Shown here: in pieces, positions 1 through 64,000 of the stretch
How the letters are laid out: the number at the start of each line of letters is the position of its first letter
How positions within the stretch are numbered: position 1 is the first letter of the stretch
Assembly (NCBI RefSeq): GCF_008362905.1
Contig: NZ_VFJB01000002.1
Span: 1 to 64,000 of the forward strand
Length of the DNA: 64,000 nt
Reading direction: 5' to 3'
Origin: Deferribacter autotrophicus
GTDB taxonomy: Bacteria; Chrysiogenota; Deferribacteres; Deferribacterales; Deferribacteraceae
Program-made: the position numbers and the translations under genes
Notes under the pieces: model-generated
Databases searched by the model: none
What the model saw: the letters and a program-made list of their open reading frames with translations, nothing else
What the model was told of the DNA's origin: nothing

Positions 1-140
1 ATAAGAGATAATGTTGCAGTGGTAGAAACTTTTACAAACTTTAGTCCTCTGATAAAAAACATGTAAGAGACTGCAGTTGCGAAGAGCCCTAGATGAAGTG
101 AAATAGCAATACCTCTCGGTGTAAAAAGTACAATTTTAGA
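1..140 (-). pseudogene. EamA/DMT permease, C-terminal remnant
   Basis: Read on the minus strand, this stretch encodes a transmembrane segment typical of the second half of EamA (drug/metabolite transporter) permeases. Key pieces are LGLFATAV, SYMFFIRGLK and STTATLSL, and the frame runs off the window edge. In a normal gene the N-terminal half would lie at higher coordinates, but the frame reaches a stop near position 233 with no start codon, and the plus-strand kinase operon occupies that space. The 5' part of the gene therefore appears to be missing. The family call rests on pattern recognition of a short segment. The remainder of the gene is outside the window. Confidence 0.55.
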
Positions 141-327
141 GTTATTGTTTAGTTTTAATAAAACTTTTTTGAGCTGTGTAATTGAAAAAGAAATAAATAC
201 GGAATTATTAGAGGAGTTGAAAAAAGATAATTATTATAAAACAATAACCGAAATAACAGGCACTATTATAGAACAAGATGAAAAAAAACTACTCTTAAAA
301 ATACCTATTTGGGGTAAAAATGTTTAA
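97..327 (+). pseudogene. Unrecognised 3' remnant of a plus-strand gene
   Basis: An open frame ends at 327 and overlaps the following kinase by 8 bases, as genes in one operon do. It has no ATG; the only in-frame candidate is a TTG at 145 with a poor ribosome site. Upstream of about 145 the DNA reads convincingly as EamA permease on the other strand. I read this as the tail (about 60 residues, charged and lysine-rich) of a longer gene whose beginning was lost. No family is recognisable. It could instead be a genuine small protein translated from TTG. Confidence 0.4.
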
Positions 328-1819
328 AGTTTTATATGTTGAAGATGATTTTCAAAGTTTCAAATTAGTGGAATTGGTTCTAAAAAAACACAATATAGAA
401 GTAACCTTAGCAAAAGATGGACTTGAAGCAATCGAACTTACTGAAAAACTTGTGCCTGATTTAATAATTATGGACATAAATTTACCAAAATTAAAAGGAT
501 ATGAAGCTGCTGCAATTATAAAATCTAACAAAGCAACAAATCATATTCCCATTATTGCCTTAACAGCAGTTTCTGATAGTAATTACGAAAAACTATCTAT
601 GCTTGCAGGTTGCGATGCTTTTTATACAAAACCTATCGATCCACAAAAGTTTGGAAAAGAAATTTTAAAATACATTGAGCAAAGAAAATTTGAAGAAAAA
701 GAAATAGATTTTTTATCAAAAGAAATAAGCGTTTCTTTAAAACACAAAACTGAAGAATTAGTTAAATTAGAAAAAACAATCCTAAATTTAAATTACAAAC
801 TCAATAAAATACTTAGCTCATTACCCGATGCAATATTTATAATAAAGAAAGATTTTACTATTGAATATATGAACACTGAAGGATTGAAACTGAAAATACT
901 AGACAATAAATTTTTAAATACTTCTTATTTTTTTGATATTTTTTCTACTATCGATTATAATTTAGAAGATTTAGAAAATAATTTAAATAAGTTTAATAAA
1001 TTAAGTGGCATATATCTTACTTTAAATAATGATTCAAATCGTTTTTTCCTTACCACTTTTTCTTTCATTGACAATAATTATCTAGTTACTCTTAAAGAAA
1101 TCACAAATATTAAAAAATTTGAAGAAAACGTTCAACACATTGAGAAACTAGCCACTATTGGACAAATAACTTCAGGAATCATTCATGAAATAAATAACCC
1201 AATTACCGCTGTAAAAAACTATCTTTCCGTTTTAAAAAATACCATTAATGATGAAAAACAACTATCGATTTTAGAAAAAATAGAATTTGGAATTGATAGA
1301 ATTTTTTCTCTTTCCAACAATCTTATGACATTTACAAGAAAATCATCTGAAAAAAAATACCCTTTAAATTTAAATCATATAATAAAAAGCGTCTTTGCTT
1401 TTAGTGAATATGAAATAAAAAGAGGAAATGTAAACGTCATCTTTAAACTTAATGAAAATCTGCCCCTTATTTTAGGTAATAAAACCAGCATAGAACAATT
1501 AGTCTTAAATCTTCTAATAAATGCTAATCATGCTGCAACCGAAAATGGAAATCCAGAGATTCATGTTAAAACATACGCCGATGATAAAAAAGTATTTCTC
1601 GAAATTGAGGATAATGGAAATGGAATTCCCGAAGATATTAGAGATAAAATTTTTGAACCATTTTTTACAACAAAACCTGAAGGTAAGGGAACAGGATTGG
1701 GATTAGCAATTGTAAAAAAAATAGTAGAAGATCATAATGCTAACATAATGTTTGATACAGGCAAAAACGGCACAAAATTTGTTATATCATTTCCAAAATA
1801 TGAAAAGGAATATAAATAA
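320..1819 (+). CDS. Response-regulator/histidine kinase hybrid (REC-PAS-HisKA-HATPase)
   Basis: Cytoplasmic two-component protein of 499 residues with an unusual order, receiver first. REC spans residues 1-120 with acidic pocket E8/D9/D10 and phospho-acceptor D52 (MDINLPK). A coiled linker (120-165) and a PAS-like region (165-270) follow. The H-box [10 protein letters not shown] has the autophosphorylated His near residue 289, and the ATPase domain carries N (LLINANHA), G1 (DNGNGIPE) and G2 (GTGLGLAI) boxes. There are no membrane segments, so input must come through REC phosphorylation or PAS. A GGGG ribosome site precedes the ATG. It starts the surviving part of the operon with PilZ, STAS, CheR and GGDEF genes, suggesting control of motility or surface behaviour. 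The output partner is unknown. Confidence 0.9.
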
Positions 1820-2490
1820 TGGAAAAAATTACTCGTGTAGACAGCTATCTCGAACCTAATATAAAAATTACAGTAGATGTGTTATCTGGAGAATTTCAAG
1901 ACAGATATGATTCCAGGATAGAAATAGTTGATAAAGACTATCTTTACATATCCGTCCCTACCAAAAATGCAATCCCTGCCCCACTAACCCCCGGAACAAA
2001 AATTGAAGTTTCATTTATTACCGATAAAGGTAGGTTTAGCTTCAAAAGTGAAGTTGTAGAAAGAATTAAAGAAAACATTTTAATGCTAAAAGTAAAAAAA
2101 CCAAGCTTTTTAATGAGAAAAGAACTAAGAAAATATTTTCGAGTAGAAACTCATCTTAAGGTAATAATATGTAAAATAAATTACAATAACAACGAAAACA
2201 TTCCCGAAATGGTAAAAGAGTGTGATTTTGGAATTATTAAGGATATTTCTGGTGGTGGAATTAAAATTGTTACAGAATTACCACTACAAGCAGAAAATAT
2301 TGTTGAAATAGATTTCAACGGTACCATCAATAATATAAAAGAGGTTTTTGGAAAAGTAGTCAGAGTTGTAAGTTTAAATAATAAATATGAAGCAGGAATT
2401 GAATTTATATCGATAAGAGAAAATGATAGAGATAAAATAATACATTATGTTTTTAAACGTCAAATAGAACTAAAAAAGATGCAAAAATAA
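1819..2490 (+). CDS. PilZ-domain protein, YcgR-like c-di-GMP receptor
   Basis: A 223-residue soluble protein with two beta-rich domains. The N-terminal flagellar-brake-like (YcgR_N type) domain covers about residues 1-95. The PilZ domain follows, with the c-di-GMP-binding arginine motif RKELRKYFR (about 105-113) and the second signature DISGGGI (about 148-154). In this family c-di-GMP binding changes contacts with flagellar motor or regulatory partners. The start codon overlaps the kinase stop codon by one base, so translation is probably coupled. The diguanylate cyclase three genes downstream is a natural ligand source; that link is inferred from position only. Confidence 0.88.
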   Translation: MEKITRVDSYLEPNIKITVDVLSGEFQDRYDSRIEIVDKDYLYISVPTKNAIPAPLTPGTKIEVSFITDKGRFSFKSEVVERIKENILMLKVKKPSFLMRKELRKYFRVETHLKVIICKINYNNNENIPEMVKECDFGIIKDISGGGIKIVTELPLQAENIVEIDFNGTINNIKEVFGKVVRVVSLNNKYEAGIEFISIRENDRDKIIHYVFKRQIELKKMQK

Positions 2491-2508
2491 CCCCCTTTGG
2501 AGGATTTC

Positions 2509-2853
2509 ATGGCATATAAAAATGAAAGAGTTAATAATATTGAAATTATTTGCCCTATGAATGAAATAGATGCTATTACCGGTAATGAAATCAAAAATCA
2601 TATAAGTAAATTAACAGATGTAATCGGTATTATAATTAATTTCAATAAAGTCAACTATCTAAATAGTTCTGGTCTTCGCGAATTAATCCAGTCCTTAAGA
2701 ATTTTAAAAGATAAGAATATTCCTATGGCTCTATGTAATCTCTCTGATAATATAACAAAAATATTTACCAATACTAACCTTCATAAACTCTTTGATATTT
2801 TTAATAGCGAAAATGACGCTATCAAACATCTTCAAGAAAAACACTCTGTTTGA
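2509..2853 (+). CDS. STAS-domain protein (anti-sigma-factor antagonist type)
   Basis: A 114-residue single STAS domain of the SpoIIAA/RsbV type. The phosphorylatable-serine region reads NYLNSSGLREL, with Asn where many family members have Asp. Such proteins bind an anti-sigma or switch kinase and are released by phosphorylation. The start is placed at ATG 2509 because a strong GGAGG lies 5-10 bases before it; an upstream in-frame TTG at 2497 sits over that site and is rejected. No kinase (RsbW type) partner is visible in the window. Its 3' end overlaps the CheR gene by about 40 bases. The role in the signalling block is inferred from neighbours. Confidence 0.85.
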   Translation: MAYKNERVNNIEIICPMNEIDAITGNEIKNHISKLTDVIGIIINFNKVNYLNSSGLRELIQSLRILKDKNIPMALCNLSDNITKIFTNTNLHKLFDIFNSENDAIKHLQEKHSV

Positions 2854-4048
2854 AATAATATCAGAGTTTTTACTAACAGAATATGGTTTAAAAGTAACTT
2901 CTGCTAATATTGATATAATAACAAAGTTTATTTTAGAAAATCAAGATTTATCCTCACTATCAATAAGTGAACTGTATAAAACCTTAAAAAAGAATCTCAA
3001 ATTCTTCATGCTAAATAATGAAACCTATTTTTTTCGTCATAAAACCCAAATTGACTGCATATTAGACTATATGAAATACGCACAAAATTTTAAAGTAAAT
3101 ATTTTATCTTTTGGTTGTTCCTCTGGGGAAGAATGTTACTCTTTAGCTATAGAATTCTTTTTAAATAATATAAATAATTACGAAATTATTGGAATTGACA
3201 TTGATGATGAAGCTTTAGCCCAAGCAAAAAAGGGGATCTATAACATTAGATCATTTAGAAAATTTCCAGAGCCTTACTACTCTTTTTTTACAAAAAAAAA
3301 TAACAACTACATAATAAAACCTTTTTTAAAAGAAAAAATAAAATTCTTAAACATCAACCTGATAAAAGAAGATATAAGTAATTATTTCGAAAATAACTAT
3401 TTTAACATAATCCTCATTAATAATGTTTTGATTTACATAGATAAAAGATTCATAAAAATAATCCTTGAACAACTCAATAAAGTTTTAAATGAAAATGGTA
3501 AAGTTTTCACTACTGTTGAAGAATATAACTTAATTCTTGAGTCAAATATCTTCATTGAAGATAATTCATACGATAACGCTTTTAAAAAGAAAAATCTTGA
3601 GGATTTAATAAAAAAAGAATTTAGAGAACTTTACGAACTGACACCTATATTAAAAAATCCAGAAAGCGAGCAAATTTATGCTTTTGCAAAGCAATATGAT
3701 AATCTTAATGAACAAACATTAATTAATTTATTACAAAATGAAAATATACCAGAAAAAATATGTGCACTTTATTATTCACTTTTTAAAAAAACATTTAATC
3801 CTGAATTTTTAAAAACTTTTATTAATAAACTTATTGCTTTCGGATACCAATACGAAGCTAAAAAGTGGTTAAAAACTTATATTTTACTAATTAACCCTAC
3901 CGAAAATGATATTAATGATTATATTGAATTATGTATAAAAGCCAAAGATTATGAAGAAGCTGTTAAAATGCTTGAAAAAAAAGTTTCACTCTTTGGAAAA
4001 AAAGAAGACATCGAGAAATTAAATGTTATTAAACATGGCGAAAAATGA
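2813..4048 (+). CDS. cheR: CheR-type SAM-dependent protein methyltransferase with C-terminal repeat region
   Basis: Chemotaxis-type glutamate methyltransferase. The conserved NETYFFR segment and SAM-binding loop SFGCSSGEECYSLAI are clear, followed by ILINNVLIYID where the family has its catalytic-domain signature. About 411 residues is longer than a minimal CheR (about 270-290). The extra C-terminal ~130 residues are helical and TPR-like, as in CheR proteins that bind partners rather than receptor tails. The start is set at ATG 2813 inside the STAS gene; the ribosome site is weak, so coupling to the upstream gene is likely. No CheB is adjacent, so it may act on a dedicated receptor or in a non-chemotaxis circuit. 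Confidence 0.87.
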   Translation: MTLSNIFKKNTLFEIISEFLLTEYGLKVTSANIDIITKFILENQDLSSLSISELYKTLKKNLKFFMLNNETYFFRHKTQIDCILDYMKYAQNFKVNILSFGCSSGEECYSLAIEFFLNNINNYEIIGIDIDDEALAQAKKGIYNIRSFRKFPEPYYSFFTKKNNNYIIKPFLKEKIKFLNINLIKEDISNYFENNYFNIILINNVLIYIDKRFIKIILEQLNKVLNENGKVFTTVEEYNLILESNIFIEDNSYDNAFKKKNLEDLIKKEFRELYELTPILKNPESEQIYAFAKQYDNLNEQTLINLLQNENIPEKICALYYSLFKKTFNPEFLKTFINKLIAFGYQYEAKKWLKTYILLINPTENDINDYIELCIKAKDYEEAVKMLEKKVSLFGKKEDIEKLNVIKHGEK

Positions 4049-5346
4049 GTAATATTTTATTGTGTATTGATAAACACGAAACCATTCCTAAAAATCTTCT
4101 TCAAAAAGATGCCAAAATACGAACAACATTAATTTCTTCTATTAATGAAATACTTACAGGTAATTACTCAATAGTAATACTTTCTGAATCCTTTACTAAA
4201 ACAAATACACTTATTTTACAAATACTCTCTTACCTTATATATGAAACTCCACCAGAGTTTTATATTCTGACTTCTAAAAATTATACTTATCTAGACATTG
4301 GTCTTATACAAGAAAAAAATTTAGATATGCTTTTAAAAAAAATAACAAAAATAGATTCGAAAATTAAAGAAAAAAACAAACTTGAATTGTTTACTGATAA
4401 TATCCTTAAGTTGACTATTGCAAACAGTATTTTTGAAATCATCCATAAGAAATCAAACACATTAGATGAATCCATTTACCTTCTGCTTGATATTTTAGAA
4501 AAAATCTTTTTACCATTAAACTTGTTGATTACAATAAAAGAAGATTACACATTAAAAGCATATATAAGTAATAACTCAAACAATTTATGTTGTAACCTTA
4601 TTAAAATACTAGTTCAAAAATTTAATTTAAATATAGCAAATATAGAAATAGTAAAAGAAAGTCTACGTCCAGAAATTGACTTAATTTCTGAGCGCACCAT
4701 TGATGAATTTTTTAATTTTAACGATAAGATTCATATTTTTATACAGTTTACTGAAACCCAAAAATACAATAATGATTTGCTAAATTATGCCATATTTTAT
4801 AGTAATCTTCTCATTAATTTTTTACTATCAATGCAATCAGCTCAATATGAAATTATAACAGATTATCTCACAAAAATATATAATCGACGTTTCTTTGATG
4901 AAACATTAAAAAACTTATTAGATAGTTCAAAAAGGCATAAGCACCCCTTTGCATTCATAAGTTATGATATTGATAACTTTAAAAATATAAATGACACCTT
5001 TGGACACGACGTAGGCGATAAGGTTTTAATAGAATTAACAAATCTTATAAAATCAAATTTGAGAAAATCAGATATTATAGCAAGGATTGGCGGAGAAGAA
5101 TTTGCCATACTACTTCCACAAACAAGGAAAGAAGGGGCATCTATCTTAGCAGAAAAGATAAGGAGTTTAATTGAGCATCATACTTTTAAATTTTTAAACG
5201 ATTATACTGTTACTATCTCAGTAGGCTTAGTATGTGTTGAAAATAATTTTGATATTGATTATAACTCAATATACAAACTAGTAGATAATGCAATGTATGA
5301 AGCAAAAAAGGCAGGAAAGAACAAAGTAGTTACAAAAGTAATATGA
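4045..5346 (+). CDS. Diguanylate cyclase (GGDEF domain)
   Basis: A 433-residue cytoplasmic protein. The N-terminal ~110 residues resemble a degenerate receiver. A GAF-like middle region (about 120-265) precedes a C-terminal GGDEF domain. The active-site motif is intact as GGEEF near residues 349-353. The inhibitory I-site RxxD (RKSD) lies just upstream at the canonical distance, so it should both make c-di-GMP from two GTP and be product-inhibited. It overlaps cheR by 4 bases (ATGA) and rlmN by 4 bases. The product would feed the PilZ receptor encoded three genes upstream. The input signal is unknown. Confidence 0.92.
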   Translation: MSNILLCIDKHETIPKNLLQKDAKIRTTLISSINEILTGNYSIVILSESFTKTNTLILQILSYLIYETPPEFYILTSKNYTYLDIGLIQEKNLDMLLKKITKIDSKIKEKNKLELFTDNILKLTIANSIFEIIHKKSNTLDESIYLLLDILEKIFLPLNLLITIKEDYTLKAYISNNSNNLCCNLIKILVQKFNLNIANIEIVKESLRPEIDLISERTIDEFFNFNDKIHIFIQFTETQKYNNDLLNYAIFYSNLLINFLLSMQSAQYEIITDYLTKIYNRRFFDETLKNLLDSSKRHKHPFAFISYDIDNFKNINDTFGHDVGDKVLIELTNLIKSNLRKSDIIARIGGEEFAILLPQTRKEGASILAEKIRSLIEHHTFKFLNDYTVTISVGLVCVENNFDIDYNSIYKLVDNAMYEAKKAGKNKVVTKVI

Positions 5347-6389
5347 ATTTTAAAATAGATTGTCTTTCTAAGGAAGAATTACAAAAATTAGCAAAAATTC
5401 TAGGTGAAAAACCGTATAGAGGAAATCAATTATTCAAATGGATTTATCAAAAAGGCGTACTTGATTTTTCATTAATGACTGACATATCAAAAACTTTTCG
5501 TGAAAAATTAAATCAATCATACTCTTTTACAAAATTAAAAATAGAACATATTGCCACATCTAAACTTGATGGCTCAAAAAAAATTTTATTTAGATTGGAA
5601 GATAACAATTTTATAGAGTCAGTACTGATGTTTGATGATGATAGGATAACTGCTTGTATTTCAACACAGATTGGTTGTAGAATGGGGTGTAAGTTCTGCA
5701 ACACCGCTAAAGTTGGATTTATAAGAAACTTAACTGTAGGAGAAATTATAAGACAGATTATAGAACTTAATAACATTCTAACAGAAACCGGGAACAAACT
5801 CACAAACATAGTTTTTATGGGAATGGGTGAGCCCCTTGATAATTTAGATAATCTTGAAAAATCACTTGAAATTATCCTTGCTGAAGATGGATTAAATTTT
5901 AGTCATAGAAAAGTAACCATCTCTACTGCAGGTCTTCTCGACAAATTAGAAAAATTAACAAACAAAGACTTTAAAGTAAACATTGCCATATCTTTAAATG
6001 CTCCTGACAACAAAAAAAGAAATTCGATTATGCCTGTAAATAAAAAATTCGATATAAATGACATAGTAAATACTATAAAAAAACTACCAATCCCTAAAAG
6101 AAAACGAATTACTTTAGAATATGTCATGATAAAAAATTTCAACGATTCTACAAAGGATGCTCTCAAACTAGTAAAACTTTTTAAGGGACTACCCGTAAAG
6201 GTAAATCTAATAATATACAATAAAACAAAAGAGAGTGATTTAGACTCACCAGACTTAAATAGTGCTTTAAATTTTCAAAAGACTTTGATAAATAATGGTA
6301 TAGCAACATTTATAAGAAAAAGCTTTGGAGCAGACATTGAAGCAGCCTGTGGTCAACTTTATGCTTCATACATTGATAAAACATTATGA
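5343..6389 (+). CDS. rlmN: Dual-specificity 23S rRNA/tRNA (adenine-C2)-methyltransferase RlmN
   Basis: Radical-SAM enzyme that methylates C2 of A2503 in 23S rRNA and of A37 in some tRNAs. The cluster-binding CxxxCxxC is CRMGCKFC. Conserved ISTQIGC precedes it, and the resolving catalytic Cys is in AACGQL near the C-terminus. Length 348 is normal. It overlaps the cyclase by 4 bases, which places translation-quality genes in the same transcript as the signalling block; this is probably operon accretion rather than a functional link. Confidence 0.96.
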   Translation: MNFKIDCLSKEELQKLAKILGEKPYRGNQLFKWIYQKGVLDFSLMTDISKTFREKLNQSYSFTKLKIEHIATSKLDGSKKILFRLEDNNFIESVLMFDDDRITACISTQIGCRMGCKFCNTAKVGFIRNLTVGEIIRQIIELNNILTETGNKLTNIVFMGMGEPLDNLDNLEKSLEIILAEDGLNFSHRKVTISTAGLLDKLEKLTNKDFKVNIAISLNAPDNKKRNSIMPVNKKFDINDIVNTIKKLPIPKRKRITLEYVMIKNFNDSTKDALKLVKLFKGLPVKVNLIIYNKTKESDLDSPDLNSALNFQKTLINNGIATFIRKSFGADIEAACGQLYASYIDKTL

Positions 6390-6410
6390 ACAAGCCATCA
6401 GGAGAATATT

Positions 6411-6890
6411 ATGAGTACAAAATTACAACCATCTGATAAAGCTATTGATTTCAAACTACTGGGTGATGATAATAAAGAACACACATTGGATGAATTTAAA
6501 GGGAAAAAACTAATTTTATATTTTTACCCAAAAGATAACACCCCCGGTTGTACAAGAGAAGCTGTAGGATTTAGTGATTATTATGAAGAAATTAAAAAAT
6601 TAGGTGCAGAAGTCGTCGGAATAAGTCCTGATTCTGTTAATTCACATAAAAAATTTAAAGAAAAACATGGTATCAAATTTTTACTTTTATCAGACCCAGA
6701 GAAAAAAGTTGCTGAAAGCTATGGTGCTTTTGGTGAAAAAAAGATGTATGGTAAAGTGACAAAAGGAATTATCAGATCCACTTTCATCATAGATGAAAAC
6801 AGTATTATTATAAAATCTTTTTATAATGTAAAAGTTAATGGACATGTGGAAAAAGTAGTAGAATTTTTGAAAGGGCTTGCCAATGAGTAG
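6411..6890 (+). CDS. bcp: Thiol peroxidase of the Bcp/PrxQ type, single-cysteine variant
   Basis: Peroxiredoxin reducing hydrogen and alkyl peroxides in the cytoplasm. The active-site region YPKDNTPGCTREAVGF contains the peroxidatic Cys at about residue 46. In many Bcp proteins a resolving Cys follows five residues later; here that position is Val and the protein has no other cysteine. It should therefore work as a 1-Cys enzyme needing an external thiol. Length 159 is normal. A GGAG ribosome site precedes ATG 6411 and the 21-base gap to rlmN is the largest within this operon. It overlaps xseB by 8 bases. Confidence 0.93.
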   Translation: MSTKLQPSDKAIDFKLLGDDNKEHTLDEFKGKKLILYFYPKDNTPGCTREAVGFSDYYEEIKKLGAEVVGISPDSVNSHKKFKEKHGIKFLLLSDPEKKVAESYGAFGEKKMYGKVTKGIIRSTFIIDENSIIIKSFYNVKVNGHVEKVVEFLKGLANE

Positions 6891-7113
6891 TGAAAAAAAT
6901 AGTTTTGAAAAAAAAATGCAAAGGCTTGAAGAAATTGTAAATATTCTTGAAAATGAAGAGCTTGGTATTGAAGAATCGCTACAGCTTTTTCAAGAAGGAA
7001 TGAAAATCGGTAAAGAATGTAAAGAGTTTTTAAAAAAACTTGAACTCAAGGTAAACAAAATATTGGAAGTAAATGAAGATGGCACATTAACTTCGGAGCC
7101 TTTTGATGAGTAA
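6883..7113 (+). CDS. xseB: Exodeoxyribonuclease VII small subunit
   Basis: A 76-residue helical protein with the family pattern FEKKMQRLEEIVNILENEEL followed by LEESLxLFxEGMK-like spacing (IEESLQLFQEGMKIG). It pairs with XseA to degrade single-stranded DNA. xseA is not in the window. The start at ATG 6883 is preferred over the TTG at 6877 because AAGGG lies 8-12 bases upstream. Placement ahead of ispA and dxs matches a widespread xseB-ispA-dxs order. Confidence 0.93.
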   Translation: MSSEKNSFEKKMQRLEEIVNILENEELGIEESLQLFQEGMKIGKECKEFLKKLELKVNKILEVNEDGTLTSEPFDE

Positions 7114-8008
7114 TAATTTCAATTTAAAAAACTACATTAAATTTTTCGCAAACAAAGTAGATGATTGGATGCGCAACAATCTTGTTTATTCAAATAAACA
7201 CACTGTTGGTCTGTTAGAATCAATGAGATACAGCCTTTTTGCTGGCGGCAAAAGATTAAGACCTGTTCTTATCTATTCATCTTACGGTATCTTTGAAAGC
7301 TATTTTGATAAAGTAACCCCTTTTGCCGCTGCTGTTGAAATGCTTCATACCTATTCTTTAATCCATGATGATCTTCCAGCTATGGATGATGACGATTTAA
7401 GAAGAGGTAAACCCACAAATCATATTATGTTTGGAGAAGCCACTGCAATTCTTGCTGGCGACGCTCTTTTAACTCATGCATTTCAAGTTATGCTCGATAA
7501 AGATTTAAACCCGGATATCCCTGAAAATATCATGATTGAAGCAGCTTTTAAACTTGCCAAACATGCTGGTTTTGAAGGAATGGTGGGCGGACAATACGCA
7601 GATATAAACAATGAAGGCAAACCTATAGATGAAGAAACCTTATCTTTTATTCATATTCATAAAACTGCAAAACTATTATCATACTGTTGTGAGCTTGGTG
7701 CTATACTTGGTTTTGGAGATGAGACAGATAAAAAGAGATTGCATAATTTCGGTGAAAAGATTGGTTTAGCTTTCCAGATTGTGGATGATATCCTTGATAT
7801 CACAAGCACTACAGAGCAACTAGGTAAAAATGCAAAAAGTGATGAAAAAAACAGCAAAGCCACCTACCCTCAAATATTTGGTCTTGATGAGTCAAAGAAA
7901 AAAGCTAAAAAATTGATAGATGAAGCCATCGAAGAAATCTCTGTATATGATAAAGCTGCTTTTCCTCTTATTGAAATAGCCAAATACATTATTGAAAGGA
8001 CAAATTGA
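7106..8008 (+). CDS. ispA: Polyprenyl diphosphate synthase (farnesyl/geranylgeranyl type)
   Basis: Trans-isoprenyl diphosphate synthase that condenses IPP with allylic diphosphates. Both aspartate-rich metal sites are present, DDLPAMDDDD (about residue 86) and DDILD (about 228), along with GGKRLRP near residue 46 and the basic RRGKPTNH. Length 300 is typical of bacterial short-chain enzymes; product chain length cannot be read with certainty. The ATG at 7106 follows a TTG that inflates the frame by one codon. It overlaps xseB by 8 bases and touches dxs, so precursor supply and condensation are co-expressed. Confidence 0.93.
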   Translation: MSNNFNLKNYIKFFANKVDDWMRNNLVYSNKHTVGLLESMRYSLFAGGKRLRPVLIYSSYGIFESYFDKVTPFAAAVEMLHTYSLIHDDLPAMDDDDLRRGKPTNHIMFGEATAILAGDALLTHAFQVMLDKDLNPDIPENIMIEAAFKLAKHAGFEGMVGGQYADINNEGKPIDEETLSFIHIHKTAKLLSYCCELGAILGFGDETDKKRLHNFGEKIGLAFQIVDDILDITSTTEQLGKNAKSDEKNSKATYPQIFGLDESKKKAKKLIDEAIEEISVYDKAAFPLIEIAKYIIERTN

Positions 8009-9870
8009 TGGAATTTCTAAAACAATTAAAACTACCTGATGATATAAAAAATTTAAATTACGATGAATTAAAAAAATTAGCCGCTGAAACAAGACAACTA
8101 ATTATTGAGGTTTGCGCCAAAAACGGTGGACACATTGCTCCATCCCTTGGCGTTGTAGAACTCACTTTATCTTTATTAAAAAATTTCGATCCTCTTCACG
8201 ACAGGATAATTTGGGATGTGGGGCACCAATCCTACGCCTATAAAATTTTGACTGACAGACTGGAAAGATTCCATACATTAAGACAATTTAAAGGTATTAG
8301 CGGCTTTAACAAACCTTCAGAAAGCCCCTATGATGCCTTTGGTGTTGGACACACCAGTACTTCTGTTTCCGCTGCATTGGGGATAAGAATGGCGGATGAA
8401 ATAATCGGTAAAAAACGCAAAATTGTAGCAATAATCGGCGACGGAGCATTAACTGCAGGACTTGCCTTTGAAGGGTTAAACAACTTGGGGCATCTGGATA
8501 AAGATATGATTGTCATTTTAAACGACAATGAAATGTCAATCAGTAAAAACGTGGGTGCTATCTCAAGCTATCTATCAAGGGCAATGACAGGTGAATTTTA
8601 CACCCATCTTAGAAAAGATGTCCAAAACATTTTAGAACACGCTCCCCTTGGAGATAAGCTTTTAAAAATGGCAAAAAAGTTTGAAGAAGGGTTAAAAGGG
8701 CTATTTACTCCAGGTATATTGTTTGAAGAATTGGGTTTGAAATACATTGGTCCCATTGACGGACATGATTTAAAAGAGCTTGATAAAGCTATACACAATG
8801 CAAAAATCCAGGATGGTCCTACCCTAATCCATGTCATAACAAAAAAAGGAAAAGGGTTTAAGCCTGCTGAAGAAAATCCAGAGAAATTTCATGGTGTATC
8901 TTCCTTTGATATAGAAACAGGAAAACCAATAAAATTTAAAGGTAAAACATTTACTGAAGTTTTTGGCGACGCTCTTTTAGAATTAGCTAAACAACATGAT
9001 AATATTGTAGCTATTACAGCAGCAATGAAACCAGGCACAGGTCTGAACAAATTTGCTGAGACTTTTCCAGAAAGATTTTTTGACGTAGGGATTGCAGAAC
9101 AACACGCCGTCACTTTTGCCGCTGGTCTTGCAATCAGTGGATGCAAACCATATGTGGCTATCTACTCAACTTTTCTTCAAAGAGCTTATGATCAGATTAT
9201 TCATGATGTAGCCCTTCAAAATTTACCTGTTATATTCTGCATTGACAGAGCTGGCCTTGTAGGAGCAGATGGTCCAACTCATCATGGAAGTTTTGATATT
9301 TCATATCTTAGGACTGTTCCAAATATCCATATAATGCTTCCCAAAGATGAGTTTGAACTGATCGAAATGCTAAAATTAAGCTATGAATTAGATGCACCAG
9401 TAGCAATCAGGTATCCAAGAGGTGATATAAAAGTATATGATTTACCAAAAATACCAGTTACACTTTATGAGCCGGAAGTTATAAATGATTCAGGTGAAAT
9501 CTTAATTATTAGTGCTGGACACATTTTTGATGAAGTATTTGAAGCTTATAACAACTTAAAGAACAAATTCTCTGTCGCCCTTTTAAATTTAAGGTTCCTA
9601 AAACCTCTAAATATTGAAAAAATCCTTGAAATAGCAAAAAATAAAAAGATGATTATAACTGTAGAGGAAAATAGTGTAAATGGTGGTGTCGGCGACGAAA
9701 TACTTTCCATACTGGCAGAAAACAATGTTTACCCTGAAAAATTCATAAAATTAGGAATTCCTGATAGATTTATTGAACATGGCTCAGTAAAAGAGCTCAG
9801 AAAACTGATAAGACTTGATGCCAAATCAATTGAAGAAAAGATTATTTCTGAATGGGAAAAGATAGATTAG
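8008..9870 (+). CDS. dxs: 1-deoxy-D-xylulose-5-phosphate synthase
   Basis: Thiamine-diphosphate enzyme that joins pyruvate and glyceraldehyde-3-phosphate, the entry step of the MEP isoprenoid pathway. The TPP/metal motif is GDGALTAGLAFEGLNN with NDNEMSIS. The transketolase-like second domain carries DVGIAEQHAV and DRAGLVGADGPTHHG. Length 620 is standard. The start ATG at 8008 overlaps the ispA stop by one base. ispD, another MEP gene, is at 36121-36813, so isoprenoid synthesis is by the MEP route. Confidence 0.97.
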   Translation: MEFLKQLKLPDDIKNLNYDELKKLAAETRQLIIEVCAKNGGHIAPSLGVVELTLSLLKNFDPLHDRIIWDVGHQSYAYKILTDRLERFHTLRQFKGISGFNKPSESPYDAFGVGHTSTSVSAALGIRMADEIIGKKRKIVAIIGDGALTAGLAFEGLNNLGHLDKDMIVILNDNEMSISKNVGAISSYLSRAMTGEFYTHLRKDVQNILEHAPLGDKLLKMAKKFEEGLKGLFTPGILFEELGLKYIGPIDGHDLKELDKAIHNAKIQDGPTLIHVITKKGKGFKPAEENPEKFHGVSSFDIETGKPIKFKGKTFTEVFGDALLELAKQHDNIVAITAAMKPGTGLNKFAETFPERFFDVGIAEQHAVTFAAGLAISGCKPYVAIYSTFLQRAYDQIIHDVALQNLPVIFCIDRAGLVGADGPTHHGSFDISYLRTVPNIHIMLPKDEFELIEMLKLSYELDAPVAIRYPRGDIKVYDLPKIPVTLYEPEVINDSGEILIISAGHIFDEVFEAYNNLKNKFSVALLNLRFLKPLNIEKILEIAKNKKMIITVEENSVNGGVGDEILSILAENNVYPEKFIKLGIPDRFIEHGSVKELRKLIRLDAKSIEEKIISEWEKID

Positions 9871-10640
9871 ATAAAATTCTTGTATCAAAAAAGCTTGTAG
9901 AATCAAGAGAAAAAGCCCAGCGTTTAATAATGGCTGGTCTTGTCTTTGTAAATAATGAAAAAATTGAAAAACCAGGCACTAAAGTTGATGAAGACGCAGA
10001 AATTTTTATAAAAGAAACTCTTCCTTATGTAAGCAAAGGGGGACTAAAACTTGAAAAGGCTGTCAAGGTCTTTAATCTGAATTTCAAAGACAAAACTGTC
10101 CTCGATATAGGTGCTTCCACAGGTGGTTTTACCGATGTGGCATTAAAAAATGGTGCAAAAAAAGTATATGCGGTAGATGTGGGTAGGGGGCAATTACATT
10201 ACAGCCTGCGAATTAATCCAAAAGTTATCAATATAGAAAAATGTAATTTCCGCTACATAGAATTTGAACAGATTGGTGAAAAGGTAGATATCATTACAAG
10301 TGATGTTTCGTTCATTTCCTTAACCCTAATAATACCAAAAACTATTCAGTTTTGCAAAGAAAAGAGTGAATTTATAGTACTTATCAAACCTCAATTTGAG
10401 GCAGGAAGGGAGCAAGTAGGTAAAAAAGGTGTTGTGAGAAATACTGAAGTTCACAAAGACGTCATTAAAAAAATTATTGATTGTGCAGAAACTAACGGTT
10501 ATAAATTAAAAGGGCTAGCAAAATCCCCCATTAAAGGTGCAAAAGGAAATACCGAATATTTGGCGTACTTTGTGTATTCGGCAAATTTCACTGAAGAAAT
10601 TAATTATGACGATTTAATTGAGAGAGCGATAAATGAATAA
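9852..10640 (+). CDS. tlyA: TlyA-family rRNA (cytidine-2'-O)-methyltransferase
   Basis: A 262-residue protein with an N-terminal S4 RNA-binding domain (RLDKILVSKKLVESREKAQR) and an FtsJ-like methyltransferase domain. SAM-binding motif VLDIGASTGGFTDVAL is at about 77-92, with a catalytic-lysine segment LIKPQFEAGR later. Family members 2'-O-methylate 16S and/or 23S rRNA cytidines; some have been called hemolysins. It overlaps dxs by 19 bases. The dxs-tlyA-(nadK)-recN order is a recurrent bacterial arrangement. Confidence 0.93.
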   Translation: MGKDRLDKILVSKKLVESREKAQRLIMAGLVFVNNEKIEKPGTKVDEDAEIFIKETLPYVSKGGLKLEKAVKVFNLNFKDKTVLDIGASTGGFTDVALKNGAKKVYAVDVGRGQLHYSLRINPKVINIEKCNFRYIEFEQIGEKVDIITSDVSFISLTLIIPKTIQFCKEKSEFIVLIKPQFEAGREQVGKKGVVRNTEVHKDVIKKIIDCAETNGYKLKGLAKSPIKGAKGNTEYLAYFVYSANFTEEINYDDLIERAINE

Positions 10641-11484
10641 CATTGCATTGATAGCTAAACCACACTCTGAAACAGCCAAACCCGTTGCCCAAAAAATTTA
10701 TACGTTTTTAAAGGAAAAAAATAAAAATATATTACTTGATGAGCGTGCTGCATCTGTTTTAAATTTACCTTCAAACAGTGATGAAGAAATAAAAGAAAAT
10801 TCTGAACTGATAATAGTTCTTGGCGGAGATGGGACATTAATTTCCGCCATACGTTTGATTGACAGTAAAGATATTCCAATTCTTGGCATAAATCTAGGTA
10901 GACTAGGATTTCTCACAGAAACCAAGGTAAATGAAGCCATCCAAACCTTGGAAAATATTTTAGCTGATAATTACAAATGTGAAAAAAGGATGAAACTGCA
11001 TGGAGAAATCCTGAATAATGATAATGATAACTTCCAGATGGAAGTGTTAAACGATATTGTGATTCATAAGGGGGCTCTTGCAAGAATAATTGAAATGGAT
11101 GTTTTCATAAATGACATGTTTGTAAACACCTATCGTTCTGACGGTCTTATTATAGCAACCCCCACTGGCTCCACTGCTTACTCCCTTGCTGCAGGTGGAC
11201 CTATAGTGTTTCCTACCATGGACTCAATTCTAATCACTCCCATCTGTCCACACTCTCTTACACTCAGGCCCATAATTATCCCAGATGATTCCATTATTAA
11301 AATCGTTATAAAAAGTGAGGATGAAAAGATTTTTATTACATTTGATGGCCAGATTGGTAAAAAACTTGAAAAAGGGGACAAAATATTAATTAAAAAATCA
11401 ACAAATTTTGCAAGATTGATAATCCCACAAAATAGAAATTACTTTTCACTTCTACGTGAAAAACTTAACTGGGGTAACAAATAA
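10633..11484 (+). CDS. nadK: NAD kinase
   Basis: Phosphorylates NAD to NADP. The diagnostic GGDGT (VLGGDGTLISA, about residue 63) is present with NLGRLGFLTE, and with TPTGSTAYSLAAGGP, the conserved second motif. Length 283 is usual. It overlaps tlyA by 8 bases and shares a base with the recN start. Being the NADPH supply step, it fits beside isoprenoid genes, though co-transcription is probably historical. Confidence 0.96.
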   Translation: MNNIALIAKPHSETAKPVAQKIYTFLKEKNKNILLDERAASVLNLPSNSDEEIKENSELIIVLGGDGTLISAIRLIDSKDIPILGINLGRLGFLTETKVNEAIQTLENILADNYKCEKRMKLHGEILNNDNDNFQMEVLNDIVIHKGALARIIEMDVFINDMFVNTYRSDGLIIATPTGSTAYSLAAGGPIVFPTMDSILITPICPHSLTLRPIIIPDDSIIKIVIKSEDEKIFITFDGQIGKKLEKGDKILIKKSTNFARLIIPQNRNYFSLLREKLNWGNK

Positions 11485-13127
11485 TGTTATCGTACCTCAA
11501 AATAAGAAATTTTTCAGTTTTTGAAGAAGTGGAAGTAGAATTTGATAGAGGACTTAACGTAATCACTGGAGAAACAGGTGCAGGAAAATCTTTACTTGTT
11601 GAAAGTCTAAAAATGGTTCTTGGTGAAAGATTTTCTCGTGATAAACAAAGAGATACCCTACAAAAAACTGTATTTGAAGCTCTCTTTGAAGAAATAGCTC
11701 TGGACACTGAAACAAAAGAAAAATTTGAAATAGATAATTCTATAATTTTGAGAAGAGAAATTGATTCATCTGGAAAAAACAGAATATTTATTAATGGAAA
11801 CCTTGCCACACTAAATGAATTAAAAGAAATTGGAAAAAAACTTGTGGATATCCATGGACAGCATGATCATCAGCTTCTTTTAAATCCTGATTCCCATAAG
11901 TTATTTATAGATAAATTAATTGATGAGAATATTGTTATAGATTTTAAAAATAGTTACAAGAAATACATTGAGTTGAAAAGTAAACTTGAAAACATCGTAA
12001 AAAACAGAAAAGAGTTAGAGATTAAAAAACAGATTTTGCAAGAACAGCTATCAGAAATCGAAGCTCTAAACATTGATATTGATGAAGACTCAAAATTAGA
12101 AGAAAAAATTAAATTTTTATCAAATATCGAAAAAATTAAAAATGCAATCGATGCATCTTTACAAATTTTAAGCTATGGAGATATTTCCATTGAAAAACTT
12201 CTTTCTGAACTTTCACACCATCTACTTATTATTAAAGACTTGAAATCAGAGTTCAAATCAGTATACGAAAAAACTGAAGACATATCTTACGAGATAAATG
12301 ATATTGTAAATACATTGGAAAATATATTTGATTTTGAAGAGTATAATGTGGATGAATTGAACAATCTAATTGATAGAAAAATGGCTTTAGATAAACTTTT
12401 AAAACGGTACGGTCCTACTCTTGAGGATTTATTAAACCATAAAGAGAATATTAAAAAAGAACTTGAATCCCTTGATACAGGGGATGAATACATCGAGAAA
12501 CTTCAAAGTGAAGTGTTAAAAGCTTTCGAAGAACTAAAAAATAAAGATAATCTGCTTTACGAAGAAAGAAGAAAAATTGCTAAAAAATTAAAAAAGGGAA
12601 TTGAAGCCATTCTTAAAGAGCTTGAATTAAAAGATGCAGTCTTTGAAGTAAAATTAAAAGAACAGGACAAAATAACTGCCGATGGAAGCAAACTTCCCGA
12701 ATTTTACATTACAACAAACAAGGGGTTTGACACAGCACCTCTATCTAAGGTAGCTTCAGGTGGCGAACTTTCAAGGATTATGCTTGCACTAAAAGAGATC
12801 TTTGCTGAAATAGATGAAATCAATACACTGATTTTCGATGAAGTGGATACAGGAATAAGTGGTAAAACAGCGAAAAAAGTTGGTGAAAAACTAAAAGCCT
12901 TATCCAGTAAAAAGCAACTTATAGTCATCACCCATCTACCCATTGTAGCAGCAATGGGGAATGCTCATTTTCACATTATAAAAAGCTCAGCTAACGACAA
13001 GACATTCACATTAATTAAAAAACTAAATGAAAATGAAAGGAAGGAAGTGCTTGCAACCATGATATCCGGAACAAATTCTGCATCATCACTATCACAAGCA
13101 GAGGAGTTGCTAAAATCCAATGGATAA
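11484..13127 (+). CDS. recN: DNA repair protein RecN
   Basis: SMC-like ATPase acting on double-strand breaks. Walker A GETGAGKSL is at about residue 30. A long central coiled coil covers about 150-370. The ABC signature ASGGELSRIMLAL and Walker B TLIFDEVDTGIS lie near 425-460. Length 547 is normal. It begins on the last base of nadK and overlaps the DedA gene by 8 bases. In Firmicutes argR often sits just before recN; it is absent here. Confidence 0.95.
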   Translation: MLSYLKIRNFSVFEEVEVEFDRGLNVITGETGAGKSLLVESLKMVLGERFSRDKQRDTLQKTVFEALFEEIALDTETKEKFEIDNSIILRREIDSSGKNRIFINGNLATLNELKEIGKKLVDIHGQHDHQLLLNPDSHKLFIDKLIDENIVIDFKNSYKKYIELKSKLENIVKNRKELEIKKQILQEQLSEIEALNIDIDEDSKLEEKIKFLSNIEKIKNAIDASLQILSYGDISIEKLLSELSHHLLIIKDLKSEFKSVYEKTEDISYEINDIVNTLENIFDFEEYNVDELNNLIDRKMALDKLLKRYGPTLEDLLNHKENIKKELESLDTGDEYIEKLQSEVLKAFEELKNKDNLLYEERRKIAKKLKKGIEAILKELELKDAVFEVKLKEQDKITADGSKLPEFYITTNKGFDTAPLSKVASGGELSRIMLALKEIFAEIDEINTLIFDEVDTGISGKTAKKVGEKLKALSSKKQLIVITHLPIVAAMGNAHFHIIKSSANDKTFTLIKKLNENERKEVLATMISGTNSASSLSQAEELLKSNG

Positions 13128-13716
13128 AATCGCAGCATTTATTGTAGCCAGCATATCCCAAATAGGTTATTTTGGAATTATTCTGCTTATGGCTCTTGAA
13201 AGCTCTTTTTTCCCATTTCCAAGTGAAATAGTAATCCCCCCAGCTGGATATCTTGCTTCACAGGGTAAAATGAACCTGATAGTGGTTATAATTTGCGGTA
13301 TTGTCGGTAGTATTTTAGGTGCTCTTTTTAATTACTATATTGCCTACAGATTTGGTAGAAAATATTTAATAAAGTATGGCAAGTATCTCTTTATTGATGA
13401 ACAAAAATTTCTAAAAATTGAAGGATTTTTTCAAAAACATGGTGAAATAACCACCTTTGTGAGCAGACTACTGCCAGGTATTAGGCAGTACATCTCTTTT
13501 CCTGCAGGTCTTGCAAGGATGAATCTCGTTAAGTTTATCCTTTACACCGGAATTGGAGCTGGAATCTGGGTCGTAATTTTAGCCTATGTAGGTTTTTTTG
13601 TAGGAAATAATATTGAACTTGTTAAAAATAATCTTCACAAAATAACCTTTTATATGATACCTTTTATTGTTCTAATGATAATCACCTATGTTTTTATCAA
13701 AAGGAGAGCAAATTGA
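13120..13716 (+). CDS. DedA-family inner-membrane protein
   Basis: A 198-residue membrane protein with several hydrophobic segments. It has the DedA (SNARE-associated) signature region ESSFFPFPSEIVIPPAGYLA near residues 25-45 and RLLPGIRQYISFPAGLARM near 117-135. Family members are proposed half-transporters or scramblases for undecaprenyl phosphate or phospholipids. The neighbours (isoprenoid synthesis upstream, murein peptidase downstream) are consistent with an envelope-lipid-carrier role, as inference. It overlaps recN by 8 bases. Confidence 0.88.
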   Translation: MDKIAAFIVASISQIGYFGIILLMALESSFFPFPSEIVIPPAGYLASQGKMNLIVVIICGIVGSILGALFNYYIAYRFGRKYLIKYGKYLFIDEQKFLKIEGFFQKHGEITTFVSRLLPGIRQYISFPAGLARMNLVKFILYTGIGAGIWVVILAYVGFFVGNNIELVKNNLHKITFYMIPFIVLMIITYVFIKRRAN

Positions 13717-14831
13717 AAAAATTCTACACAATACTTTTTATGTTTTATTCCATTTTTACTTTTGCAAACACATTAACTGTTAAAAATGGAGATTCAATTT
13801 ATTCCATACTTAACGAAAAATTAACACCTAAAGAAATATTGATACTTAATAAAAACTTGAAAAAAGCTGATCCAGAGTTTGTTTTAAAAAAAGGGGTAAC
13901 ATACACTTTTCAATCTAATAAGATGATAATTCACGATGGTTTTACTAAAGACATAATTCTTGATTTAAACTCATTGCAGGTAAAAATAATAAAATATCCT
14001 GTGAAAAAAATCGATACCGTAATTTCTGGTGAAATAAATTATAGTTTATTTGAAGCTATTAAATCAATGGGTGAATCTGAAGAACTTGCTGTTAGGCTTG
14101 CTGAGATATTTGAATGGGAAATTGACTTTTTCAAAGATATAAGACCAGGTGATCAATTCTCAATAGTAGTTGAAAAACTTTTTTGTAAAGACAAATTCAT
14201 AGGATACGGCAAAATACTTGGTGCAGATTTTGTAAATCAAGGTAGACTCATAAGAGCTCTTTATTTTGAAGGAAATAAAATCAGAGGATATTTTACACCT
14301 GAGGGTAAATCTCTTAAAAAAGGTTTCTTAAAGGCTCCTTTAAAGTTTGGAAGAATCACGTCAACCTTTAAAATAAAAAGGTTACATCCTGTACTGAAAA
14401 CATATAGACCTCATTATGGAGTTGACTATGCTGCTCCAATAGGAACACCTGTTCATGCTACAGCAGATGGCATTGTGGTAAAAAAAGGTTACTCAAAGGC
14501 AAACGGCTACTATGTAAAATTAAAGCACAATAATGGATATTATACTTATTATCTACATTTCTCCAGATTTAAAAAAGGGTTAAAAATAGGACATTATGTG
14601 AAACAAGGTGACATTATTGGATACGTAGGTATGACAGGTTATGCCACAGGTCCCCATGTGGACTATCGAATAACAAAAAATGGCAAATTCATAAACCCAC
14701 TACGATTCAAATCTCCTACAAAAACGTTACCAAAAAATCTTGTATCAGATTTCAGAAAAAATACTGAATACGTCGAAGCTTTGCTAAACTCTTCCTATTA
14801 TAAGTATGCAAAATTGCAATTATTACAATAG
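13713..14831 (+). CDS. M23-family murein endopeptidase with LysM-like N-terminus (TTG start)
   Basis: Secreted zinc metallopeptidase likely cleaving peptidoglycan cross-links. The signal peptide is residues 1-20 (KKFYTILFMFYSIFTFA). A LysM/OapA-like segment (LTVKNGDSIYSILNEKL) is followed by a linker domain and the M23 core (about 230-340). Zinc ligands HYGVDYA fit HxxxD. The usual second motif HxH reads GPHVDYRI, the HxD variant seen in a subset of M23 enzymes. The start is TTG 13713: AGGAG lies 7-11 bases upstream and the codon overlaps the DedA stop. It is the last gene of the operon. Confidence 0.9.
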   Translation: MKKFYTILFMFYSIFTFANTLTVKNGDSIYSILNEKLTPKEILILNKNLKKADPEFVLKKGVTYTFQSNKMIIHDGFTKDIILDLNSLQVKIIKYPVKKIDTVISGEINYSLFEAIKSMGESEELAVRLAEIFEWEIDFFKDIRPGDQFSIVVEKLFCKDKFIGYGKILGADFVNQGRLIRALYFEGNKIRGYFTPEGKSLKKGFLKAPLKFGRITSTFKIKRLHPVLKTYRPHYGVDYAAPIGTPVHATADGIVVKKGYSKANGYYVKLKHNNGYYTYYLHFSRFKKGLKIGHYVKQGDIIGYVGMTGYATGPHVDYRITKNGKFINPLRFKSPTKTLPKNLVSDFRKNTEYVEALLNSSYYKYAKLQLLQ

Positions 14832-14834
14832 CTA

Positions 14835-14861
14835 TAAAGTTTCTTTTTGTCTTACCGATAG
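14835..14861 (+). promoter_or_regulatory. Sigma-28 (FliA)-type promoter of the chemoreceptor gene
   Basis: TAAAGTTT (14835-14842), an 11-base spacer, then ACCGATAG (14854-14861). This matches the flagellar sigma-28 consensus TAAAGTTT-N11-GCCGATAA at 14 of 16 positions. It lies 21 bases before the start codon of the methyl-accepting protein, the expected kind of target. No sigma-70 boxes of comparable quality were seen in the gap. Confidence 0.8.
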
Positions 14862-14882
14862 TTAAAACAGTTGGAGGTTATT

Positions 14883-16898
14883 ATGAGTATCAAACTCAAA
14901 ATCGTTTTATCTTATCTATTAATTTCATTTCTTTTTTTAATCGCAGGGTTAATTGCAATAACATCATTTAAGAAAATATCTAACCAACTACAAAAGGATA
15001 TATCTGGTTCTATAAAACTACAAACATTCTTAAAAGATATCCAATCTGATTTTCTCAAATTATCTTCAACCCTGAAGGATATAAAAGCTGAAGAAGACAT
15101 TGAACAAATAAGCAATAGTGAAAAACAACTTAACAATTTAATAAGTAAAATTGATAAAAATCTTAAATCACTAAATGTAAATTTAAAAGATTTTAGTAAA
15201 GAGTTACAAGCTATAAAAAAAGATTACAAAAATTTTTCATCCCTTTCCCAAAAGCTTGTTTCTTTAAAAATCGATTATTTAAACACATCAGCAAATGTTA
15301 TGGAAATCTTTGACAAAATAGATAGTTTGTACAGGCAACAAAAAGGTGAAACCTTTATAATTACCTCTAACACTAAAAATAATAACGAATTAATGTTACT
15401 TAGTAAGATTATGGAAGATATACTCCAGATAAAAATCTACTCTTCTTTATTAATCAATTTTACAGATGAATTTGATATAGAAGACGCAAAAGATTCGATG
15501 ATTAGCTATTCAAGAACAATGGTCGCTATCATTAATACTTTTTTAAAAGGTGGTACTTACCAAAAAATTGCTATTAATCAAATCACCGACAAGAAGAAAA
15601 TAAAACATTTTAACAAACTGATAAATTTAAACAAACAAATACAAAAAGAAGCTAAAAATCTTTTCAATGAGTATATGAAAAAAATACAAATAAACACACA
15701 ATTGATAAACCTATTAAAAGAGGTTAATAATTTAAACAACTCTCTTGAAAAGAAAATAGATAAAATTGTTCTGCTATCCAATAAAAAAGTCTCCAGCTCG
15801 TTCAAAACAATCGAATCATCTATAAATAAAACAAACAGTTTATTAGTAATTTCTGTTCTAATAGCAATAGTAATCGGACTAATTATAGGCATTATATCTT
15901 CAAATAAAATTGCAAGCACAATAAATTATGCGGTTAATCTTGCTAAAAAAATTGAAGATGGAGATTTAACTGCAGAAGATATAATTTCAAAAGGTAGAGA
16001 TGAACTTGCCACTCTAAGTAATTCATTAAATGAAATGAAAAACGGATTAAAAACTATTATAAAAAACATCATGAACACAATAAACACTCTAAAAGATGTA
16101 AGTTCAAAATTAGAAGAAGAAATGAATACCATGTCATGCTCTTTTAATGATGTCAGTCATAATATTGAAAGTACTGTGGCAGCAACTGAGCAGCTTTCTC
16201 AAAGTGCCTATGATATTGCTAATAATATTAATACAAGCATTACAAACCTAAATACAGTAAGAGATGATGTTTTGGGAAGTAATGATATGTTAATCAAATC
16301 TATAAATGATGTTTCTAATATTTCAAAAGATCTAGGGAAAGCCTCTGTAAATCTTACAAATTTGAAAGAAGCAAGCAAAAAAATACATGACGTGGTTAAT
16401 ATCATCATTGATATTGCTGACCAAACTAATTTACTTGCTCTAAATGCTGCCATTGAAGCAGCAAGGGCAGGTGAACATGGCAGAGGTTTCGCTGTAGTAG
16501 CGGATGAGGTTAGAAAATTAGCAGAAAAAACCGCAAAATCTGTAAATGATATTTCTAAAATGATAAAAACAATAAATAACGAAATTGATAATTCAGTATT
16601 AATGGTAAACGATGGAATCTATGCCCTTGATGAAGGAGTAATTAACTTAAAAAATTTAGGTGATAATTTTAATAGCAATGTTCAAAAACTTGAAGATGCA
16701 ATAAACGCAATAAATCCAATTGTTAATATGATTGAAGAACTAAACACTGCTGTTAATTCAATTGCTGAATCACTTAATAATATTAACAATACCAACGTTG
16801 AATGTAGTCAAAAAGTCCAAGACGTATTTAATCTGTCCAACAAACTTGTCCAAATCAACAAAGAGTTATCAAAAATAGCTGAAAAGTTTAAAATATAA
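14883..16898 (+). CDS. Methyl-accepting chemotaxis protein
   Basis: A 671-residue transmembrane chemoreceptor. TM1 is at about residues 8-30, and a long helical periplasmic sensor follows (30-315, four-helix-bundle-like, no recognised ligand motif). TM2 is at about 316-338, followed by HAMP (to about 395). The cytoplasmic signalling domain contains the strongly conserved tip [20 protein letters not shown] near residue 515. Start at ATG 14883 follows GGAGG at 14873-14877; the TTG at 14871 is rejected. It has no CheB/CheR pentapeptide tail. It is transcribed alone from a sigma-28-type promoter and followed by a hairpin two bases after its stop. Confidence 0.93.
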
Positions 16899-16900
16899 TT

Positions 16901-17038
16901 AGTTGCCACTGAAAAAGTGGCAACTAAGTAAAATCTGATTTTTTAATAATTTTTTATGAACCAGCATTTTTGGGGGATTTAATGGGGGAGCAAGCATCCC
17001 CCTTTATGTTAGGGGATTTAAAAGGGGCTATAAGCCCC
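16901..17038 (+). repeat. Composite hairpin repeat, copy 1 (between convergent genes)
   Basis: It begins with a perfect hairpin, arms AGTTGCCACT (16901-16910) and AGTGGCAACT (16916-16925), and continues through T-rich DNA to G/C-run hairpins. These are GGGGGA/TCCCCC (16984-16989 and 16997-17002) and GGGGCT/AGCCCC (17024-17029 and 17033-17038). The same 25-base hairpin and a related G5/C5 hairpin recur, inverted, at 57241-57074. Here the first hairpin directly follows the chemoreceptor stop and the last faces the glutamate synthase operon, followed on the minus strand by TTTT. The element probably also terminates both transcripts. Confidence 0.75.
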
Positions 17039-17045
17039 CTTTATA

Positions 17046-19769
17046 TTATGAAAATGGTGAATCAGAGTCGCGACTTGATACAGGAATAATTTTGTGAAAA
17101 TCACTGAAAATGTCTTCCTTATTATTATAAAACCTCTCTGCAAACATTCTTAACTTTTTGTTATACTCCTCATCAATATCAACATTCAAAAAATAATCCA
17201 AAAACTCTATAATTTCATTTTCCAAAAACTTTTTATCCTCTTCTGTAAGATAATCTATCTTTTTAACCCCTACTCCGAGCTGTGACTCTTTGATATTTCC
17301 TCTTATGTAAGCCGCCCCTGCCGTCATCCCACTACATATATAATACCCCATTGGGTTATCCATATCTACCACATTTAATACTATACCAATTCCACCCTGG
17401 GCATATTCCATAAAATAATCACCCATACCTTTTTCATATCCAACGCCGTAAATAGCCACAGGTGGTTTCCGCTCATTTAATCTCTTTTCAAAGGTTTCTA
17501 AAAACTGCTCCCAGCTCATTTTACTACATAAGCTTTTTCTTTTCTGGTATTTTATTAACAATTCTTCTAAAATATCATTTTTTTCATAATACTCGTACTT
17601 AGATAAATCAAGCTCAGCCCATTCTCTTGGCAAACCAGCCTTCATCAGTAAAAGATTTCTCACACCGCCACTTTTTGCTACCCTAAATTTACCACTTACC
17701 GCATAAGCAGCAAAAAGATCACTCACATCTCCTGCAATATTTATCTCTTTAGGATTGGACGTATTGGCAACACCAACCTGAACATTGGCAGGAATTGTAG
17801 TCTTTGTGGAGTGGTTTGGTATCACATTTATTTTCACATCTCTCACAAAGGCAAAAGAGTGATTACCCACCAAACCTCTAACAGTAATTTCCTCACATTT
17901 CACACCTGTACCAATTAATCTCTGCCCCACCACATTATCTAGATAAAATCTTTTCACTCCACGCTCTACCGCCATTTTCATAATAAGATTCAACGTCCTA
18001 CTATCAATCTCACTCACCTGAACATCTATTTTTAAAAAATCACCTTCTATTTTACTCAAACACTCGTTAATTAAACCTTCATTTTCTCTGTAAATCATAT
18101 CATAAGTTTTAAAAACTTTATGATTTCTCTCTCTAATGGCTACATTTGATACCTGTTTTTCAAAATCTTCTATTCCAAATGTTTGGAAGAGCAATGGATC
18201 ATTGCCGTGATACCTGAATCTTCTTGCTCCAACCACGTCAGCATGAGAGCTCATACCAAGCCCAGCTGCCAATCCTTCCATATCTTTTTGAAACGATTTT
18301 ATCATATTTACGATATATTCACTTGCAATTTCAGGATCGATTCTATCTCCATACTGCCTAGAAGTAATCCCCCATGCACACTGCCCGGTATGACAGCGTT
18401 GGCACAAAGTGCATCCTAAAGGATGAAGAGTCCTCATCCCCATCCCTACAAAATCAGCACCCGCAAGAAGCACAAGAAATGCATGAAAACTATCAAGCAC
18501 TCCTCCTTCTGATATAATGGAAACCTGCTCCCTTAACCCTTCTTTGCGTAATGCAAGATCAGCAATGTGAGTAAGATAAACTACATTTAAACCTTTATTT
18601 TGTAAATCCACATAATGGGCAGCTCCTGTTGAACCATCACCGGCTTTTATAGTAATGTAATCAAATCCCGCTTTTGCGAGAGCAACAACAATTTCTGTGA
18701 AATTCCAAGCCGTACCATATACATCTGCACCGATGAGCTTCTCATCTCCAAGCAAAGCCCTTAAAGACTCCACTCTCATAGGTAGCTCTTCAATGGAATA
18801 CTGTAAATGCTGAGGATTCGGTGAAGTTAAATCTCGTAAAGCTTCAACACATCTAAGCAAAGCAATCTCAATATCATTTTTCTTAGCCTGTAACCTTCCA
18901 CCCTTTCCTTTCTTAGCATCCTGCCCATACTTCATGGAAATACCGGCAAATTTATCCAACTCCACCCATGGTCCATATCCACCTGAACCAAACTGCAGTA
19001 TGCAGTATTTTGCTGCCGGCATCATATCCGGATGCAGATACCCTTCCCCTGTGAAAAAAGGACGTCCCAACTTTATACTTGCCATTAACCTTGCCAGAAA
19101 AGCCTCATGACTATTGGAGCCATAACTCATATGCACATCAAAAATCGGTGTTTCACATTTAAACTTTGCTTTCCTCTTTCCAAGAAACATATTGTCAAAT
19201 TTACCGGCATACTCATGAAGATGATCTCTTTGAGGACTCAAAATTTCAGCTGCATCAATGAGCCAATCGCTAGATAATTTTGATTTTTGCAAACCCAAAT
19301 GGGCACTGCTAACAGTAGATTCGCCATTTGCCCTCATCAAACAATTATTGATAACCGTAGAATCGGTAAACTCCACACCGATATCATGGTAATCAGGATT
19401 TTTATATACTTTGATTGCCCTTTGAGGACACATTTTCACACATCTTTTACAGTTGCAACACTCATCAGGATTAATCCATAATATCTTCTCAATCAAATGA
19501 ATCTCATCATCTTCCCCTGCTTTCACTCTGTTGCCCTCAATGTCATAATAAACCATTTCCATAGTGAAAACACCATAACCACTTTCGGGGTCATTTAAAT
19601 TGTGTGTACAGGCTTCCACACACCTTGCACAATGCACACACCCTCTACCAGGCTCTTCTTCCTCAGTAGTTACTTTAACCCAGTATTTTGCTCCCCTTGC
19701 ATAAACTCCGGTAGATTTAGGCTCTGTATATTTAATGGAAGTTTTTACAATAACCTCTTTCTTAATCAT
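17046..19769 (-). CDS. Glutamate synthase-like FMN/iron-sulfur subunit with GXGXG domain
   Basis: A 907-residue catalytic subunit equivalent to the centre and C-terminus of GltB. The N-terminus has two [4Fe-4S] motifs, CVHCARCVEAC (about 42-52) and CNCKRCVKMCP (about 103-113). The FMN-dependent glutamate synthase domain (about 190-560) includes TIKAGDGSTGAAHYVDL, and a third cluster motif CTLCQRCHTGQC sits where GltB holds its 3Fe-4S. The C-terminal part is the beta-helix GXGXG domain (about 600-840). It would reduce 2-oxoglutarate plus channelled ammonia to glutamate. It overlaps the amidotransferase gene by 8 bases. Ferredoxin rather than NADPH may be a direct electron route. Confidence 0.88.
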   Translation of the reverse strand: MIKKEVIVKTSIKYTEPKSTGVYARGAKYWVKVTTEEEEPGRGCVHCARCVEACTHNLNDPESGYGVFTMEMVYYDIEGNRVKAGEDDEIHLIEKILWINPDECCNCKRCVKMCPQRAIKVYKNPDYHDIGVEFTDSTVINNCLMRANGESTVSSAHLGLQKSKLSSDWLIDAAEILSPQRDHLHEYAGKFDNMFLGKRKAKFKCETPIFDVHMSYGSNSHEAFLARLMASIKLGRPFFTGEGYLHPDMMPAAKYCILQFGSGGYGPWVELDKFAGISMKYGQDAKKGKGGRLQAKKNDIEIALLRCVEALRDLTSPNPQHLQYSIEELPMRVESLRALLGDEKLIGADVYGTAWNFTEIVVALAKAGFDYITIKAGDGSTGAAHYVDLQNKGLNVVYLTHIADLALRKEGLREQVSIISEGGVLDSFHAFLVLLAGADFVGMGMRTLHPLGCTLCQRCHTGQCAWGITSRQYGDRIDPEIASEYIVNMIKSFQKDMEGLAAGLGMSSHADVVGARRFRYHGNDPLLFQTFGIEDFEKQVSNVAIRERNHKVFKTYDMIYRENEGLINECLSKIEGDFLKIDVQVSEIDSRTLNLIMKMAVERGVKRFYLDNVVGQRLIGTGVKCEEITVRGLVGNHSFAFVRDVKINVIPNHSTKTTIPANVQVGVANTSNPKEINIAGDVSDLFAAYAVSGKFRVAKSGGVRNLLLMKAGLPREWAELDLSKYEYYEKNDILEELLIKYQKRKSLCSKMSWEQFLETFEKRLNERKPPVAIYGVGYEKGMGDYFMEYAQGGIGIVLNVVDMDNPMGYYICSGMTAGAAYIRGNIKESQLGVGVKKIDYLTEEDKKFLENEIIEFLDYFLNVDIDEEYNKKLRMFAERFYNNKEDIFSDFHKIIPVSSRDSDSPFS

Positions 19770-20949
19770 TGTTCCATCTCCAGTTATAATCTAATTTTTT
19801 TAGCTTTTTATCTTTGACTTCAAAGGCAACAATTTTGCCGGCATCTGGATCATAAACTTTATCCAAAGAAACTTCCATAAAATAAGCCGCAGAAAGAATC
19901 GCTCTCTGTTCGCTACCCAAAAATGCCACTTTATCGTTGTATCCAATACTAAATGACCTTAAATGGTCCCTATCCGTCATACCGATACAATAATCATCCA
20001 CAAGAACTATAGCGGTAGCAGGACCACTCATCTTCATCCTATTTAAATAGGGATCTTTTATAAGCTCAAGATATCTCTCTCTTTTTTCCTCATCCATCTC
20101 TTCTAACTCCTGAGGAAACTTACGGCACATAATCCACTCAATTTCCTCAATAGAAAACCCTTGTCTTAAAAGATAATCAGTTTGTAGAAAAATAGCCTCT
20201 GAATCTGTACCCACATGCAAATCTATACCAAGCTGTTCAAGAGCAGTGGCATTTGATTTATCACTCGATAAGTGGCCATTATGAATCCCTGAAATTTCTC
20301 CAAGAGATATAGGCTGAGGCCCCCACCATAAACCTCGTCCTTTACTGGTAGGCCATCTCAAATGTATCAGGCAACCCTCATAAAACCAATCTTCATACTG
20401 CTCCAAGTCATAAAGTTTGATTGTATCCTGTAATTCAAAAGCGGTAAGAAACGTTCCGTTCTCTTTTGAAGATGAAAAGATTCTTGCGTCATCCATAAAA
20501 GTTTTATTAAAAAGAGTTACATGTTTCAAAATATATTTGTAATCGTCAGCAATCCTCTCCCGATACATCATTTCTTCTTTTGTGGGAGGCGTGACATAGT
20601 ATCTTTTTATAACAGGTAAATCGTACTCATAGTAAAATTTCTTCTGAACCATATTTTGTGAATCAAGAATATGAACTCCCCAATCTTCAATTACCTCTTC
20701 AAGCTCTCTTACTTTGTACTGATTTCGATACATTATGTGAAAAACGTAAAAATCATTATCTTTATAAATACCTTTTAATGTTACGCCGGCACCGGTCCTT
20801 CCTCGATATTGCAAACACATCGCAGCTTTTAACAACGGCATTAACCGAAATTCTCCAAAGGAAGCCAGCAAACCACAGGCACCAAGAGGTAACCCCTCTT
20901 TGCCCCCTGAAAATTCCTCTACTGTTATCTCTCTATTTCTTTTCAACAT
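19762..20949 (-). CDS. Class II glutamine amidotransferase subunit of split glutamate synthase
   Basis: A 395-residue homologue of GltB domain 1. The catalytic cysteine is Cys25 in PLGACGLLASFG, implying removal of a 24-residue propeptide as in GltB. Other Ntn-hydrolase features are YRGRTGAGV, HLRWPTSKG, IHNGHLSSD and HVGTDSEAIF. It hydrolyses glutamine and passes ammonia to the FMN subunit encoded next. It overlaps the upstream GltD-like gene by 17 bases and the downstream gene by 8. The separate-polypeptide layout resembles archaeal-type glutamate synthases. Confidence 0.86.
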   Translation of the reverse strand: MLKRNREITVEEFSGGKEGLPLGACGLLASFGEFRLMPLLKAAMCLQYRGRTGAGVTLKGIYKDNDFYVFHIMYRNQYKVRELEEVIEDWGVHILDSQNMVQKKFYYEYDLPVIKRYYVTPPTKEEMMYRERIADDYKYILKHVTLFNKTFMDDARIFSSSKENGTFLTAFELQDTIKLYDLEQYEDWFYEGCLIHLRWPTSKGRGLWWGPQPISLGEISGIHNGHLSSDKSNATALEQLGIDLHVGTDSEAIFLQTDYLLRQGFSIEEIEWIMCRKFPQELEEMDEEKRERYLELIKDPYLNRMKMSGPATAIVLVDDYCIGMTDRDHLRSFSIGYNDKVAFLGSEQRAILSAAYFMEVSLDKVYDPDAGKIVAFEVKDKKLKKLDYNWRWNND

Positions 20950-22654
20950 CTGAAACCCCTAATAGCTTTTTTAAGTTTGTATATTGTTTTTCAACATAAT
21001 CTATTTTTGGTGAACCCTCCTCAATTACACTGAGGGCAGCTCGTGGACAGGCTTCCACGCTTTTGAATGTAGCTGAGCCCATCTTCTCCTCTAAAAAGTG
21101 GTAAAAACAAGCATCCTTTTCCAGACTCCATTCGGTAATATGTTTCACAATGGACCCACCCGCATACCTATAACACCAATCACACTGTATACAAATTCCA
21201 CAAAAGAAACACCTCTTTGCAAAAAGAACAGCCATATCTTCATCAATAGTTTTTACAATCTCTCTAAAGCTTTCTTTTCTTTCTCCAAAATCGAGTTTTT
21301 CTTCAACTAACCTTGAAGATTTATCAAAATATTTCACATTTAAAGTATCAAAAAATGCAATCTCTCTCTCAGGCTCCTCTGCCACATCAATTCCCAGATT
21401 TTTTAATACGGCTCTTGCTGTCTCCCTTGCAAGTCCAACAGCCCTCACCACCATACCGGTATTCTCCACTGCTCCCATGGCCGCATCGCCGGTTATATAA
21501 ACTTTATCTTTCAACTCTACAGGTAAATCATGACAAATAAGCCTTGGAAACTCTATTGAAAAACTTTCCCCCACGAAATAGAAATCAGGCTTGTCACCCA
21601 CAGCTACTACAATCCTGTCAAATTCAAACTCTTCATAAACATCTTTTACCGGCACCGGTCTTCTTCTTCCGCTTTCATCCACAGGGCCAAGCTTCATTTT
21701 TTGGCATTTTAAAATCAACTTCTCGTTTTTCCTTTTAATACTCACAGGTTGAAGTAAAAATTTAAAATCAACACCTTCCCTTTTCGATTCTTCCACTTCC
21801 CCCGGATGAGCGGTCATTTCAGAAACAGTCCTTCTATAAATAACAGTCGGTTTTGCACCCAATCTCACCGAAACCCTTGCCACGTCAAAAGCAGTATAAC
21901 CACCACCGATAATTCCTATACTTTCACCTTTTTTTAACTTTAAATTTTCTACATTATCAAAATTTACATCTCTTAAAAACTGTATTCCGTTATAAACCTT
22001 TCCTAAATCCTCACCTTCTATCCCCATAACACCAGGTTTATGGGCACCGGTTGCAACTATAACGGCATCATACTCTTTCACTAACTTTAAAAATTTCTCT
22101 TTATTAACATTTTCATCACAATAAATATTAACTCCTGTATCAATAATATACTGTAACTCCTTTTGAAAAATCTCTCTCGGATATCTGTAAACAGGTATCC
22201 CTTCAACCAGTAATCCCCCAGGTTTTGAGTGCTTTTCATAAACATCCACTTTAACACCTTCCTTTGCAAGGAAATAGGCTGCAGAAAGTCCTCCGGGACC
22301 AGAACCAATCACAGCCACCTGTTTATCATTTTTTGTTTTAACATTTTTAGGTTTTAACCCCTTTTTATAACCCCAATCTGCTACGAAACGCTCTAATGCT
22401 TTTATATCCACTGGCATATCAAATTTTGCTCTGTTACAGGCCGTTTCACAAGGATGGTCGCAAAACCTCCCACATCCAGCAGAAAAGGGATTAGTCTCTT
22501 TAAGCAGATAAAACGCTTCTTCAAATCTTCTTAAACTAACCAGATGTAAGAATTTTGGAATATCATTTTTGGCGGGACAACCTGTGTTTCCTAGATGATC
22601 CTTTGAATAACAGGGACTTTTTCTATTTACATAAACAGGATAAAGTTTTTTCAA
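20933..22654 (-). CDS. GltD-like NAD(P)H:FAD oxidoreductase with iron-sulfur domains (TTG start)
   Basis: A 573-residue flavoprotein. The N-terminal Fer4_20-type domain contains CGRFCDHPCETAC (about 61-73). The FAD-binding GSGPGGLSAAYFLAKEG and NADPH-binding GIIGGGYTAFDVAR motifs follow. The C-terminal extension is cysteine-rich (CFFCGICIQCDWC and a later CP), absent from minimal GltD, and may be another cluster. It would feed electrons to the FMN subunit. The start is TTG at 22654, supported by GGAGGAG immediately upstream. A minus-strand TATAAT lies at 22693-22698. First gene of a three-gene operon. Confidence 0.86.
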   Translation of the reverse strand: MKKLYPVYVNRKSPCYSKDHLGNTGCPAKNDIPKFLHLVSLRRFEEAFYLLKETNPFSAGCGRFCDHPCETACNRAKFDMPVDIKALERFVADWGYKKGLKPKNVKTKNDKQVAVIGSGPGGLSAAYFLAKEGVKVDVYEKHSKPGGLLVEGIPVYRYPREIFQKELQYIIDTGVNIYCDENVNKEKFLKLVKEYDAVIVATGAHKPGVMGIEGEDLGKVYNGIQFLRDVNFDNVENLKLKKGESIGIIGGGYTAFDVARVSVRLGAKPTVIYRRTVSEMTAHPGEVEESKREGVDFKFLLQPVSIKRKNEKLILKCQKMKLGPVDESGRRRPVPVKDVYEEFEFDRIVVAVGDKPDFYFVGESFSIEFPRLICHDLPVELKDKVYITGDAAMGAVENTGMVVRAVGLARETARAVLKNLGIDVAEEPEREIAFFDTLNVKYFDKSSRLVEEKLDFGERKESFREIVKTIDEDMAVLFAKRCFFCGICIQCDWCYRYAGGSIVKHITEWSLEKDACFYHFLEEKMGSATFKSVEACPRAALSVIEEGSPKIDYVEKQYTNLKKLLGVSDVEKK

Positions 22655-22692
22655 TTTCTCCTCCTATGGTAATTATCCTTTATTCTTTTTAT

Positions 22693-22698
22693 ATTATA
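22693..22698 (-). promoter_or_regulatory. -10 box of the glutamate synthase operon
   Basis: On the minus strand TATAAT is found about 39 bases before the TTG start of the GltD-like gene. No good -35 lies 16-18 bases upstream (best hexamer TGAGGT). A consensus TTGACA occurs further upstream with only a poor -10. Activator dependence is possible but unproven. Confidence 0.45.
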
Positions 22699-22796
22699 AC
22701 ACAGATTTAAGAAAAACCTCAGATAGTTACTAGATTGTTTTATAAGGTTTGTCAAGTCTTTTAGATAAAATTTTAAGGTATCTTAGTTATTTTTGC

Positions 22797-24506
22797 TTAT
22801 AATCTTAGTTTTTCCGCAATTTCGTCAAAACTTTTTGTATTCAAAACCTGCTCTTTTATAATACACCCTTTTCTCGCTACATAAACACCAAATCTTAAAT
22901 CATCAAACCCTTCTTTGTAATGAGCATCCGGACTTATTGAAATGAGTAGATTGTATTTATGAACATATTCCATCCTCCTCCAGTCAATATCAAGTCTGTG
23001 AGGATTTGCATTCAACTCAATTACCACCCCATTCTCCTTGCACACTTTAAAAACTTCATCCTCGTCAAAAGTATATCCTTCTCTACTCAATAAAAGTCTA
23101 CCGGTAGGATGTCCAAAAATATTTACATAAGGATTACTGAGTGCCTTAACCAGCCTTTTTGTCATACTGTTTTTATCCAAATTAAAATGAGAATGAACAC
23201 CTGCAATCACAAAATCAAACCTTTGTAACACTTCATCATCAAAATCCAGAGATCCATCTGCTAAAATATCACACTCAATCCCTTTTAAAATTTTAATTTC
23301 TTTATACTTTTCTTTCAATTCTCCAATCTCTTCAAATTGTTGAAACACTCTTTTTTCATCCAACCCGTTTGCGATATAAGAAGACTTGCTATGATCGGAA
23401 ATTCCTACATATTGGTAATTTCTATCCAGACAAACTTTTATAACATCTTCAATACTCATAGAACCATCGGAATAGCTTGTATGCACATGGAAAACACCCC
23501 TTATATCATTTAAGGAAATCAAATTTTCTTCATCCACCACCCTTTCAAACTCGTAAAACCCCTCTCGAAGTTCCGGTATCACATATGGCATATCAAGAAG
23601 AGTGTAAATATCTGATTCTTTTTCAATTTTAATTTGTTTATCTCCATCAAAAACACCATATTCATTTATTTTATAACCTTTCTCCTTCCCCTTCATTCTA
23701 ATTATTTCATTATGTTTTTTACTACCCGTAAGATGATGCAACATTGTAATAAAACTATCTCCATCACATATCCTAAGATCGGTATGGATACCTTTGTATT
23801 TAAATGTTATTTTCTTGTCCCCTTTTTCTTCCAAATTAATGTCCTCATTTTCGCTCAAATACTGAATAAAATGAGGGATACAATTACTTTCTTTCAGTTC
23901 AACAACAACATCAATATCTTTAACGGTTTCAAGCTTTCTCCTCAAACTACCAGCTATCTCGATCCTCTTAACATCCTTGAACCCTTTAACCACATTCTTC
24001 AAATCCTCTGCAATTGGCTCTATTTCAGAAAACAAATATCTATCCTTATGTTTGTTATAAAAAGAAATCCCTTTTAATATCTTTTCCTGTGTTTTTAAAC
24101 CGAATCCCTTTAACAATTTTAACCTATTCTCATTGCAAGCATACTCAAGTTCTCCAATAGACCTTATATTAAGCTCTTTATAAAGCCTAAACGCCTTTTT
24201 CGGTCCTAAACCCGGAATTTTTGTCATCTCAATCAAAACTTCAGGTGTATTTTGTATTATTTTTTCAAGAGCATCAAAACTTCCTTTCTCTATAATTTCT
24301 AAAATTTTTCCGGATAATGCTTTCCCTACCCCTTTTATATCCGTCAAAACTCCACCATTTCTCACATAATCCACTATTTCAAAATCCAATCCTCTTATTA
24401 CTCTCGCACCTCTTCTGTAGGCTGTTACTTTAAACGGATCTTCATTGTTCAACTCAAGATAATCTGCATATATTTCAAAAAGATCTGCAATATAACTGTT
24501 ATTCAT
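22797..24506 (-). CDS. polX: Family X DNA polymerase / PHP 3'-5' exonuclease (PolX)
   Basis: A 569-residue repair polymerase. Helix-hairpin-helix DNA-binding regions lie in the first 150 residues (VLTDIKGVGKALSGKI, MTKIPGLGPKKAFRLYKEL). The nucleotidyltransferase core has GSLRRKLETVKDIDVVVE with the two catalytic aspartates near residue 200. The C-terminal PHP domain contains VFHVHTSYSDGSM (about 337-349) and further His/Asp ligands (GHPTGR, SPDAHY). It overlaps the ntrX stop by 4 bases (ATGA) and ends this operon. Role: base-excision or gap repair; there is no obvious link to the sensor genes upstream. Confidence 0.94.
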   Translation of the reverse strand: MNNSYIADLFEIYADYLELNNEDPFKVTAYRRGARVIRGLDFEIVDYVRNGGVLTDIKGVGKALSGKILEIIEKGSFDALEKIIQNTPEVLIEMTKIPGLGPKKAFRLYKELNIRSIGELEYACNENRLKLLKGFGLKTQEKILKGISFYNKHKDRYLFSEIEPIAEDLKNVVKGFKDVKRIEIAGSLRRKLETVKDIDVVVELKESNCIPHFIQYLSENEDINLEEKGDKKITFKYKGIHTDLRICDGDSFITMLHHLTGSKKHNEIIRMKGKEKGYKINEYGVFDGDKQIKIEKESDIYTLLDMPYVIPELREGFYEFERVVDEENLISLNDIRGVFHVHTSYSDGSMSIEDVIKVCLDRNYQYVGISDHSKSSYIANGLDEKRVFQQFEEIGELKEKYKEIKILKGIECDILADGSLDFDDEVLQRFDFVIAGVHSHFNLDKNSMTKRLVKALSNPYVNIFGHPTGRLLLSREGYTFDEDEVFKVCKENGVVIELNANPHRLDIDWRRMEYVHKYNLLISISPDAHYKEGFDDLRFGVYVARKGCIIKEQVLNTKSFDEIAEKLRL

Positions 24507-25852
24507 TTTTTTAGACCAAACTGATTTATTTTTCTGTGAAGATATGTCCTTTCAATCTCAAGAATTTTGGCAGACTGAGATATATTCCAATTAGTACTCT
24601 TTAATACTTTTGCAATATAATTCTTTTCAAATATCTCTTTAGCCTTCTTCAAAGGTAAGCCCATACTAATAATTTCAAAGTCATCATTTTTCAGCCCTTT
24701 CAAAAACCCAGGAGCATCATCTACTGTAAGTTTATCCGATTCTGATAAAACCACCATTCTTTCAACTGTATTCTTAAGTTGTCTTACATTACCTGGCCAA
24801 TCATACTCTACAAATAACTCCATCAACTCATCATCAATCTCTTTCAAATTAAGACCATTATTATAACATGATTCTTTTAAAAAATGATCTATCAGCAAAG
24901 GGATATCCACTTTTCTCTGCCTGAGAGGAGGAACATGAATAGGTACCACGTTAATTCTATAATAGAGATCTTCTCTGAATCTCCCTTCTGCAATCTCTTT
25001 TTCAATATCTTTATTTGTTGCAGAAATTAATCTGAAATCAGATCTTATAACTTCATTCCCTCCAAGCCTTGAAAATTCAAATGTTTCCAATACTCTCAAC
25101 AACTTTGCCTGCATCATCAAATCCATATCCCCTACTTCGTCTAAAAATAGAGTACCCTTATTTGCAAGTTCAATTTTACCAATTTTCCTACTTACGGCAC
25201 CCGTAAATGCACCTTTTTCATATCCAAACATTTCACTTTCTATTAATTCAGATGGAACAGCAGAACAGTTCAACTCCACAAATCTCTGATTTGAACGCTT
25301 GCTTAAAAGATGAATTAGTCTTGCCACATGTTCTTTACCTGTCCCATTATCTCCTGTAATAAGTACCCAAGCATTTGTTGGAGCAATCTTTTCAATTCTA
25401 CGCTTTAATTTGGTTATTTCATCACTTACACCAATTAACTCATACTTTTTCAATAGATCAAATTTATAATATTTCAAATCTCTTACAAGTTCGATTTTGT
25501 CACTGATATGTTTAAGTAATAAAATTATTCTATCTAGTGATAATGGCTTTTCAAGGAAGTCATAGGCACCGTGCTTAATTGCATCAACTGCATTTTCGAT
25601 ATTCCCATGCCCACTAATGATTATAACTTCCGTCTCTGGAAAGTACTTTTTTATGTCCTTCAACCCTTCATTGCCATCCCTATCAGGAAGCCAGATATCA
25701 AGAAAAATTACGTCATAAACTTCCTCTTTAAGTTTTTTAAAACCATCCTCAAATGTTAATGCAAAATCAGCTTCATGCCCTTCATCTTCTACAATATCTT
25801 TTATTGTGCCACATATATTTTTTTCATCATCAATGATTAAGACCTTCATCAT
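24503..25852 (-). CDS. ntrX: Sigma-54-dependent response regulator, NtrX-like
   Basis: A 449-residue activator. Receiver domain 1-120 has phospho-acceptor D52. The AAA+ sigma-54 interaction domain has Walker A GDNGTGKEH (the usual second-position S/E is varied), the intact sigma-54 contact loop GAFTGA, and LFLDEVGDM as Walker B. The C-terminal Fis-type helix-turn-helix (AKILEIERTYLHRKINQFGL) completes it. It shares ATGA with the ntrY stop, so the pair is co-translated. A sigma-54-type promoter at 42735-42750 is one candidate target in this window, by inference only. Confidence 0.92.
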   Translation of the reverse strand: MMKVLIIDDEKNICGTIKDIVEDEGHEADFALTFEDGFKKLKEEVYDVIFLDIWLPDRDGNEGLKDIKKYFPETEVIIISGHGNIENAVDAIKHGAYDFLEKPLSLDRIILLLKHISDKIELVRDLKYYKFDLLKKYELIGVSDEITKLKRRIEKIAPTNAWVLITGDNGTGKEHVARLIHLLSKRSNQRFVELNCSAVPSELIESEMFGYEKGAFTGAVSRKIGKIELANKGTLFLDEVGDMDLMMQAKLLRVLETFEFSRLGGNEVIRSDFRLISATNKDIEKEIAEGRFREDLYYRINVVPIHVPPLRQRKVDIPLLIDHFLKESCYNNGLNLKEIDDELMELFVEYDWPGNVRQLKNTVERMVVLSESDKLTVDDAPGFLKGLKNDDFEIISMGLPLKKAKEIFEKNYIAKVLKSTNWNISQSAKILEIERTYLHRKINQFGLKK

Positions 25853-28005
25853 TTACCCCAGTTTGTTTTATTAAATCTTATATTAAAAACTGTATATTCA
25901 TTTTCAACACTTTCAACTTTGATCTCTCCATCGTGCTCTTCTACAATTTTCTTTACAATTGCAAGCCCAAGACCTGTCCCTCCAGATTTTTTACTGAAAT
26001 ATGGTAAAAATATCTTATCAACATCCTCTTTTTTTATCCCTACACCATTATCTTTAAATGATAGACATATATATTCTTTATTCTCAGATATATCTATTTC
26101 AATAGTCCCATTATCGTTAACCGCTGCAATAGCATTATTTAAAAGGTTGTGAAATAATCTTTTAATTTGAGAAACATCACCGTAGAAATCAACGCTTTCT
26201 GTTTTTTTGTAAATAAAATTAATATTATTATGCGAACTTTTATAAAATTCTACAACTTCATTCAAAACATCATTTAAATCAAAATATGTCTTGTAAACAT
26301 TTGGCATTCTAGCAAACTCGTTAAATTCATTTACCATTTTATACAAATCATTCACTTCAAAAATTATAGTTTTTATACTTTTTTGTATCGATTCAGATAC
26401 ATTACCATTCTCTTCTTTTAATTTTCTCAATACTCTTTCTGCATTTAATTTAATTGGAGTTAATGGGTTTTTAATCTCATGAGCTATACGACTTGCAATC
26501 TCTTTCCATATTTCGTATTTCTTTGCATTAAGTATATCCGTGATATCATCCATAAAAAGGATAATATTATCTGGTTCATCATGACTCAAATAGACTTTAG
26601 ATAAGGTAATAGAAAATGTTTTTTGCGTATTATGAACTTTCAAGTCTTTCTGAAAACTTTTACTTTTTTCATTATGATTTTTGAAAAATTCTTTTAATAG
26701 TTTCAAAATTTCATTCCACCACTCTTCTCCAATTTCTAATATTTCTTTTGCCTTATCATTGAATTTTAAAATTTTAAGATTTTCATCAAAAAGAAAGATA
26801 GCCGATTTTGTATTTTTGAATATCGTATCTATATACTGATTATCTCTAAATATTTGCCTATACATGTTATCAAGTTCTTTATTCTTTTTATTTAACTGTT
26901 CAGTGTGTTCTTTTAGTCTTCTCGCCATCTCATTAAATGACTTAATTAAAACTCGCAGCTCGTAGTCTCCTACTTCCTCTAGCTTAACATCCAAATCACC
27001 TTTTGAAATCTTTTTTGAGGCTTCTGCCAAAGCTCCTAATGGTTCGGTTATATTTTTTGAAAAAACAATACTCCCCCAAATCCCTGCTAAAGCAACAAGT
27101 AATGTCATTAAAACAAGGAGAATTTTATATGAATTTTTAACAGGTTCTGCAAAAAATTTTATCTGACTATAATTCCTATAAGAATCCATTATTTTTGAAA
27201 CTTTTTCGGCTTGAGCAGGTGGAACAATTTTATATACAAATAATGCTCCTAATATTACTTTTTCCGAAGTTTTAGCAGAAACAGGTGCCCCTACCCAATA
27301 AATCTGATTCTCACCGAAAAATTCATATTTTGCTACCTGTTTTGCATTTTTTACTATCTCTTCAACAGTTTCCTTGTCTACTAAGAAATTTATATAAAAT
27401 TTTTTATCCTCTGATAAAATTCTATTCCCTTCTTTATTATAAACTGCAACGCCATCAATTCTGTTATTTTGGAGATAATCTACCACAAAATTTTTAAGCT
27501 CTCCGTAATTCCTCTGATACAAAAAACCTTTAGTGGTAACAAGCTTTGATAATATAGACGTTTGCTCAACTAAATCCTGCTCCAATTGATTCTGGTATTT
27601 TTGCATTAAATCCACCGAACTTTTCAACGCCTGCTCTACCTGAGCATCAAACCACTTATTAATACTATTATTAATAATATTGATAGAAAAAATGAAAACT
27701 ATCGATACAGGTATTACACTTAGTATAATCGAAAAAATTACCAGTTTACTTTGTAACGATGCACCAAATACTCCTTTACTTTTAGAAAAAAATATTTTTG
27801 CCAAATTTCTGAAAATAACAATCAGTAAAGCGAGTAATAATACTATATTTAGATTTATAAGCAAAAAAATCGAAATATTTGAAGTAAAAGGAAATTCAAA
27901 ATTAACAAGCTTTGAACTAACAATGAAATTTATTAAAATTAATATCAATAAAAGAATAAAATATAGGAAAATCTTTTTCTGTTTAGATTTATCTCCAGCA
28001 ATCAT
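25849..28005 (-). CDS. ntrY: Membrane sensor histidine kinase, NtrY-like
   Basis: A 718-residue kinase. The N-terminal membrane region has three hydrophobic segments (about 12-30, 42-65, 85-110), then an extracytoplasmic sensor domain (110-290) and another TM (about 293-315). HAMP (315-370), PAS (390-480), HisKA with RIAHEIKNPLTPI, and an HATPase with NNAIAAV, DNGVGI and GTGLGLAI follow. This is the NtrY architecture. It starts on the last base of the ExeA-like gene's stop codon and overlaps ntrX by 4 bases. The sensed cue is unknown; nitrogen or redox roles are known for relatives. Confidence 0.91.
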   Translation of the reverse strand: MIAGDKSKQKKIFLYFILLLILILINFIVSSKLVNFEFPFTSNISIFLLINLNIVLLLALLIVIFRNLAKIFFSKSKGVFGASLQSKLVIFSIILSVIPVSIVFIFSINIINNSINKWFDAQVEQALKSSVDLMQKYQNQLEQDLVEQTSILSKLVTTKGFLYQRNYGELKNFVVDYLQNNRIDGVAVYNKEGNRILSEDKKFYINFLVDKETVEEIVKNAKQVAKYEFFGENQIYWVGAPVSAKTSEKVILGALFVYKIVPPAQAEKVSKIMDSYRNYSQIKFFAEPVKNSYKILLVLMTLLVALAGIWGSIVFSKNITEPLGALAEASKKISKGDLDVKLEEVGDYELRVLIKSFNEMARRLKEHTEQLNKKNKELDNMYRQIFRDNQYIDTIFKNTKSAIFLFDENLKILKFNDKAKEILEIGEEWWNEILKLLKEFFKNHNEKSKSFQKDLKVHNTQKTFSITLSKVYLSHDEPDNIILFMDDITDILNAKKYEIWKEIASRIAHEIKNPLTPIKLNAERVLRKLKEENGNVSESIQKSIKTIIFEVNDLYKMVNEFNEFARMPNVYKTYFDLNDVLNEVVEFYKSSHNNINFIYKKTESVDFYGDVSQIKRLFHNLLNNAIAAVNDNGTIEIDISENKEYICLSFKDNGVGIKKEDVDKIFLPYFSKKSGGTGLGLAIVKKIVEEHDGEIKVESVENEYTVFNIRFNKTNWGK

Positions 28006-28817
28006 TAAGCAAGGCCTAAATCCTGAGCCACTTGTTCAATTAAATCTTTATTTATAACATGCTTCTTTATCAAAAATCCTTCAAACAATGCATTATCACA
28101 AATAGTATTTATTAACCTTGGTATCCCCTTAGAATATTCATAAATTTTCTTTATTGCTTCTGATTCAAAAATGAGTTCTTCTGAACCAGCAATTTTAAGT
28201 CTATGTTTGATATATCGTAAAGTTTCATTTAAATCCAATGGTTCTAAAACAAGCCTCATAGAAACCCGTTGGAAAAGGGGCTTATCCTGTCTTAAGTTAC
28301 TTTCTAATTCAGGCAAACCAAACAAAACGAATGTAATCAACTTCCCTTTCTCATCTTCAAAATTTAAAAGTCCCCTCATCTCTTCTATAACTTCCTTTTT
28401 GGAAAGCATCTGAGCTTCATCAATTAGTATGACAACTTTTTTCCCCATTTCATTGATTTTTGAAAGCTCTTTATAAAGGGTATTAACCATCTCATGTTTT
28501 TCAGAAGGTATATTTTGTATTCCCAATTGTAAGCAGAGCTTTTTTAAAAACCATTCAGATGATACTTCGGAATGTACAACTACAATCAATGCAGCTTCGT
28601 ATTTTTCAGGGTCAAGTTCTTCAAAAAACAACCTTGCTAAAATAGTTTTTCCTGTACCTATTGGACCTAAAACTATGCCCAACCCTTTTCTATAATTAAT
28701 AAGGTAGTTTAACTTGTATAAAACTAGTGAATGCTTTTCAGACTTAAAAAAATATTTTAAATCAGGAGTATTATTAAAAGGTAGCTCTTTTAGACCATAA
28801 AATTCTTTCAATCCCAT
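28005..28817 (-). CDS. ExeA/GspA-like AAA ATPase
   Basis: A 270-residue ATPase of the ExeA family. Walker A is GPIGTGKT (about 52-59), Walker B VVILIDEAQML (about 124-134), with a sensor-type region FVLFGLPELE. It begins with the family pattern FYGLKELPFNNTPD. It lacks the C-terminal peptidoglycan-binding and membrane segments of full ExeA, so it is a soluble short form. Family members assist assembly of secretion or pilus complexes through the wall, or act as transposition-type regulators. It sits between a TPR protein and ntrY, an arrangement suggesting a shared envelope-related process. Confidence 0.85.
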   Translation of the reverse strand: MGLKEFYGLKELPFNNTPDLKYFFKSEKHSLVLYKLNYLINYRKGLGIVLGPIGTGKTILARLFFEELDPEKYEAALIVVVHSEVSSEWFLKKLCLQLGIQNIPSEKHEMVNTLYKELSKINEMGKKVVILIDEAQMLSKKEVIEEMRGLLNFEDEKGKLITFVLFGLPELESNLRQDKPLFQRVSMRLVLEPLDLNETLRYIKHRLKIAGSEELIFESEAIKKIYEYSKGIPRLINTICDNALFEGFLIKKHVINKDLIEQVAQDLGLA

Positions 28818-28825
28818 CGTTTAAC

Positions 28826-31060
28826 CTATAAAAATGATATTTTCTTTTTTCTTTTTTTCTTTTTAACTGTTTTCTCATTTTCATCTGAAATATTTTCCGA
28901 ATCACTTATTTCATAATCAGGATATTGTTTTAGTTTTTCTTTTAAGTCACGAAAATTCATATCAATATTTGCCAGCTTATCAAAATATACTTTTGCAATC
29001 TTTTTATCCCCTTTAATTTCATAAACAAGAGCAAGCTCATACAGAGAGTTTTTAACCTTCTCTATATCATCAAAATCAGCTAAAATCAGTTTATGAACAT
29101 TAATAGCATTATCGTACTTACCCATTTTTTTGTAACATTCAGCCAGCATGTATAGGCTTTCATATTTCTTACTTCCATAAGATGCCTTCTTAAATTCCTC
29201 TACAGCATCTTCGTACAATTCCATCTCAAAATACGCTAACGCTAAATCATAATGTGTTTCATAGTCATCAGGTGAAACCTTTTCATTAATACTTTTTCTT
29301 ATATTCTCAACCAAAGTTTTTTCATCTTTATCTAATTGTATGATTTTTTTACCTGTAACAGCTTCACCTTCAACAAATTCATCCAAATCTATAAGTTCTC
29401 CACTGTCTTCTAATTCATTAAAGAATAGAAAGATTTTTGAAGCGTAATCTTTAACCTTCTCATTATCTGGATATTCCAGCAATAAATCATCCACTACCCC
29501 TTTCGCTTTTTCATACTGCCCAGAATTTATAAGCTCCTCAATTTCCGCCAATCTTGATTTTAATGACTCATCCTCTTTTTTTTCATCAATAAATTCAAAT
29601 CCAGTTAAATCTAACTCCTCTATTGAAATAACATCAGCTAACTCATCTTCTAACAAAACGTCATCATCTTTTTTCTCTTCACCCTTGACCTCTTGTTCAC
29701 CTCTCAAATCAAGATCTACATCAAGTTCAAAACTTTCATCAGTATCAGGGACAAAATCGGGACCTAAAACTGTTGTTTCAAGCCCAGAAATCGTTGTCTC
29801 AACCGTATCTTCTTCTTTCTTATCTTCAGATATTACCTCTTCAAGTTTGCCAAACTCCAAATCTTCAAGAGATGTTTTATCTTCGCCTTCTAAATCAGGA
29901 CCATACTCTTCATGACTTTCAAGTGATATCCCATATTCTAAATCGTTAATGTAATTTAATATTCTATCAGCCTTCTCAGTATCTTTTCTGGAAGAATAAA
30001 TTTCAGCTAATCTTTTATATATAGCAATCTGTAAATCTTTAGCTTTACACTTACCAGCTAATGTTACCATTAAATCTAAAAGTACATCGTCATCTATTTT
30101 ATCATAGATACCTTTAATTACCTGTATAAACTCGATTTTAAAATCATAGTCAGGCAATTCATTTATTTCCTTGATAAGATTAGATAAATTCTCATAATCA
30201 TCATTATTTAAATAATAATTTACCAAATCTCTATATATAACGGGTTCCTTATAATGTTCTTTTAATTCATTATAAAAATCTAAATCCATATTGATTGGGT
30301 AATACTTCTTTAAAAAATTGTAAAAATCATAATCAAATGTTTTTGTAAGATAATTTCGACCAAATTCAATCAATACATTTTTCTTATCCTCATTTTTCTG
30401 AAAATATGGTAACATAAACGGAATAACTTCGGTCAAATCACATTTATGTTTTAAACCAATTTCAGAAAAATAGATAATGTATTCTTTTATGTGTTCTGTT
30501 TGTTCTTTTTGGAATCGTTCATGTGCAACCTTTAAGGCAGAATAAAGAAATTTACAAATTTCAAAACTTTTCTGAAACTTATCCAATCGCTCTAGTACTA
30601 ACTTAAAATTCAAAATATTGCTTCTATCGATTTCCGTAATCTCTTTTAATATATCTATAGATTTATCTACTAAACCATTCTTCTCATAAATATCACTTAA
30701 TTTGATTAGAGTATTTAACTGCTCACCAATTAACCCTTTTTTCTCAAAAGCTTGTGCCAACTTTCTGTAGAGCTCATATTCTTCAGGAAAAAATTTTAAA
30801 ACTTTCTTAATTTGAGCAATTACCTTATCAATGTATTTTGCATCTTCTAGTTTTGCAATCAAACGTTTGTATGTCTCTAAAGCATCAGACTTATTCCCAA
30901 GCCTAAACTGAATATCTCCAAACAAATTCCATGCATCATAATCATTTTCTTTATTTGATAAATATTTTTTGCATTCCTTTAATGCCTTTTTTAATTGCCC
31001 CTTTAGAAATAATTTTTTTATATCTTGTATATCTAATTCTTTACTCTTAAATAATCTCAT
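28826..31060 (-). CDS. Large tetratricopeptide-repeat protein
   Basis: A 744-residue protein without a signal peptide or membrane segment. TPR-type helices lie in the first ~380 residues (ALKECKKYLSNKENDYDAW, ALETYKRL) and again in the C-terminal ~200 (YEDAVEEFKKAS, YDNAINVHKLIL, IAKVYFDKLA). An acidic low-complexity linker (about 385-510, rich in E/D) separates them. The tail is strongly basic (KKKKRKKKI). No catalytic motif is visible, so it is probably a scaffold. It lies between queE and the ExeA-like ATPase, starting one base after queE ends. Confidence 0.85.
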   Translation of the reverse strand: MRLFKSKELDIQDIKKLFLKGQLKKALKECKKYLSNKENDYDAWNLFGDIQFRLGNKSDALETYKRLIAKLEDAKYIDKVIAQIKKVLKFFPEEYELYRKLAQAFEKKGLIGEQLNTLIKLSDIYEKNGLVDKSIDILKEITEIDRSNILNFKLVLERLDKFQKSFEICKFLYSALKVAHERFQKEQTEHIKEYIIYFSEIGLKHKCDLTEVIPFMLPYFQKNEDKKNVLIEFGRNYLTKTFDYDFYNFLKKYYPINMDLDFYNELKEHYKEPVIYRDLVNYYLNNDDYENLSNLIKEINELPDYDFKIEFIQVIKGIYDKIDDDVLLDLMVTLAGKCKAKDLQIAIYKRLAEIYSSRKDTEKADRILNYINDLEYGISLESHEEYGPDLEGEDKTSLEDLEFGKLEEVISEDKKEEDTVETTISGLETTVLGPDFVPDTDESFELDVDLDLRGEQEVKGEEKKDDDVLLEDELADVISIEELDLTGFEFIDEKKEDESLKSRLAEIEELINSGQYEKAKGVVDDLLLEYPDNEKVKDYASKIFLFFNELEDSGELIDLDEFVEGEAVTGKKIIQLDKDEKTLVENIRKSINEKVSPDDYETHYDLALAYFEMELYEDAVEEFKKASYGSKKYESLYMLAECYKKMGKYDNAINVHKLILADFDDIEKVKNSLYELALVYEIKGDKKIAKVYFDKLANIDMNFRDLKEKLKQYPDYEISDSENISDENEKTVKKKKRKKKISFL

Positions 31061-31774
31061 TTATAAAATTCCTATTAATTTATGAACCTGTGGCACGAAA
31101 AAGACTTCTATACCATAACTATAACCTATATCAGATAATTTATCAAGTAAACCCAAATTAAAATAATTATTTTTAAACTGCACATAAAGCACGTCTACGT
31201 CATTTTTTGCCAGTTCAATTAAAACAGTTTTTATCTCATTTTCATCAATATTTTTGCCAATAACTACTTTATAATATATTTTCTCATTAATCACCTTTAA
31301 ATCTTTTATTAAATTAGAGGGATATTTTTTACCAAATACAGATTTCAATTTTATATCAACGCTAATTATGTCCAAATAATCAGACAATTCAATTATTTCA
31401 TCCACAAGATAACCGCTTGTCTCTAAAAATACTTTAACTCCATTATCTTTCAAAATTGGCAAAAATTCGCTTAAAAAATCCTTCTGTATCAATGGCTCAC
31501 CACCAGTAATTGAAACAGAATGAAACAGTTTAAAATTGTAATTTTCTCTTAGTATTTGAAAAAGCTCATCCGGTAAAACAGGATTGCTATATTCTACACC
31601 ATCACATAAAAAATTTTCAGAAAGAGAAAAGTCTGTATCACACCCTTCACAACTAAATGGACAGTCAGCAAACCTTATAAAGATTTGCCTAGCACCCACA
31701 AACTTTCCTTCACCCTGATATGACTTAAAAATCTCTTTTATAAAACCTTTATTCAAAGTATTCTGCTGCAGCAT
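31061..31774 (-). CDS. queE: 7-carboxy-7-deazaguanine synthase QueE
   Basis: Radical-SAM enzyme converting 6-carboxytetrahydropterin to 7-carboxy-7-deazaguanine in queuosine synthesis. The N-terminal SYQGEGKFVGARQIFIRF and cluster motif CPFSCEGC (CxxxCxxC) followed by DTDF are diagnostic; ITGGEPL is the SAM-binding GGE region. 237 residues from ATG 31774; an in-frame GTG two codons upstream is an alternative. It overlaps queD by 26 bases, linking two consecutive pathway steps. queC and queF are not in the window. Confidence 0.93.
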   Translation of the reverse strand: MLQQNTLNKGFIKEIFKSYQGEGKFVGARQIFIRFADCPFSCEGCDTDFSLSENFLCDGVEYSNPVLPDELFQILRENYNFKLFHSVSITGGEPLIQKDFLSEFLPILKDNGVKVFLETSGYLVDEIIELSDYLDIISVDIKLKSVFGKKYPSNLIKDLKVINEKIYYKVVIGKNIDENEIKTVLIELAKNDVDVLYVQFKNNYFNLGLLDKLSDIGYSYGIEVFFVPQVHKLIGIL

Positions 31775-32108
31775 TATCACTTTCCCAAACTACTACTGAT
31801 TTCATAAGATTTTCAAATTTTTCCTTCATTTTATCATATATATACTTTGCAATATTCTCACTTGTGGGATTAACATTTTTAAAATACTCATGTTCATTTA
31901 AGAAAATATGATCAAGTTCATCTAATATTTTCTTTAATTCTTTTTTAATCTCCTTAAAATCCACTAATAATCCAGTCTCATTTAATTTATCACCTTCAAG
32001 ATAAACTTCAACACGCCAGTTATGACCGTGAAGATTTTCACATTTCCCTTCATAATTTCTGAGAAAATGCGCACTAGCAAAACTATCAATTACTCTCAAC
32101 CTATACAT
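31749..32108 (-). CDS. queD: 6-carboxy-5,6,7,8-tetrahydropterin synthase QueD
   Basis: A 119-residue enzyme of the PTPS family that makes 6-carboxytetrahydropterin from dihydroneopterin triphosphate. Zinc ligands are in SFASAHFL (His14) and LHGHNW. The catalytic Cys is in GKCENLHGH, and LDHIFLNE follows. It overlaps rluB by 13 bases and queE by 26 bases, so it feeds the next enzyme in the same transcript. Confidence 0.94.
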   Translation of the reverse strand: MYRLRVIDSFASAHFLRNYEGKCENLHGHNWRVEVYLEGDKLNETGLLVDFKEIKKELKKILDELDHIFLNEHEYFKNVNPTSENIAKYIYDKMKEKFENLMKSVVVWESDNAAAEYFE

Positions 32109-32815
32109 TTTAATAATCCCTCCAATTCAGCTTTTGTTAATTCCCTGTATTCTCCAACTTTTAAATCTTTAACGGTAATATTACCAATTCTTATTCGTAT
32201 TAATCTCTCCACATTAATTTTAAAATGTCCAAACATTTTCCTAATTTGTCTTTTTTTCCCTTCCACTAAAATGACTCTGTATTTATTTCCACCTTCATAC
32301 CACAGTTTACATGGCAAATATTTAATATCTTCTGTTTCCAATCCATTTATTATCATTTTTTCTTCTTTATGTTTTAGTTTTTTATTTACATGCACAATGT
32401 ATTCCTTTTCCACCTTCTTTTCAGGTCGTTGAAGATTATAAATTAGCTCACCATCGTTTGTAAATATTATAAGCCCTTCGCTATCATAGTCTAACCTTCC
32501 CGAATAACCAAGCTTATTCTTTCTAAAAAAAGGGATATCAAGTAAACTTTTTTTACCTCTAAAACTATCATATGAAGTAAGCATCCCTCTTGGTTTATAA
32601 AATTTCAAATAAATTTTTTTAGAAAGTTCCAATAACTCACCATTTACATTGATCCTATCCTGCACCGAAAATCTTTCGGCGGGATTGTATACTACTCGAC
32701 CATTTACAGATACTTTCCCTTCAAAGATAAGCCTGTCCGCTTCTCTTCTGGAATATTTACCACTTGATGCTATTAGTTTATTAAGCCTGATTAATTCTTT
32801 TTCAACTCCTGCCAT
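32096..32815 (-). CDS. rluB: Large-subunit rRNA pseudouridine synthase, RluB/RsuA family
   Basis: A 239-residue enzyme with an N-terminal S4 domain (RLNKLIASSGKYSRREAD) and a pseudouridine synthase domain. The catalytic Asp is in GRLDYDSEGLI. The family motifs KPRGM and KKRQIRKMF are present. Members modify 23S (RluB) or 16S (RsuA) rRNA; gene order scpA-scpB-rluB favours RluB. It overlaps scpB by 25 bases. Confidence 0.92.
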   Translation of the reverse strand: MAGVEKELIRLNKLIASSGKYSRREADRLIFEGKVSVNGRVVYNPAERFSVQDRINVNGELLELSKKIYLKFYKPRGMLTSYDSFRGKKSLLDIPFFRKNKLGYSGRLDYDSEGLIIFTNDGELIYNLQRPEKKVEKEYIVHVNKKLKHKEEKMIINGLETEDIKYLPCKLWYEGGNKYRVILVEGKKRQIRKMFGHFKINVERLIRIRIGNITVKDLKVGEYRELTKAELEGLLKCIG

Positions 32816-33303
32816 TCTCTAAATGTAGGAAGTTCACTCAAATTGTTCAACCCAAAATATTCAAGAAATTTATTGGTTGTACAATAAAGAAGAGGTTTTC
32901 CAGGAACATCCTTTCTACCAATAATCTTTATAAATCCTTTATCAAGAAGATTTTTTATTATAGACGAACTATTTACTCCTCTAATCTCTTCAATTTCTGT
33001 CTTAGTAATTGGTTGTTTGTACGCTATTACTGCAAGAGTCTCAAGGGTTGCTCTGGTAAGGGTTTCCCCTTTTTCACCAAAAACTTCCACAAGAGATTCA
33101 TACACATTTTCATCACTTACCATCTGATAACCATTTGCCACTATCCTAATTTTTAGACCAATATCAAGAGAATTAAAATAATCTATATAATCAATTAACC
33201 TGTTTTCGAGATTAACAGGATCCATTATCTGACGAAAAGTCTTAATAGAAACAGGTTTGCCTGATAAAAAGAGTGTGGAATAAAAAAGCTTTTTCTCATC
33301 CAT
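32791..33303 (-). CDS. scpB: Segregation and condensation protein B
   Basis: A 170-residue winged-helix subunit of the SMC-ScpAB complex. The family core TLETLAVIAYKQPITKTEIE and GVNSSSIIKNLLDKG are clear. It forms dimers bridging ScpA and the SMC heads for chromosome compaction and segregation. smc itself is not in the window. It overlaps scpA by 8 bases. Confidence 0.95.
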   Translation of the reverse strand: MDEKKLFYSTLFLSGKPVSIKTFRQIMDPVNLENRLIDYIDYFNSLDIGLKIRIVANGYQMVSDENVYESLVEVFGEKGETLTRATLETLAVIAYKQPITKTEIEEIRGVNSSSIIKNLLDKGFIKIIGRKDVPGKPLLYCTTNKFLEYFGLNNLSELPTFREWQELKKN

Positions 33304-34003
33304 TTTTTACCTTCACCATAAAATTGCTAAAATTTGATTCCTGAATTGCTATAATTACTTTTAATTTTATAAGTTCTAGAACCGCCAAAAAACTTACAGC
33401 CACCTCTTTCCTATCTGCACACCTTTTTGTTATCTCATTCCAAAATACTTCTCTTTTTTCAAAAACAAAATTTTTTATTTTCTCTATTATGGTGTTAATA
33501 TCAAGACTCTTTTTCTCTAATGTTATAGTTTTTTTCTCATCCCTCTTCAATAAATCAAAAAACAGCTTTGCTATGGTATAAGCATCACCCCCAGGTTCAA
33601 ATTCCCTTTCTAAATATATAGTATCCTCTCTCGTCAAACACTTAGAAGCTTTAGCCTCTTTTTCGCGCAATATCTCTGCTACATCCTTATAAAAAGAATA
33701 TTCTATCAAACGTTGAGTAAACAAAAATTTCTCTTCTTCCACATCCATTTCATCATCATCAAACTTATTTTGTGGCAGTAACATCTTTGATTTTAAATAA
33801 ACAAGATAGGATGCCATCTGTATAAAATCTGAAGCAACCTCAATATCCATCTCTTCCATCTGTTTAATAGTATTTATAAATTGATCGGCAATAACAGATA
33901 TAGAAATATCATAAATATTCATCTCATTCTTATAAATGAGATGAATAAGCAAATCCAAAGGACCTTCAAAATTCTCTAATCTTACCTCTAAAAGGTCACT
34001 CAT
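33296..34003 (-). CDS. scpA: Segregation and condensation protein A (kleisin)
   Basis: A 235-residue kleisin bridging the SMC heads. The N-terminal signature FEGPLDLLIHLI is near residue 13, followed by ASDFIQMASYLVYLKSKMLL; the C-terminal winged helix has AVSFLAVLELIKLK. It starts directly after trpS and overlaps scpB by 8 bases. Confidence 0.95.
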   Translation of the reverse strand: MSDLLEVRLENFEGPLDLLIHLIYKNEMNIYDISISVIADQFINTIKQMEEMDIEVASDFIQMASYLVYLKSKMLLPQNKFDDDEMDVEEEKFLFTQRLIEYSFYKDVAEILREKEAKASKCLTREDTIYLEREFEPGGDAYTIAKLFFDLLKRDEKKTITLEKKSLDINTIIEKIKNFVFEKREVFWNEITKRCADRKEVAVSFLAVLELIKLKVIIAIQESNFSNFMVKVKNG

Positions 34004-34984
34004 CTACACTCTCATTACTTTTCTCACTTTTTCCATAATAGCCCCAGCCGTTTCCTCAGCTTTTTTCTGTCCAGGAGCCAAAAACTCATCCACATCCTTT
34101 ATCAAATTCTCATAATACCTTCTTTTCTCCTGAATAGGCTCAAGAAAAGAAAACAGGTGCTTCAATAATACCCTTTTACAATCAATACATCCAATCTTTG
34201 CATTTTTACAACCATCAATAATTTCTGCTCTTTCTTCATCAGTAGAAAATACTTTGTGATAATCAAAAACTGGACATATATCAGGATTTCCTGGGTCTGT
34301 TCTTCTTTTTCTGTTAGTATCAGTCATCATGGTTAAAATCTTTTTTTCTACACTCTTTAAATCTTCACTCAACATTATTGTATTCCCATAAGATTTGCTC
34401 ATTTTTCTACCATCTGTTCCCAACAATTTTGGTACTTCTGTTAATAAACCTTCCGGTTCAACAAAAATTTCACATTTATAAAGAAAGTGAAATCGACGTA
34501 CAATCTCTCTACTAATTTCAATATGTGGTAACTGATCAACCCCTACTGGGACATATTTTGCACTGTATAAAATAATATCAACTGTCTGCAAAAGAGGATA
34601 ACTTAAAAAGCCAATATTATTTAAGTCTCTATCTTTCAACTCCTGCTTAATCTCTTTATAAGAAGGACATCTTTCCAACCAACTTACAGGTGTAATCATT
34701 GATAAAAGGACAAATAGCTCTGCATGATATAAATTTTTTGACTGCACAAAAAGGGTGCTTTTTTCCGGATCTATCCCCACACTCAACCAATCAAGAACCA
34801 AATCTCTTCGATATTCCACAATATTTTCCGGATTTTCATAACTGGTGGTGAGGGCATGCCAATCAGCAACAAAGTAAAAACACTCATATTCATCTTGAAG
34901 TTTTACCCAGTTTTTCAAAGCACCAAAATAGTGACCAATATGAAGCTTACCGGTTGGTCTCATACCACTCAAAACTCGTTCCAT
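34004..34984 (-). CDS. trpS: Tryptophanyl-tRNA synthetase
   Basis: Class I aminoacyl-tRNA synthetase of 326 residues. The HIGH motif is in TGKLHIGHYFGA and the KMSKS loop in GRKMSKSYGNT. The tryptophan-pocket region QTVDIILYSAKYVPVGVDQ fits. The start is set at ATG 34984, preceded by AAGGGG; the GTG at 34990 adds two residues and is less likely. A cysteine-containing insert (GCKNAKIGCIDCKR) sits near residue 260. First gene after the M50 protease in the operon. Confidence 0.95.
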   Translation of the reverse strand: MERVLSGMRPTGKLHIGHYFGALKNWVKLQDEYECFYFVADWHALTTSYENPENIVEYRRDLVLDWLSVGIDPEKSTLFVQSKNLYHAELFVLLSMITPVSWLERCPSYKEIKQELKDRDLNNIGFLSYPLLQTVDIILYSAKYVPVGVDQLPHIEISREIVRRFHFLYKCEIFVEPEGLLTEVPKLLGTDGRKMSKSYGNTIMLSEDLKSVEKKILTMMTDTNRKRRTDPGNPDICPVFDYHKVFSTDEERAEIIDGCKNAKIGCIDCKRVLLKHLFSFLEPIQEKRRYYENLIKDVDEFLAPGQKKAEETAGAIMEKVRKVMRV

Positions 34985-34996
34985 AACCACCCCTTC

Positions 34997-35629
34997 TTAT
35001 ATAAGTAATCTCACAAAAAAATGTATAATAGGAAAAATTACGTAATCCACCACATGAGTGATAATGAGAAGTAAAATAATTATAAAACCATACCTTTCAA
35101 GCTGTGCAAATTTTACCTGTTTATCAACAGGTAAAAAAGATTGTAAAATCCTGCCACCATCGAGGGGAGGAATAGGAATTAGGTTAAATACCCCAAGAGC
35201 TATATTAATTTGTACCGAAAATATAAGCATCATTGTAATAGGAAATAAAATTTTTATCATTAAAGGGTTACTGGTATGAATACTGGAAACAATGTGATAA
35301 AGTATTGCCGAAAAAATAGCCACTAAAAAATTTGCAACAGGCCCAGCAGCAGCTACAATAGCAACTCCATATTTTTTCCTTGCAACCACATTGAAATTTA
35401 CTGGAACAGGTTTTGCCCATCCAAACAATCTTGTAATCAACAAACACAACAACCCAAAAATGTCAATATGAACAAAGGGGTTTAATGTAAGCCTTCCAGC
35501 TCTTTTTGCAGTGTCATCACCTAAAAAATACGCTGCATAGCCATGAGAAGCCTCATGAACAGTAACTGCTAAGAGGAATGGTACAATGGCAATACTCAAA
35601 TCACGCAAAAAAGAATTTATATCAAACAT
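34997..35629 (-). CDS. Site-2-protease-like M50 membrane metalloprotease
   Basis: A 210-residue membrane protein with about six hydrophobic segments. The zinc motif HEASH is in VTVHEASHGYAAYFLGDD, and the second motif NLIPIPPLDGGRIL supplies the third ligand Asp. This is the small S2P subgroup without PDZ domains; substrates are unknown and could include anti-sigma factors or small membrane proteins. It leads a 12-gene operon and follows a TTGACA-containing promoter region. Confidence 0.9.
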   Translation of the reverse strand: MFDINSFLRDLSIAIVPFLLAVTVHEASHGYAAYFLGDDTAKRAGRLTLNPFVHIDIFGLLCLLITRLFGWAKPVPVNFNVVARKKYGVAIVAAAGPVANFLVAIFSAILYHIVSSIHTSNPLMIKILFPITMMLIFSVQINIALGVFNLIPIPPLDGGRILQSFLPVDKQVKFAQLERYGFIIILLLIITHVVDYVIFPIIHFFVRLLI

Positions 35630-35637
35630 AACCTTTT

Positions 35638-35666
35638 TAAATACCAGAAGGTTAATGCAATGTCAA
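35638..35666 (-). promoter_or_regulatory. Candidate promoter of the M50-trpS-scpAB-que operon
   Basis: On the minus strand a perfect TTGACA (35661-35666) is followed after 17 bases by TATTTA (35638-35643), a poor -10. Transcription would start within a few bases of the M50 start codon, leaving almost no leader. A separate TATAAT lies upstream at 35745-35750 with only a weak -35, and may be an alternative. Confidence 0.5.
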
Positions 35667-35909
35667 AACTTTTATCAAATTCGACATACACCATAACATT
35701 TAACAGAACATTCTTTAACCCTGGACCCTGGAATTTTACTTTTTATTATATCCTAAATAATTATCGTTTGTACCAAAGTATTCATGAGCAAATAAGGCCC
35801 TTCAGCCAGACATCTGTTTCCATTCGTAATCAATTTTTTGTTTTATACCATCCGGAGCTTTCTTTACTGCTTAGCCTATATTTTAAAAATTTTAATCTCA
35901 TGTATAAAA
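35667..35909. other. Intergenic stretch without recognised gene
   Basis: The gap between the M50 gene and ispD runs from 35630 to 36120. This part holds only stop-interrupted frames. The minus-strand reading has short Trp/Lys-rich pieces that might be a decayed gene, but no family is recognisable. The rest of the gap carries a mobile-element fragment, a heptamer array and a long inverted repeat, listed separately. Confidence 0.5.
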
Positions 35910-35935
35910 CTGGCATCACCACAATTTTTGCAAAT
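35910..35935 (+). repeat. Fragment of the inverted-repeat element family (copy D)
   Basis: CTGGCATCACCACAATTTTT followed by GCAAAT matches the left ends of the elements at 56772 and 54132 almost base for base. Similarity fades after about 26 bases, into a pyrimidine-rich stretch containing CCTCAAC that may be a remnant of the inner arm. No right end was found, so this is a decayed partial copy. Confidence 0.6.
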
Positions 35936-35972
35936 CACCCTATTCCCTCAACCTCATCCTACCCTTTTTTTA

Positions 35973-36014
35973 ACTTTGAACATTGAACCTTGAACTTTGA
36001 ACATTGAACTTTGA
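35973..36014 (+). repeat. Six-unit heptanucleotide tandem repeat (ACNTTGA)
   Basis: Six consecutive 7-base units read ACTTTGA, ACATTGA, ACCTTGA, ACTTTGA, ACATTGA, ACTTTGA. Only the third base varies. There are no spacers, so it is not CRISPR. The last unit runs into the left arm of the long inverted repeat. Similar heptamer arrays occur between genes in several bacterial groups; the mechanism is thought to be slippage. Confidence 0.8.
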
Positions 36015-36114
36015 ACCCGTGTAATAAAAGTATATGAACATAATATAGCTTTCGACGTCCCTGTTATTATTAGACTCACTTGAGTTAGTCGATAGCTCTA
36101 TTACACGGGTTGAA
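36011..36114. repeat. Long imperfect inverted repeat (~104 bases)
   Basis: The outer arms TTGAACCCGTGTAATA (36011-36026) and TATTACACGGGTTGAA (36099-36114) pair at 15 of 16 positions. An inner pair, AGCTTTCGAC (36047-36056) and GTCGATAGCT (36088-36097), pairs at 9 of 10. A bulge of about 20 bases lies on the 5' side only. It ends six bases from the ispD stop codon, so it may terminate that operon, but it is larger than a simple terminator and could be a small insertion-type element or a structured RNA. Confidence 0.65.
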
Positions 36115-36120
36115 CTTTTT

Positions 36121-36813
36121 CTACTTCCCTATTTCCCTACTCCCTTTTAATAAAGTTTCAACATAATCAACATCTTCCTTATATGTAATTTTTATATTTT
36201 CAGGATATGATGGCACATACCCCACCTTTTCCCCTAGTAACTCAAAGGCTTGTGCCTCATCAGTAATTTTCAACCCTTTATCGAGCACAAATTTTAGTGC
36301 TTCTATAAGCTTCAACCTATCAAAACCCTGAGGAGTATGGGAAAGTAAAAGTTTTTCTCTATCAATAGTTTCTTTTACAATATCACCTTCTACAATTTTT
36401 ACAGTATCTCTAACTTTTAATCCACAAATTACCCCTTTATATTCATTTAGCTTTGAAATAATTTCTTCCACTACCTCTTTTTTCACAATAGGTCGCACTG
36501 CATCATGAATTAAAACATATTCCACATCAGACACCAGCAAACAGTTAAACACTGTGTTAAATCGCTCTTTACCACCTTCAACTATCTTAAAATTATCAAT
36601 TTTTAACTCATCAAGTAGATTTCTTATAAAAATTTCATCATTACTCTTTTTGCAACCGATAATAAAATTATTGAAAGGATAACTTTCTTTCAGATGCTTT
36701 AAGGTGTAATAAAAAACAGGCTTGCCTAATATTTTGTAAAACTGTTTTTTTACTGCACTACCAAATCTATTTCCTACACCAGCTGCTGGAATTACAATAT
36801 CAATCTTTTTCAT
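36121..36813 (-). CDS. ispD: 2-C-methyl-D-erythritol 4-phosphate cytidylyltransferase
   Basis: A 230-residue MEP-pathway enzyme. The nucleotide-binding N-terminus is VIPAAGVGNRFG with a conserved basic KKQF. LIHDAVRPIV and DTVK are further family motifs, and the C-terminus has TDEAQAFE. It overlaps the PIN/TRAM gene by 4 bases and is the last gene of this operon. It complements dxs and ispA at 7.1-9.9 kb. ispF is not adjacent. Confidence 0.95.
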   Translation of the reverse strand: MKKIDIVIPAAGVGNRFGSAVKKQFYKILGKPVFYYTLKHLKESYPFNNFIIGCKKSNDEIFIRNLLDELKIDNFKIVEGGKERFNTVFNCLLVSDVEYVLIHDAVRPIVKKEVVEEIISKLNEYKGVICGLKVRDTVKIVEGDIVKETIDREKLLLSHTPQGFDRLKLIEALKFVLDKGLKITDEAQAFELLGEKVGYVPSYPENIKITYKEDVDYVETLLKGSREIGK

Positions 36814-37778
36814 CTCAATTTTGTAAAAATAATTCTACCTGTTTCAGTTTGTAAAAGACTAGTAACTTCAACCTTTACTTTTTCACCTATATATTTTTTC
36901 CCATTTTCCACAACTACCATTGTACCATCTTCCAAATAACCAACTCCCTGATTATGCTCTTTCCCCTCTTTTACAAGAGTAATTTCTAACTCTTCACCAG
37001 GTAAAACCGTTTGCCTCAGAGCAATAGCTAAGCTATTAATATTTAAAACTTCTACATTCTGTATTTCAGCTACCTTTAATAGATTATAATCTGTTGTGAT
37101 AATCTTACCTTTTATCTTCTTTGCAAGCATTACAAGTTTTTCATCCACTGTACCCACATCAGTAAAATCAGTTTCATCGATAATCAGTGGTATCTTTTTC
37201 TGTTCCTTTAATCGTTGCAAGACATTGAGTCCTCTTTTACCTTTTTGTCTTCTCAAATGTTCATGTGAATCAGCTATATTTTGCAACTCTTTTAACACAA
37301 ACACAGGTATTATTAGCACACCTTCCACAAACCCAGTATCAATTACGTCTACAATTCTACCATCAATAAGTGTAGAGGTATCAAGAACTTTTGGAATCTT
37401 AAGAATCTTTGTTTTGACAGGTTTTAGACTTATTTTTGAAAAAAGATTTTCTACAATTGTATAGTTTTTGTAACCCAACAAAATACCTATATAAGTTACA
37501 ACAAAATAAAAACCTAGCTTCACAGGCTCATTAGTAATAAAAGTATCGAGAGGATACATTATAAGATAGCCAAGTATCAGAAAAATAATCCCACCTATTA
37601 GTGCACTTACAGTTTTATAACTTTTCAAGTCACTAATAAGGGTTTCAATAAGATTAATTGCAAGAATTACACCAAGGGCATATGCTACAGCATAATAAAT
37701 ATCAATCCCTATCTTATCTCTTAAAAAAACAAAGACTACAATTATTATAGCAGAATAAATAAACCTAAATAGCCACAT
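36810..37778 (-). CDS. Integral-membrane PIN/TRAM-domain protein (YacL-like)
   Basis: A 322-residue protein. Four N-terminal transmembrane helices lie within residues 1-105. A PIN nuclease-fold domain (about 130-245) with acidic residues in LDTSTLIDGRIVDV and IITTDYNLLKVAE follows. A C-terminal TRAM domain (about 260-320) with VGYLEDGTMVVVENG completes it. PIN domains can be RNases and TRAM domains bind RNA, which suggests membrane-associated RNA processing, but no function is established for the family. Adjacency to ispD is widespread in bacteria. Confidence 0.9.
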   Translation of the reverse strand: MWLFRFIYSAIIIVVFVFLRDKIGIDIYYAVAYALGVILAINLIETLISDLKSYKTVSALIGGIIFLILGYLIMYPLDTFITNEPVKLGFYFVVTYIGILLGYKNYTIVENLFSKISLKPVKTKILKIPKVLDTSTLIDGRIVDVIDTGFVEGVLIIPVFVLKELQNIADSHEHLRRQKGKRGLNVLQRLKEQKKIPLIIDETDFTDVGTVDEKLVMLAKKIKGKIITTDYNLLKVAEIQNVEVLNINSLAIALRQTVLPGEELEITLVKEGKEHNQGVGYLEDGTMVVVENGKKYIGEKVKVEVTSLLQTETGRIIFTKLR

Positions 37779-37781
37779 AAA

Positions 37782-38783
37782 CTAACTCCTTAAATAAGAA
37801 AACAAATCTTTAAAATCATCTCTTCTTCCAAGGCAAATTAAAACATCATCTTCTTCTAATATTTCCTCTGGTCCAGGATTATATAAAAATTGATTACCTT
37901 TCTTTTTAATCGCAATTACAATTAGACCATATTTTCTTAAATTTGATTCTAAAATTGATCTGTTTGCAAGCTTTGAGCCTTTACAAATAGTTATTTCTTC
38001 TACTTCAATATTGTAATCATTTTTCCCTAAAGCAAGTTCTAAAAATTCTGATACATTTGGTTTAACAATGGCATTTGCTATACGAAGACCGCCAATAACA
38101 AATGGAGAAATAACACTATCAGCCCCAGCCCAAAACATTTTTGCACTAGCCTCATCATCCACAGCTCTAGTAAAAATCTTCAAATTCTTATTAAACCCTT
38201 TTGCCGTAAGAGTTATATAAACATTCTCCGCATCAGATTCCACCACTGAAATTAATCCCTTTGCATTCAAAATACCTGCTTTTACGAGAGTATCCTCTTT
38301 TGTTGCATCACCTATAATATACAAATACCCTTTCTCATCAAAATCAGAAGCCAAACTTTCTTCCTTTTCAATTATAACAAAAGGTATTTTTCTATCATAT
38401 AGCTGTTCACAAATTATTTTTCCCATTCTTCCATAACCACAAATAATATAATGATCCCTTAGTTTATCAATTTTCTTATCCATCTTCTTTCTCCAGAAAG
38501 TTTTCCTTATTTCACCAGCCACTATTAAATCAAAAACCTGTGTACCAATATAGGCAAGGGTACCTGTCCCTGTCAAAATTAAGAACATAGTAAATATCTT
38601 ACCATTTGCTGATAATGGAATAACCTCCTCATAACCAACAGTAGAAATAGTAATTATTGTCATAAACAAAGCATCTAAAACACTTGCATTTTCAAGCATC
38701 ACATAAGTAATCGTTCCTATTAAAGCAATAAATAATAGGAAAATAAAACCTATTGCAATATTTCTAATTTTTGTTTCATACAT
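37782..38783 (-). CDS. Potassium channel with RCK (TrkA-N/TrkA-C) domains
   Basis: A 333-residue two-TM channel of the MthK type. TM1 is at about 10-28, and the pore loop has filter TISTVGYEEV (about 45-54). TM2 is at about 63-90. RCK-N has the Rossmann motif ICGYGRMGKIICEQL (about 113-127) and a C-terminal RCK-C lies near 250-330. The GYEE version of the filter is common among bacterial RCK channels, so it is not evidence of lost selectivity. It probably senses nucleotides or divalent ions. It starts one base before the YggT gene's stop codon ends. Confidence 0.9.
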   Translation of the reverse strand: MYETKIRNIAIGFIFLLFIALIGTITYVMLENASVLDALFMTIITISTVGYEEVIPLSANGKIFTMFLILTGTGTLAYIGTQVFDLIVAGEIRKTFWRKKMDKKIDKLRDHYIICGYGRMGKIICEQLYDRKIPFVIIEKEESLASDFDEKGYLYIIGDATKEDTLVKAGILNAKGLISVVESDAENVYITLTAKGFNKNLKIFTRAVDDEASAKMFWAGADSVISPFVIGGLRIANAIVKPNVSEFLELALGKNDYNIEVEEITICKGSKLANRSILESNLRKYGLIVIAIKKKGNQFLYNPGPEEILEEDDVLICLGRRDDFKDLFSYLRS

Positions 38784-39605
38784 TTAAAATAGTAATCCTA
38801 TAAATCGTTTTAAAAATACTCTTAAAAATTCAATTATAAATATCGCTATAATAGGAGAAATATCAATTATGCCAATTGTAGGTATTAATCTTCTAAAAGG
38901 ACCCATTACTGGCTCTGTGAGTGCTACTATCAACTGTACCAAAGGATTATAAGGATCAGGACTTACCCAGGATATTAGCGCCCTGATAATTATTAGCCAT
39001 GTTAAAGTTCCAAGCAAATCTATCAGTGCAAATAAACCATATTTTACTGAAAAAAGTATAGCACCTATCAAATTTAGATTACCATAAAAACTTATACTGA
39101 AAATTACCTGAAAAACTGAATCCACAATCACATAAACAATAAAGACCAAAATCACCGCCACTACAGTTATCCCATTACCAGGTATGTTAATGATACTTCT
39201 TGCGAGTTTTACCCAAAATAGTCCAATCCTATAGAAAAAAGTTGTATAAATAGAAGTCTGATATACTGTGTTTAAAAGACTACCAAGAATAATTGATACC
39301 ACATAAAAAACCATTAAAAACCTGAGCACATCATCAACAGCACCAACAATACTACCCAAAAAAGTCTGCCCCGAAAAAGTCCAGTAAATCAACCCAAGCA
39401 TTACTGTCAAAATTGCTATTAGAAAGACTGTATATTTTTTACTTTTCTCATGAGGAATACTTTTAAGAACTGTTCCAAAAATAGGCTCTGTCAATGACGC
39501 CACAATCTTGCCTAATGGATTTAAATAAAGCTCTTGCCTTGTCATCACATTGCGTAAAATAAGAACAAGGATATAACTTTTTATAATAAAACTAAAAAAT
39601 CCCAT
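38784..39605 (-). CDS. YggT-family membrane protein (tandem YGGT repeats)
   Basis: A 273-residue membrane protein made of two YGGT units. Each unit has paired helices and the family signature: NPLGKIVASLTEPIFG in the first and NPLVQLIVALTEPVMGPFRR in the second. The second unit is the better conserved. Function is uncertain; relatives have been linked to osmotic tolerance and division. It sits between yggS and the potassium channel, matching the frequent yggS-yggT pairing and an ion/osmotic theme. Confidence 0.88.
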   Translation of the reverse strand: MGFFSFIIKSYILVLILRNVMTRQELYLNPLGKIVASLTEPIFGTVLKSIPHEKSKKYTVFLIAILTVMLGLIYWTFSGQTFLGSIVGAVDDVLRFLMVFYVVSIILGSLLNTVYQTSIYTTFFYRIGLFWVKLARSIINIPGNGITVVAVILVFIVYVIVDSVFQVIFSISFYGNLNLIGAILFSVKYGLFALIDLLGTLTWLIIIRALISWVSPDPYNPLVQLIVALTEPVMGPFRRLIPTIGIIDISPIIAIFIIEFLRVFLKRFIGLLF

Positions 39606-39613
39606 AACATCTC

Positions 39614-40300
39614 CTATTTATATTCTCTTTTTCCAAAAATTGCAGAACCAATCCTAACCATATTTGAGCCTTCTTCTATAGCTATCTCAAAATCATCACT
39701 CATCCCCATGGAAAGATACTCTATATCATATTTAGATTTTACATCCAAAAAAAGTTCACGCATTTTTGAAAAATAAATTCTGTTATTTTCCGGATTTTCT
39801 TCAAAAGGTGGAATCATCATTAATCCTTTCAACTTCAAATTCTCACAGTTCACAACAAACTCTAACAACTCATCAAAGTTTTCCATCAACACTCCTGATT
39901 TTTGAGGCTCCCTTGCAATATTTACCTGCAGCAGAATATCCTGCACATAATTTATTTTCTTTGCTCTTTCATTTATTAGCCTTGCCACCTCTACTCTATC
40001 TACAGATTGAATAAGCGAAAAATTGTCCTTCAAATATCTCACTTTGTTAGTCTGTAAGTGCCCAATGAGATGAAATTCAGCATCAATCTTCATCTCTTTT
40101 ATCTTCTCAATTTTACTCAATGCTTCCTGAACCCTGTTTTCTCCAAATATCCTCTGCCCGCATTCAATAGCTTCAATAATTGACTCTACAGGAAAAGTTT
40201 TACTAACTGCCACAAGGGTAATATCATCCTTGTTTCTACCACTTTTGATGGCAGCTTTTTCAATTTTTTCCCACACTCTTTCAAGATTTTCTTTTATCAT
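39614..40300 (-). CDS. yggS: PLP homeostasis protein (YggS/PLPBP family)
   Basis: A 228-residue alanine-racemase-fold protein that binds pyridoxal phosphate without known catalysis. The PLP lysine is in ITLVAVSKTFP (about residue 33). FGENRVQEA, WHLIG-like FHLIGHLQTNK and GLMMIPP are family hallmarks, along with LSMGMSDDFEIAIEEGSNMVRIG. It overlaps pgeF by 4 bases and is followed by yggT after 8 bases. Confidence 0.94.
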   Translation of the reverse strand: MIKENLERVWEKIEKAAIKSGRNKDDITLVAVSKTFPVESIIEAIECGQRIFGENRVQEALSKIEKIKEMKIDAEFHLIGHLQTNKVRYLKDNFSLIQSVDRVEVARLINERAKKINYVQDILLQVNIAREPQKSGVLMENFDELLEFVVNCENLKLKGLMMIPPFEENPENNRIYFSKMRELFLDVKSKYDIEYLSMGMSDDFEIAIEEGSNMVRIGSAIFGKREYK

Positions 40301-41037
40301 CTTCTCCTCATCAAAAAAGAAAGCATTCTACCTGTCACTCTATCCCTTCTGTAAGAATAGAACATATCATTGCAATATGAACAGTATCTTATATGCTCTA
40401 TACAATTTTTTTCAACACCATTTTCTAATAAAATTTTCTCTATCTGCAAACGCAGATTAAAAAACATTTTCCCATTTTCCATCAAAAGACACTCATCCAT
40501 AGCAAATCTATCTTTCACAGTATTGACAAAGTCTTCCCTCACCTCAAAACATTTTTCACATATTCCTACACCTACAATAACCTTTTTAAGCTTTTCCCCC
40601 TCAAACTTTTCTAACCCCCTTTCAATAATCCCCTCGTAGACTGACCTCCATCCACAGTGCAAATTTGCTATACTTCCATTTTCACCGATAAGTTGCATAT
40701 TGAAACAATCTGCCGTTAAAATTCCAAGCCCTAAACCTACCTCTTTAGTAAAAAGTCCATCACCCTCAATAAAAGATGGTGTATTCATATCGCATGTCAC
40801 TACATACGCCCCATGCACTTGTCTTAAAAGAATTATTCTCTTAACATCAAAAACTTTTTTTACTAACAAATAATTCCTATTTACATCAACTAAATCATCG
40901 CCACAGAAAAAACCAAAATTCAAACCGTTATAAACTCCTTTTGAAAAACTTCCAAACTTCGTGGTAGTAAAAGAAACAAAACTTTCTTCCAAAGATTCAG
41001 GCACAACCAGTTTTATCCCTTCAATATCTCTAAGCAT
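40297..41037 (-). CDS. pgeF: Purine nucleoside phosphorylase / laccase-domain protein (YfiH)
   Basis: A 246-residue protein of the YfiH (DUF152) family. Conserved residues are in LRQVHGAYV, LTADCFNM, NLHCGWRSV and the C-terminal CSYCN, FYSYRRD. Members phosphorolyse adenosine and correct mis-incorporated residues in cell-wall precursors; older names include polyphenol oxidase. It overlaps the B12-radical SAM gene by 25 bases. Confidence 0.92.
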   Translation of the reverse strand: MLRDIEGIKLVVPESLEESFVSFTTTKFGSFSKGVYNGLNFGFFCGDDLVDVNRNYLLVKKVFDVKRIILLRQVHGAYVVTCDMNTPSFIEGDGLFTKEVGLGLGILTADCFNMQLIGENGSIANLHCGWRSVYEGIIERGLEKFEGEKLKKVIVGVGICEKCFEVREDFVNTVKDRFAMDECLLMENGKMFFNLRLQIEKILLENGVEKNCIEHIRYCSYCNDMFYSYRRDRVTGRMLSFLMRRR

Positions 41038-42590
41038 TTTCTAAACTCATTCTTTAAAATATTTTTATCAAAGTTTGGCTCCACAAACTTTTCCCATAAA
41101 AATACATAATTTTCATCAAAACACTTTGTAGCCATACTTTCAGCATCTACAAATTTCAAGGCTTTTTGAATATTAAACCCATTTTCCAAAAATTTTTTAT
41201 AAAAATCATTAAGATAATCTTCACCTCTTGCCAAAAAAGCCTGCAAAAGGGCACTTTTATAATTCATTATATCATATTTTACATTAGGAATTCTACCCAA
41301 CTCTTTCCTAAGCCCCTTTATTTTTCTCTCTATCAATTTCTTTTCCTGCAATCCAAAATATTGCAAAGGGGTGAAAGGCTTAGGAATAAAAATATTTATT
41401 GAAACTTTTATTTTCCCAAGTCTTCTATATTTTTTCTTTTGTATATCGAAAAAAATCTTAGCTATTTCTCTTACTCTATCCGCTATCATCAATGCTTCAT
41501 CATAGTTTTCCGAGGGAAGTCCAATCATATAGTACAACTTCAAATTTTCTATTCCACAATCAGCCACCATACTTGCCACATTCAAGATATTCTCTTTGCT
41601 AACCATTTTATTTATAAGTTTTTTAAGTCTATCAGCACAAGTCTCCTCTGCAATTGTAATGGACTTAACTCCACCTTTTTTTAAAATATCTATAAGCTCT
41701 CTATCCAAAGTATCTGCTCTAAGTGATGAAACAGAAACATAAAACCCTTTCTCTACAAAAAATCGCAACTTATCTTTAACATCAGGCAAATCCCCAAAAG
41801 CGGCAGAAATTAAACCTAAATTTTTCGAAAAACTTTCTCCTACAACTTTTTCTTTAACCTTTTCAAAATCAAATACTCTAAAAGGTCTATATGCAAATGT
41901 GGCTGTACAAAATCTGCATGAATATTTGCACCCACTTGAAAGCTCCACAAGATATTCCCCAGCAAATTCCCCCATTGATGTTTTTATAGTGGAAGCAATA
42001 ACATCACTTTTATTCCTCAACACCACTTTAGCTGGATATTTATCTTTAGTAAGTGCATAGGGTAAATTTTTTAGCCTTTTTATTGCCTCATTTTTATCAA
42101 CATAGTTAGAAAAGATAGACTCCAATTCATCTGACATTACTACAATATCACCAAGTAATTCTACATCCACAATATCAATCAGCATTGCTGGATTAATAAA
42201 TGTAAGTGCACCACCTGCTATTATTAAAGGATATTGTTCATCCCTTTCATTGTTAAAAATAGGTATGGATTCATTATTTAAAAACTTGATAAAATTTAAA
42301 ACATCCTCTTCATAATTTATGGAAAGAGCAATAATATCAAATTCTCGTAAAAATCTCTGATTTTCAATAGAAAGATTATTTTCAAAGAAATCCAGGACAA
42401 AGCGCTCACAAGATACATTATCAAAAGAATTAAAAATTCTATACACCTCCTGATACCCAATATTTTGCATAGCTATTTCATAACTATTTGGATAAACAAT
42501 GGCAATTTTAACTCTTCCAAATTTCTGGATATAATTTTCTTCAGTGGATAACAAATTTCTATAATGATTTATTACAGACCACTTTTCCAT
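41013..42590 (-). CDS. B12-binding-like radical SAM protein, N-terminal part of the TIGR03960 type
   Basis: A 525-residue radical-SAM protein. The N-terminal ~190 residues form a B12-domain-like region (VKIAIVYPNSYEIAMQNIGYQ). The cluster motif CKYSCRFC is at about 216-223 and the SAM region includes VSVSSLRADTL and SITIAEETC. This matches the family often paired with or fused to a TIGR03936 partner and located near rne/rng or ribosomal genes; no partner domain is present here. The substrate is unknown. Start ATG 42590; the preceding TTG is rejected. A sigma-54-type promoter lies about 145 bases upstream. Confidence 0.83.
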   Translation of the reverse strand: MEKWSVINHYRNLLSTEENYIQKFGRVKIAIVYPNSYEIAMQNIGYQEVYRIFNSFDNVSCERFVLDFFENNLSIENQRFLREFDIIALSINYEEDVLNFIKFLNNESIPIFNNERDEQYPLIIAGGALTFINPAMLIDIVDVELLGDIVVMSDELESIFSNYVDKNEAIKRLKNLPYALTKDKYPAKVVLRNKSDVIASTIKTSMGEFAGEYLVELSSGCKYSCRFCTATFAYRPFRVFDFEKVKEKVVGESFSKNLGLISAAFGDLPDVKDKLRFFVEKGFYVSVSSLRADTLDRELIDILKKGGVKSITIAEETCADRLKKLINKMVSKENILNVASMVADCGIENLKLYYMIGLPSENYDEALMIADRVREIAKIFFDIQKKKYRRLGKIKVSINIFIPKPFTPLQYFGLQEKKLIERKIKGLRKELGRIPNVKYDIMNYKSALLQAFLARGEDYLNDFYKKFLENGFNIQKALKFVDAESMATKCFDENYVFLWEKFVEPNFDKNILKNEFRKCLEILKG

Positions 42591-42734
42591 CAATCAGTCA
42601 TCCAAATCAAACTATAAATATAATTCATACAATCCCAACAATCAGTAATTAAATCATTAACAATTATTTCCAAAGAATAAGTATAATACACATTGATAAA
42701 ACATCAATAGATTTAAACAGTTTGGACCGGAATT

Positions 42735-42750
42735 TGCAAGTATTATGCCA
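42735..42750 (-). promoter_or_regulatory. Sigma-54 (RpoN)-type promoter upstream of the radical SAM operon
   Basis: On the minus strand this reads TGGCATAATACTTGCA. It matches the -24/-12 consensus TGGCAC-N5-TTGCA, with the GG and GC doublets at the required spacing and one mismatch in the conserved bases. It lies in a 188-base gap between the hybrid kinase and the radical SAM gene and points at the latter. No other sigma-54 site was noticed in the window's gaps. Confidence 0.65.
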
Positions 42751-42777
42751 AATTTATAAATCAAATGGCATTAAGAA

Positions 42778-44613
42778 TTAATTATCAAGAAGCTTTTCAA
42801 CCTTTTGAAGAATATCGGGAAGTCTGAAGGGTTTTTTTATAAATTCATACTGCACACCAGGCAAATCAGGCACTTCACTACCTATAAAGCCTGAAACATA
42901 AATCACGTTACAAAAACCAAATCTCTCCTGATACATTTTCACAAATTCATAACCCTTACCATCATCTAACATGATATCAGATATTATCAAGTCAAATGGT
43001 TTATTTAACTCATCTAACATTCTTATTGCTTCATTTAAAGAAGTTGCACTTACTACTTCATAACCATTTGCTGTTAAAAACTCTTTTAAAGATAATACAA
43101 TTATCTCTTCATCATCCAAAACAAAAATCCTACCAACTATATCGCTATCATCAGCAGTATAAACATTAATATCTTCTTTTTCTATAACAGGTAAAAATAT
43201 TGTAAACTTTGTATATTCACCATACTTACTCTCTACAGTTACAATGCCACCATTATCCTTTATATAACCATATACCATAGAAAGGCCTAATCCCATACTT
43301 CTATCAAGTTTCTTAGTGGTAAAGAAAGGATCAAAAATTTTATCCAGATCTTCTTCTCTGATACCTGAAGCATTATCATATATCTCTATCTTTGCATATG
43401 AACCTTCTTTTAGCTGATAACTGTTTTGGTTTTCAAAAACATATTCATCTACAGATATCCTTATAATCTTTTCATCTTTATTCAAACCCTGAAAAGCCTC
43501 AATAGAGTTCATTATTAGGCTAAAAATTATATTTTTGAAAACTTCTTTATTTAAACTTACATAACATTTACACTTAAATTCTGTATCAATTCTAATGTCA
43601 GATCCAAAAATTTCTTTATACTCTTGTAATAACTCATTTATTGCTTTATCAACTCTAAACTCATCCTTTGAAACATCCTTTATCTGAATAAAAAACATCA
43701 TCTTATCAATTAAAGCAGCAATACCATCGGCTATTTCTTCAATTTTATCAAGGTATAGATTAATTTCACTATCTCCACCAAGTCTATTTTGACAAAGATT
43801 TGTATATGTAATTATCCCAGTTAGATCATTATTAATCCTGTGGGCAAAACCTCTAACCATCCTCTCCAGTGCCTCAAACTTTGCCTTTTTAGCCAATTCT
43901 TCTTCTAACATTATCTGATAAGTTATATCCTTAAAAATAAATACATAAAAATCTTCCTCTTCAAATTCTATTTTAAAAACAACATATGTTAAATAATACT
44001 TTTTCCCTTCATCGACAAAAGATGAAGTCTCATTAAAATAATCATCTTTTTTCAGACAAGTTATTATTTTTTCTTTAAGTGTTTTAAAATTATCAAAGAA
44101 GGGTAATTCATCTATCTTTAAAACCTGATTCTTTAGAAATTTTCTTAAAGAGTTATTAGTATGTAAGATATTAAATTTTTTATCTGTTATAAGAACAAAA
44201 TGTGGCGTTTTGTTAACAATCTCAGCAAATAAATGAACATTTTTATCTTTTTCATATAAGTCGGAAATATCATTGATTATCCCCATCAAGCCTTCTATTT
44301 GCTCATTTTCACAAACATATTTAGTAACAGTTATGAGCGCTGGAAATTTCTCACCATCACTCCTTTTTAAAAACAACCTATAATTAGTCACATAACCATC
44401 TTTGGCAATTAAATTTAATATCTTTTCCCTATCATCTAAACTTACATAAAACTCAAAGGACTTTTTGTACAATAAATCATTTTTTTCGACTTTTAAAATC
44501 TCAGATATTTTATCATTTGCAAATATAATAGAACCATCCAGTTTAGTAATAATTATTCCGTATGGTATATGTTCTAAAAAATATTTATAATTCTTCAACT
44601 CAAAATTATACAT
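42778..44613 (-). CDS. PAS-PAS hybrid histidine kinase with C-terminal receiver
   Basis: A 611-residue soluble sensor. PAS1 (about 5-115) and PAS2 (about 125-235) are followed by a phospho-acceptor helix pair and an HATPase (340-475) with NSIEAF, DNASGIREE and SMGLGLSM. A receiver (about 495-610) has VLDDEE and phospho-acceptor LIISDIMLDD. The H-box reads GFAHRINNDL, with Arg where an acidic residue normally follows the His, which could weaken phosphoryl chemistry. Its start shares a base with the end of the HDOD gene. The pair HDOD plus kinase suggests a regulatory module. Partners are unknown. Confidence 0.88.
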   Translation of the reverse strand: MYNFELKNYKYFLEHIPYGIIITKLDGSIIFANDKISEILKVEKNDLLYKKSFEFYVSLDDREKILNLIAKDGYVTNYRLFLKRSDGEKFPALITVTKYVCENEQIEGLMGIINDISDLYEKDKNVHLFAEIVNKTPHFVLITDKKFNILHTNNSLRKFLKNQVLKIDELPFFDNFKTLKEKIITCLKKDDYFNETSSFVDEGKKYYLTYVVFKIEFEEEDFYVFIFKDITYQIMLEEELAKKAKFEALERMVRGFAHRINNDLTGIITYTNLCQNRLGGDSEINLYLDKIEEIADGIAALIDKMMFFIQIKDVSKDEFRVDKAINELLQEYKEIFGSDIRIDTEFKCKCYVSLNKEVFKNIIFSLIMNSIEAFQGLNKDEKIIRISVDEYVFENQNSYQLKEGSYAKIEIYDNASGIREEDLDKIFDPFFTTKKLDRSMGLGLSMVYGYIKDNGGIVTVESKYGEYTKFTIFLPVIEKEDINVYTADDSDIVGRIFVLDDEEIIVLSLKEFLTANGYEVVSATSLNEAIRMLDELNKPFDLIISDIMLDDGKGYEFVKMYQERFGFCNVIYVSGFIGSEVPDLPGVQYEFIKKPFRLPDILQKVEKLLDN

Positions 44614-45446
44614 TAATCACCCGTAAAAATCTTTCTCTCCATTTCGTATATTTCAGAAAAAGTTTCAACAACACCGTTAATAGTATCATTATCTAAATTT
44701 AAAATACTCATCCCTTTTTCAAAAACAACCTCATCAGATAAATTCAAACCGATTCCCTTTGTATTTACCAAATAATTTGATACCCCGAGCAATGCAATCA
44801 TTTTATCATTATATTCTGTAACATCATGATGATAATATACCTTTTCATAATAAGTTCTAGGCAATTTCCACTCTTTCAATACATAACCACCAATTTCAGC
44901 ATGATTGAAACCTATCAAATTAGATTCTATTTCACAAATATTAACATTTGTTTTCCTAGCAATTGTCACAATTTCTTCATAAAACTCAGTAGTAAGGAGT
45001 AAAATAACTTTACCAATATCATGCAGAATCCCTAATAGAAAAGCCTCACTGCTGTCAACATCTGTAACATGCTGACTTAACAGCCTTGCCATAATCGCAA
45101 CACTGAGAGAATGTTCCCATATTTTATTGGCCAAATCCTTCTTCGGTTCGTTTTTATAAAAATAGCTTTTCATTGAAAGAGCAGCTAATAGACTTTTTAA
45201 ATTTTTCTCACCTAATATAACAATAGCATGTCTTAAATCCTTTATCTCATCCCTTGGAGAAAAAATGGCAGAATTAGCCACTTTTAAAATCTCCGCCGTT
45301 AAAGCAACATCCTTTGATGCATAATACACTACTTCAGAGATAGAATAATCTTTAGAATTCATAACTGCCAAAATTTTACTGGCTATTTGAGGTAAAGGTG
45401 GAATATCTTTTACTTTTTCCAAAATTACTGAGCTATCGAACTTCAT
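44613..45446 (-). CDS. HDOD-domain signalling protein
   Basis: A 277-residue protein dominated by an HDOD domain (about 10-210). It has DIPPLPQIASKIL, ANSAIFSPRDEI and a partial HD motif LLGILHDIGKVI, which is more complete than in many HDOD proteins. HDOD domains act as non-catalytic adaptors in two-component and c-di-GMP circuits. Two ATGs are adjacent; the second (45446) is chosen because the promoter -10 box ends six bases before it, giving a leaderless transcript. It is followed without a gap by the hybrid kinase. Confidence 0.86.
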   Translation of the reverse strand: MKFDSSVILEKVKDIPPLPQIASKILAVMNSKDYSISEVVYYASKDVALTAEILKVANSAIFSPRDEIKDLRHAIVILGEKNLKSLLAALSMKSYFYKNEPKKDLANKIWEHSLSVAIMARLLSQHVTDVDSSEAFLLGILHDIGKVILLLTTEFYEEIVTIARKTNVNICEIESNLIGFNHAEIGGYVLKEWKLPRTYYEKVYYHHDVTEYNDKMIALLGVSNYLVNTKGIGLNLSDEVVFEKGMSILNLDNDTINGVVETFSEIYEMERKIFTGD

Positions 45447-45481
45447 CATATAATTATATTTATAATTGTTTATTTTTTCAA
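45447..45481 (-). promoter_or_regulatory. Promoter giving a leaderless mRNA for the HDOD gene
   Basis: Minus strand: TTGAAA (-35, 5 of 6), 17-base spacer, TATAAT (-10, perfect), then the six bases TATATG and the ATG at 45446. Initiation at the usual distance would fall on the start codon. No Shine-Dalgarno sequence precedes either ATG. Confidence 0.7.
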
Positions 45482-45574
45482 GTAATTTTGGAGTTTGGAT
45501 AAAATTATAACTACTTAAAAACTTTACAAAAATAAAACTCTTTACTTACAAAAAAGCTAAAGTATATTTAGTTT

Positions 45575-46463
45575 ATGATAAATAACATATTACCCATATT
45601 TCTAACTATATTTTTTGGAAACTTATTAAAAAAATTTAATTTTATTGATGAAAGTTTTGTCAAAAAAACTAATAAATTAATTGTTTTACAAAATTGCAAA
45701 ATCTAACATTGAAACTACTTTAAGTCTTAAACATATAGGCATAATGTATATTGCTATTGTATCAGTAGGACTCATAAGTTACGTCTTTTTAAAAATTTTT
45801 AAAACAGAATCAAAAATAATAGGTACGTTTATAATGAACAGCTTTAGAGGTAATTATGCCTATATAGGACTACCTGTATCCTATTTTACTTTCGGAGATA
45901 AAGGGTTAGTAATAGCAAGTATTTACATGGCATTCATTGTCCCATTTGTAAACTTTTTATCAATTATATCTCTCACCATATTTAGCTCAACCAAGAAAAA
46001 TTTATCAAAAATCTTTAAACAAATAATATTTAACCCTTTAGCAATCGGGTGTATTATTGGAATTATTTTTTCTTTTTTTAAAATTAAAATACCATTATCC
46101 ATTGACAGATTTTTAAATATTAATTCTTCTGCTACACTTCCACTCGCCCTTTTAGCCATTGGTGCAAGTATCAATTTTGATAAATTAAAATCTTCTTTAA
46201 AATTATCTATTATTAACTCTTTGTTTAAATTAATTTTTTTACCATTAATTGGTTTTATCATTATCTTTATTATGAAAATACCTATCGATCTTAAAAGCAA
46301 AATTATTATTATCCTTTTAGCTACCCCTTCAGCCACAGTAAATTTTGTCCTCGCCTCCACCATGAATGGAGATGCTAATTTAAGTGCAAATACAATAATA
46401 TTGTCAACCATACTATCTTTTTTCACTTATTCCATTTATTTATACCTTTTCAGTTTTTTATAA
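45575..46463 (+). pseudogene. AEC (auxin efflux carrier) family permease, frameshifted
   Basis: The N-terminal part starts at ATG 45575 and reads through the first AEC helix (NNILPIFLTIFFGNLLKK) to FVKKTNKLIV before a stop at 45704. The body of the protein continues in another frame as LFYKIAKSNIE and runs to 46463 with eight or so hydrophobic segments and family features (GNYAYIGLPV, LPLALLAIGASI). The segment expected between them (about seven residues around the LP motif) is missing. A small deletion near 45685 therefore broke the gene. A sequencing error could add the frameshift but would not explain the missing residues. Confidence 0.7.
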
Positions 46464-46475
46464 TTCTGTTATAAT
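46447..46475 (+). promoter_or_regulatory. Promoter giving a leaderless mRNA for the cNMP-binding gene
   Basis: TTTTCA (46447-46452, 4 of 6 matches to a -35) is followed after 17 bases by a perfect TATAAT (46470-46475). Six bases later comes ATG 46482, so the transcript would begin at the start codon. No ribosome-binding sequence is present. It overlaps the end of the broken permease. Confidence 0.65.
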
Positions 46476-46481
46476 GTGTTT

Positions 46482-47081
46482 ATGAATTCTAATAACCTCA
46501 TTAAAAAATTCGAATTAAATGATAAAATATTAGAACTGATAAAAAAATATGGTGAAGTAATAACTATTGAATCTGGTAATTTTTTGTTTAACCAAGGTGA
46601 TATTGCTGATTCTGCATATCTATTGTTAAGCGGTGAACTTGAAGTATTAATAAAAGATAAAAAAGGCTCACTCAAAACTATTAACAAACTTGAACCTAAA
46701 ATCTTCTTTGGAGAAATGGGATTATTTCATTTTGGTAAGAGAACAACTGCAATAAGAGCAGTATCAACTTCTAATTTAATAAAAATAAACTTTGATACAT
46801 TTTTTAAAATAGCATATTTTAAACACAAATTAGTCACAATCATTTATCTTCTTAAATTGAATAAAGAATTAAACAAAAAAGTTTATAAATTGAATTTAGA
46901 TAATATTTGCAGTCAAATAAAATTACCAAAAAATGAGTTTTTAAAAGTACTTTTTTATTTTGAGAGAAAAAAGGTAGTTTTTTTACTTGATTTAATAAGT
47001 GAAAATATTATAAAGTTTAGAATAAATAAACACATAATTGATAATTATTTGTATAATACTGCTTTTGAGTTCACGGATTAA
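46482..47081 (+). CDS. Cyclic-nucleotide-binding (cNMP) domain protein
   Basis: A 199-residue soluble protein. A cNMP-binding beta-barrel (about 25-140) has GNFLFNQGDIADSAYLLLSGELEV and a phosphate-cassette-like FFGEMGLFHFGKRTTAIRA. The C-terminal ~60 residues are helical and may be a degenerate winged helix, but no clear Crp/Fnr recognition helix is seen. It might therefore be a non-DNA-binding sensor. The start at ATG 46482 is supported by the -10 position. It is separated from the fapA-like gene by only one base. Confidence 0.82.
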   Translation: MNSNNLIKKFELNDKILELIKKYGEVITIESGNFLFNQGDIADSAYLLLSGELEVLIKDKKGSLKTINKLEPKIFFGEMGLFHFGKRTTAIRAVSTSNLIKINFDTFFKIAYFKHKLVTIIYLLKLNKELNKKVYKLNLDNICSQIKLPKNEFLKVLFYFERKKVVFLLDLISENIIKFRINKHIIDNYLYNTAFEFTD

Positions 47082-47082
47082 T

Positions 47083-48681
47083 ATGGGATACATTATAAAA
47101 GCTAGATCATTAGAAGAGGCATTTCAAAAAGCTCAAAAATATTTTAACCGCAATATTACGGACTTAGAATACAAAATCATATCTATTAATCCTGAAGATA
47201 ATGATGAAAAATATGTGTTAGATTTTAGTGTTAAAGAAGAAGTCATCGGAAAATCTGGAAAACTTTACGATGAAATCTTCACTGATGAGTTTGAAGTAAT
47301 TATCTCTGATGATGAGATGAAAGCTTATCTTTTTATACCCAAAAACCCAAGGAGAGATATTGACAAAAATTACCTTTTAAATCTTTTGAATGAACATGGA
47401 GTTAAAAGCGGTATCATAGAAGCAGAATTAGACCGAATTGTTTACTATCTCAAAAATGAAAAACCACTTGAAAGTTCTATTTTAGTTGCACAAGGAAAAC
47501 CTCCTAAAAATGGTAGTGACGGTGAGTTAATAATTAAAACCAAGTCAGAAGATATTTTTGAATCAATTTTAGGTGCTGAAGAAATATATGACAAAGTTGA
47601 TTATAAAGAAGCATTTAAGAAAAAACTTTTAATCGTAGATGAAAATGAAGAAATTGCCATGATTATCTCTCCTTCAAAAGGTGAAAACGGTTACACAGTA
47701 ACAGGTAAAATAATAGAAGCAAGTGATGGAAAAGAAGTTGAAGTAACAATAAGCGAAAATTTAGAAAGAATTGAAAACAAAATTATTTCTAAAATCAAAG
47801 GATTACTATCCATACAACAATTTGATAAACTTCACTTCAATCTCGATGTAACAAAAACATTTGTAGTAAACGGAGATGTTGATTATTCTACCGGTAACAT
47901 AGATTTCCCAGGTTCTGTTATAATCAAAGGTGAAATCAAACCAGATTTCACAGTAAAAGCAGAAGGAGATGTAATTGTTAAGTCCGTTTCAGGCAATATA
48001 ATTACAAAAGGTAATATCAAAGTTTCTGAAGGAATTTCTGGTAAGAGCTTTGTCAACAGACTAATAATTAATGCAAAAGGGGAAATAACTGCAAACTATA
48101 TTCAGTTTGCACACATAACCACAGAATCGATGATTGCAGTAAAAAAATACATAAGAGATTCTATTATATTCACTGAAGACTTCGTAGAAGTAACAGGAAA
48201 TCCTGGAATGATATATGGTGGTAAAATCAGTGCTTTAAAAGGGATAAAAGCTAAAGTATTGGGCTCTCCTTCTTTCGCTAAAACTGTTGTAACTTCAGGA
48301 ATTTCATCAAAAATAGTAAGTGAAATTTCGCATTTAATTGTAGAAAAAAACTCAATAAACGAACAGATAACTAAAATCAGATTGTACTTAGGTAACGCTG
48401 AAAACCCATTGGTCAGAGATAAATTAAAAGATAAAATAGAAAAATTAAAAAAAGTTAAGAAAGAACTAACAAAAAAATTACTTCAAATAGATGTCAAACT
48501 AAGAGAACTTTATGAAGAAGTCAAAAAACATAAAGATGCAAAAATCGAAGTTTTAAAAGAGGTTTATCCAAACGTAAAAGTAATTATAGGTGAAGCCACC
48601 TTAATTGTAGAAAAAAAATTAAGAAACGGTTATTTCTTTTACAATCGCGATAAAAAAGCAATTGATTATATGTTAAAATAA
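47083..48681 (+). CDS. FapA-family (DUF342) protein with Jag-like N-terminus
   Basis: A 532-residue soluble protein. The N-terminus (IIKARSLEEAFQKAQKYF) resembles the Jag-N domain of RNA-binding KhpB/Jag proteins. The central region is the FapA beta-helix domain with repeated VNGDVDYSTGNIDFPGSVII-type strands (about 260-430). A C-terminal coiled coil (about 440-500) ends it. DUF342 proteins influence polar flagellar positioning or activity in some bacteria. The start is ATG 47083, just after the preceding stop, not the longer upstream frame. The neighbouring chemotaxis and c-di-GMP genes fit a motility role. Confidence 0.85.
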   Translation: MGYIIKARSLEEAFQKAQKYFNRNITDLEYKIISINPEDNDEKYVLDFSVKEEVIGKSGKLYDEIFTDEFEVIISDDEMKAYLFIPKNPRRDIDKNYLLNLLNEHGVKSGIIEAELDRIVYYLKNEKPLESSILVAQGKPPKNGSDGELIIKTKSEDIFESILGAEEIYDKVDYKEAFKKKLLIVDENEEIAMIISPSKGENGYTVTGKIIEASDGKEVEVTISENLERIENKIISKIKGLLSIQQFDKLHFNLDVTKTFVVNGDVDYSTGNIDFPGSVIIKGEIKPDFTVKAEGDVIVKSVSGNIITKGNIKVSEGISGKSFVNRLIINAKGEITANYIQFAHITTESMIAVKKYIRDSIIFTEDFVEVTGNPGMIYGGKISALKGIKAKVLGSPSFAKTVVTSGISSKIVSEISHLIVEKNSINEQITKIRLYLGNAENPLVRDKLKDKIEKLKKVKKELTKKLLQIDVKLRELYEEVKKHKDAKIEVLKEVYPNVKVIIGEATLIVEKKLRNGYFFYNRDKKAIDYMLK

Positions 48682-48728
48682 GACCCTGTAATATCATAAG
48701 TTTTAAATCTTATCCTTAGTTAAGAGAA

Positions 48729-48748
48729 CCTAAAATAGCTATTTTAGG
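48729..48748. terminator. Palindromic hairpin between convergent genes
   Basis: A perfect 20-base palindrome, arms CCTAAAATAG and CTATTTTAGG. It lies between the fapA-like gene (plus) and the GGDEF-EAL gene (minus) and includes the latter's TAA stop. A T-run follows some ten bases later on the plus strand. It is AT-rich, so terminator strength is uncertain. Confidence 0.5.
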
Positions 48749-51620
48749 AAATATGCTTTTTTTCTTTAATATAACTCAAGACATCATCTAAAGATAAAGG
48801 CTTTGCAAAATAATACCCCTGGACAAAATCACATCCTAGCGCTTTTAAAATATTATACTGCTCAGCAGTTTCAACCCCTTCTGCAATGGTTTTCAAACCA
48901 AGTCCTTTAGCTAGTTCTATAATTGTCTTTACAACAGCTTTAGTCTTTGAGCATTGATTTATTTTTCTTACAAAAGACATATCAATTTTTATAATATCGG
49001 TAGGTATTTTCTCTATGTAACTCAAAGAGGAATAACCAGTACCAAAATCATCAATTTCAATTGTAAATCCAAGCGATTTTAGCTCATTCAATACATAAAT
49101 TATATCTTCAGTATTTTCTGCAAATACTCTCTCAGTTACTTCAATATTCACAAATCTTATAAGCTCTTGGGGAATATTTTTTGCATATAACAATATATCC
49201 TTAGTTTTAAATGAATTAACACTTACGTTAATTGCAATATTATAATAACAGTTAAAAACAGAGTACATTTTCTTTAGATAATCAACTATCATCTCAAACA
49301 AATATTTTTCAAAATCTTTTAAAAGAGCTGATTTTTCCACAATATCAATAAATTTTACAGGTAAAATTATCCCCTTTTCTGGATGATTTATCCTTACAAG
49401 GGCTTCAAAGCCTGTTACATTTAGCGTAGTGGTATCATAAATCGGCTGTAAATAAAAAACAAACCTCTTTTCTTCCAAGGCTTTTATAATCATTTTCATA
49501 TTATCAAAATATTCTGTAATTTCTTTGTTAAGCTCTTCATTGTAAAACCTAAATCTGTTTTCTCCATCTTTCTTTGCAATATTTAAGGCAAGTTCAGCCT
49601 TATATAAAACATCTGTAATATCTTCATTTACAAATTCAAATGTTTTAATACCAATATTAACGTTTACTTTTATCTTTTCCCCACTATCAATCTTTAAAGG
49701 TTTTTCCAATAAATCATACACTTTTTTCAGCATTATTGATAACTCATTTGAATCATTCATCATCAAAAATACTGCAAACTCATCACTACCAGTCCTTCCT
49801 ATTATATCATTGCTGAAAAAAGTCTCTTTTAATTTTTCACCTAATTTAATCAATAAGTTATCACAAATAGAAGCGCCATATATTTCATTTAAATGAGAAA
49901 AACCAAAAATATCAATGACAATTATTGCCTTCAATGGTTTTATGTTTCTATATTTATCAATCTCTTTTCTTACCTCTTTAATAAACCCTTGTCTATTTAG
50001 CAAACCTGTTCGTAAATCTTGAAATTTGAACCTCAAAATTTCCTGTTCCAAAGCAAGTTCTTTAGAAATATCTTTTGCAATAGATACAAACTTCTTTACT
50101 TCACCATTTTCAACAATCGGAATAATTGTATGATCAAGCTGAAACAATTCTCCATTTTTCCTCTTATTTATAACAATCCCTTTATAAACCTCTCCTTTCA
50201 ACAAACTATCCCAAAACTTTTTATAAAATTTCTTACCATACAAACCAGATTTAAAAATTGATGGAGTTTTACCTAATACTTCTTCTTTTTTATAACCACT
50301 TATTTTTTCAACAGCATTATTTACATACTCAATAACTCCATTTTTATCGGTTATCATCACCCAATCATGTGTATTTTCAATAGCTCTATATAAAAATTCT
50401 TTAAATTCCAATTCCTTAATATTTTTTAAGAAAAACGTTATATCCCTTTGAATACTTTTTAAAATAGACATCAAATTTTTATTGAAATAGTATGGCTCCC
50501 CTGAGTAGAGATTTAACACATACTTATATTCATCCTCAAACATTATTGGAATTGCACAAGATGAATAAAATCTCCTTTCTAACATCTCATCTCGCCAGAT
50601 TTCAACGTTTGGATTCTTTTCTGTATTAGGGTTTATTGAAATTTCCCCACTTCTGATTGCTGTAGCCGCAGGAACAGATGCCCCTTTCACCTCTGATGCA
50701 ATAGAAATCTCTAAATATTTTGTATAGCCTTCATCATAACCAGCTACAACAATAGGCTTTATTTTATTTCCAGATAATTCACCAATCCATGCCAGTCTAA
50801 TATTTTGTAAAGAAGCCAAATATTGACAAACTGATTGAAAAAATTCTTCAATTGTTTTTGAGGTAAATATTAATTTATTTATACCATTTAAAATCTGATA
50901 GAAATCTTTTAAGTATTTCTCTTCCGTAACATCAACCAATGTCATACAGCCTGCAAGCTGACCTTTAAATCTAATGGTTATATCATGTGCTGCTACATAT
51001 TTAAAATAGCCAGATTTAGTTTTAATAGGCATTAAATTATAATGTTTCTCTAAAAACTTCCCACTTTTACGTAATGAATCAAAATGCTTAATAGTATCTA
51101 CAACATAGTCGTGAAATAATGATGAAAAATTCATCCCTTTTACATCATCTTCGTTAAAATTGGTAATATATTTAAATCCTTCATCGATAAATTCTATTTT
51201 ATCATCATAATAAACAACAACACCAACAAACTTATTTTTTATTAATCCATTAAAGATTTCCTTATAAATCTGCTCACTCTCTTCAATAAACTCTAAAACA
51301 ACAACACCATTCTCTTTTCTCTCAATTACTGATGAATAAAAACTAAGATCAATTATTTTATTATCCTTAGCCTGAAATCTAACAATATCACTAAAATTAT
51401 CAATTTGGCCCGTTATCATTCTTTTATAATTATTAAATAATATGTCCTTATCAATTACAGATTCCACTATTGAATCAGATTTATAGATCTCATTAATATT
51501 AAAATTGGCTATTTCATCTAAATCATGACAAAAAATATTTATCCGTTTAATTTTTAGTAAATCGCCATAAAGAAAAACTTCTTTTAGAACCTGACAATAA
51601 GGTTTATAGATTTTGTCCAT
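48744..51620 (-). CDS. PAS-GAF-PAS-GGDEF-EAL c-di-GMP signalling protein
   Basis: A 958-residue soluble multidomain protein. It has PAS regions (about 1-240), a GAF (about 250-390; CAIPIMFEDEYKYVLNLYSG), another PAS (about 400-520; SGYKKEEVLGKTPSIFKSG), GGDEF (540-700) and EAL (715-955). The cyclase motif reads GSDEF instead of GGDEF and is probably inactive. The EAL domain keeps FEALVRI, DDFGTGYSSL and IAEGVETAEQ and should hydrolyse c-di-GMP. The start ATG 51620 is chosen from the promoter geometry; a TTG at 51644 is the longer option. It likely opposes the cyclase at 4.0-5.3 kb. Confidence 0.9.
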   Translation of the reverse strand: MDKIYKPYCQVLKEVFLYGDLLKIKRINIFCHDLDEIANFNINEIYKSDSIVESVIDKDILFNNYKRMITGQIDNFSDIVRFQAKDNKIIDLSFYSSVIERKENGVVVLEFIEESEQIYKEIFNGLIKNKFVGVVVYYDDKIEFIDEGFKYITNFNEDDVKGMNFSSLFHDYVVDTIKHFDSLRKSGKFLEKHYNLMPIKTKSGYFKYVAAHDITIRFKGQLAGCMTLVDVTEEKYLKDFYQILNGINKLIFTSKTIEEFFQSVCQYLASLQNIRLAWIGELSGNKIKPIVVAGYDEGYTKYLEISIASEVKGASVPAATAIRSGEISINPNTEKNPNVEIWRDEMLERRFYSSCAIPIMFEDEYKYVLNLYSGEPYYFNKNLMSILKSIQRDITFFLKNIKELEFKEFLYRAIENTHDWVMITDKNGVIEYVNNAVEKISGYKKEEVLGKTPSIFKSGLYGKKFYKKFWDSLLKGEVYKGIVINKRKNGELFQLDHTIIPIVENGEVKKFVSIAKDISKELALEQEILRFKFQDLRTGLLNRQGFIKEVRKEIDKYRNIKPLKAIIVIDIFGFSHLNEIYGASICDNLLIKLGEKLKETFFSNDIIGRTGSDEFAVFLMMNDSNELSIMLKKVYDLLEKPLKIDSGEKIKVNVNIGIKTFEFVNEDITDVLYKAELALNIAKKDGENRFRFYNEELNKEITEYFDNMKMIIKALEEKRFVFYLQPIYDTTTLNVTGFEALVRINHPEKGIILPVKFIDIVEKSALLKDFEKYLFEMIVDYLKKMYSVFNCYYNIAINVSVNSFKTKDILLYAKNIPQELIRFVNIEVTERVFAENTEDIIYVLNELKSLGFTIEIDDFGTGYSSLSYIEKIPTDIIKIDMSFVRKINQCSKTKAVVKTIIELAKGLGLKTIAEGVETAEQYNILKALGCDFVQGYYFAKPLSLDDVLSYIKEKKHIS

Positions 51621-51626
51621 AAAGGT

Positions 51627-51655
51627 TTTATAAGTGAAAACCAACTAAAAATCAA
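51627..51655 (-). promoter_or_regulatory. Promoter giving a leaderless mRNA for the GGDEF-EAL gene
   Basis: Minus strand: TTGATT (4 of 6), 17-base spacer, TATAAA (5 of 6), then ACCTTT and ATG 51620. The six-base distance between -10 and ATG equals that at the HDOD and cNMP genes. No ribosome site precedes the ATG. Confidence 0.6.
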
Positions 51656-51686
51656 TGATAACTAACTATTTGTAATTTAAAGCTAA

Positions 51687-51724
51687 ATGAAGTTGAGACG
51701 TTGAATTAAACGTCTCAACTTCAT
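51687..51724 (-). terminator. Terminator hairpin of the heme-binding chemoreceptor gene
   Basis: A perfect 16-base-pair stem, arms ATGAAGTTGAGACGTT (51687-51702) and AACGTCTCAACTTCAT (51709-51724), with a six-base loop. It begins 14 bases after the chemoreceptor stop (minus strand). Only short T-runs follow. Confidence 0.7.
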
Positions 51725-51738
51725 CAATATACAATTTT

Positions 51739-53451
51739 CTATATCTTAAACTTACTTATCTGAATTTGAAGTTCATTTGCAAGATTTGAAAGCATGTCCA
51801 CAGCCTTTGCCATCTCCTGGGCAGCAATGGAATTCTCATTGGTAATTTTAGATATACTCTCTACAGATTGTGCCATCATTTCAGTGGCTTTTGCCTGCTC
51901 ATCAGTAGCTCTTGCAATATTTTCAACTTCTAAGGATACATTTTCAACATTATTCTTTATAACATCAAGAGCTTCTTTAGCTTCTTCCGCCTTGGCTTTA
52001 CCAAGCTCTACCTGTTCCACACCTTCTGCCATACTGGCCACAGCACCACCAGTATCCGCCTGAATATTTTGAATCATTTCCGTAATATCTTTTGTAGCCT
52101 TTACAGTTTTTTCGGCAAGTTTTCTCACTTCATCAGCTACCACAGCAAATCCTCTTCCATGCTCACCGGCCCTTGCAGCTTCAATGGCAGCATTCAGGGC
52201 AAGTAAATTAGTCTGATCTGCAATATCATTAATCACCTGTATAATTTCACCTATCTGCTCACTAGAGTCCCCAAGAGTTTTAACTGTTTCAGCAGCCTGT
52301 TGAACTGTATGAGCAATTTGATCCATCATTACCTTTGTTTCCTCAACTAAAGCATGCCCTTTTATAACAGATTCTCTGGCTTCATTTGCACTATTTGCCA
52401 CATTGGCAGCATTCTGAGCCACTTCAGATACAGTGGCACTTACTTCTTCCACAGCACTTGCTGTTGTAGCTGCCTGCTCAGCCTGTTCCTGAGCCCCTGC
52501 TGCGATTGCTTCAGAGTTGGATGAAAGCTCAGCAGAAGCTGAGGCAAGAGAACCTACAGATTCTGACACCACTTCTAAAACACTTTTTATATCATCCACC
52601 ATTTTATTAACAGCTTTAGCAACTGCACCAACCTCATCATCATACTCAACATTTAATTTTACAGTAAAATCACCACCAGCAATCTGTGTAAGAGCTGCGT
52701 TTATCTTGTCAAATCTAGAGAATATCATTTTAGAATTCATCCAGTATAACACACCTATTACAATAAAAAGAATTATTATAAGAACTGTAAAATCACGCAT
52801 CAAATTTTTATTAACCATTGCAATAATAGGTTTTAAAGGAATAAAAATTTCAAAGGCTCCATGCACCTCTCCTGCTTTCCACCCTTCCATTTTTACACCA
52901 GTGGGATCAAGCCCCTTATCATTACCCCAGTATTTAATACTATCAGCAGGATTACCATGACACCATTCACACTCTTTAGTAAGCCTCACAGCCTTAAAAT
53001 ACCTAATATAACCACTTTTTTTATCAACTATCACTTTTTCAGGAGTATTACCGGTTCCTTTATCCATTTTCTTTAATTCATTAAGTATTTTTATCTCTTC
53101 TTCGTCCGGCGCATTTTCAGGATTTCTTGGAGAAATTTTAGGCACTTTAAATTTTATCCCAAGCTCCTCAGCTTTTTCCCTTACAATTCTTATAGAACTC
53201 ACCACTGGAACTGCATAAAGAAACTTATTTACATCTTTTTTTATCTCATCAAAATCATAAACTCCAGCTTTCCACTTCTCAGCCATAAACTCCCTTACCC
53301 CTTCTGCAACCACAATAATGTTTCTGGCTCTTTCTACTTGAGATGCTATTGCAGCTTTTCTTGCCTCTTTTGCACTAAAAATAAACAAGATACTAAAAGA
53401 AATAATCATAACAACAGAGATAATCATAGCTAATTTCAATTTAAGGCTCAC
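51739..53451 (-). CDS. Methyl-accepting chemotaxis protein with heme-binding Tll0287-type sensor (GTG start)
   Basis: A 570-residue chemoreceptor. TM1 is at about 5-27. The periplasmic sensor of the DUF3365/Tll0287 type (about 30-215) contains the c-type heme motif CEWCH near residue 160. TM2 is at about 220-242, then HAMP and a signalling domain with [20 protein letters not shown] near 412. A covalently bound heme suggests redox, oxygen or NO sensing for taxis; the ligand is inference. The start is GTG 53451 with GGGGG upstream. No methylesterase-docking tail. A sigma-28-like site lies upstream. Confidence 0.9.
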
Positions 53452-53497
53452 GTTTAACCCCCTAAGCTATATAAAACCCTATTATAATACATTTATT

Positions 53498-53524
53498 ATA
53501 TCGAACATAATTAAAAATAATTTA
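53498..53524 (-). promoter_or_regulatory. Weaker sigma-28-like promoter of the heme-binding chemoreceptor
   Basis: Minus strand: TAAATTAT (53517-53524), 11-base spacer, TTCGATAT (53498-53505). This agrees with the flagellar consensus at 11 of 16 positions and has the required spacing. A sigma-70-like TATAAT also occurs closer to the gene, so the assignment is uncertain. Confidence 0.45.
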
Positions 53525-53527
53525 CAT

Positions 53528-53841
53528 TTATTTTTCATCAATACAGTTTCTTAAATAACATACCATAATTACATTAAATTTTTTAACATACACCCTATAA
53601 GTATACCATTCTTTTAACGAATCTAAAATCTCTATTCCCTCTTTAAACGTCACACTTTTAAATATTTTCAATCTCTTCTTACCGCAAATTCTTTTCTAAA
53701 CTTTTCATACTCCAACTTATGTATTTTTACATCAGGATAATTATATTTCTCCATGTACTTTTGCTCAGTTTTGAAATGATTAGGGACATAATTCTTAAAA
53801 ATGTTGATGACGTCTTTATAACTTCTTATCCCTCCGTTTAA
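53528..53841 (-). pseudogene. Decayed bacteriohemerythrin
   Basis: The minus strand encodes NHFKTEQKYMEKYNYPDVKI followed by HKLEYEKF, the HFxxE...YP...HxxxH core of bacteriohemerythrins. It then hits a stop at 53668-53670. In another frame IEILDSLKEWYTYRVYVKKF resembles the C-terminal helix, ending at 53528. The N-terminal helix and start codon are missing. Iron ligands are lost: the second His of HxxxH is Tyr and the C-terminal His is Arg. Frameshift, truncation and ligand loss together indicate a dead gene. It lies just upstream of the heme-binding chemoreceptor. Confidence 0.75.
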
Positions 53842-53909
53842 CTAAAACTTTTAAATAAAATATTGCACCATACTGCTATCAATCTCATCAAAAAATGTAA
53901 TTATGTTAT

Positions 53910-53948
53910 GGGGATATTAGGGGTAAAAGGGGAGATAGGAAGATGGGG
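53910..53948 (+). other. G-rich tract with four GGGG runs (possible G-quadruplex)
   Basis: GGGG occurs at 53910-53913, 53920-53923, 53929-53932 and 53945-53948, with spacers of 6, 5 and 12 bases, followed by AGG. In DNA this AT-rich such an arrangement is unlikely by chance. The complementary strand is a pyrimidine tract with repeated TCCCC and CCTCCCC. Confidence 0.6.
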
Positions 53949-54000
53949 AGGAAGAAATTCTTTGTTATCCAGAACAAAAAAAGAGCCAATAGCAAATACC

Positions 54001-54064
54001 AAACAAAAAAATCCCGGCTGATTGCTTCAGAGGGGAGGAGGGTAGAAGCATAGAAACAGCCGGG
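54001..54064 (-). terminator. Rho-independent terminator with C-rich, anti-Shine-Dalgarno loop (possible sRNA 3' end)
   Basis: On the minus strand an 8-bp stem (CCCGGCTG with CAGCCGGG), a small internal loop, and a 6-bp stem (TGCTTC with GAAGCA) enclose the 16-base loop TACCCTCCTCCCCTCT. It is followed by ATTTTTTTG. The form is that of an intrinsic terminator, but the loop is long and its CCTCC runs are complementary to GGAGG ribosome sites seen at many genes here. It lies 250 bases past panD, with a mobile element between, so it may end the pan transcript or an independent small RNA. Confidence 0.6.
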
Positions 54065-54121
54065 CAATAAGAAACTGTTTTTCTAATTTAATTTTAACAA
54101 ATTACAAATTACATTTCAACT

Positions 54122-54278
54122 AAAATTTTTACTGGAGTCACCCCAATTTTTGCAAATAATCCTGTTCACACAAATTGAGAAAAATGTATTTCCTCAACTT
54201 ATTTCAGACTAAACAATTGATAATTATAAAAATAATTCTCCTGCTTATAAAAAATTGGGGTAACATCCAAAATTTTTA
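54122..54278 (+). mobile_element. Inverted-repeat element, copy C, with 10-bp flanking direct repeats
   Basis: The element body (54132-54268, 137 bases) begins CTGGAGTCACCCC and ends GGGGTAACATCC. Its ends are imperfect inverted repeats extending through AATTTTT/AAAAATT. It is flanked on both sides by the identical AAAATTTTTA (54122-54131 and 54269-54278), as expected of a target-site duplication. Its left and right arms match the copies at 56528 and 56772, but the internal hairpin region is absent. No coding capacity, so it needs a transposase from elsewhere. Confidence 0.7.
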
Positions 54279-54317
54279 AACGCATTACTTTACTTTCGCC
54301 TATACTACCACAATCAC

Positions 54318-54689
54318 TTAAACAAGAGCTGTTTCTTCTTTTCTGATAATCCTGTTCTTCTCATCCACTTGTATTACAACAGGTCTCAAATCTTTTAGCT
54401 CTTCCTCATCATATAAACCATAGGATACAATTATTACCATATCTCCTGGTTGCACCATTCTTGCTGCAGCACCATTCAAACATATTTCTCCACTACCTGG
54501 TCTTCCTTCAATGGTATAAGTAGAAAATCTTGCACCATTTGTAATATTGTAAATATCTACCTTCTCATAAGGTAAAATACCTGCAGCATCCATCAACTCT
54601 TTATCGATGGTAATACTACCTTCATAGTGTAAATCTGCATCTGTCACAGTAGCCCTGTGAATTTTTGACTTAAACATAATTCTCTTCAT
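54318..54689 (-). CDS. panD: Aspartate 1-decarboxylase
   Basis: A 123-residue pyruvoyl enzyme making beta-alanine from aspartate. The self-cleavage site is intact: Gly24-Ser25 in [10 protein letters not shown]. The start ATG 54689 is supported by GAGGTG eight bases upstream and by the cleavage residue falling at its usual position; the upstream TTG (54701) would shift it by four. YGLYDEEEL is the conserved C-terminal region. Last gene of panB-panC-panD; its start codon begins just after the panC stop. Confidence 0.96.
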
Positions 54690-54690
54690 A

Positions 54691-55536
54691 TCACACCTCA
54701 AATATATTATTATCTATTAATCTTGCCTTTCCAACAAAAACAGCTAAAGCTAAAAGAAAAGGCTTATTTATCACATCCAACTTTTCCAAAGTTTCAGGAT
54801 CTACAATTTCTATATAATCAATCTTCGTGTAAGGATGTGAACTTATAAACTCATGCACTCTTCTCTTTATTTCACTAACATCTCTAACCCCTTCATCAAG
54901 GGCAGCTTTAACCACATCAAAAGATTTGTTTAAACTTAAAGCTGATTTTCTCTCATCATCACTCAAATAAACGTTTCTTGAGCTCATAGCAAGCCCATCA
55001 CTCTCTCTCACAATGGGCATTCCAATTACTTCAACATCCATATCAAGATCTTCCACAAACTTTTCTATCACCTTTAACTGCTGATAATCTTTTTTCCCAA
55101 AATATGCCCTATGAGGCTTAACAATATTAAAAAGCTTTGTCACCACAGTGCATACACCATCAAAATGCCCTGGCCTACTTGCACCACAAAGAATTTCTGT
55201 AATTTCTTTAACAGAGACCTTTGTCAAAAATCTATCAGGATACATTTCTTGCACATCAGGATAAAATAATATATCCACCCCTTCTTTTTCCAATAAAGAA
55301 CAGTCCCTTTCGAAATCTCTCGGATATCTGTCTAAATCTTCTTGCGGACCAAATTGAAGCGGATTTACAAAAATACTGACTACTACCACATCATTATCTT
55401 TCTTGGCAGCTCTCACAAGGGATAAATGCCCAGCATGCAGATATCCCATTGTCGGTACAAAGCCTATACTTTTACCTTCTTTTCTGTAATCATCAGAGAT
55501 TTTTTTCATTTCTTTTTTTGTTTTAACAACTTTCAT
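54691..55536 (-). CDS. panC: Pantothenate synthetase
   Basis: A 281-residue ATP-dependent ligase joining pantoate and beta-alanine. The HIGH-like motif is in [15 protein letters not shown] (about 27-41), with [23 protein letters not shown] and the second ATP-loop MSSRNVYLS. Length is normal. It is separated from panB by 15 bases, and its stop codon nearly abuts the panD start. Confidence 0.97.
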
Positions 55537-55551
55537 TTTCCCACCTTATTT

Positions 55552-56364
55552 TTAGAAAAAAGAATGTTCATCATCAGGAAATTCAGAGTTTTTTACATCA
55601 TTCACGTACTTTGTACCACCTTCTACAATTACTCTTTTTACATCCGCATATCTTTTTACAAATTTAGGAACAAAATCATCAAACATTCCGAAAACATCAT
55701 GAAAAACAAGAATCTGTCCGTCACAGTATTTACCTGAACCTATTCCAATGGTAGGCACATTTACTGACTCTGTTATCTTTTTTGCTACATCCACTACCAC
55801 ACCTTCTAAAACAATAGAAAAAACACCTGCTTCTTCCAAAGCCTTCGCATCTTCCAATAATTTTTCACCGCCATCTCTACCCTGTATTTTATAACCGCCC
55901 ATAGCATGAACAAATTGCGGCATCAATCCAATATGTCCAACCACATTGATTCCAGCTTGAGTTATTTTTTTGATTAAAGGCGCTATTTCCTTACCACCTT
56001 CAAGTTTTAGAGCTTCAGCACCTGACTCCTTTATCACTCTCACACAATTATTCAAGGTTTCCTCATCACTCACATGATAAGTCCCAAAAGGCATATCAGC
56101 TACTAAAAAAGCTCTTTTTAACCCTCTTTTGACTGCCTTCGTGTGATAAATAATTTCATCAAGACTAACCCTAAGGGTATTTTCATAACCATTAATTACC
56201 ATACCTAACGAGTCACCCACTAAAACAAGATCCACACCAATTGAATCCACAAGCTTAGCGGAAGTATAATCATATGCAGTGAGACATGCTATCTTCTCAC
56301 CATCTTGCTTCATCTTTTTCAAATGACTAACAGTAATCTTCTTAATCTCTTTATATTTACTCAT
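55552..56364 (-). CDS. panB: 3-methyl-2-oxobutanoate hydroxymethyltransferase
   Basis: A 270-residue enzyme using 5,10-methylene-tetrahydrofolate to make ketopantoate. Metal-binding and substrate residues are in LVGDSLGMVINGYENTLRV and VADMPFGTY; GIGSGKYCDGQILVFHD is the conserved C-terminal part. ATG 56364 follows GAGGTG. It is the first gene of panBCD and is preceded by an attenuator leader, so vitamin B5 synthesis appears to be feedback-controlled at RNA level. Confidence 0.97.
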   Translation of the reverse strand: MSKYKEIKKITVSHLKKMKQDGEKIACLTAYDYTSAKLVDSIGVDLVLVGDSLGMVINGYENTLRVSLDEIIYHTKAVKRGLKRAFLVADMPFGTYHVSDEETLNNCVRVIKESGAEALKLEGGKEIAPLIKKITQAGINVVGHIGLMPQFVHAMGGYKIQGRDGGEKLLEDAKALEEAGVFSIVLEGVVVDVAKKITESVNVPTIGIGSGKYCDGQILVFHDVFGMFDDFVPKFVKRYADVKRVIVEGGTKYVNDVKNSEFPDDEHSFF

Positions 56365-56379
56365 CCTATCACCTCATAC

Positions 56380-56482
56380 AAAAAAAAAGCCTTCCGGCGG
56401 TGACCGGAAGGCTATTTATATGCAACAATTCCCTATTGTTTCTCTATAGCCGTCTCGGTCCCGCCAGGGATCCAAGCGCCAT
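56380..56482 (-). promoter_or_regulatory. panB leader: riboswitch-like transcription attenuator (pan-motif candidate)
   Basis: Read on the minus strand from 56482. A hairpin domain has outer stem ATGGC with GCTAT, an internal loop (GCTT opposite GAGACG), inner stem GG-A-TCCC with GGGACC (one bulged A) and a UGGC loop. The same GGCTAT (56446-56451) can pair instead with ATAGCC (56410-56415), which is part of the terminator stem. The terminator is AGCCTTCCGG/CCGGAAGGCT (56388-56413) followed by a 9-base T-run. The three pairings are mutually exclusive, the logic of a riboswitch. Location before panB fits the known pan RNA motif; membership is not verified. Confidence 0.72.
56388..56413 (-). terminator. 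Attenuation terminator in the panB leader
   Basis: A perfect 10-bp G+C-rich stem with a 6-base loop, followed on the minus strand by nine T residues, ends just 16 bases before the panB ribosome site. Full termination here would silence panBCD. Confidence 0.85.
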
Positions 56483-56487
56483 GATTA

Positions 56488-56515
56488 AGCATATCCATTT
56501 TCTTTTATTTGTCAA
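56488..56515 (-). promoter_or_regulatory. Sigma-70 promoter of panBCD
   Basis: Minus strand: perfect TTGACA (56510-56515), 16-base spacer, TATGCT (56488-56493). The predicted start falls at about 56481, exactly where the leader hairpin begins. Confidence 0.75.
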
Positions 56516-56519
56516 CAAA

Positions 56520-56771
56520 AAGATCATTCTGGAGTCACCCCAAAATTCACAAAATAACATTTTCTAATACAGAGGAAAATATTTTTCGGGTTTAGGTTTC
56601 CAAAAAATCGCCATGGATGGCGATTTTTGAGAAATCTGCCTCGCAAGTGGCACCGGACGTGCCACGAGAATGAGAAAAATGTTTTCCTCTGTATTTAGTG
56701 CGTAACATACTGATAATACTCATAAAATTACTGCTCTTTTACAAAAAATGGGGTGACTCCAGAAAGATCCT
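56520..56771 (+). mobile_element. Structured inverted-repeat element, copy A
   Basis: The 236-base body (56528-56763) is bounded by perfect terminal inverted repeats TTCTGGAGTCACCCCA (56527-56542) and TGGGGTGACTCCAGAA (56749-56764). The flanks AAGATCAT and AAGATCCT agree at 7 of 8 and may be a target duplication. Inside, a 22-bp stem (one G-T pair) encloses two hairpins, one with perfect arms AAAATCGCCA/TGGCGATTTT and loop TGGA, the other GTGGCAC/GTGCCAC. No protein is encoded. It sits just upstream of the panB promoter. Confidence 0.75.
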
Positions 56772-56983
56772 CTGGCATCACCCCGATTTTTGCAAATTCC
56801 CTTATTCACACAAATTGAGGAAATACATTTTTCAGGCTCAAATGCCCATAAAACCTCCACGGACGGCGGTTTTAGAGGCATTTGCCTCGGAGCTTCTACT
56901 AGATGTAGAGCGAGAGTGAGAAAAATGTATTGCCTCAACTTATTACGGACATTTATAAATGATGAAAAAAAGAGTAACTTGAA
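56772..56983 (+). mobile_element. Structured inverted-repeat element, copy B (adjacent to copy A)
   Basis: It begins CTGGCATCACCCC. The outer stem TTGAGGAAATACATTTTTC pairs with GAAAAATGTATTGCCTCAA at 18 of 19 positions. Inner hairpins occupy the same places as in copy A but with different bases: CAAATGCC with GGCATTTG, and an apical CCACGGACGG. The right terminus has decayed (GAGTAACTTGAAAAAGAT against GGGTGACTCCAGAAAGAT). It lies in the same orientation eight bases from copy A. Confidence 0.7.
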
Positions 56984-57073
56984 AAAGATATTCAATAATA
57001 AATTATATAGTGTTTGCTGAAAAAATGAAGCTTAAGTGTTATATGATAATTTTTTGAAATAGCAACAAAGGAC
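56984..57073. other. Intergenic remainder, nothing recognised
   Basis: AT-rich sequence between copy B and the composite repeat. Together with the listed elements and terminator it completes the gap 56516-57311, which contains no gene. Short frames here lie inside element copies and look non-coding. Confidence 0.5.
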
Positions 57074-57241
57074 TTAAAGGGGGATTACATCCCCCTTTAA
57101 AACCCCCGAAATAAGGTAATAGTATAACTTTTATCCCCCATTTTTTTTGTAATAACTATCCAAAAACTGGTGGAATTTTTATAGGAATATTGGAAAAAGA
57201 TTAATTATTATCAACTAGTTGCCACTTTTTCAGTGGCAACT
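57074..57241 (-). repeat. Composite hairpin repeat, copy 2
   Basis: On the minus strand it starts at 57241 with the same 25-base hairpin found at 16901 (arms AGTTGCCACT and AGTGGCAACT). It continues through AT-rich DNA with a GGGGG run and ends in a perfect hairpin whose arms are TTAAAGGGGGAT and ATCCCCCTTTAA (57074-57100). The order of parts matches copy 1, but the spacer differs. No gene is present between this element and the cytochrome terminator. Confidence 0.65.
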
Positions 57242-57273
57242 ATATAATCAATGTATACCAAAACGTAAAATAC

Positions 57274-57302
57274 AAAAAAAGCGCCATTATGGCGCTTTTT
57301 TT
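57274..57302 (-). terminator. Bidirectional terminator after the multiheme cytochrome gene
   Basis: Stem GCGCCA/TGGCGC (57281-57286 and 57290-57295) with a 3-base loop is flanked by seven A on one side and seven T on the other, so it can act on either strand. It starts ten bases past the cytochrome stop. Confidence 0.88.
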
Positions 57303-57311
57303 CATTTCAGT

Positions 57312-58358
57312 TTATTTGTGAATTTTCTTAGCATACCTTGCTGCCCATTCTTTAGTCATTCCACCATGACAACCTGGAATTAAGCATGAGTACTCTAATC
57401 CAAGTTCACCTTTTGCAAACTTACCGTCTTTTGTAAACATTGAATAATCTGCAGAAGTGTTAATTTTAAATAAATGAGACCTTATATCACCTACATACTT
57501 AGCTTCTTTTATAGCAGATTTTGCAGCTTTTGGCATATGGCAACTTATACAATCAACTTGACTCTTACCATGAGTAGTTTTTGCAAAATCATCAGCTATC
57601 TTATCATGACAATCCGCACATTTTATCTTTATACTGACCTTAGTCTTTGCATGAGGATCATGGCATTCTATACAATTAAGATCTTTATGGGCTCCTGCAA
57701 GAAGCTCGTTATACTGCTCATGATGTCTGATAAAACCCTTACTTGCAGGTATTTTATCAGCAGATCCCCTGATATGGCATTTACCACAAGCCTTAGCACT
57801 TGTGTCAATTATTGGCTTTACAGCTTCTGGATTTGCCACATGTGCCGATGCAGGTCCATGGCATTCCTCACACTGAATACCATCAAATGACCAAGTACCT
57901 ATCATACCAGGTCTACCATCTTGATGCCCTTCAGGAGAGTAATTTGTCATGTGACATGGACCACATTTATATGGTTTAATCTCACCAGCATGATAATTTA
58001 CCCATGTACCATTAGCCAAATTATACTGTGTTGGTATCGGATTACCTTCTTTGTCTGTGGTAATAATATATCCATCAAGACCAATATATCTTGCTTTCTT
58101 AGTTTTACCCCCAATAACATAAGCTATATCATCCCACGTGTACCCTTTAGGCAATGGTAAACCAGCTTTCTTAGCAAGTTCAGCCTTCCTCAGCTTATAT
58201 GGGTGCCCAGACTCAATAAAAAGATTATAAATGTCCTCATGACAGCTTCTACATGCCTCAGAACCAACATATCCAACACCTTTTTTCTTCTCACTAGCAA
58301 CCACACTAAAACATAAAATAAGTAAAAATGACAAAACCAATAAAACAAACTTTTTCAT
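57312..58358 (-). CDS. Periplasmic multiheme c-type cytochrome
   Basis: A 348-residue exported protein. The signal peptide is about residues 1-22 (KKFVLLVLSFLLILCFSVVA). Seven CxxCH heme motifs are visible (CRSCH, CGPCH, CEECH, CGKCH, CIECH, CADCH, CISCH), plus one wider CLIPGCH (CX4CH) near the C-terminus. That gives seven or possibly eight hemes. No membrane anchor. The start ATG 58358 follows GGAGG. It resembles cytochrome c554/c3-like electron carriers, but no reductase-specific residues were recognised. It is transcribed alone, downstream of a two-component pair that may control it. Confidence 0.88.
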   Translation of the reverse strand: MKKFVLLVLSFLLILCFSVVASEKKKGVGYVGSEACRSCHEDIYNLFIESGHPYKLRKAELAKKAGLPLPKGYTWDDIAYVIGGKTKKARYIGLDGYIITTDKEGNPIPTQYNLANGTWVNYHAGEIKPYKCGPCHMTNYSPEGHQDGRPGMIGTWSFDGIQCEECHGPASAHVANPEAVKPIIDTSAKACGKCHIRGSADKIPASKGFIRHHEQYNELLAGAHKDLNCIECHDPHAKTKVSIKIKCADCHDKIADDFAKTTHGKSQVDCISCHMPKAAKSAIKEAKYVGDIRSHLFKINTSADYSMFTKDGKFAKGELGLEYSCLIPGCHGGMTKEWAARYAKKIHK

Positions 58359-58462
58359 AACCACCTCCACGTAAATAAATTATAGGACACACTCATATTA
58401 ATTTAGATATATTTAGATAAAAATATATTCTAGATAAAAGATAGTCACATAATAAAATATTC

Positions 58463-58480
58463 TGTGAATTTTTTTTCACA
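58463..58480. promoter_or_regulatory. Inverted repeat TGTGAA-N6-TTCACA upstream of the cytochrome gene
   Basis: A perfect dyad about 105-120 bases before the cytochrome start codon. Half-sites resemble CRP/FNR-superfamily and Rex operators, but the spacing (six bases between TGTGAA and TTCACA) fits neither consensus exactly. It may be an operator for an unidentified redox regulator, or chance in an A/T-rich tract. Confidence 0.35.
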
Positions 58481-58601
58481 TCTATCAATAAACTCTTTGA
58501 TTATTAATATGTTGTATATTCTTCATTTAAAAGTAAGCAAATGAACTACTAACTGAGACAGTGCTTAAAATGATTGTTTGAAAGAAAATTTTGATAGTTA
58601 A

Positions 58602-59240
58602 CTATATTAATCTTTTTATACATTGTAATGCATTGATACCTTTTTTAGTAATCTTGTAAATTTGATTTTTGTGTATAATAAGCTTATTCTTTATAAGAAT
58701 CTTTAAATGAAAATTTAACTTTGTATGATCCGACATATTCAAACTTCTAACAATCTCCATAAAACGCATTTCATCCTTTTTAAACAATAGCTGTAAAATA
58801 TCACGCCTAATCTTGTTCGATAAACAGTTTAATATCTCATCAATATCGGATTCGTTACAACTGTTTGAAATAAATTTCAATTCCTCAAGAGATTTATTAA
58901 TTTTTGTAATCAGTTCATCCTTTTTAAAAGGTTTTGCTATAAAATCATTTGCACCCTTTTTTATAGCATCAACAGCTAACTCAACGGACGGAAAAGCTGT
59001 CATTAATATTATCCTTATCCATTTGTTTTTTTCTCTAATCCTACTAAGGAAACTAATACCATCTAAATCAGGCATAAGATAATCTACTAATAAAACTGAA
59101 GGACTGAAATCCTCTATTAGATTTAACGCTTCATCAATATTATCCGTGGCCATAACTTCAAAGCCACTATCTTCCAACAACTCTTTCATATTTTCAGATA
59201 ATTCAATATCATCATCCAGAATTAAAATTGAGCATTTCAT
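58602..59240 (-). CDS. Response regulator with winged-helix (ArsR-like) output domain
   Basis: A 212-residue regulator. Receiver domain (1-122) has D9/D10/D11 and phospho-acceptor D53. The C-terminal winged helix (about 135-212; NKIRRDILQLLFKKDEMRF, HTKLNFHLKILIKNKLIIHK) is of the ArsR/HTH_20 kind, an uncommon partner for a receiver. It overlaps the kinase gene by 29 bases. Likely targets are nearby: the cytochrome gene 240 bases downstream is the obvious candidate, as inference. Confidence 0.87.
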   Translation of the reverse strand: MKCSILILDDDIELSENMKELLEDSGFEVMATDNIDEALNLIEDFSPSVLLVDYLMPDLDGISFLSRIREKNKWIRIILMTAFPSVELAVDAIKKGANDFIAKPFKKDELITKINKSLEELKFISNSCNESDIDEILNCLSNKIRRDILQLLFKKDEMRFMEIVRSLNMSDHTKLNFHLKILIKNKLIIHKNQIYKITKKGINALQCIKRLI

Positions 59241-60615
59241 TTTGATATCTCGGTAATATAATTTTGAAAGTTGTCCCTTTACCTAATTCAGACTCAACCA
59301 ATATTTCACCTTTATGCATTTTAACTATATTATAGCATAAATAAAGCCCCATACCTGTACCATAATTAGGTTTTTTTGTTGTAAAAAATGGATCAAAAAT
59401 CTTATCCAGTATTTCTGGATCTACCCCTTCACCGTTATCACTAACTGATAAAATTATGTTTTTGTCACTACAATGTGCACTTACTTCAATCTTAGGGTTT
59501 TCTGCCACAGCATCAAATGCATTCATTATCAGGTTGATTAACACCTCTTCAATTTTATGTGCTATCCCTTCGAAATAGCAATTTTTATCAACATTAAAAA
59601 CAACAAATTTAAACTTCTCATGATTCTTTATAAAAAACTTAACATTTTCCATAATATCTTTAATATTTATTTTCTCAAATGATTGAATCTTCTCATCTTT
59701 AGAAAACAGAAGTAGCTCTTTTGCTATCGTTGAGGCCCTGTCAATATTTTTTTCTAAGGAATCAAGTTTTTCTAAAATTTTTTTATCTTGGACGTTAAAT
59801 TTGCTTTTTAAAATCTCCACAATCATTGTTGCATTTGTAAGAGGAGTATTTATTTCATGAGCAATTCCCATTGCTAATCTTCCAATAGATGACAATCTAT
59901 CATTTAAAGCAAGAGACCTTAAATTATCTTCTATATGCTGGATATATTCATCATCGAAAACTTTTAAGAATTTAAAAAGAAAAATAAATATTAATATGGC
60001 AAATATCCCTCTAATCATTGCTACATAAACAATCCCAAAATGAAAATTAGAAGGAAATAAACCACTAAAAATTCCATATCCAATAAATGAGTAACCACAA
60101 AACATTAGATTTTTGTATCCAAATATATGCTTGCTTCTAAATTTTGCATAAATAATTAAAAAACTCACACCAGATATAACGGCAGATGAAAAACCAAACA
60201 CATATCTAATCAGAATATCATTCTTCATCTTTATTGAATTATAATAAATAACTAACGACAATCCAAAACCAATTGCCAAAAAAAGATATCTATAAATTTT
60301 TGAAACTTCTAACTTCGCTAATATGGATATGGTACTAATTCCAAAATATAACAAAAATAAAAACGACAACAGTAAGATAAAAAATTTAATTTGATACCAA
60401 TTAATTAAAGATTCCAATTTTATACAGTTTTTTTCCATTAAAATATACAAATCAATCCATTCATGGATACCGTGCAAAATCCCGAAAAAAGCTATGTAAT
60501 TTAGATGGTTAGCTATTTTTAATCTACTAAATCTCTTATCTTTTAATAAGATGGCAAATCCCAAGATAAAAAATGAAAGACCATAAAATAAGAAGATGAT
60601 AAATGTGATAAACAT
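59212..60615 (-). CDS. Membrane histidine kinase with seven-helix-like N-terminus
   Basis: About 467 residues. The N-terminal ~240 residues hold about seven hydrophobic segments, beginning FITFIIFLFYGLSFFILGFA and with HGIHEWIDLY, a pattern common in kinases of anaerobic Proteobacteria-like lineages. HisKA has GIAHEINTPLTNA and HATPase has NLIMNAFDAV, DNGEGVD and GTGMGLYL. The start is set at 60615, not 60705: a consensus promoter ends five bases before this ATG, whereas the longer version would share its start codon with the divergent MFS gene. The signal may be membrane or redox-related. Confidence 0.85.
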   Translation of the reverse strand: MFITFIIFLFYGLSFFILGFAILLKDKRFSRLKIANHLNYIAFFGILHGIHEWIDLYILMEKNCIKLESLINWYQIKFFILLLSFLFLLYFGISTISILAKLEVSKIYRYLFLAIGFGLSLVIYYNSIKMKNDILIRYVFGFSSAVISGVSFLIIYAKFRSKHIFGYKNLMFCGYSFIGYGIFSGLFPSNFHFGIVYVAMIRGIFAILIFIFLFKFLKVFDDEYIQHIEDNLRSLALNDRLSSIGRLAMGIAHEINTPLTNATMIVEILKSKFNVQDKKILEKLDSLEKNIDRASTIAKELLLFSKDEKIQSFEKINIKDIMENVKFFIKNHEKFKFVVFNVDKNCYFEGIAHKIEEVLINLIMNAFDAVAENPKIEVSAHCSDKNIILSVSDNGEGVDPEILDKIFDPFFTTKKPNYGTGMGLYLCYNIVKMHKGEILVESELGKGTTFKIILPRYQNEMLNFNSG

Positions 60616-60620
60616 ATTAT

Positions 60621-60650
60621 AGTATATTAAATTTTTCTGAAATTTGTCAA
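60621..60650 (-). promoter_or_regulatory. Promoter of the histidine kinase-response regulator pair
   Basis: Minus strand: perfect TTGACA (60645-60650), 18-base spacer, TATACT (60621-60626), then five bases and ATG 60615. The predicted start falls at or next to the ATG, so the mRNA is probably leaderless. It decides the kinase start. Confidence 0.7.
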
Positions 60651-60667
60651 ATATTAATAAATTTTTG

Positions 60668-60695
60668 TTTACATAAAAAAAATTTGATATATATT
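60668..60695 (+). promoter_or_regulatory. Promoter of the MFS gene
   Basis: TTTACA (60668-60673), 16-base spacer, TATATT (60690-60695), then eight bases to ATG 60704. There is no ribosome site; the predicted leader is at most a few bases. Confidence 0.5.
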
Positions 60696-60703
60696 TTTCT
60701 TCC

Positions 60704-61864
60704 ATGAAAAATTTTAGCTTTTCTAAAGAAAGTCTTAAAATGTATATCTTCTTGTTAATTCTAACCCTAGCTGCTTTTTCAGGTCTTCAAGGTTGGAGAA
60801 CTCTGTTTAACAATTTTGCTGTGGAAGTTGCAAAACTAGAAGGTTTCCACATCGGTGTGATACAATCAGTCAGAGAAATCCCGGGCTTTCTCGCTCTTTT
60901 AGTGATTTATCTTTTGCTAATATTTTCCGAACACAGATTGGCTTCCACTTCAATAATAATTTTAGGAATTGGTATAGGACTTACCGGATATCTACCCACA
61001 TTTTACGGCATAATTTTTACAACATTAGTGATGTCATTCGGGTTTCATTACTACGAAACACTTAACCAGTCACTCACATTACAATATTTCAACACATCTG
61101 AAGCACCACTTGTATTTGCAAAACTCAGATCCATAGCCGCTCTTACAAATATTTTTATCGGAGTCATACTGTTCTTTATTGTAAGATATTTTACATATAC
61201 TCAAATCTTCACAGCCATAGGAATTTTCATTGTAATCTTAGGAGTAATAACACTCTTTTTTGATCCCACTAGAAACGACCTACCACCACAAAGAAAAAAG
61301 ATGATTTTTAGAAAAAAGTACTGGTTATTTTATGTCTTAACATTATTTGCCGGTGCAAGAAGACAGATATTTGTGGCCTTTTCTGTTTTTTTATTGGTAA
61401 AAAAATTCCATTTTTCCGTTGTTGAAATATCGGCACTCTTTGTAATTAACAACCTCATAAATTATTTCATCAATCCATTAATCGGAAAAGCCATCAATAG
61501 GTTTGGAGAAAGAAAGGTTTTAAGCTTGGAATATTTTTCTCTAATCATTATTTTTTCTATTTATGCCTTTTCAAACTCTAAAATTCTTGTTGGATTGATG
61601 TACATTTTAGATCATATATTCTTTAACTTTGCTATAGCTATCAGGACATTTTTTCAAAAAATTGCTGATCCAAAGGATATCGCCCCAAGTATGGCTGTGG
61701 GCTTCACAATCAATCACATTGCAGCAGTAATTTTCCCTGTCATTGGCGGTATTTTATGGAGCATTGACTATAAAATATCCTTTTTATTGGGTGCTTTTTT
61801 AAGTCTCATCACATTGATTTTTGGTCAATTTATCGATATGGAAATCAGAAAAAACAGAGTTTAA
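60704..61864 (+). CDS. Major facilitator superfamily permease
   Basis: A 386-residue membrane protein with about twelve hydrophobic segments. The MFS-like cytoplasmic loops include FDPTRNDLPPQRKK in the middle and GKAINRFGERKVLSLEY, a form of the family's DRxGRR-type motif between TM8 and TM9. The substrate is unknown. It is divergent from the kinase gene and ends at a shared terminator opposite the AOR gene. Confidence 0.85.
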   Translation: MKNFSFSKESLKMYIFLLILTLAAFSGLQGWRTLFNNFAVEVAKLEGFHIGVIQSVREIPGFLALLVIYLLLIFSEHRLASTSIIILGIGIGLTGYLPTFYGIIFTTLVMSFGFHYYETLNQSLTLQYFNTSEAPLVFAKLRSIAALTNIFIGVILFFIVRYFTYTQIFTAIGIFIVILGVITLFFDPTRNDLPPQRKKMIFRKKYWLFYVLTLFAGARRQIFVAFSVFLLVKKFHFSVVEISALFVINNLINYFINPLIGKAINRFGERKVLSLEYFSLIIIFSIYAFSNSKILVGLMYILDHIFFNFAIAIRTFFQKIADPKDIAPSMAVGFTINHIAAVIFPVIGGILWSIDYKISFLLGAFLSLITLIFGQFIDMEIRKNRV

Positions 61865-61887
61865 CAAAACTCTAACCTTTAAAAAAA

Positions 61888-61908
61888 TTAGCCCATAAAA
61901 AGGGCTAA
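61888..61908 (-). terminator. Terminator between the MFS and AOR genes
   Basis: A 7-bp stem TTAGCCC/GGGCTAA with a 7-base loop is followed on the minus strand by a T-run (seven T). It lies directly after the AOR stop codon and can also stop the MFS transcript. Confidence 0.8.
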
Positions 61909-63663
61909 CTATTTAATTATTTCTTTAACATGCTCTAACACACTACGCATATATCCTTCATCCAATTTACCCAAAGGTGATGGTGTTTCAAAAATTCTTT
62001 TAGGTAATCTAAGAGAATCAAAAGAAAACCCTTCTCTAAACTTAAATTTATATTTTTCATAAAAAATCTTTTTACCAATCTCTTTTAATTCATCTATCCC
62101 CAATTCGAAACCTGCAACTTTTAATGATTCAGATACAATTTCAGGCTTATATACTTCTCTGGCAAAAAAACAAATCACCAAGCTTGATAAAATCTGTCGC
62201 CACTGTTCTTCCGAAATTAGAGCTTCGGCCATCTCTCTTGGACTTAAACTCTTTTTCGTAAGAACTTTTTGGTCTATACTGTAACCGGCATTATCTAGAT
62301 GGCTATGTCTGGCACCTATTGAATATCCCAAATGTGCTGCCGGACCCGTATGATAGCCAGGCATTTCGTTTTTACCAAAAGCTAGAGCGAAATCTTTCCC
62401 TCCATATTTGGAAGACGCATACTCTACTCCACGCGCTAAAGCTTGATAAAATTCGTTGGGTTGTTCCACTATTAAATCAATAGCTTTTAGATACTGGTCA
62501 AGTTCCCCCCACTTAAACTCTACACCCATTGTTTCTTTAATAGAAATTATACCACGTTCTAAAGCTTCAGTTGCCCAAGCGAGAATAACTCCGGCACTCA
62601 TTACATCAAGCCCGAGAACTTCAATTTTATCCATCAATTTTAGAAAACTTGGAACATCCGGTAAACCAAGCATAAATCCCAATGCATAAATCGGTTCATA
62701 ATCGTAAGAAATCATGGATGTTTTATAAAAATATGGCTCGTCCCCATAAGGATCTCTCAAAACTGCTATATGAACACACCCCACAGGACAATGAGCGCAA
62801 GCAATCCTTCTCCCAAGATAATTCTCAGCAAAATTTTCCCCCGACAATTCTCTTGCCTTTTCAAATCTTGTCTCTTTCAAATTACGAGTGGGCAATCCTC
62901 CAAGCTCATTTAAAGGAAGAACATTTTGTGGCGTCCCCAAATCATGGTATTTTTTCATTGCCGGTGTTGAAACAGCGACTTTGTAAATATCCGAATAGAG
63001 CCTTTTGTATTGTTTGTTATCAACAACAGGTAAAGACCTTTTTCCTGAAATAATTATCGCTTTTAGATTTTTGCTACCAAATACAGCACCTAAACCAAGT
63101 CTACCAAAATGGCGATAAGTTTCTGTAGTTACACACGCATATGATACCTGTTTTTCCCCGGCCCTGCCGATACGCATTATCGTTCTTAATCCCTCTCCCG
63201 GCTCTTTTTCCCTTATTATCCTTCCAGCTGTAAAACTACTCCTCATACCCCAAAGAGCGGAAGCATCACGGAAATAAACCTTATTCCCATGAATGGCAAT
63301 ATACACGGGGAAATCGCTTCTACCTCTTATAACAATCGCTCCATAACCGGCCATTCGAATGGCAATAGCACTTCGTCCACCGCAATGACTTTCACCAAGA
63401 TTATTTGTATGAGGAGACTTAAACATAGCAACGGTTTTTGATGCCAAAGGGAATAATCCGGTTAAAGGTCCCACTGCAAAAATAATAGGATTTTCTGGCG
63501 ATAAGGGATCACAATTTTCCGGACATTCTTCATGAAGAAGAGAAATAGCGACACCTGAACCACCTATATTCTCGTTAAAAAGATCTTCCCTTCTCTCAAT
63601 CCAGAACCGTTTTTCGGTAAGATCTATGTAAAGAACATTAGCAAATGAATCATTTTTAAGCAT
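61909..63663 (-). CDS. Aldehyde ferredoxin oxidoreductase (tungstopterin type)
   Basis: A 584-residue enzyme oxidising aldehydes to acids with ferredoxin as acceptor. The N-terminal domain contains GGSGVAISLLHEE and the tungstopterin-binding region (NNLGESHCGGRSAIAIRMAG near 87-106). RLGLGAVFGSKNLKAI is a second hallmark. The [4Fe-4S] cysteines are in CAHCPVGC (about 291-298), with a distal Cys near residue 500. Start ATG 63663 follows GGGGAGGGGAG. It overlaps its ferredoxin gene by 8 bases, a standard pairing. Confidence 0.93.
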   Translation of the reverse strand: MLKNDSFANVLYIDLTEKRFWIERREDLFNENIGGSGVAISLLHEECPENCDPLSPENPIIFAVGPLTGLFPLASKTVAMFKSPHTNNLGESHCGGRSAIAIRMAGYGAIVIRGRSDFPVYIAIHGNKVYFRDASALWGMRSSFTAGRIIREKEPGEGLRTIMRIGRAGEKQVSYACVTTETYRHFGRLGLGAVFGSKNLKAIIISGKRSLPVVDNKQYKRLYSDIYKVAVSTPAMKKYHDLGTPQNVLPLNELGGLPTRNLKETRFEKARELSGENFAENYLGRRIACAHCPVGCVHIAVLRDPYGDEPYFYKTSMISYDYEPIYALGFMLGLPDVPSFLKLMDKIEVLGLDVMSAGVILAWATEALERGIISIKETMGVEFKWGELDQYLKAIDLIVEQPNEFYQALARGVEYASSKYGGKDFALAFGKNEMPGYHTGPAAHLGYSIGARHSHLDNAGYSIDQKVLTKKSLSPREMAEALISEEQWRQILSSLVICFFAREVYKPEIVSESLKVAGFELGIDELKEIGKKIFYEKYKFKFREGFSFDSLRLPKRIFETPSPLGKLDEGYMRSVLEHVKEIIK

Positions 63664-64000
63664 GTCTCCCCTCCCCTTTTTCCATTTTTAAAACACCATG
63701 AGGACAAAAGTTTACACAATAACCGCAATGCGAACAAATCATCGGTTTATTAATTTCATCATCCCAAAAAACCGCACCAATTGGACATGCATCACGACAA
63801 TTCCCACATCCTATACATTTTGAAATATCCAGATGAACCCCACCTCTTCCCCTCCGACTTAAAGCATTAGTAGGACAAACTTTTATACAAGACGGATTTT
63901 CACAAGCCCTACATACAACAATAACAAAACCATACTCCATCCCCCCAACAGACCTGACCATGATACAAGTTTTTGACAAACCTGCTTCCCCATGACTTCT
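63656..64000 (-). CDS. Polyferredoxin partner of AOR, 5' end outside the window
   Basis: The visible 115 codons encode three [4Fe-4S] motifs: CRACENPSCIKVCP, CIGCGNCRDACP and CSHCGYCVNFCP. The frame stays open to the window edge; the TTG at 63979 is only an internal possibility. Proteins of this AOR-linked family usually carry another cysteine cluster nearer the N-terminus. It would take electrons from the AOR active site. It is immediately upstream of and overlapping the AOR gene. Confidence 0.9.
   Translation of the reverse strand, partial: RSHGEAGLSKTCIMVRSVGGMEYGFVIVVCRACENPSCIKVCPTNALSRRGRGGVHLDISKCIGCGNCRDACPIGAVFWDDEINKPMICSHCGYCVNFCPHGVLKMEKGEGRHA

Follow-up and report, generated by a model that had tools for sequence, protein, structure and literature searches.

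A single-hairpin pan RNA in the panBCD leader of Deferribacter autotrophicus and its predicted role in transcription attenuation

The panBCD operon of Deferribacter autotrophicus, for synthesis of pantothenate (vitamin B5), is preceded by a leader in which a compact hairpin is followed by an intrinsic terminator, which raises the question of what the hairpin is and whether it governs the terminator. The window analysed was the whole stretch of 64,000 nucleotides (contig NZ_VFJB01000002.1, positions 1 to 64,000), and both leader and operon lie on its minus strand. The features are as follows.

56488..56515, minus strand: predicted promoter, sigma-70-type TTGACA-16-TATGCT, 10 of 12 consensus matches
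56452..56477, minus strand: pan hairpin core GCUUGG-A-UCCCUGGCGGGA-CCGAG-A-C, placed by alignment to the second hairpin of RF01749, covariation and its occurrence once per genome at panB
56446..56467, minus strand: antiterminator 5′ strand CUGGCGGGACCGAGACGGCUAU, comprising pan loop, pan 3′ strand and GGCUAU, in duplex with 56415-56394
56394..56415, minus strand: antiterminator 3′ strand AUAGCCUUCCGGUCACCGCCGG, comprising terminator 5′ arm, loop and start of the 3′ arm, from folding
56380..56413, minus strand: intrinsic terminator, 11-bp stem (56413-56388) and T-run, from sequence; described as strong
55552..56364, minus strand: panB (ketopantoate hydroxymethyltransferase), open reading frame with relatives in 38 of 45 Deferribacterales genomes
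54691..55536, minus strand: panC (pantothenate synthetase), open reading frame identified by sequence and operon position
54318..54701, minus strand: panD (aspartate decarboxylase), open reading frame identified by sequence and operon position

The sequence-only reading of this locus had proposed a consensus promoter that starts the RNA at the hairpin. This was borne out: the -35 box TTGACA is perfect, TATGCT agrees with consensus at four of six positions, and the -10 box ends about 10 nt ahead of the hairpin core, which puts the predicted RNA start near 56482. The predicted transcript would carry AUGGC at its 5′ end, followed by the pan hairpin. Promoter-like sequences were found at the matching position in most relatives of families f1, f3 and f6. 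Just upstream of the panB promoter lie two MITE-like structured repeats with inverted ends (window 56522-56769 and 56806-56946), with fold z scores of about -8.5 on both strands; a 421-bp query from this region had 57 matches in the D. autotrophicus genome.

In its original description the pan motif is a stem that carries two conserved bulged A and lies ahead of pan genes, in tandem in most members (Weinberg et al. 2010, PMC2864571). A cmscan of the window against Rfam returned no family at threshold. Under relaxed settings RF01749 (pan) reached 19.6 bits against a gathering threshold of 36.2 (E = 0.13 for 100 nt), a low score explained by a model that consists of two tandem hairpins, only the second of which is present here. 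Its second hairpin matched the leader base for base along its full length, including both bulged A, while the first had no counterpart in the leader, its place being occupied by the predicted promoter. The alignment to RF01749 suggested in the sequence-only reading thus succeeded for one hairpin and fell short of the family cut-off. Weak matches to Qrr, PyrR, the L10 leader and other Rfam families lay far below their cut-offs and mostly reflected the terminator.

The two bulged A, at 56471 and 56453, are on opposite strands with five base pairs between them. The hairpin had been described as having one bulged A and a purine-rich internal loop; the hairpin stands, and the irregularities are better read as two cross-strand bulges. 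Alone, it folds at -18.1 kcal mol-1 (z = -2.5 against shuffles), and for the whole leader z = -4.6. RF01749 and this leader share the two bulged A, the core bases and the position before panB, panC or panD, here with panBCD directly downstream; they differ in the tandem arrangement usual for the family, which the published text states for most, not all, members. By the published description, therefore, the leader hairpin is, judged from its sequence, a pan RNA. It had been left as either a divergent pan member or a new class; alignment to the second hairpin of RF01749 supports membership, and the leader is a single-hairpin variant of the known orphan motif, not a new class.

Related Deferribacterales supported this identity. 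In three f8 genomes, which are close relatives, tandem pan RNAs scored above threshold (47-49 bits), with second hairpins at panB that have the same core. For L004-L006 the apparent tandem matches to Rfam seem spurious, since what would be the first hairpin lies upstream of a TTGACG...TATACT promoter. The core is almost letter-identical in the panB leaders read from f1, f2, f3, f6, f8 and f7/g7, and matching leaders were also found in Denitrovibrio, Calditerrivibrio and Deferribacteraceae records. A variant hairpin was found in one of two f5 panB leaders, and the core was absent from those read in f7/g11, f7/g14 and f4; that f7/g11 makes PanB without the hairpin counts against the regulatory reading developed below. 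The core pattern occurs a single time in this 2.5-Mb genome, at panB, and once in most genomes of the order, always at panB apart from matches in four (G017, G026, G035 and G037), whose second matches lie inside coding sequence and are hence not leaders. A reversed-pattern control gave zero matches in the D. autotrophicus genome and its relatives.

In a wider search of 257 Gb, 95 stretches had the exact subtype GCTTGGATCCN3-6GGACCGAGAC, against about 2 expected by arithmetic, in about ten phyla (Deferribacterota, 'Deltaproteobacteria', Chloroflexi, Clostridia, Methylomirabilota, Acidobacteria, Spirochaetes and others), with panB, panC or panD downstream at 69 of 80 readable loci; a scan of viral contigs for the core gave no matches. 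A covariance model built on the single hairpin (R1) found matches in 58 of 350, 90 of 297, 85 of 299 and 4 of 296 genomes of four sampled phyla. Bacillus subtilis also has a pan RNA. At eleven loci (L082, L088, L104, L120, L126, L134-L136, L149, L150 and L152) an upstream coding frame (...QYYVPLGS) seems, as read by eye, to extend at its 3′ end into the hairpin, in which case the RNA would sit within a longer transcript.

Covariation in homologous panB leaders had been named as a check of the reading, and covariation was found. Among 100 R1 hits from other phyla, an alignment fitted to the R1 model in which the arms align without gaps, 98.5% of pair cells were canonical and both sides changed at 8 of 11 pairs. 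None of 500 shuffles reached these covariation values, and sliding the partner by 1-3 columns lowered pairing to 46% or less. In a model-free alignment of 42 sequences the pair below the lower bulge, in columns left free by the search pattern, also covaried (CG 20, UA 10, UG 7, AU 2). Both bulged A were invariant in 100 of 100 aligned hits and a U-G wobble inside the stem was kept in 99, which suggests sequence-specific recognition.

Conservation of this kind bears on whether the terminator might be controlled by translation of a leader peptide. A 12-codon frame, MALGSLAGPRRL, is open at window 56482-56444 and its start codon, at 56482, coincides exactly with the predicted RNA start. We rejected this explanation as very improbable: the start codon is not conserved, being replaced by GUU in a same-genus leader and having no equivalent there in other relatives, the frame has no run of regulatory codons, and conservation tracks base pairs and bulges.

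Single hairpins are common among these RNAs. A relaxed descriptor picked up a second hairpin upstream at 17 of 80 loci (2% background) and at 30 of 100 loci; the split is approximate, as the descriptor misses some tandems (L239, L270 and L278, called single, exceed the Rfam tandem cut-off) and probably yields some false positives. Of the 70 'single' loci 16 have a sigma-70-like promoter whose end falls 2-16 nt ahead of the hairpin, as does 1 of the 30 'tandem' loci, compared with 2.4% in shuffles. At threshold RF01749 recovered just 3 of 20 sampled R1-hit loci, and many single-hairpin leaders are therefore probably unannotated.

How the hairpin could act on the terminator was addressed by folding. 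The hairpin's closing GGCTAT (56451-56446) had been proposed to capture ATAGCC (56415-56410) of the terminator stem. This pairing is present, but it is only the end of a much longer, near-continuous antiterminator of 22 nt by 22 nt, 56467-56446 with 56415-56394, with a duplex energy of -35.5 kcal mol-1. When the growing transcript was folded, the antiterminator was the minimum free energy structure at 76-96 nt, and the pan hairpin and terminator prevailed once the terminator 3′ arm was complete; the T-run begins at nt 97. By computation, then, the leader combines a conserved domain with a mutually exclusive antiterminator and terminator, as in an attenuator.

In the D. autotrophicus leader the pairing of the pan 3′ strand with the terminator 5′ arm was stronger than with shuffled arms (z = -4.1, p = 0.002). 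The same held in f1, f2, f3 and L015 (p = 0.002-0.03), and the comparison was non-significant for L014, L016 and g7 L034. With the pan loop included, leaders paired more strongly with their own terminator than with swapped ones (permutation p = 0.00025, an optimistic value whose true counterpart is less extreme because the leaders are related and lack independence). The pan loop varies by lineage, being for example GGCA or GACA in f8, and the terminator varies in step, to UGCC or UGUC.

The switch logic with a terminator was found in four families of related Deferribacterales. The f6 leaders have no terminator, and most of them enclose the ribosome site and start codon of panB in a hairpin. 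In five of these leaders (L012, L018, L022, L023 and L026), opening of the pan hairpin allows its 3′ strand to capture downstream sequence of the ribosome-site hairpin; the swap was absent from the minimum free energy folds of L019, L020, L024 and L025. Where this translational platform works, a formed pan hairpin would correspond to OFF, the same polarity as the terminator version. The polarity had been proposed as OFF from the D. autotrophicus sequence, and folding together with the platform in several f6 leaders backs it. In the f5 leader L068, the upper stem of the hairpin is rewritten (CUUA/UAAG), and the hairpin lies immediately next to GAGG, the likely ribosome-binding site.

A leader without regulation, in which a plain terminator allows constant read-through and a stable 5′ hairpin protects the mRNA, would account for the strong terminator and the stable 5′ hairpin seen here. 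We consider it improbable, given near-invariant bases, including the two bulged A, across about ten phyla, an antiterminator matched by lineage, and a core that is kept where a ribosome-site hairpin replaces the terminator as platform.

The preferred reading, to which we assign a probability of about 0.84, is that the single-hairpin pan RNA represses panBCD by transcription attenuation. With abundant end product, binding of a factor to the hairpin would keep the pan 3′ strand occupied, the terminator would form and panBCD would be off. When the factor is scarce, the pan 3′ strand would pair with the emerging terminator arm, the antiterminator would form and polymerase would continue into panBCD. 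Most likely the factor would be CoA or an intermediate close to it (pantothenate or phosphorylated forms of it), acting directly or via a sensing protein. The explicit antiterminator and the translational counterpart in relatives would be additions to the pan motif described here.

The signal was approached through the linked genes. By probe matching, the first gene downstream of the 100 R1 hits was a DUF2520 oxidoreductase at 46, panC at 20, panB at 14, coaX at 4, an ECF-type ATPase at 4 and panD at 2, with 10 matching none; where the DUF2520 oxidoreductase came first, panB, panC or panD mostly came next. Homologues of panC and panD were present at many other pan loci. Pfam identities at linked genes included CoaX with a BioY-type protein, ECF components, BirA, an SBF/BASS transporter, Peptidase_S58, an OPT transporter, and SIS or HUMPS-RraA proteins. 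BASS proteins are presumably linked to ketopantoate import (PanS), and we take Peptidase_S58 to be linked to beta-alanine release (DmpA/BapA). Joint repression of synthesis, import and pantothenate kinase would fit an end-product signal, CoA or a neighbour, and the set of linked genes argues for such a signal rather than pantoate or beta-alanine. The HUMPS/SIS and Phosphonate-bd linked genes are without an obvious pantothenate role, which counts against this explanation.

Whether the metabolite binds the RNA directly is a matter of closer balance: direct binding is given about an even chance, and binding through a protein somewhat less. In the latter case the same switch would be operated by an RNA-binding protein, with the metabolite sensed by that protein or not at all, a serious contender at somewhat under even odds. 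The discoverers of the motif suggested a protein as binding partner, dimeric given the simple tandem hairpins (PMC2864571). In favour of a protein, the hairpin is very small and at L068 lies directly beside the likely ribosome-binding site, like translational repressor sites. On the other side, many loci are single-hairpin, so that there is no need for a dimer in contact with two hairpins, and the protein would need to occur in about ten phyla. PanB and PanC are unlikely to be the general RNA-binding factor, because both were undetected in RNA-carrying genomes: PanC in six draft genomes whose sole RNA found adjoins transporter genes (G059, G060, G061, G064, G065 and G066), and PanB in four of these six. 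Mini-ykkC, once a weak candidate made of very small, simple stem-loops, proved to be a metabolite riboswitch (guanidine-II; PMC7266159). That likeness is one of working only; its structure and linked genes differ from those of pan, with no evidence of common descent.

Direct sensing by the RNA leads to a more tentative proposal, which we hold at slightly longer odds than the protein alternative: that the pan hairpin, at 26 nt, ranks with the smallest natural aptamers and directly senses CoA or a pantothenate-pathway intermediate, and that its single form is common but mostly escapes Rfam. No ligand for the pan motif is named in the open-access literature searched from the 2010 paper onward, and a 2022 review lists CoA as a cofactor without a known riboswitch (PMC9971707). 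The single-hairpin leaders offer a test system reduced to 26 nt, with termination as an output that can be read.

Several linked loci deserve separate mention. A hairpin precedes a Phosphonate-bd substrate-binding protein gene at L083 and L138, in two Anaerolineales genomes in both of which panC was undetected. ECF-type transporter ATPase genes follow the hairpin at L133, L084, L107, L201-L203 and L214, mostly in Spirochaetes; panC was undetected in three of these genomes, and the ECF-type transporters may thus be pantothenate importers. At L254, L298, L294, L290, L304, L301 and L288 the hairpin precedes SIS-domain and hexulose-phosphate-synthase-type genes (HUMPS, some fused to RraA). No literature link between pantothenate and hexulose phosphate enzymes was found; our guess is that these genes supply the one-carbon unit for PanB. 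Finally, at L210, L223 and L224, and by gene spacing at L212 and L217, the hairpin lies ahead of a Peptidase_S58 (DmpA-type) gene, after which comes DUF2520, and we would guess that the peptidase is a source of beta-alanine at these loci.

Follow-up and report, generated by a model that had tools for sequence, protein, structure and literature searches.

A recurrent three-way-junction core, probably an RNA, carried by unrelated MITEs in several bacterial phyla

Two adjacent MITE copies, A and B, lie at positions 56520-56983 of the window, the whole 64,000-nucleotide stretch of Deferribacter autotrophicus DNA that was analysed, and they raise the question of what keeps an internal fold in an element of this kind. 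Bacterial MITEs are usually seen as passive decay products; the core described here recurs with unrelated ends and covaries at nearly every pair. The initial annotation had located the two copies at this place and named the collar pairings AGGTTTC/GAAATCT and CAAATGCC/GGCATTTG, and it was correct in both.

Copies A and B and their family in the genome

The features of copies A and B and of their relatives in the window are given below with the supporting evidence in brackets. R1 is a covariance model made from 22 copies of this genome, and R2 is a covariance model made from foreign hits, that is, hits in other phyla.

56529-56762, + strand: copy A, a complete MITE from TIR to TIR, 234 bp (TIR match; R1 core score 138.6 bits; sequence)
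56529-56541, + strand: left TIR of copy A, CTGGAGTCACCCC, 13 bp (sequence; TIR family)
56750-56762, - strand: right TIR of copy A, GGGGTGACTCCAG as read on the + strand (sequence; TIR family)
56519-56525, no strand: AAAGATC, left flanking repeat of copy A, probably a target duplication, partly decayed (sequence)
56763-56769, no strand: AAAGATC, right flanking repeat of copy A (sequence)
56566-56694, + strand: structured core of copy A, the GGA strand being the + strand (R1 138.6 bits, R2 107.4 bits; covariation)
56567-56587, + strand: outer stem of copy A, 5' side, partner 56674-56694 (both sides changed in 15/21 pairs, own copies)
56674-56694, + strand: outer stem of copy A, 3' side (pair changes in own copies)
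56593-56600, + strand: collar of copy A, 5' side, partner 56631-56638 (covariation in own copies)
56631-56638, + strand: collar of copy A, 3' side (covariation in own copies)
56603-56628, + strand: first hairpin of copy A, with loop ATGGAT at 56613-56618, C-ANGGAN-G (near-invariant loop across phyla)
56639-56643, + strand: invariant junction CCTCG of copy A (cross-phylum alignment)
56647-56665, + strand: second hairpin of copy A, with loop CGGAC at 56654-56658 (A3: 7/7 pairs covary, 97.4% of cells paired)
56666-56674, + strand: invariant junction GAGAATGAG of copy A; other copies have an IS110 insertion after GAGAATG (alignment; flanks)
56772 to about 56983, + strand: copy B, truncated, with left TIR CTGGCATCACCCC at 56772-56784 and core at 56812-56940 (R1 121.4 bits; sequence)
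About 54132-54270, + strand: core-deleted copy of the copy A/B MITE, TIRs kept, flanks AAATTTTTA (TIR match; sequence)
35910-35930, + strand: solo TIR-like end of the copy A/B family with unrelated sequence behind it (TIR match; sequence)

Inspection of the sequence of copy B revealed no recognisable right TIR. The deletion in the core-deleted copy falls between two GAG triplets of the B-type stem. In RNA folding, copy A reached -104 kcal/mol against -49.2 for shuffled sequences (z -12.6), and copy B gave a z of -4.4 relative to shuffled sequences.

R1 detected about 43 distinct core loci in the genome, where a DNA search found copies down to about 70% identity. The MITE ends are CTGGNGTCACCCC, and they enclose a core of about 128 nt in which an outer stem leads to two arms, each with a GGA loop. 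The TIR pattern CTGGNGTCACCCCATTTTTTG, with up to 3 mismatches allowed, matched the genome 87 times and the reversed control 0 times. Many copies are flanked by target duplications of 8-10 bp whose length is not perfectly uniform, for example TACTTGTTT (L024), TTATACAA (L014), and CAAAAATTA (L002). These matches and duplications bear out the transposon-like ends of the initial annotation. The core is missing from some MITEs that have these TIRs (L053, L055, L057, L063, L065, and the window copy at 54132-54270), so the core and the ends are separable. The first two of these core-less MITEs contain an unrelated dispersed repeat of the TCATTGCGAG...GAAGCAATCT type. We looked for an autonomous partner among the DDE_Tnp_1 genes, and none of the 3 in the genome has the MITE's TIRs. 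A TTGACA-N16-TTATTAA-like site on the complementary strand reads into the core in one subfamily only, and it was rejected as evidence for an internal promoter because it is too weak and limited to that subfamily.

Pairing, fixed letters, and the strand that folds

The compensatory changes noticed between copies A and B hold among the 22 own copies, where both sides have changed in 28 of 49 pairs. The covariation score of these copies is 0.484, compared with 0.183 after shuffling and no more than 0.128 after sliding of the partner. The covariation is not lost in larger alignments from other phyla, which were fitted to a covariance model. In a foreign set of 81 copies, 89.8% of the cells are paired, 47/49 pairs show both-side changes, and the score is 0.760; the corresponding values for a set of 78 copies are 91.3%, 45/48, and 0.880. 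Controls for the two sets reached at most 0.19 with shuffling and 0.17 with sliding. A model-free stem finder, which required 13 or more Watson-Crick pairs in an outer stem of 18 bp, recovered the stem in 90 of 111 distinct pattern hits and in 13 of 331 controls whose mismatched arms came from different elements.

The unpaired junction and the loops are the most conserved parts of the core. Near-invariant across phyla are CGG-N-TT, C-A-N-GGA-N-G, CCTCGGAG, C-N-GGAU-G, and CGAGAATGAG; the R2 source hits were selected by a pattern that required CCTCG, the second GGA, and GAGAATGAG, so the invariance of those letters is partly by construction, and CGG-N-TT and the first loop, which the pattern did not require, are exempt from this.

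The mismatches of the outer stem indicate which strand folds. With the stem register chosen by Watson-Crick matches alone, the GGA strand has 77 G·T and 22 A·C mismatches (p 2.5e-8), and the ratio is 77:13 in A3. The own copies, taken alone, show no significant G·T excess (19:12 with the invariant wobble left out). Because G·T exceeds A·C, the GGA strand folds as a single strand. Strand-biased mutation from neighbouring transcription fails as an explanation, since the ratio is 33:10 in elements antisense to both neighbouring genes. A cruciform or the self-correction of a palindrome is unlikely because either would be symmetric and the mismatches are not. The initial annotation had left the choice between a folded RNA and a cruciform; a single-strand fold agrees with the counts and the cruciform does not.

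Occurrence across phyla and constraint at fixed loci

Among the 51 genomes of the window's phylum, the core is present only in the window's genome and in the congener Deferribacter desulfuricans SSM1. A loose pattern applied to GTDB contigs found more than 119 stretches, many of them several times per genome, and R1 confirmed most of these with E down to 1e-17; a stricter sequence pattern gave no match over the genome contigs. The R1-confirmed carriers, a mixture of MAGs and isolates in which single MAG labels may be wrong, belong to Nitrospirota, Desulfobacterota (Deltaproteobacteria), Latescibacterota, Gemmatimonadota, Spirochaetes, Omnitrophota, and Nitrospinota. Desulfospira joergensenii is a cultured carrier, as is the Deferribacter species of the window. 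The highest R2 count was 108 copies, in a Nitrospirota genome of 2.0 Mb; two other Nitrospirota genomes gave 105 and 79, and a complete Nitrospiraceae chromosome gave 23. Of 198 Nitrospirota genomes scanned with R2, 31 carry the core and the remaining 167 gave no hit, a patchy distribution as expected of something mobile. Two viral contigs fit the loose pattern, yet viral spread was rejected on an R2 score of 13.6 bits.

The core is much wider than the copy A/B MITE, and in other phyla it is carried by MITEs with unrelated ends. In a Desulfobacterales genome it lies inside a MITE with the TIR GTAACTATCCAG and 8-bp duplications, features that we take to be associated with the IS66 family. One Nitrospirota genome has two further TIR types, AAATCCAGC and GTCCGRTAAA. 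A TIR and an exact duplication occur together in 6 of 135 foreign elements and in 0 of 399 controls. Spread with TIRs and duplications is supported only for these few foreign copies. In three Nitrospirota copies (L121, L155, and L211), the first arm contains further, nested palindromic inserts.

One copy occupies an orthologous position in the window's genome and in D. desulfuricans, where its neighbours are an Fe-S/hdr-like gene on one side and etfB on the other (gene names deduced from the translations). At this single locus, 120 of 128 core positions are identical (94%) with no gaps. The TIRs of this copy are eroded, its spacers have diverged with indels, and identity at fourfold sites in the flanking genes is 43-50% (core versus fourfold sites, Fisher p 2e-21). 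Conversion cannot explain the conserved core in D. desulfuricans, because this is its single core copy and there is no other as donor. In three further syntenic pairs from other phyla, the helices differ wholesale while the loops and junctions stay. Since whole arms differ at syntenic loci, this stem turnover is likely due in part to copies exchanging arms, and the mosaic arms of L016 and L017, in which arms recombine between subfamilies as modules, agree. The selection on a folded structure that had been suggested from two copies is supported by covariation in own and foreign copies and by the strong conservation of an orthologous copy that is immobile.

Possible roles of the core and its insertions

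We favour, with some reserve, the reading that the core is an undescribed three-way-junction module, probably an RNA, that binds a protein or another factor and is dispersed by MITEs. The GGA strand would be transcribed and fold into the outer stem with its two arms, a three-way junction. A C-G pair closes the GGA loop at the tip of each arm, CGG-N-TT, CCTCGGAG, and CGAGAATGAG are held fixed as junction strands, and the stems can change freely while remaining paired. MITEs of unrelated transposon families carry the module and would spread its copies within a genome; some copies may then stay put for a long time while selection at the host locus preserves their structure. A putative RNA-binding partner would most likely contact the fixed loops and junction. 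The data show the structure, the strand that folds, the breadth of occurrence, the presence in unrelated MITEs, and constraint at one orthologous locus, whereas an RNA rather than a single-stranded DNA nature, the protein binding, and the role of the complex are what we infer. A broader interpretation, for which our belief and doubt are evenly divided, is that the cores form an undescribed RNA class in at least 7 phyla, with as many as a hundred or so copies in a genome, spread on MITEs of unrelated families and fixed as host RNA genes, in which one functional RNA has been domesticated or exploited by many transposons. The cross-phylum core and the constrained fixed locus make the dispersal of functional RNAs by bacterial transposons a directly testable question.

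Bacterial MITEs with stable folds, such as Correia/NEMIS, ERIC, and BOX, are short non-autonomous repeats. The core differs from them in that one covarying core recurs with unrelated TIRs in many phyla. A literature search of open-access scope found no description of the core family. Folding MITEs and REP-like repeats are already known; what is apparently undescribed, as far as we found, is one covarying core shared across phyla by unrelated MITEs.

The main rival, which we regard as unlikely, is that the core acts as folded single-stranded DNA, whose one-strand hairpin would be read by a recombinase or replication protein in the manner of integron attC sites or IS200/RAYT ends and kept for mobility. 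The kept structure, the free stem sequence, and the strand-specific wobble would fit this as well, and so would the many patchy (31/198 Nitrospirota genomes) and mostly intergenic copies, most foreign ones having no clear target duplication. However, own and several foreign copies show the TIRs and 8-10 bp duplications of double-stranded DDE transposition, and the conserved orthologous copy has lost its TIRs. Y1_Tnp (RAYT/IS200) is absent from the window's genome and from four carriers with 30-79 copies (G066, G074, G076, and G080), and a RAYT/IS200 mobiliser is not supported. REP/BIME repeats with their RAYT are, like the core, intergenic palindromes near gene ends and targets of the IS110 family, and IS elements in REPs have been described (PMC1525189). 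The core differs from them in its conserved three-way junction, its TIR-bounded carriers, and its independence of a RAYT. A plasmid of D. desulfuricans (G010, contig C2) carries 17 identical IS200-type tnpA copies on one strand.

Slightly less probable still is a cis-acting RNA in the transcripts of neighbouring genes, where the core would be a stabiliser or a processing or attenuation site, like REP/BOX. The elements are mostly intergenic, with only 6 of 66 between divergent promoters, and the 3' ends of genes are often 10-25 bp away, as such a role would have it. Their orientation argues otherwise. The window's genome (L071-L094) shows a strong bias: of 18 co-directional cases, 16 have the neighbours running antisense to the GGA strand (16:2), so read-through transcripts would carry the complement, and the wobble says that the GGA strand folds; the orientation is mixed in other phyla, with no significant bias (28:20). 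No recurrent neighbour gene suggests a partner, and the few clusters that do recur resemble common families and include no transposase.

We consider it improbable that the element is a sponge that sequesters the translation regulator CsrA. The loops C-A-N-GGA-N-G and C-N-GGAU-G of both hairpins correspond to the C-ANGGAN-G-type loops of CsrA-binding RNA, and csrA is present in 24 of 30 foreign carriers. But the GGA loops are kept in the window's genome (99.9% complete, about 43 element loci) and in D. desulfuricans, both of which lack csrA. In the 198 Nitrospirota genomes, csrA is not associated with carriage (19/31 carriers versus 99/167 non-carriers, p=1.0), MAG incompleteness affecting both groups alike. 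One Nitrospirota genome (G051, contig C54, 7147-7271 and 7341-7469) has csrA at a distance of about 70 bp from a core copy, probably by chance.

No Rfam family reached its gathering threshold, either in the window or at 18 foreign loci, and relaxed thresholds gave only partial resemblance. The best match was TwoAYGGAY (RF01731), with 42.6 bits against a gathering value of 43 and many own copies just below the threshold. This family has been proposed as CsrA-binding (PMC4333381). It resembles the core in having an outer stem and two hairpins with GGA loops; the match, however, extends over the outer stem and the first hairpin, and the second TwoAYGGAY hairpin is left unaligned to the second arm in the two best copies and pairs poorly in the third. 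The Csr/Rsm RNAs CsrB and RsmZ share the ANGGAN-loop hairpins, but the core has two or three GGA motifs only, is multicopy on MITEs, and is present without csrA. Since the GGA loops of the core persist where csrA is absent, caution is needed in calling GGA-loop RNAs such as TwoAYGGAY CsrA sponges by loop sequence alone.

It is very improbable that selection plays no part and that palindromes perfect themselves by template switching or inter-copy conversion, with fixed letters left from recent ancestors: arms do recombine between subfamilies and helices change wholesale at syntenic loci, but self-correction would be strand-symmetric, the unpaired junction and loops are the most and not the least conserved parts, and the single D. 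desulfuricans copy, with a core 94% identical against fourfold sites near 50%, has no conversion donor.

The invariant junction of the core is a target site for IS110-family elements. Such elements are inserted exactly after the core GAGAATG, with ATGAG resuming at the right end, in L007, L016, L017, and L027, and the same left junction occurs in L028, L030, L033, L035, L039, and L059. An IS110-family transposase of 337 aa (NCBIfam NF033542) is encoded in L031. A different insert starts at the same GAGAATG position in L020 (G000:C3:79323). A second small palindromic element, GGGTGTAGCAC...GTGCAACACCC, is found in L009, L021, L037, L039, L058, and L059, always after CGGGTTCA and in copies with different collars.
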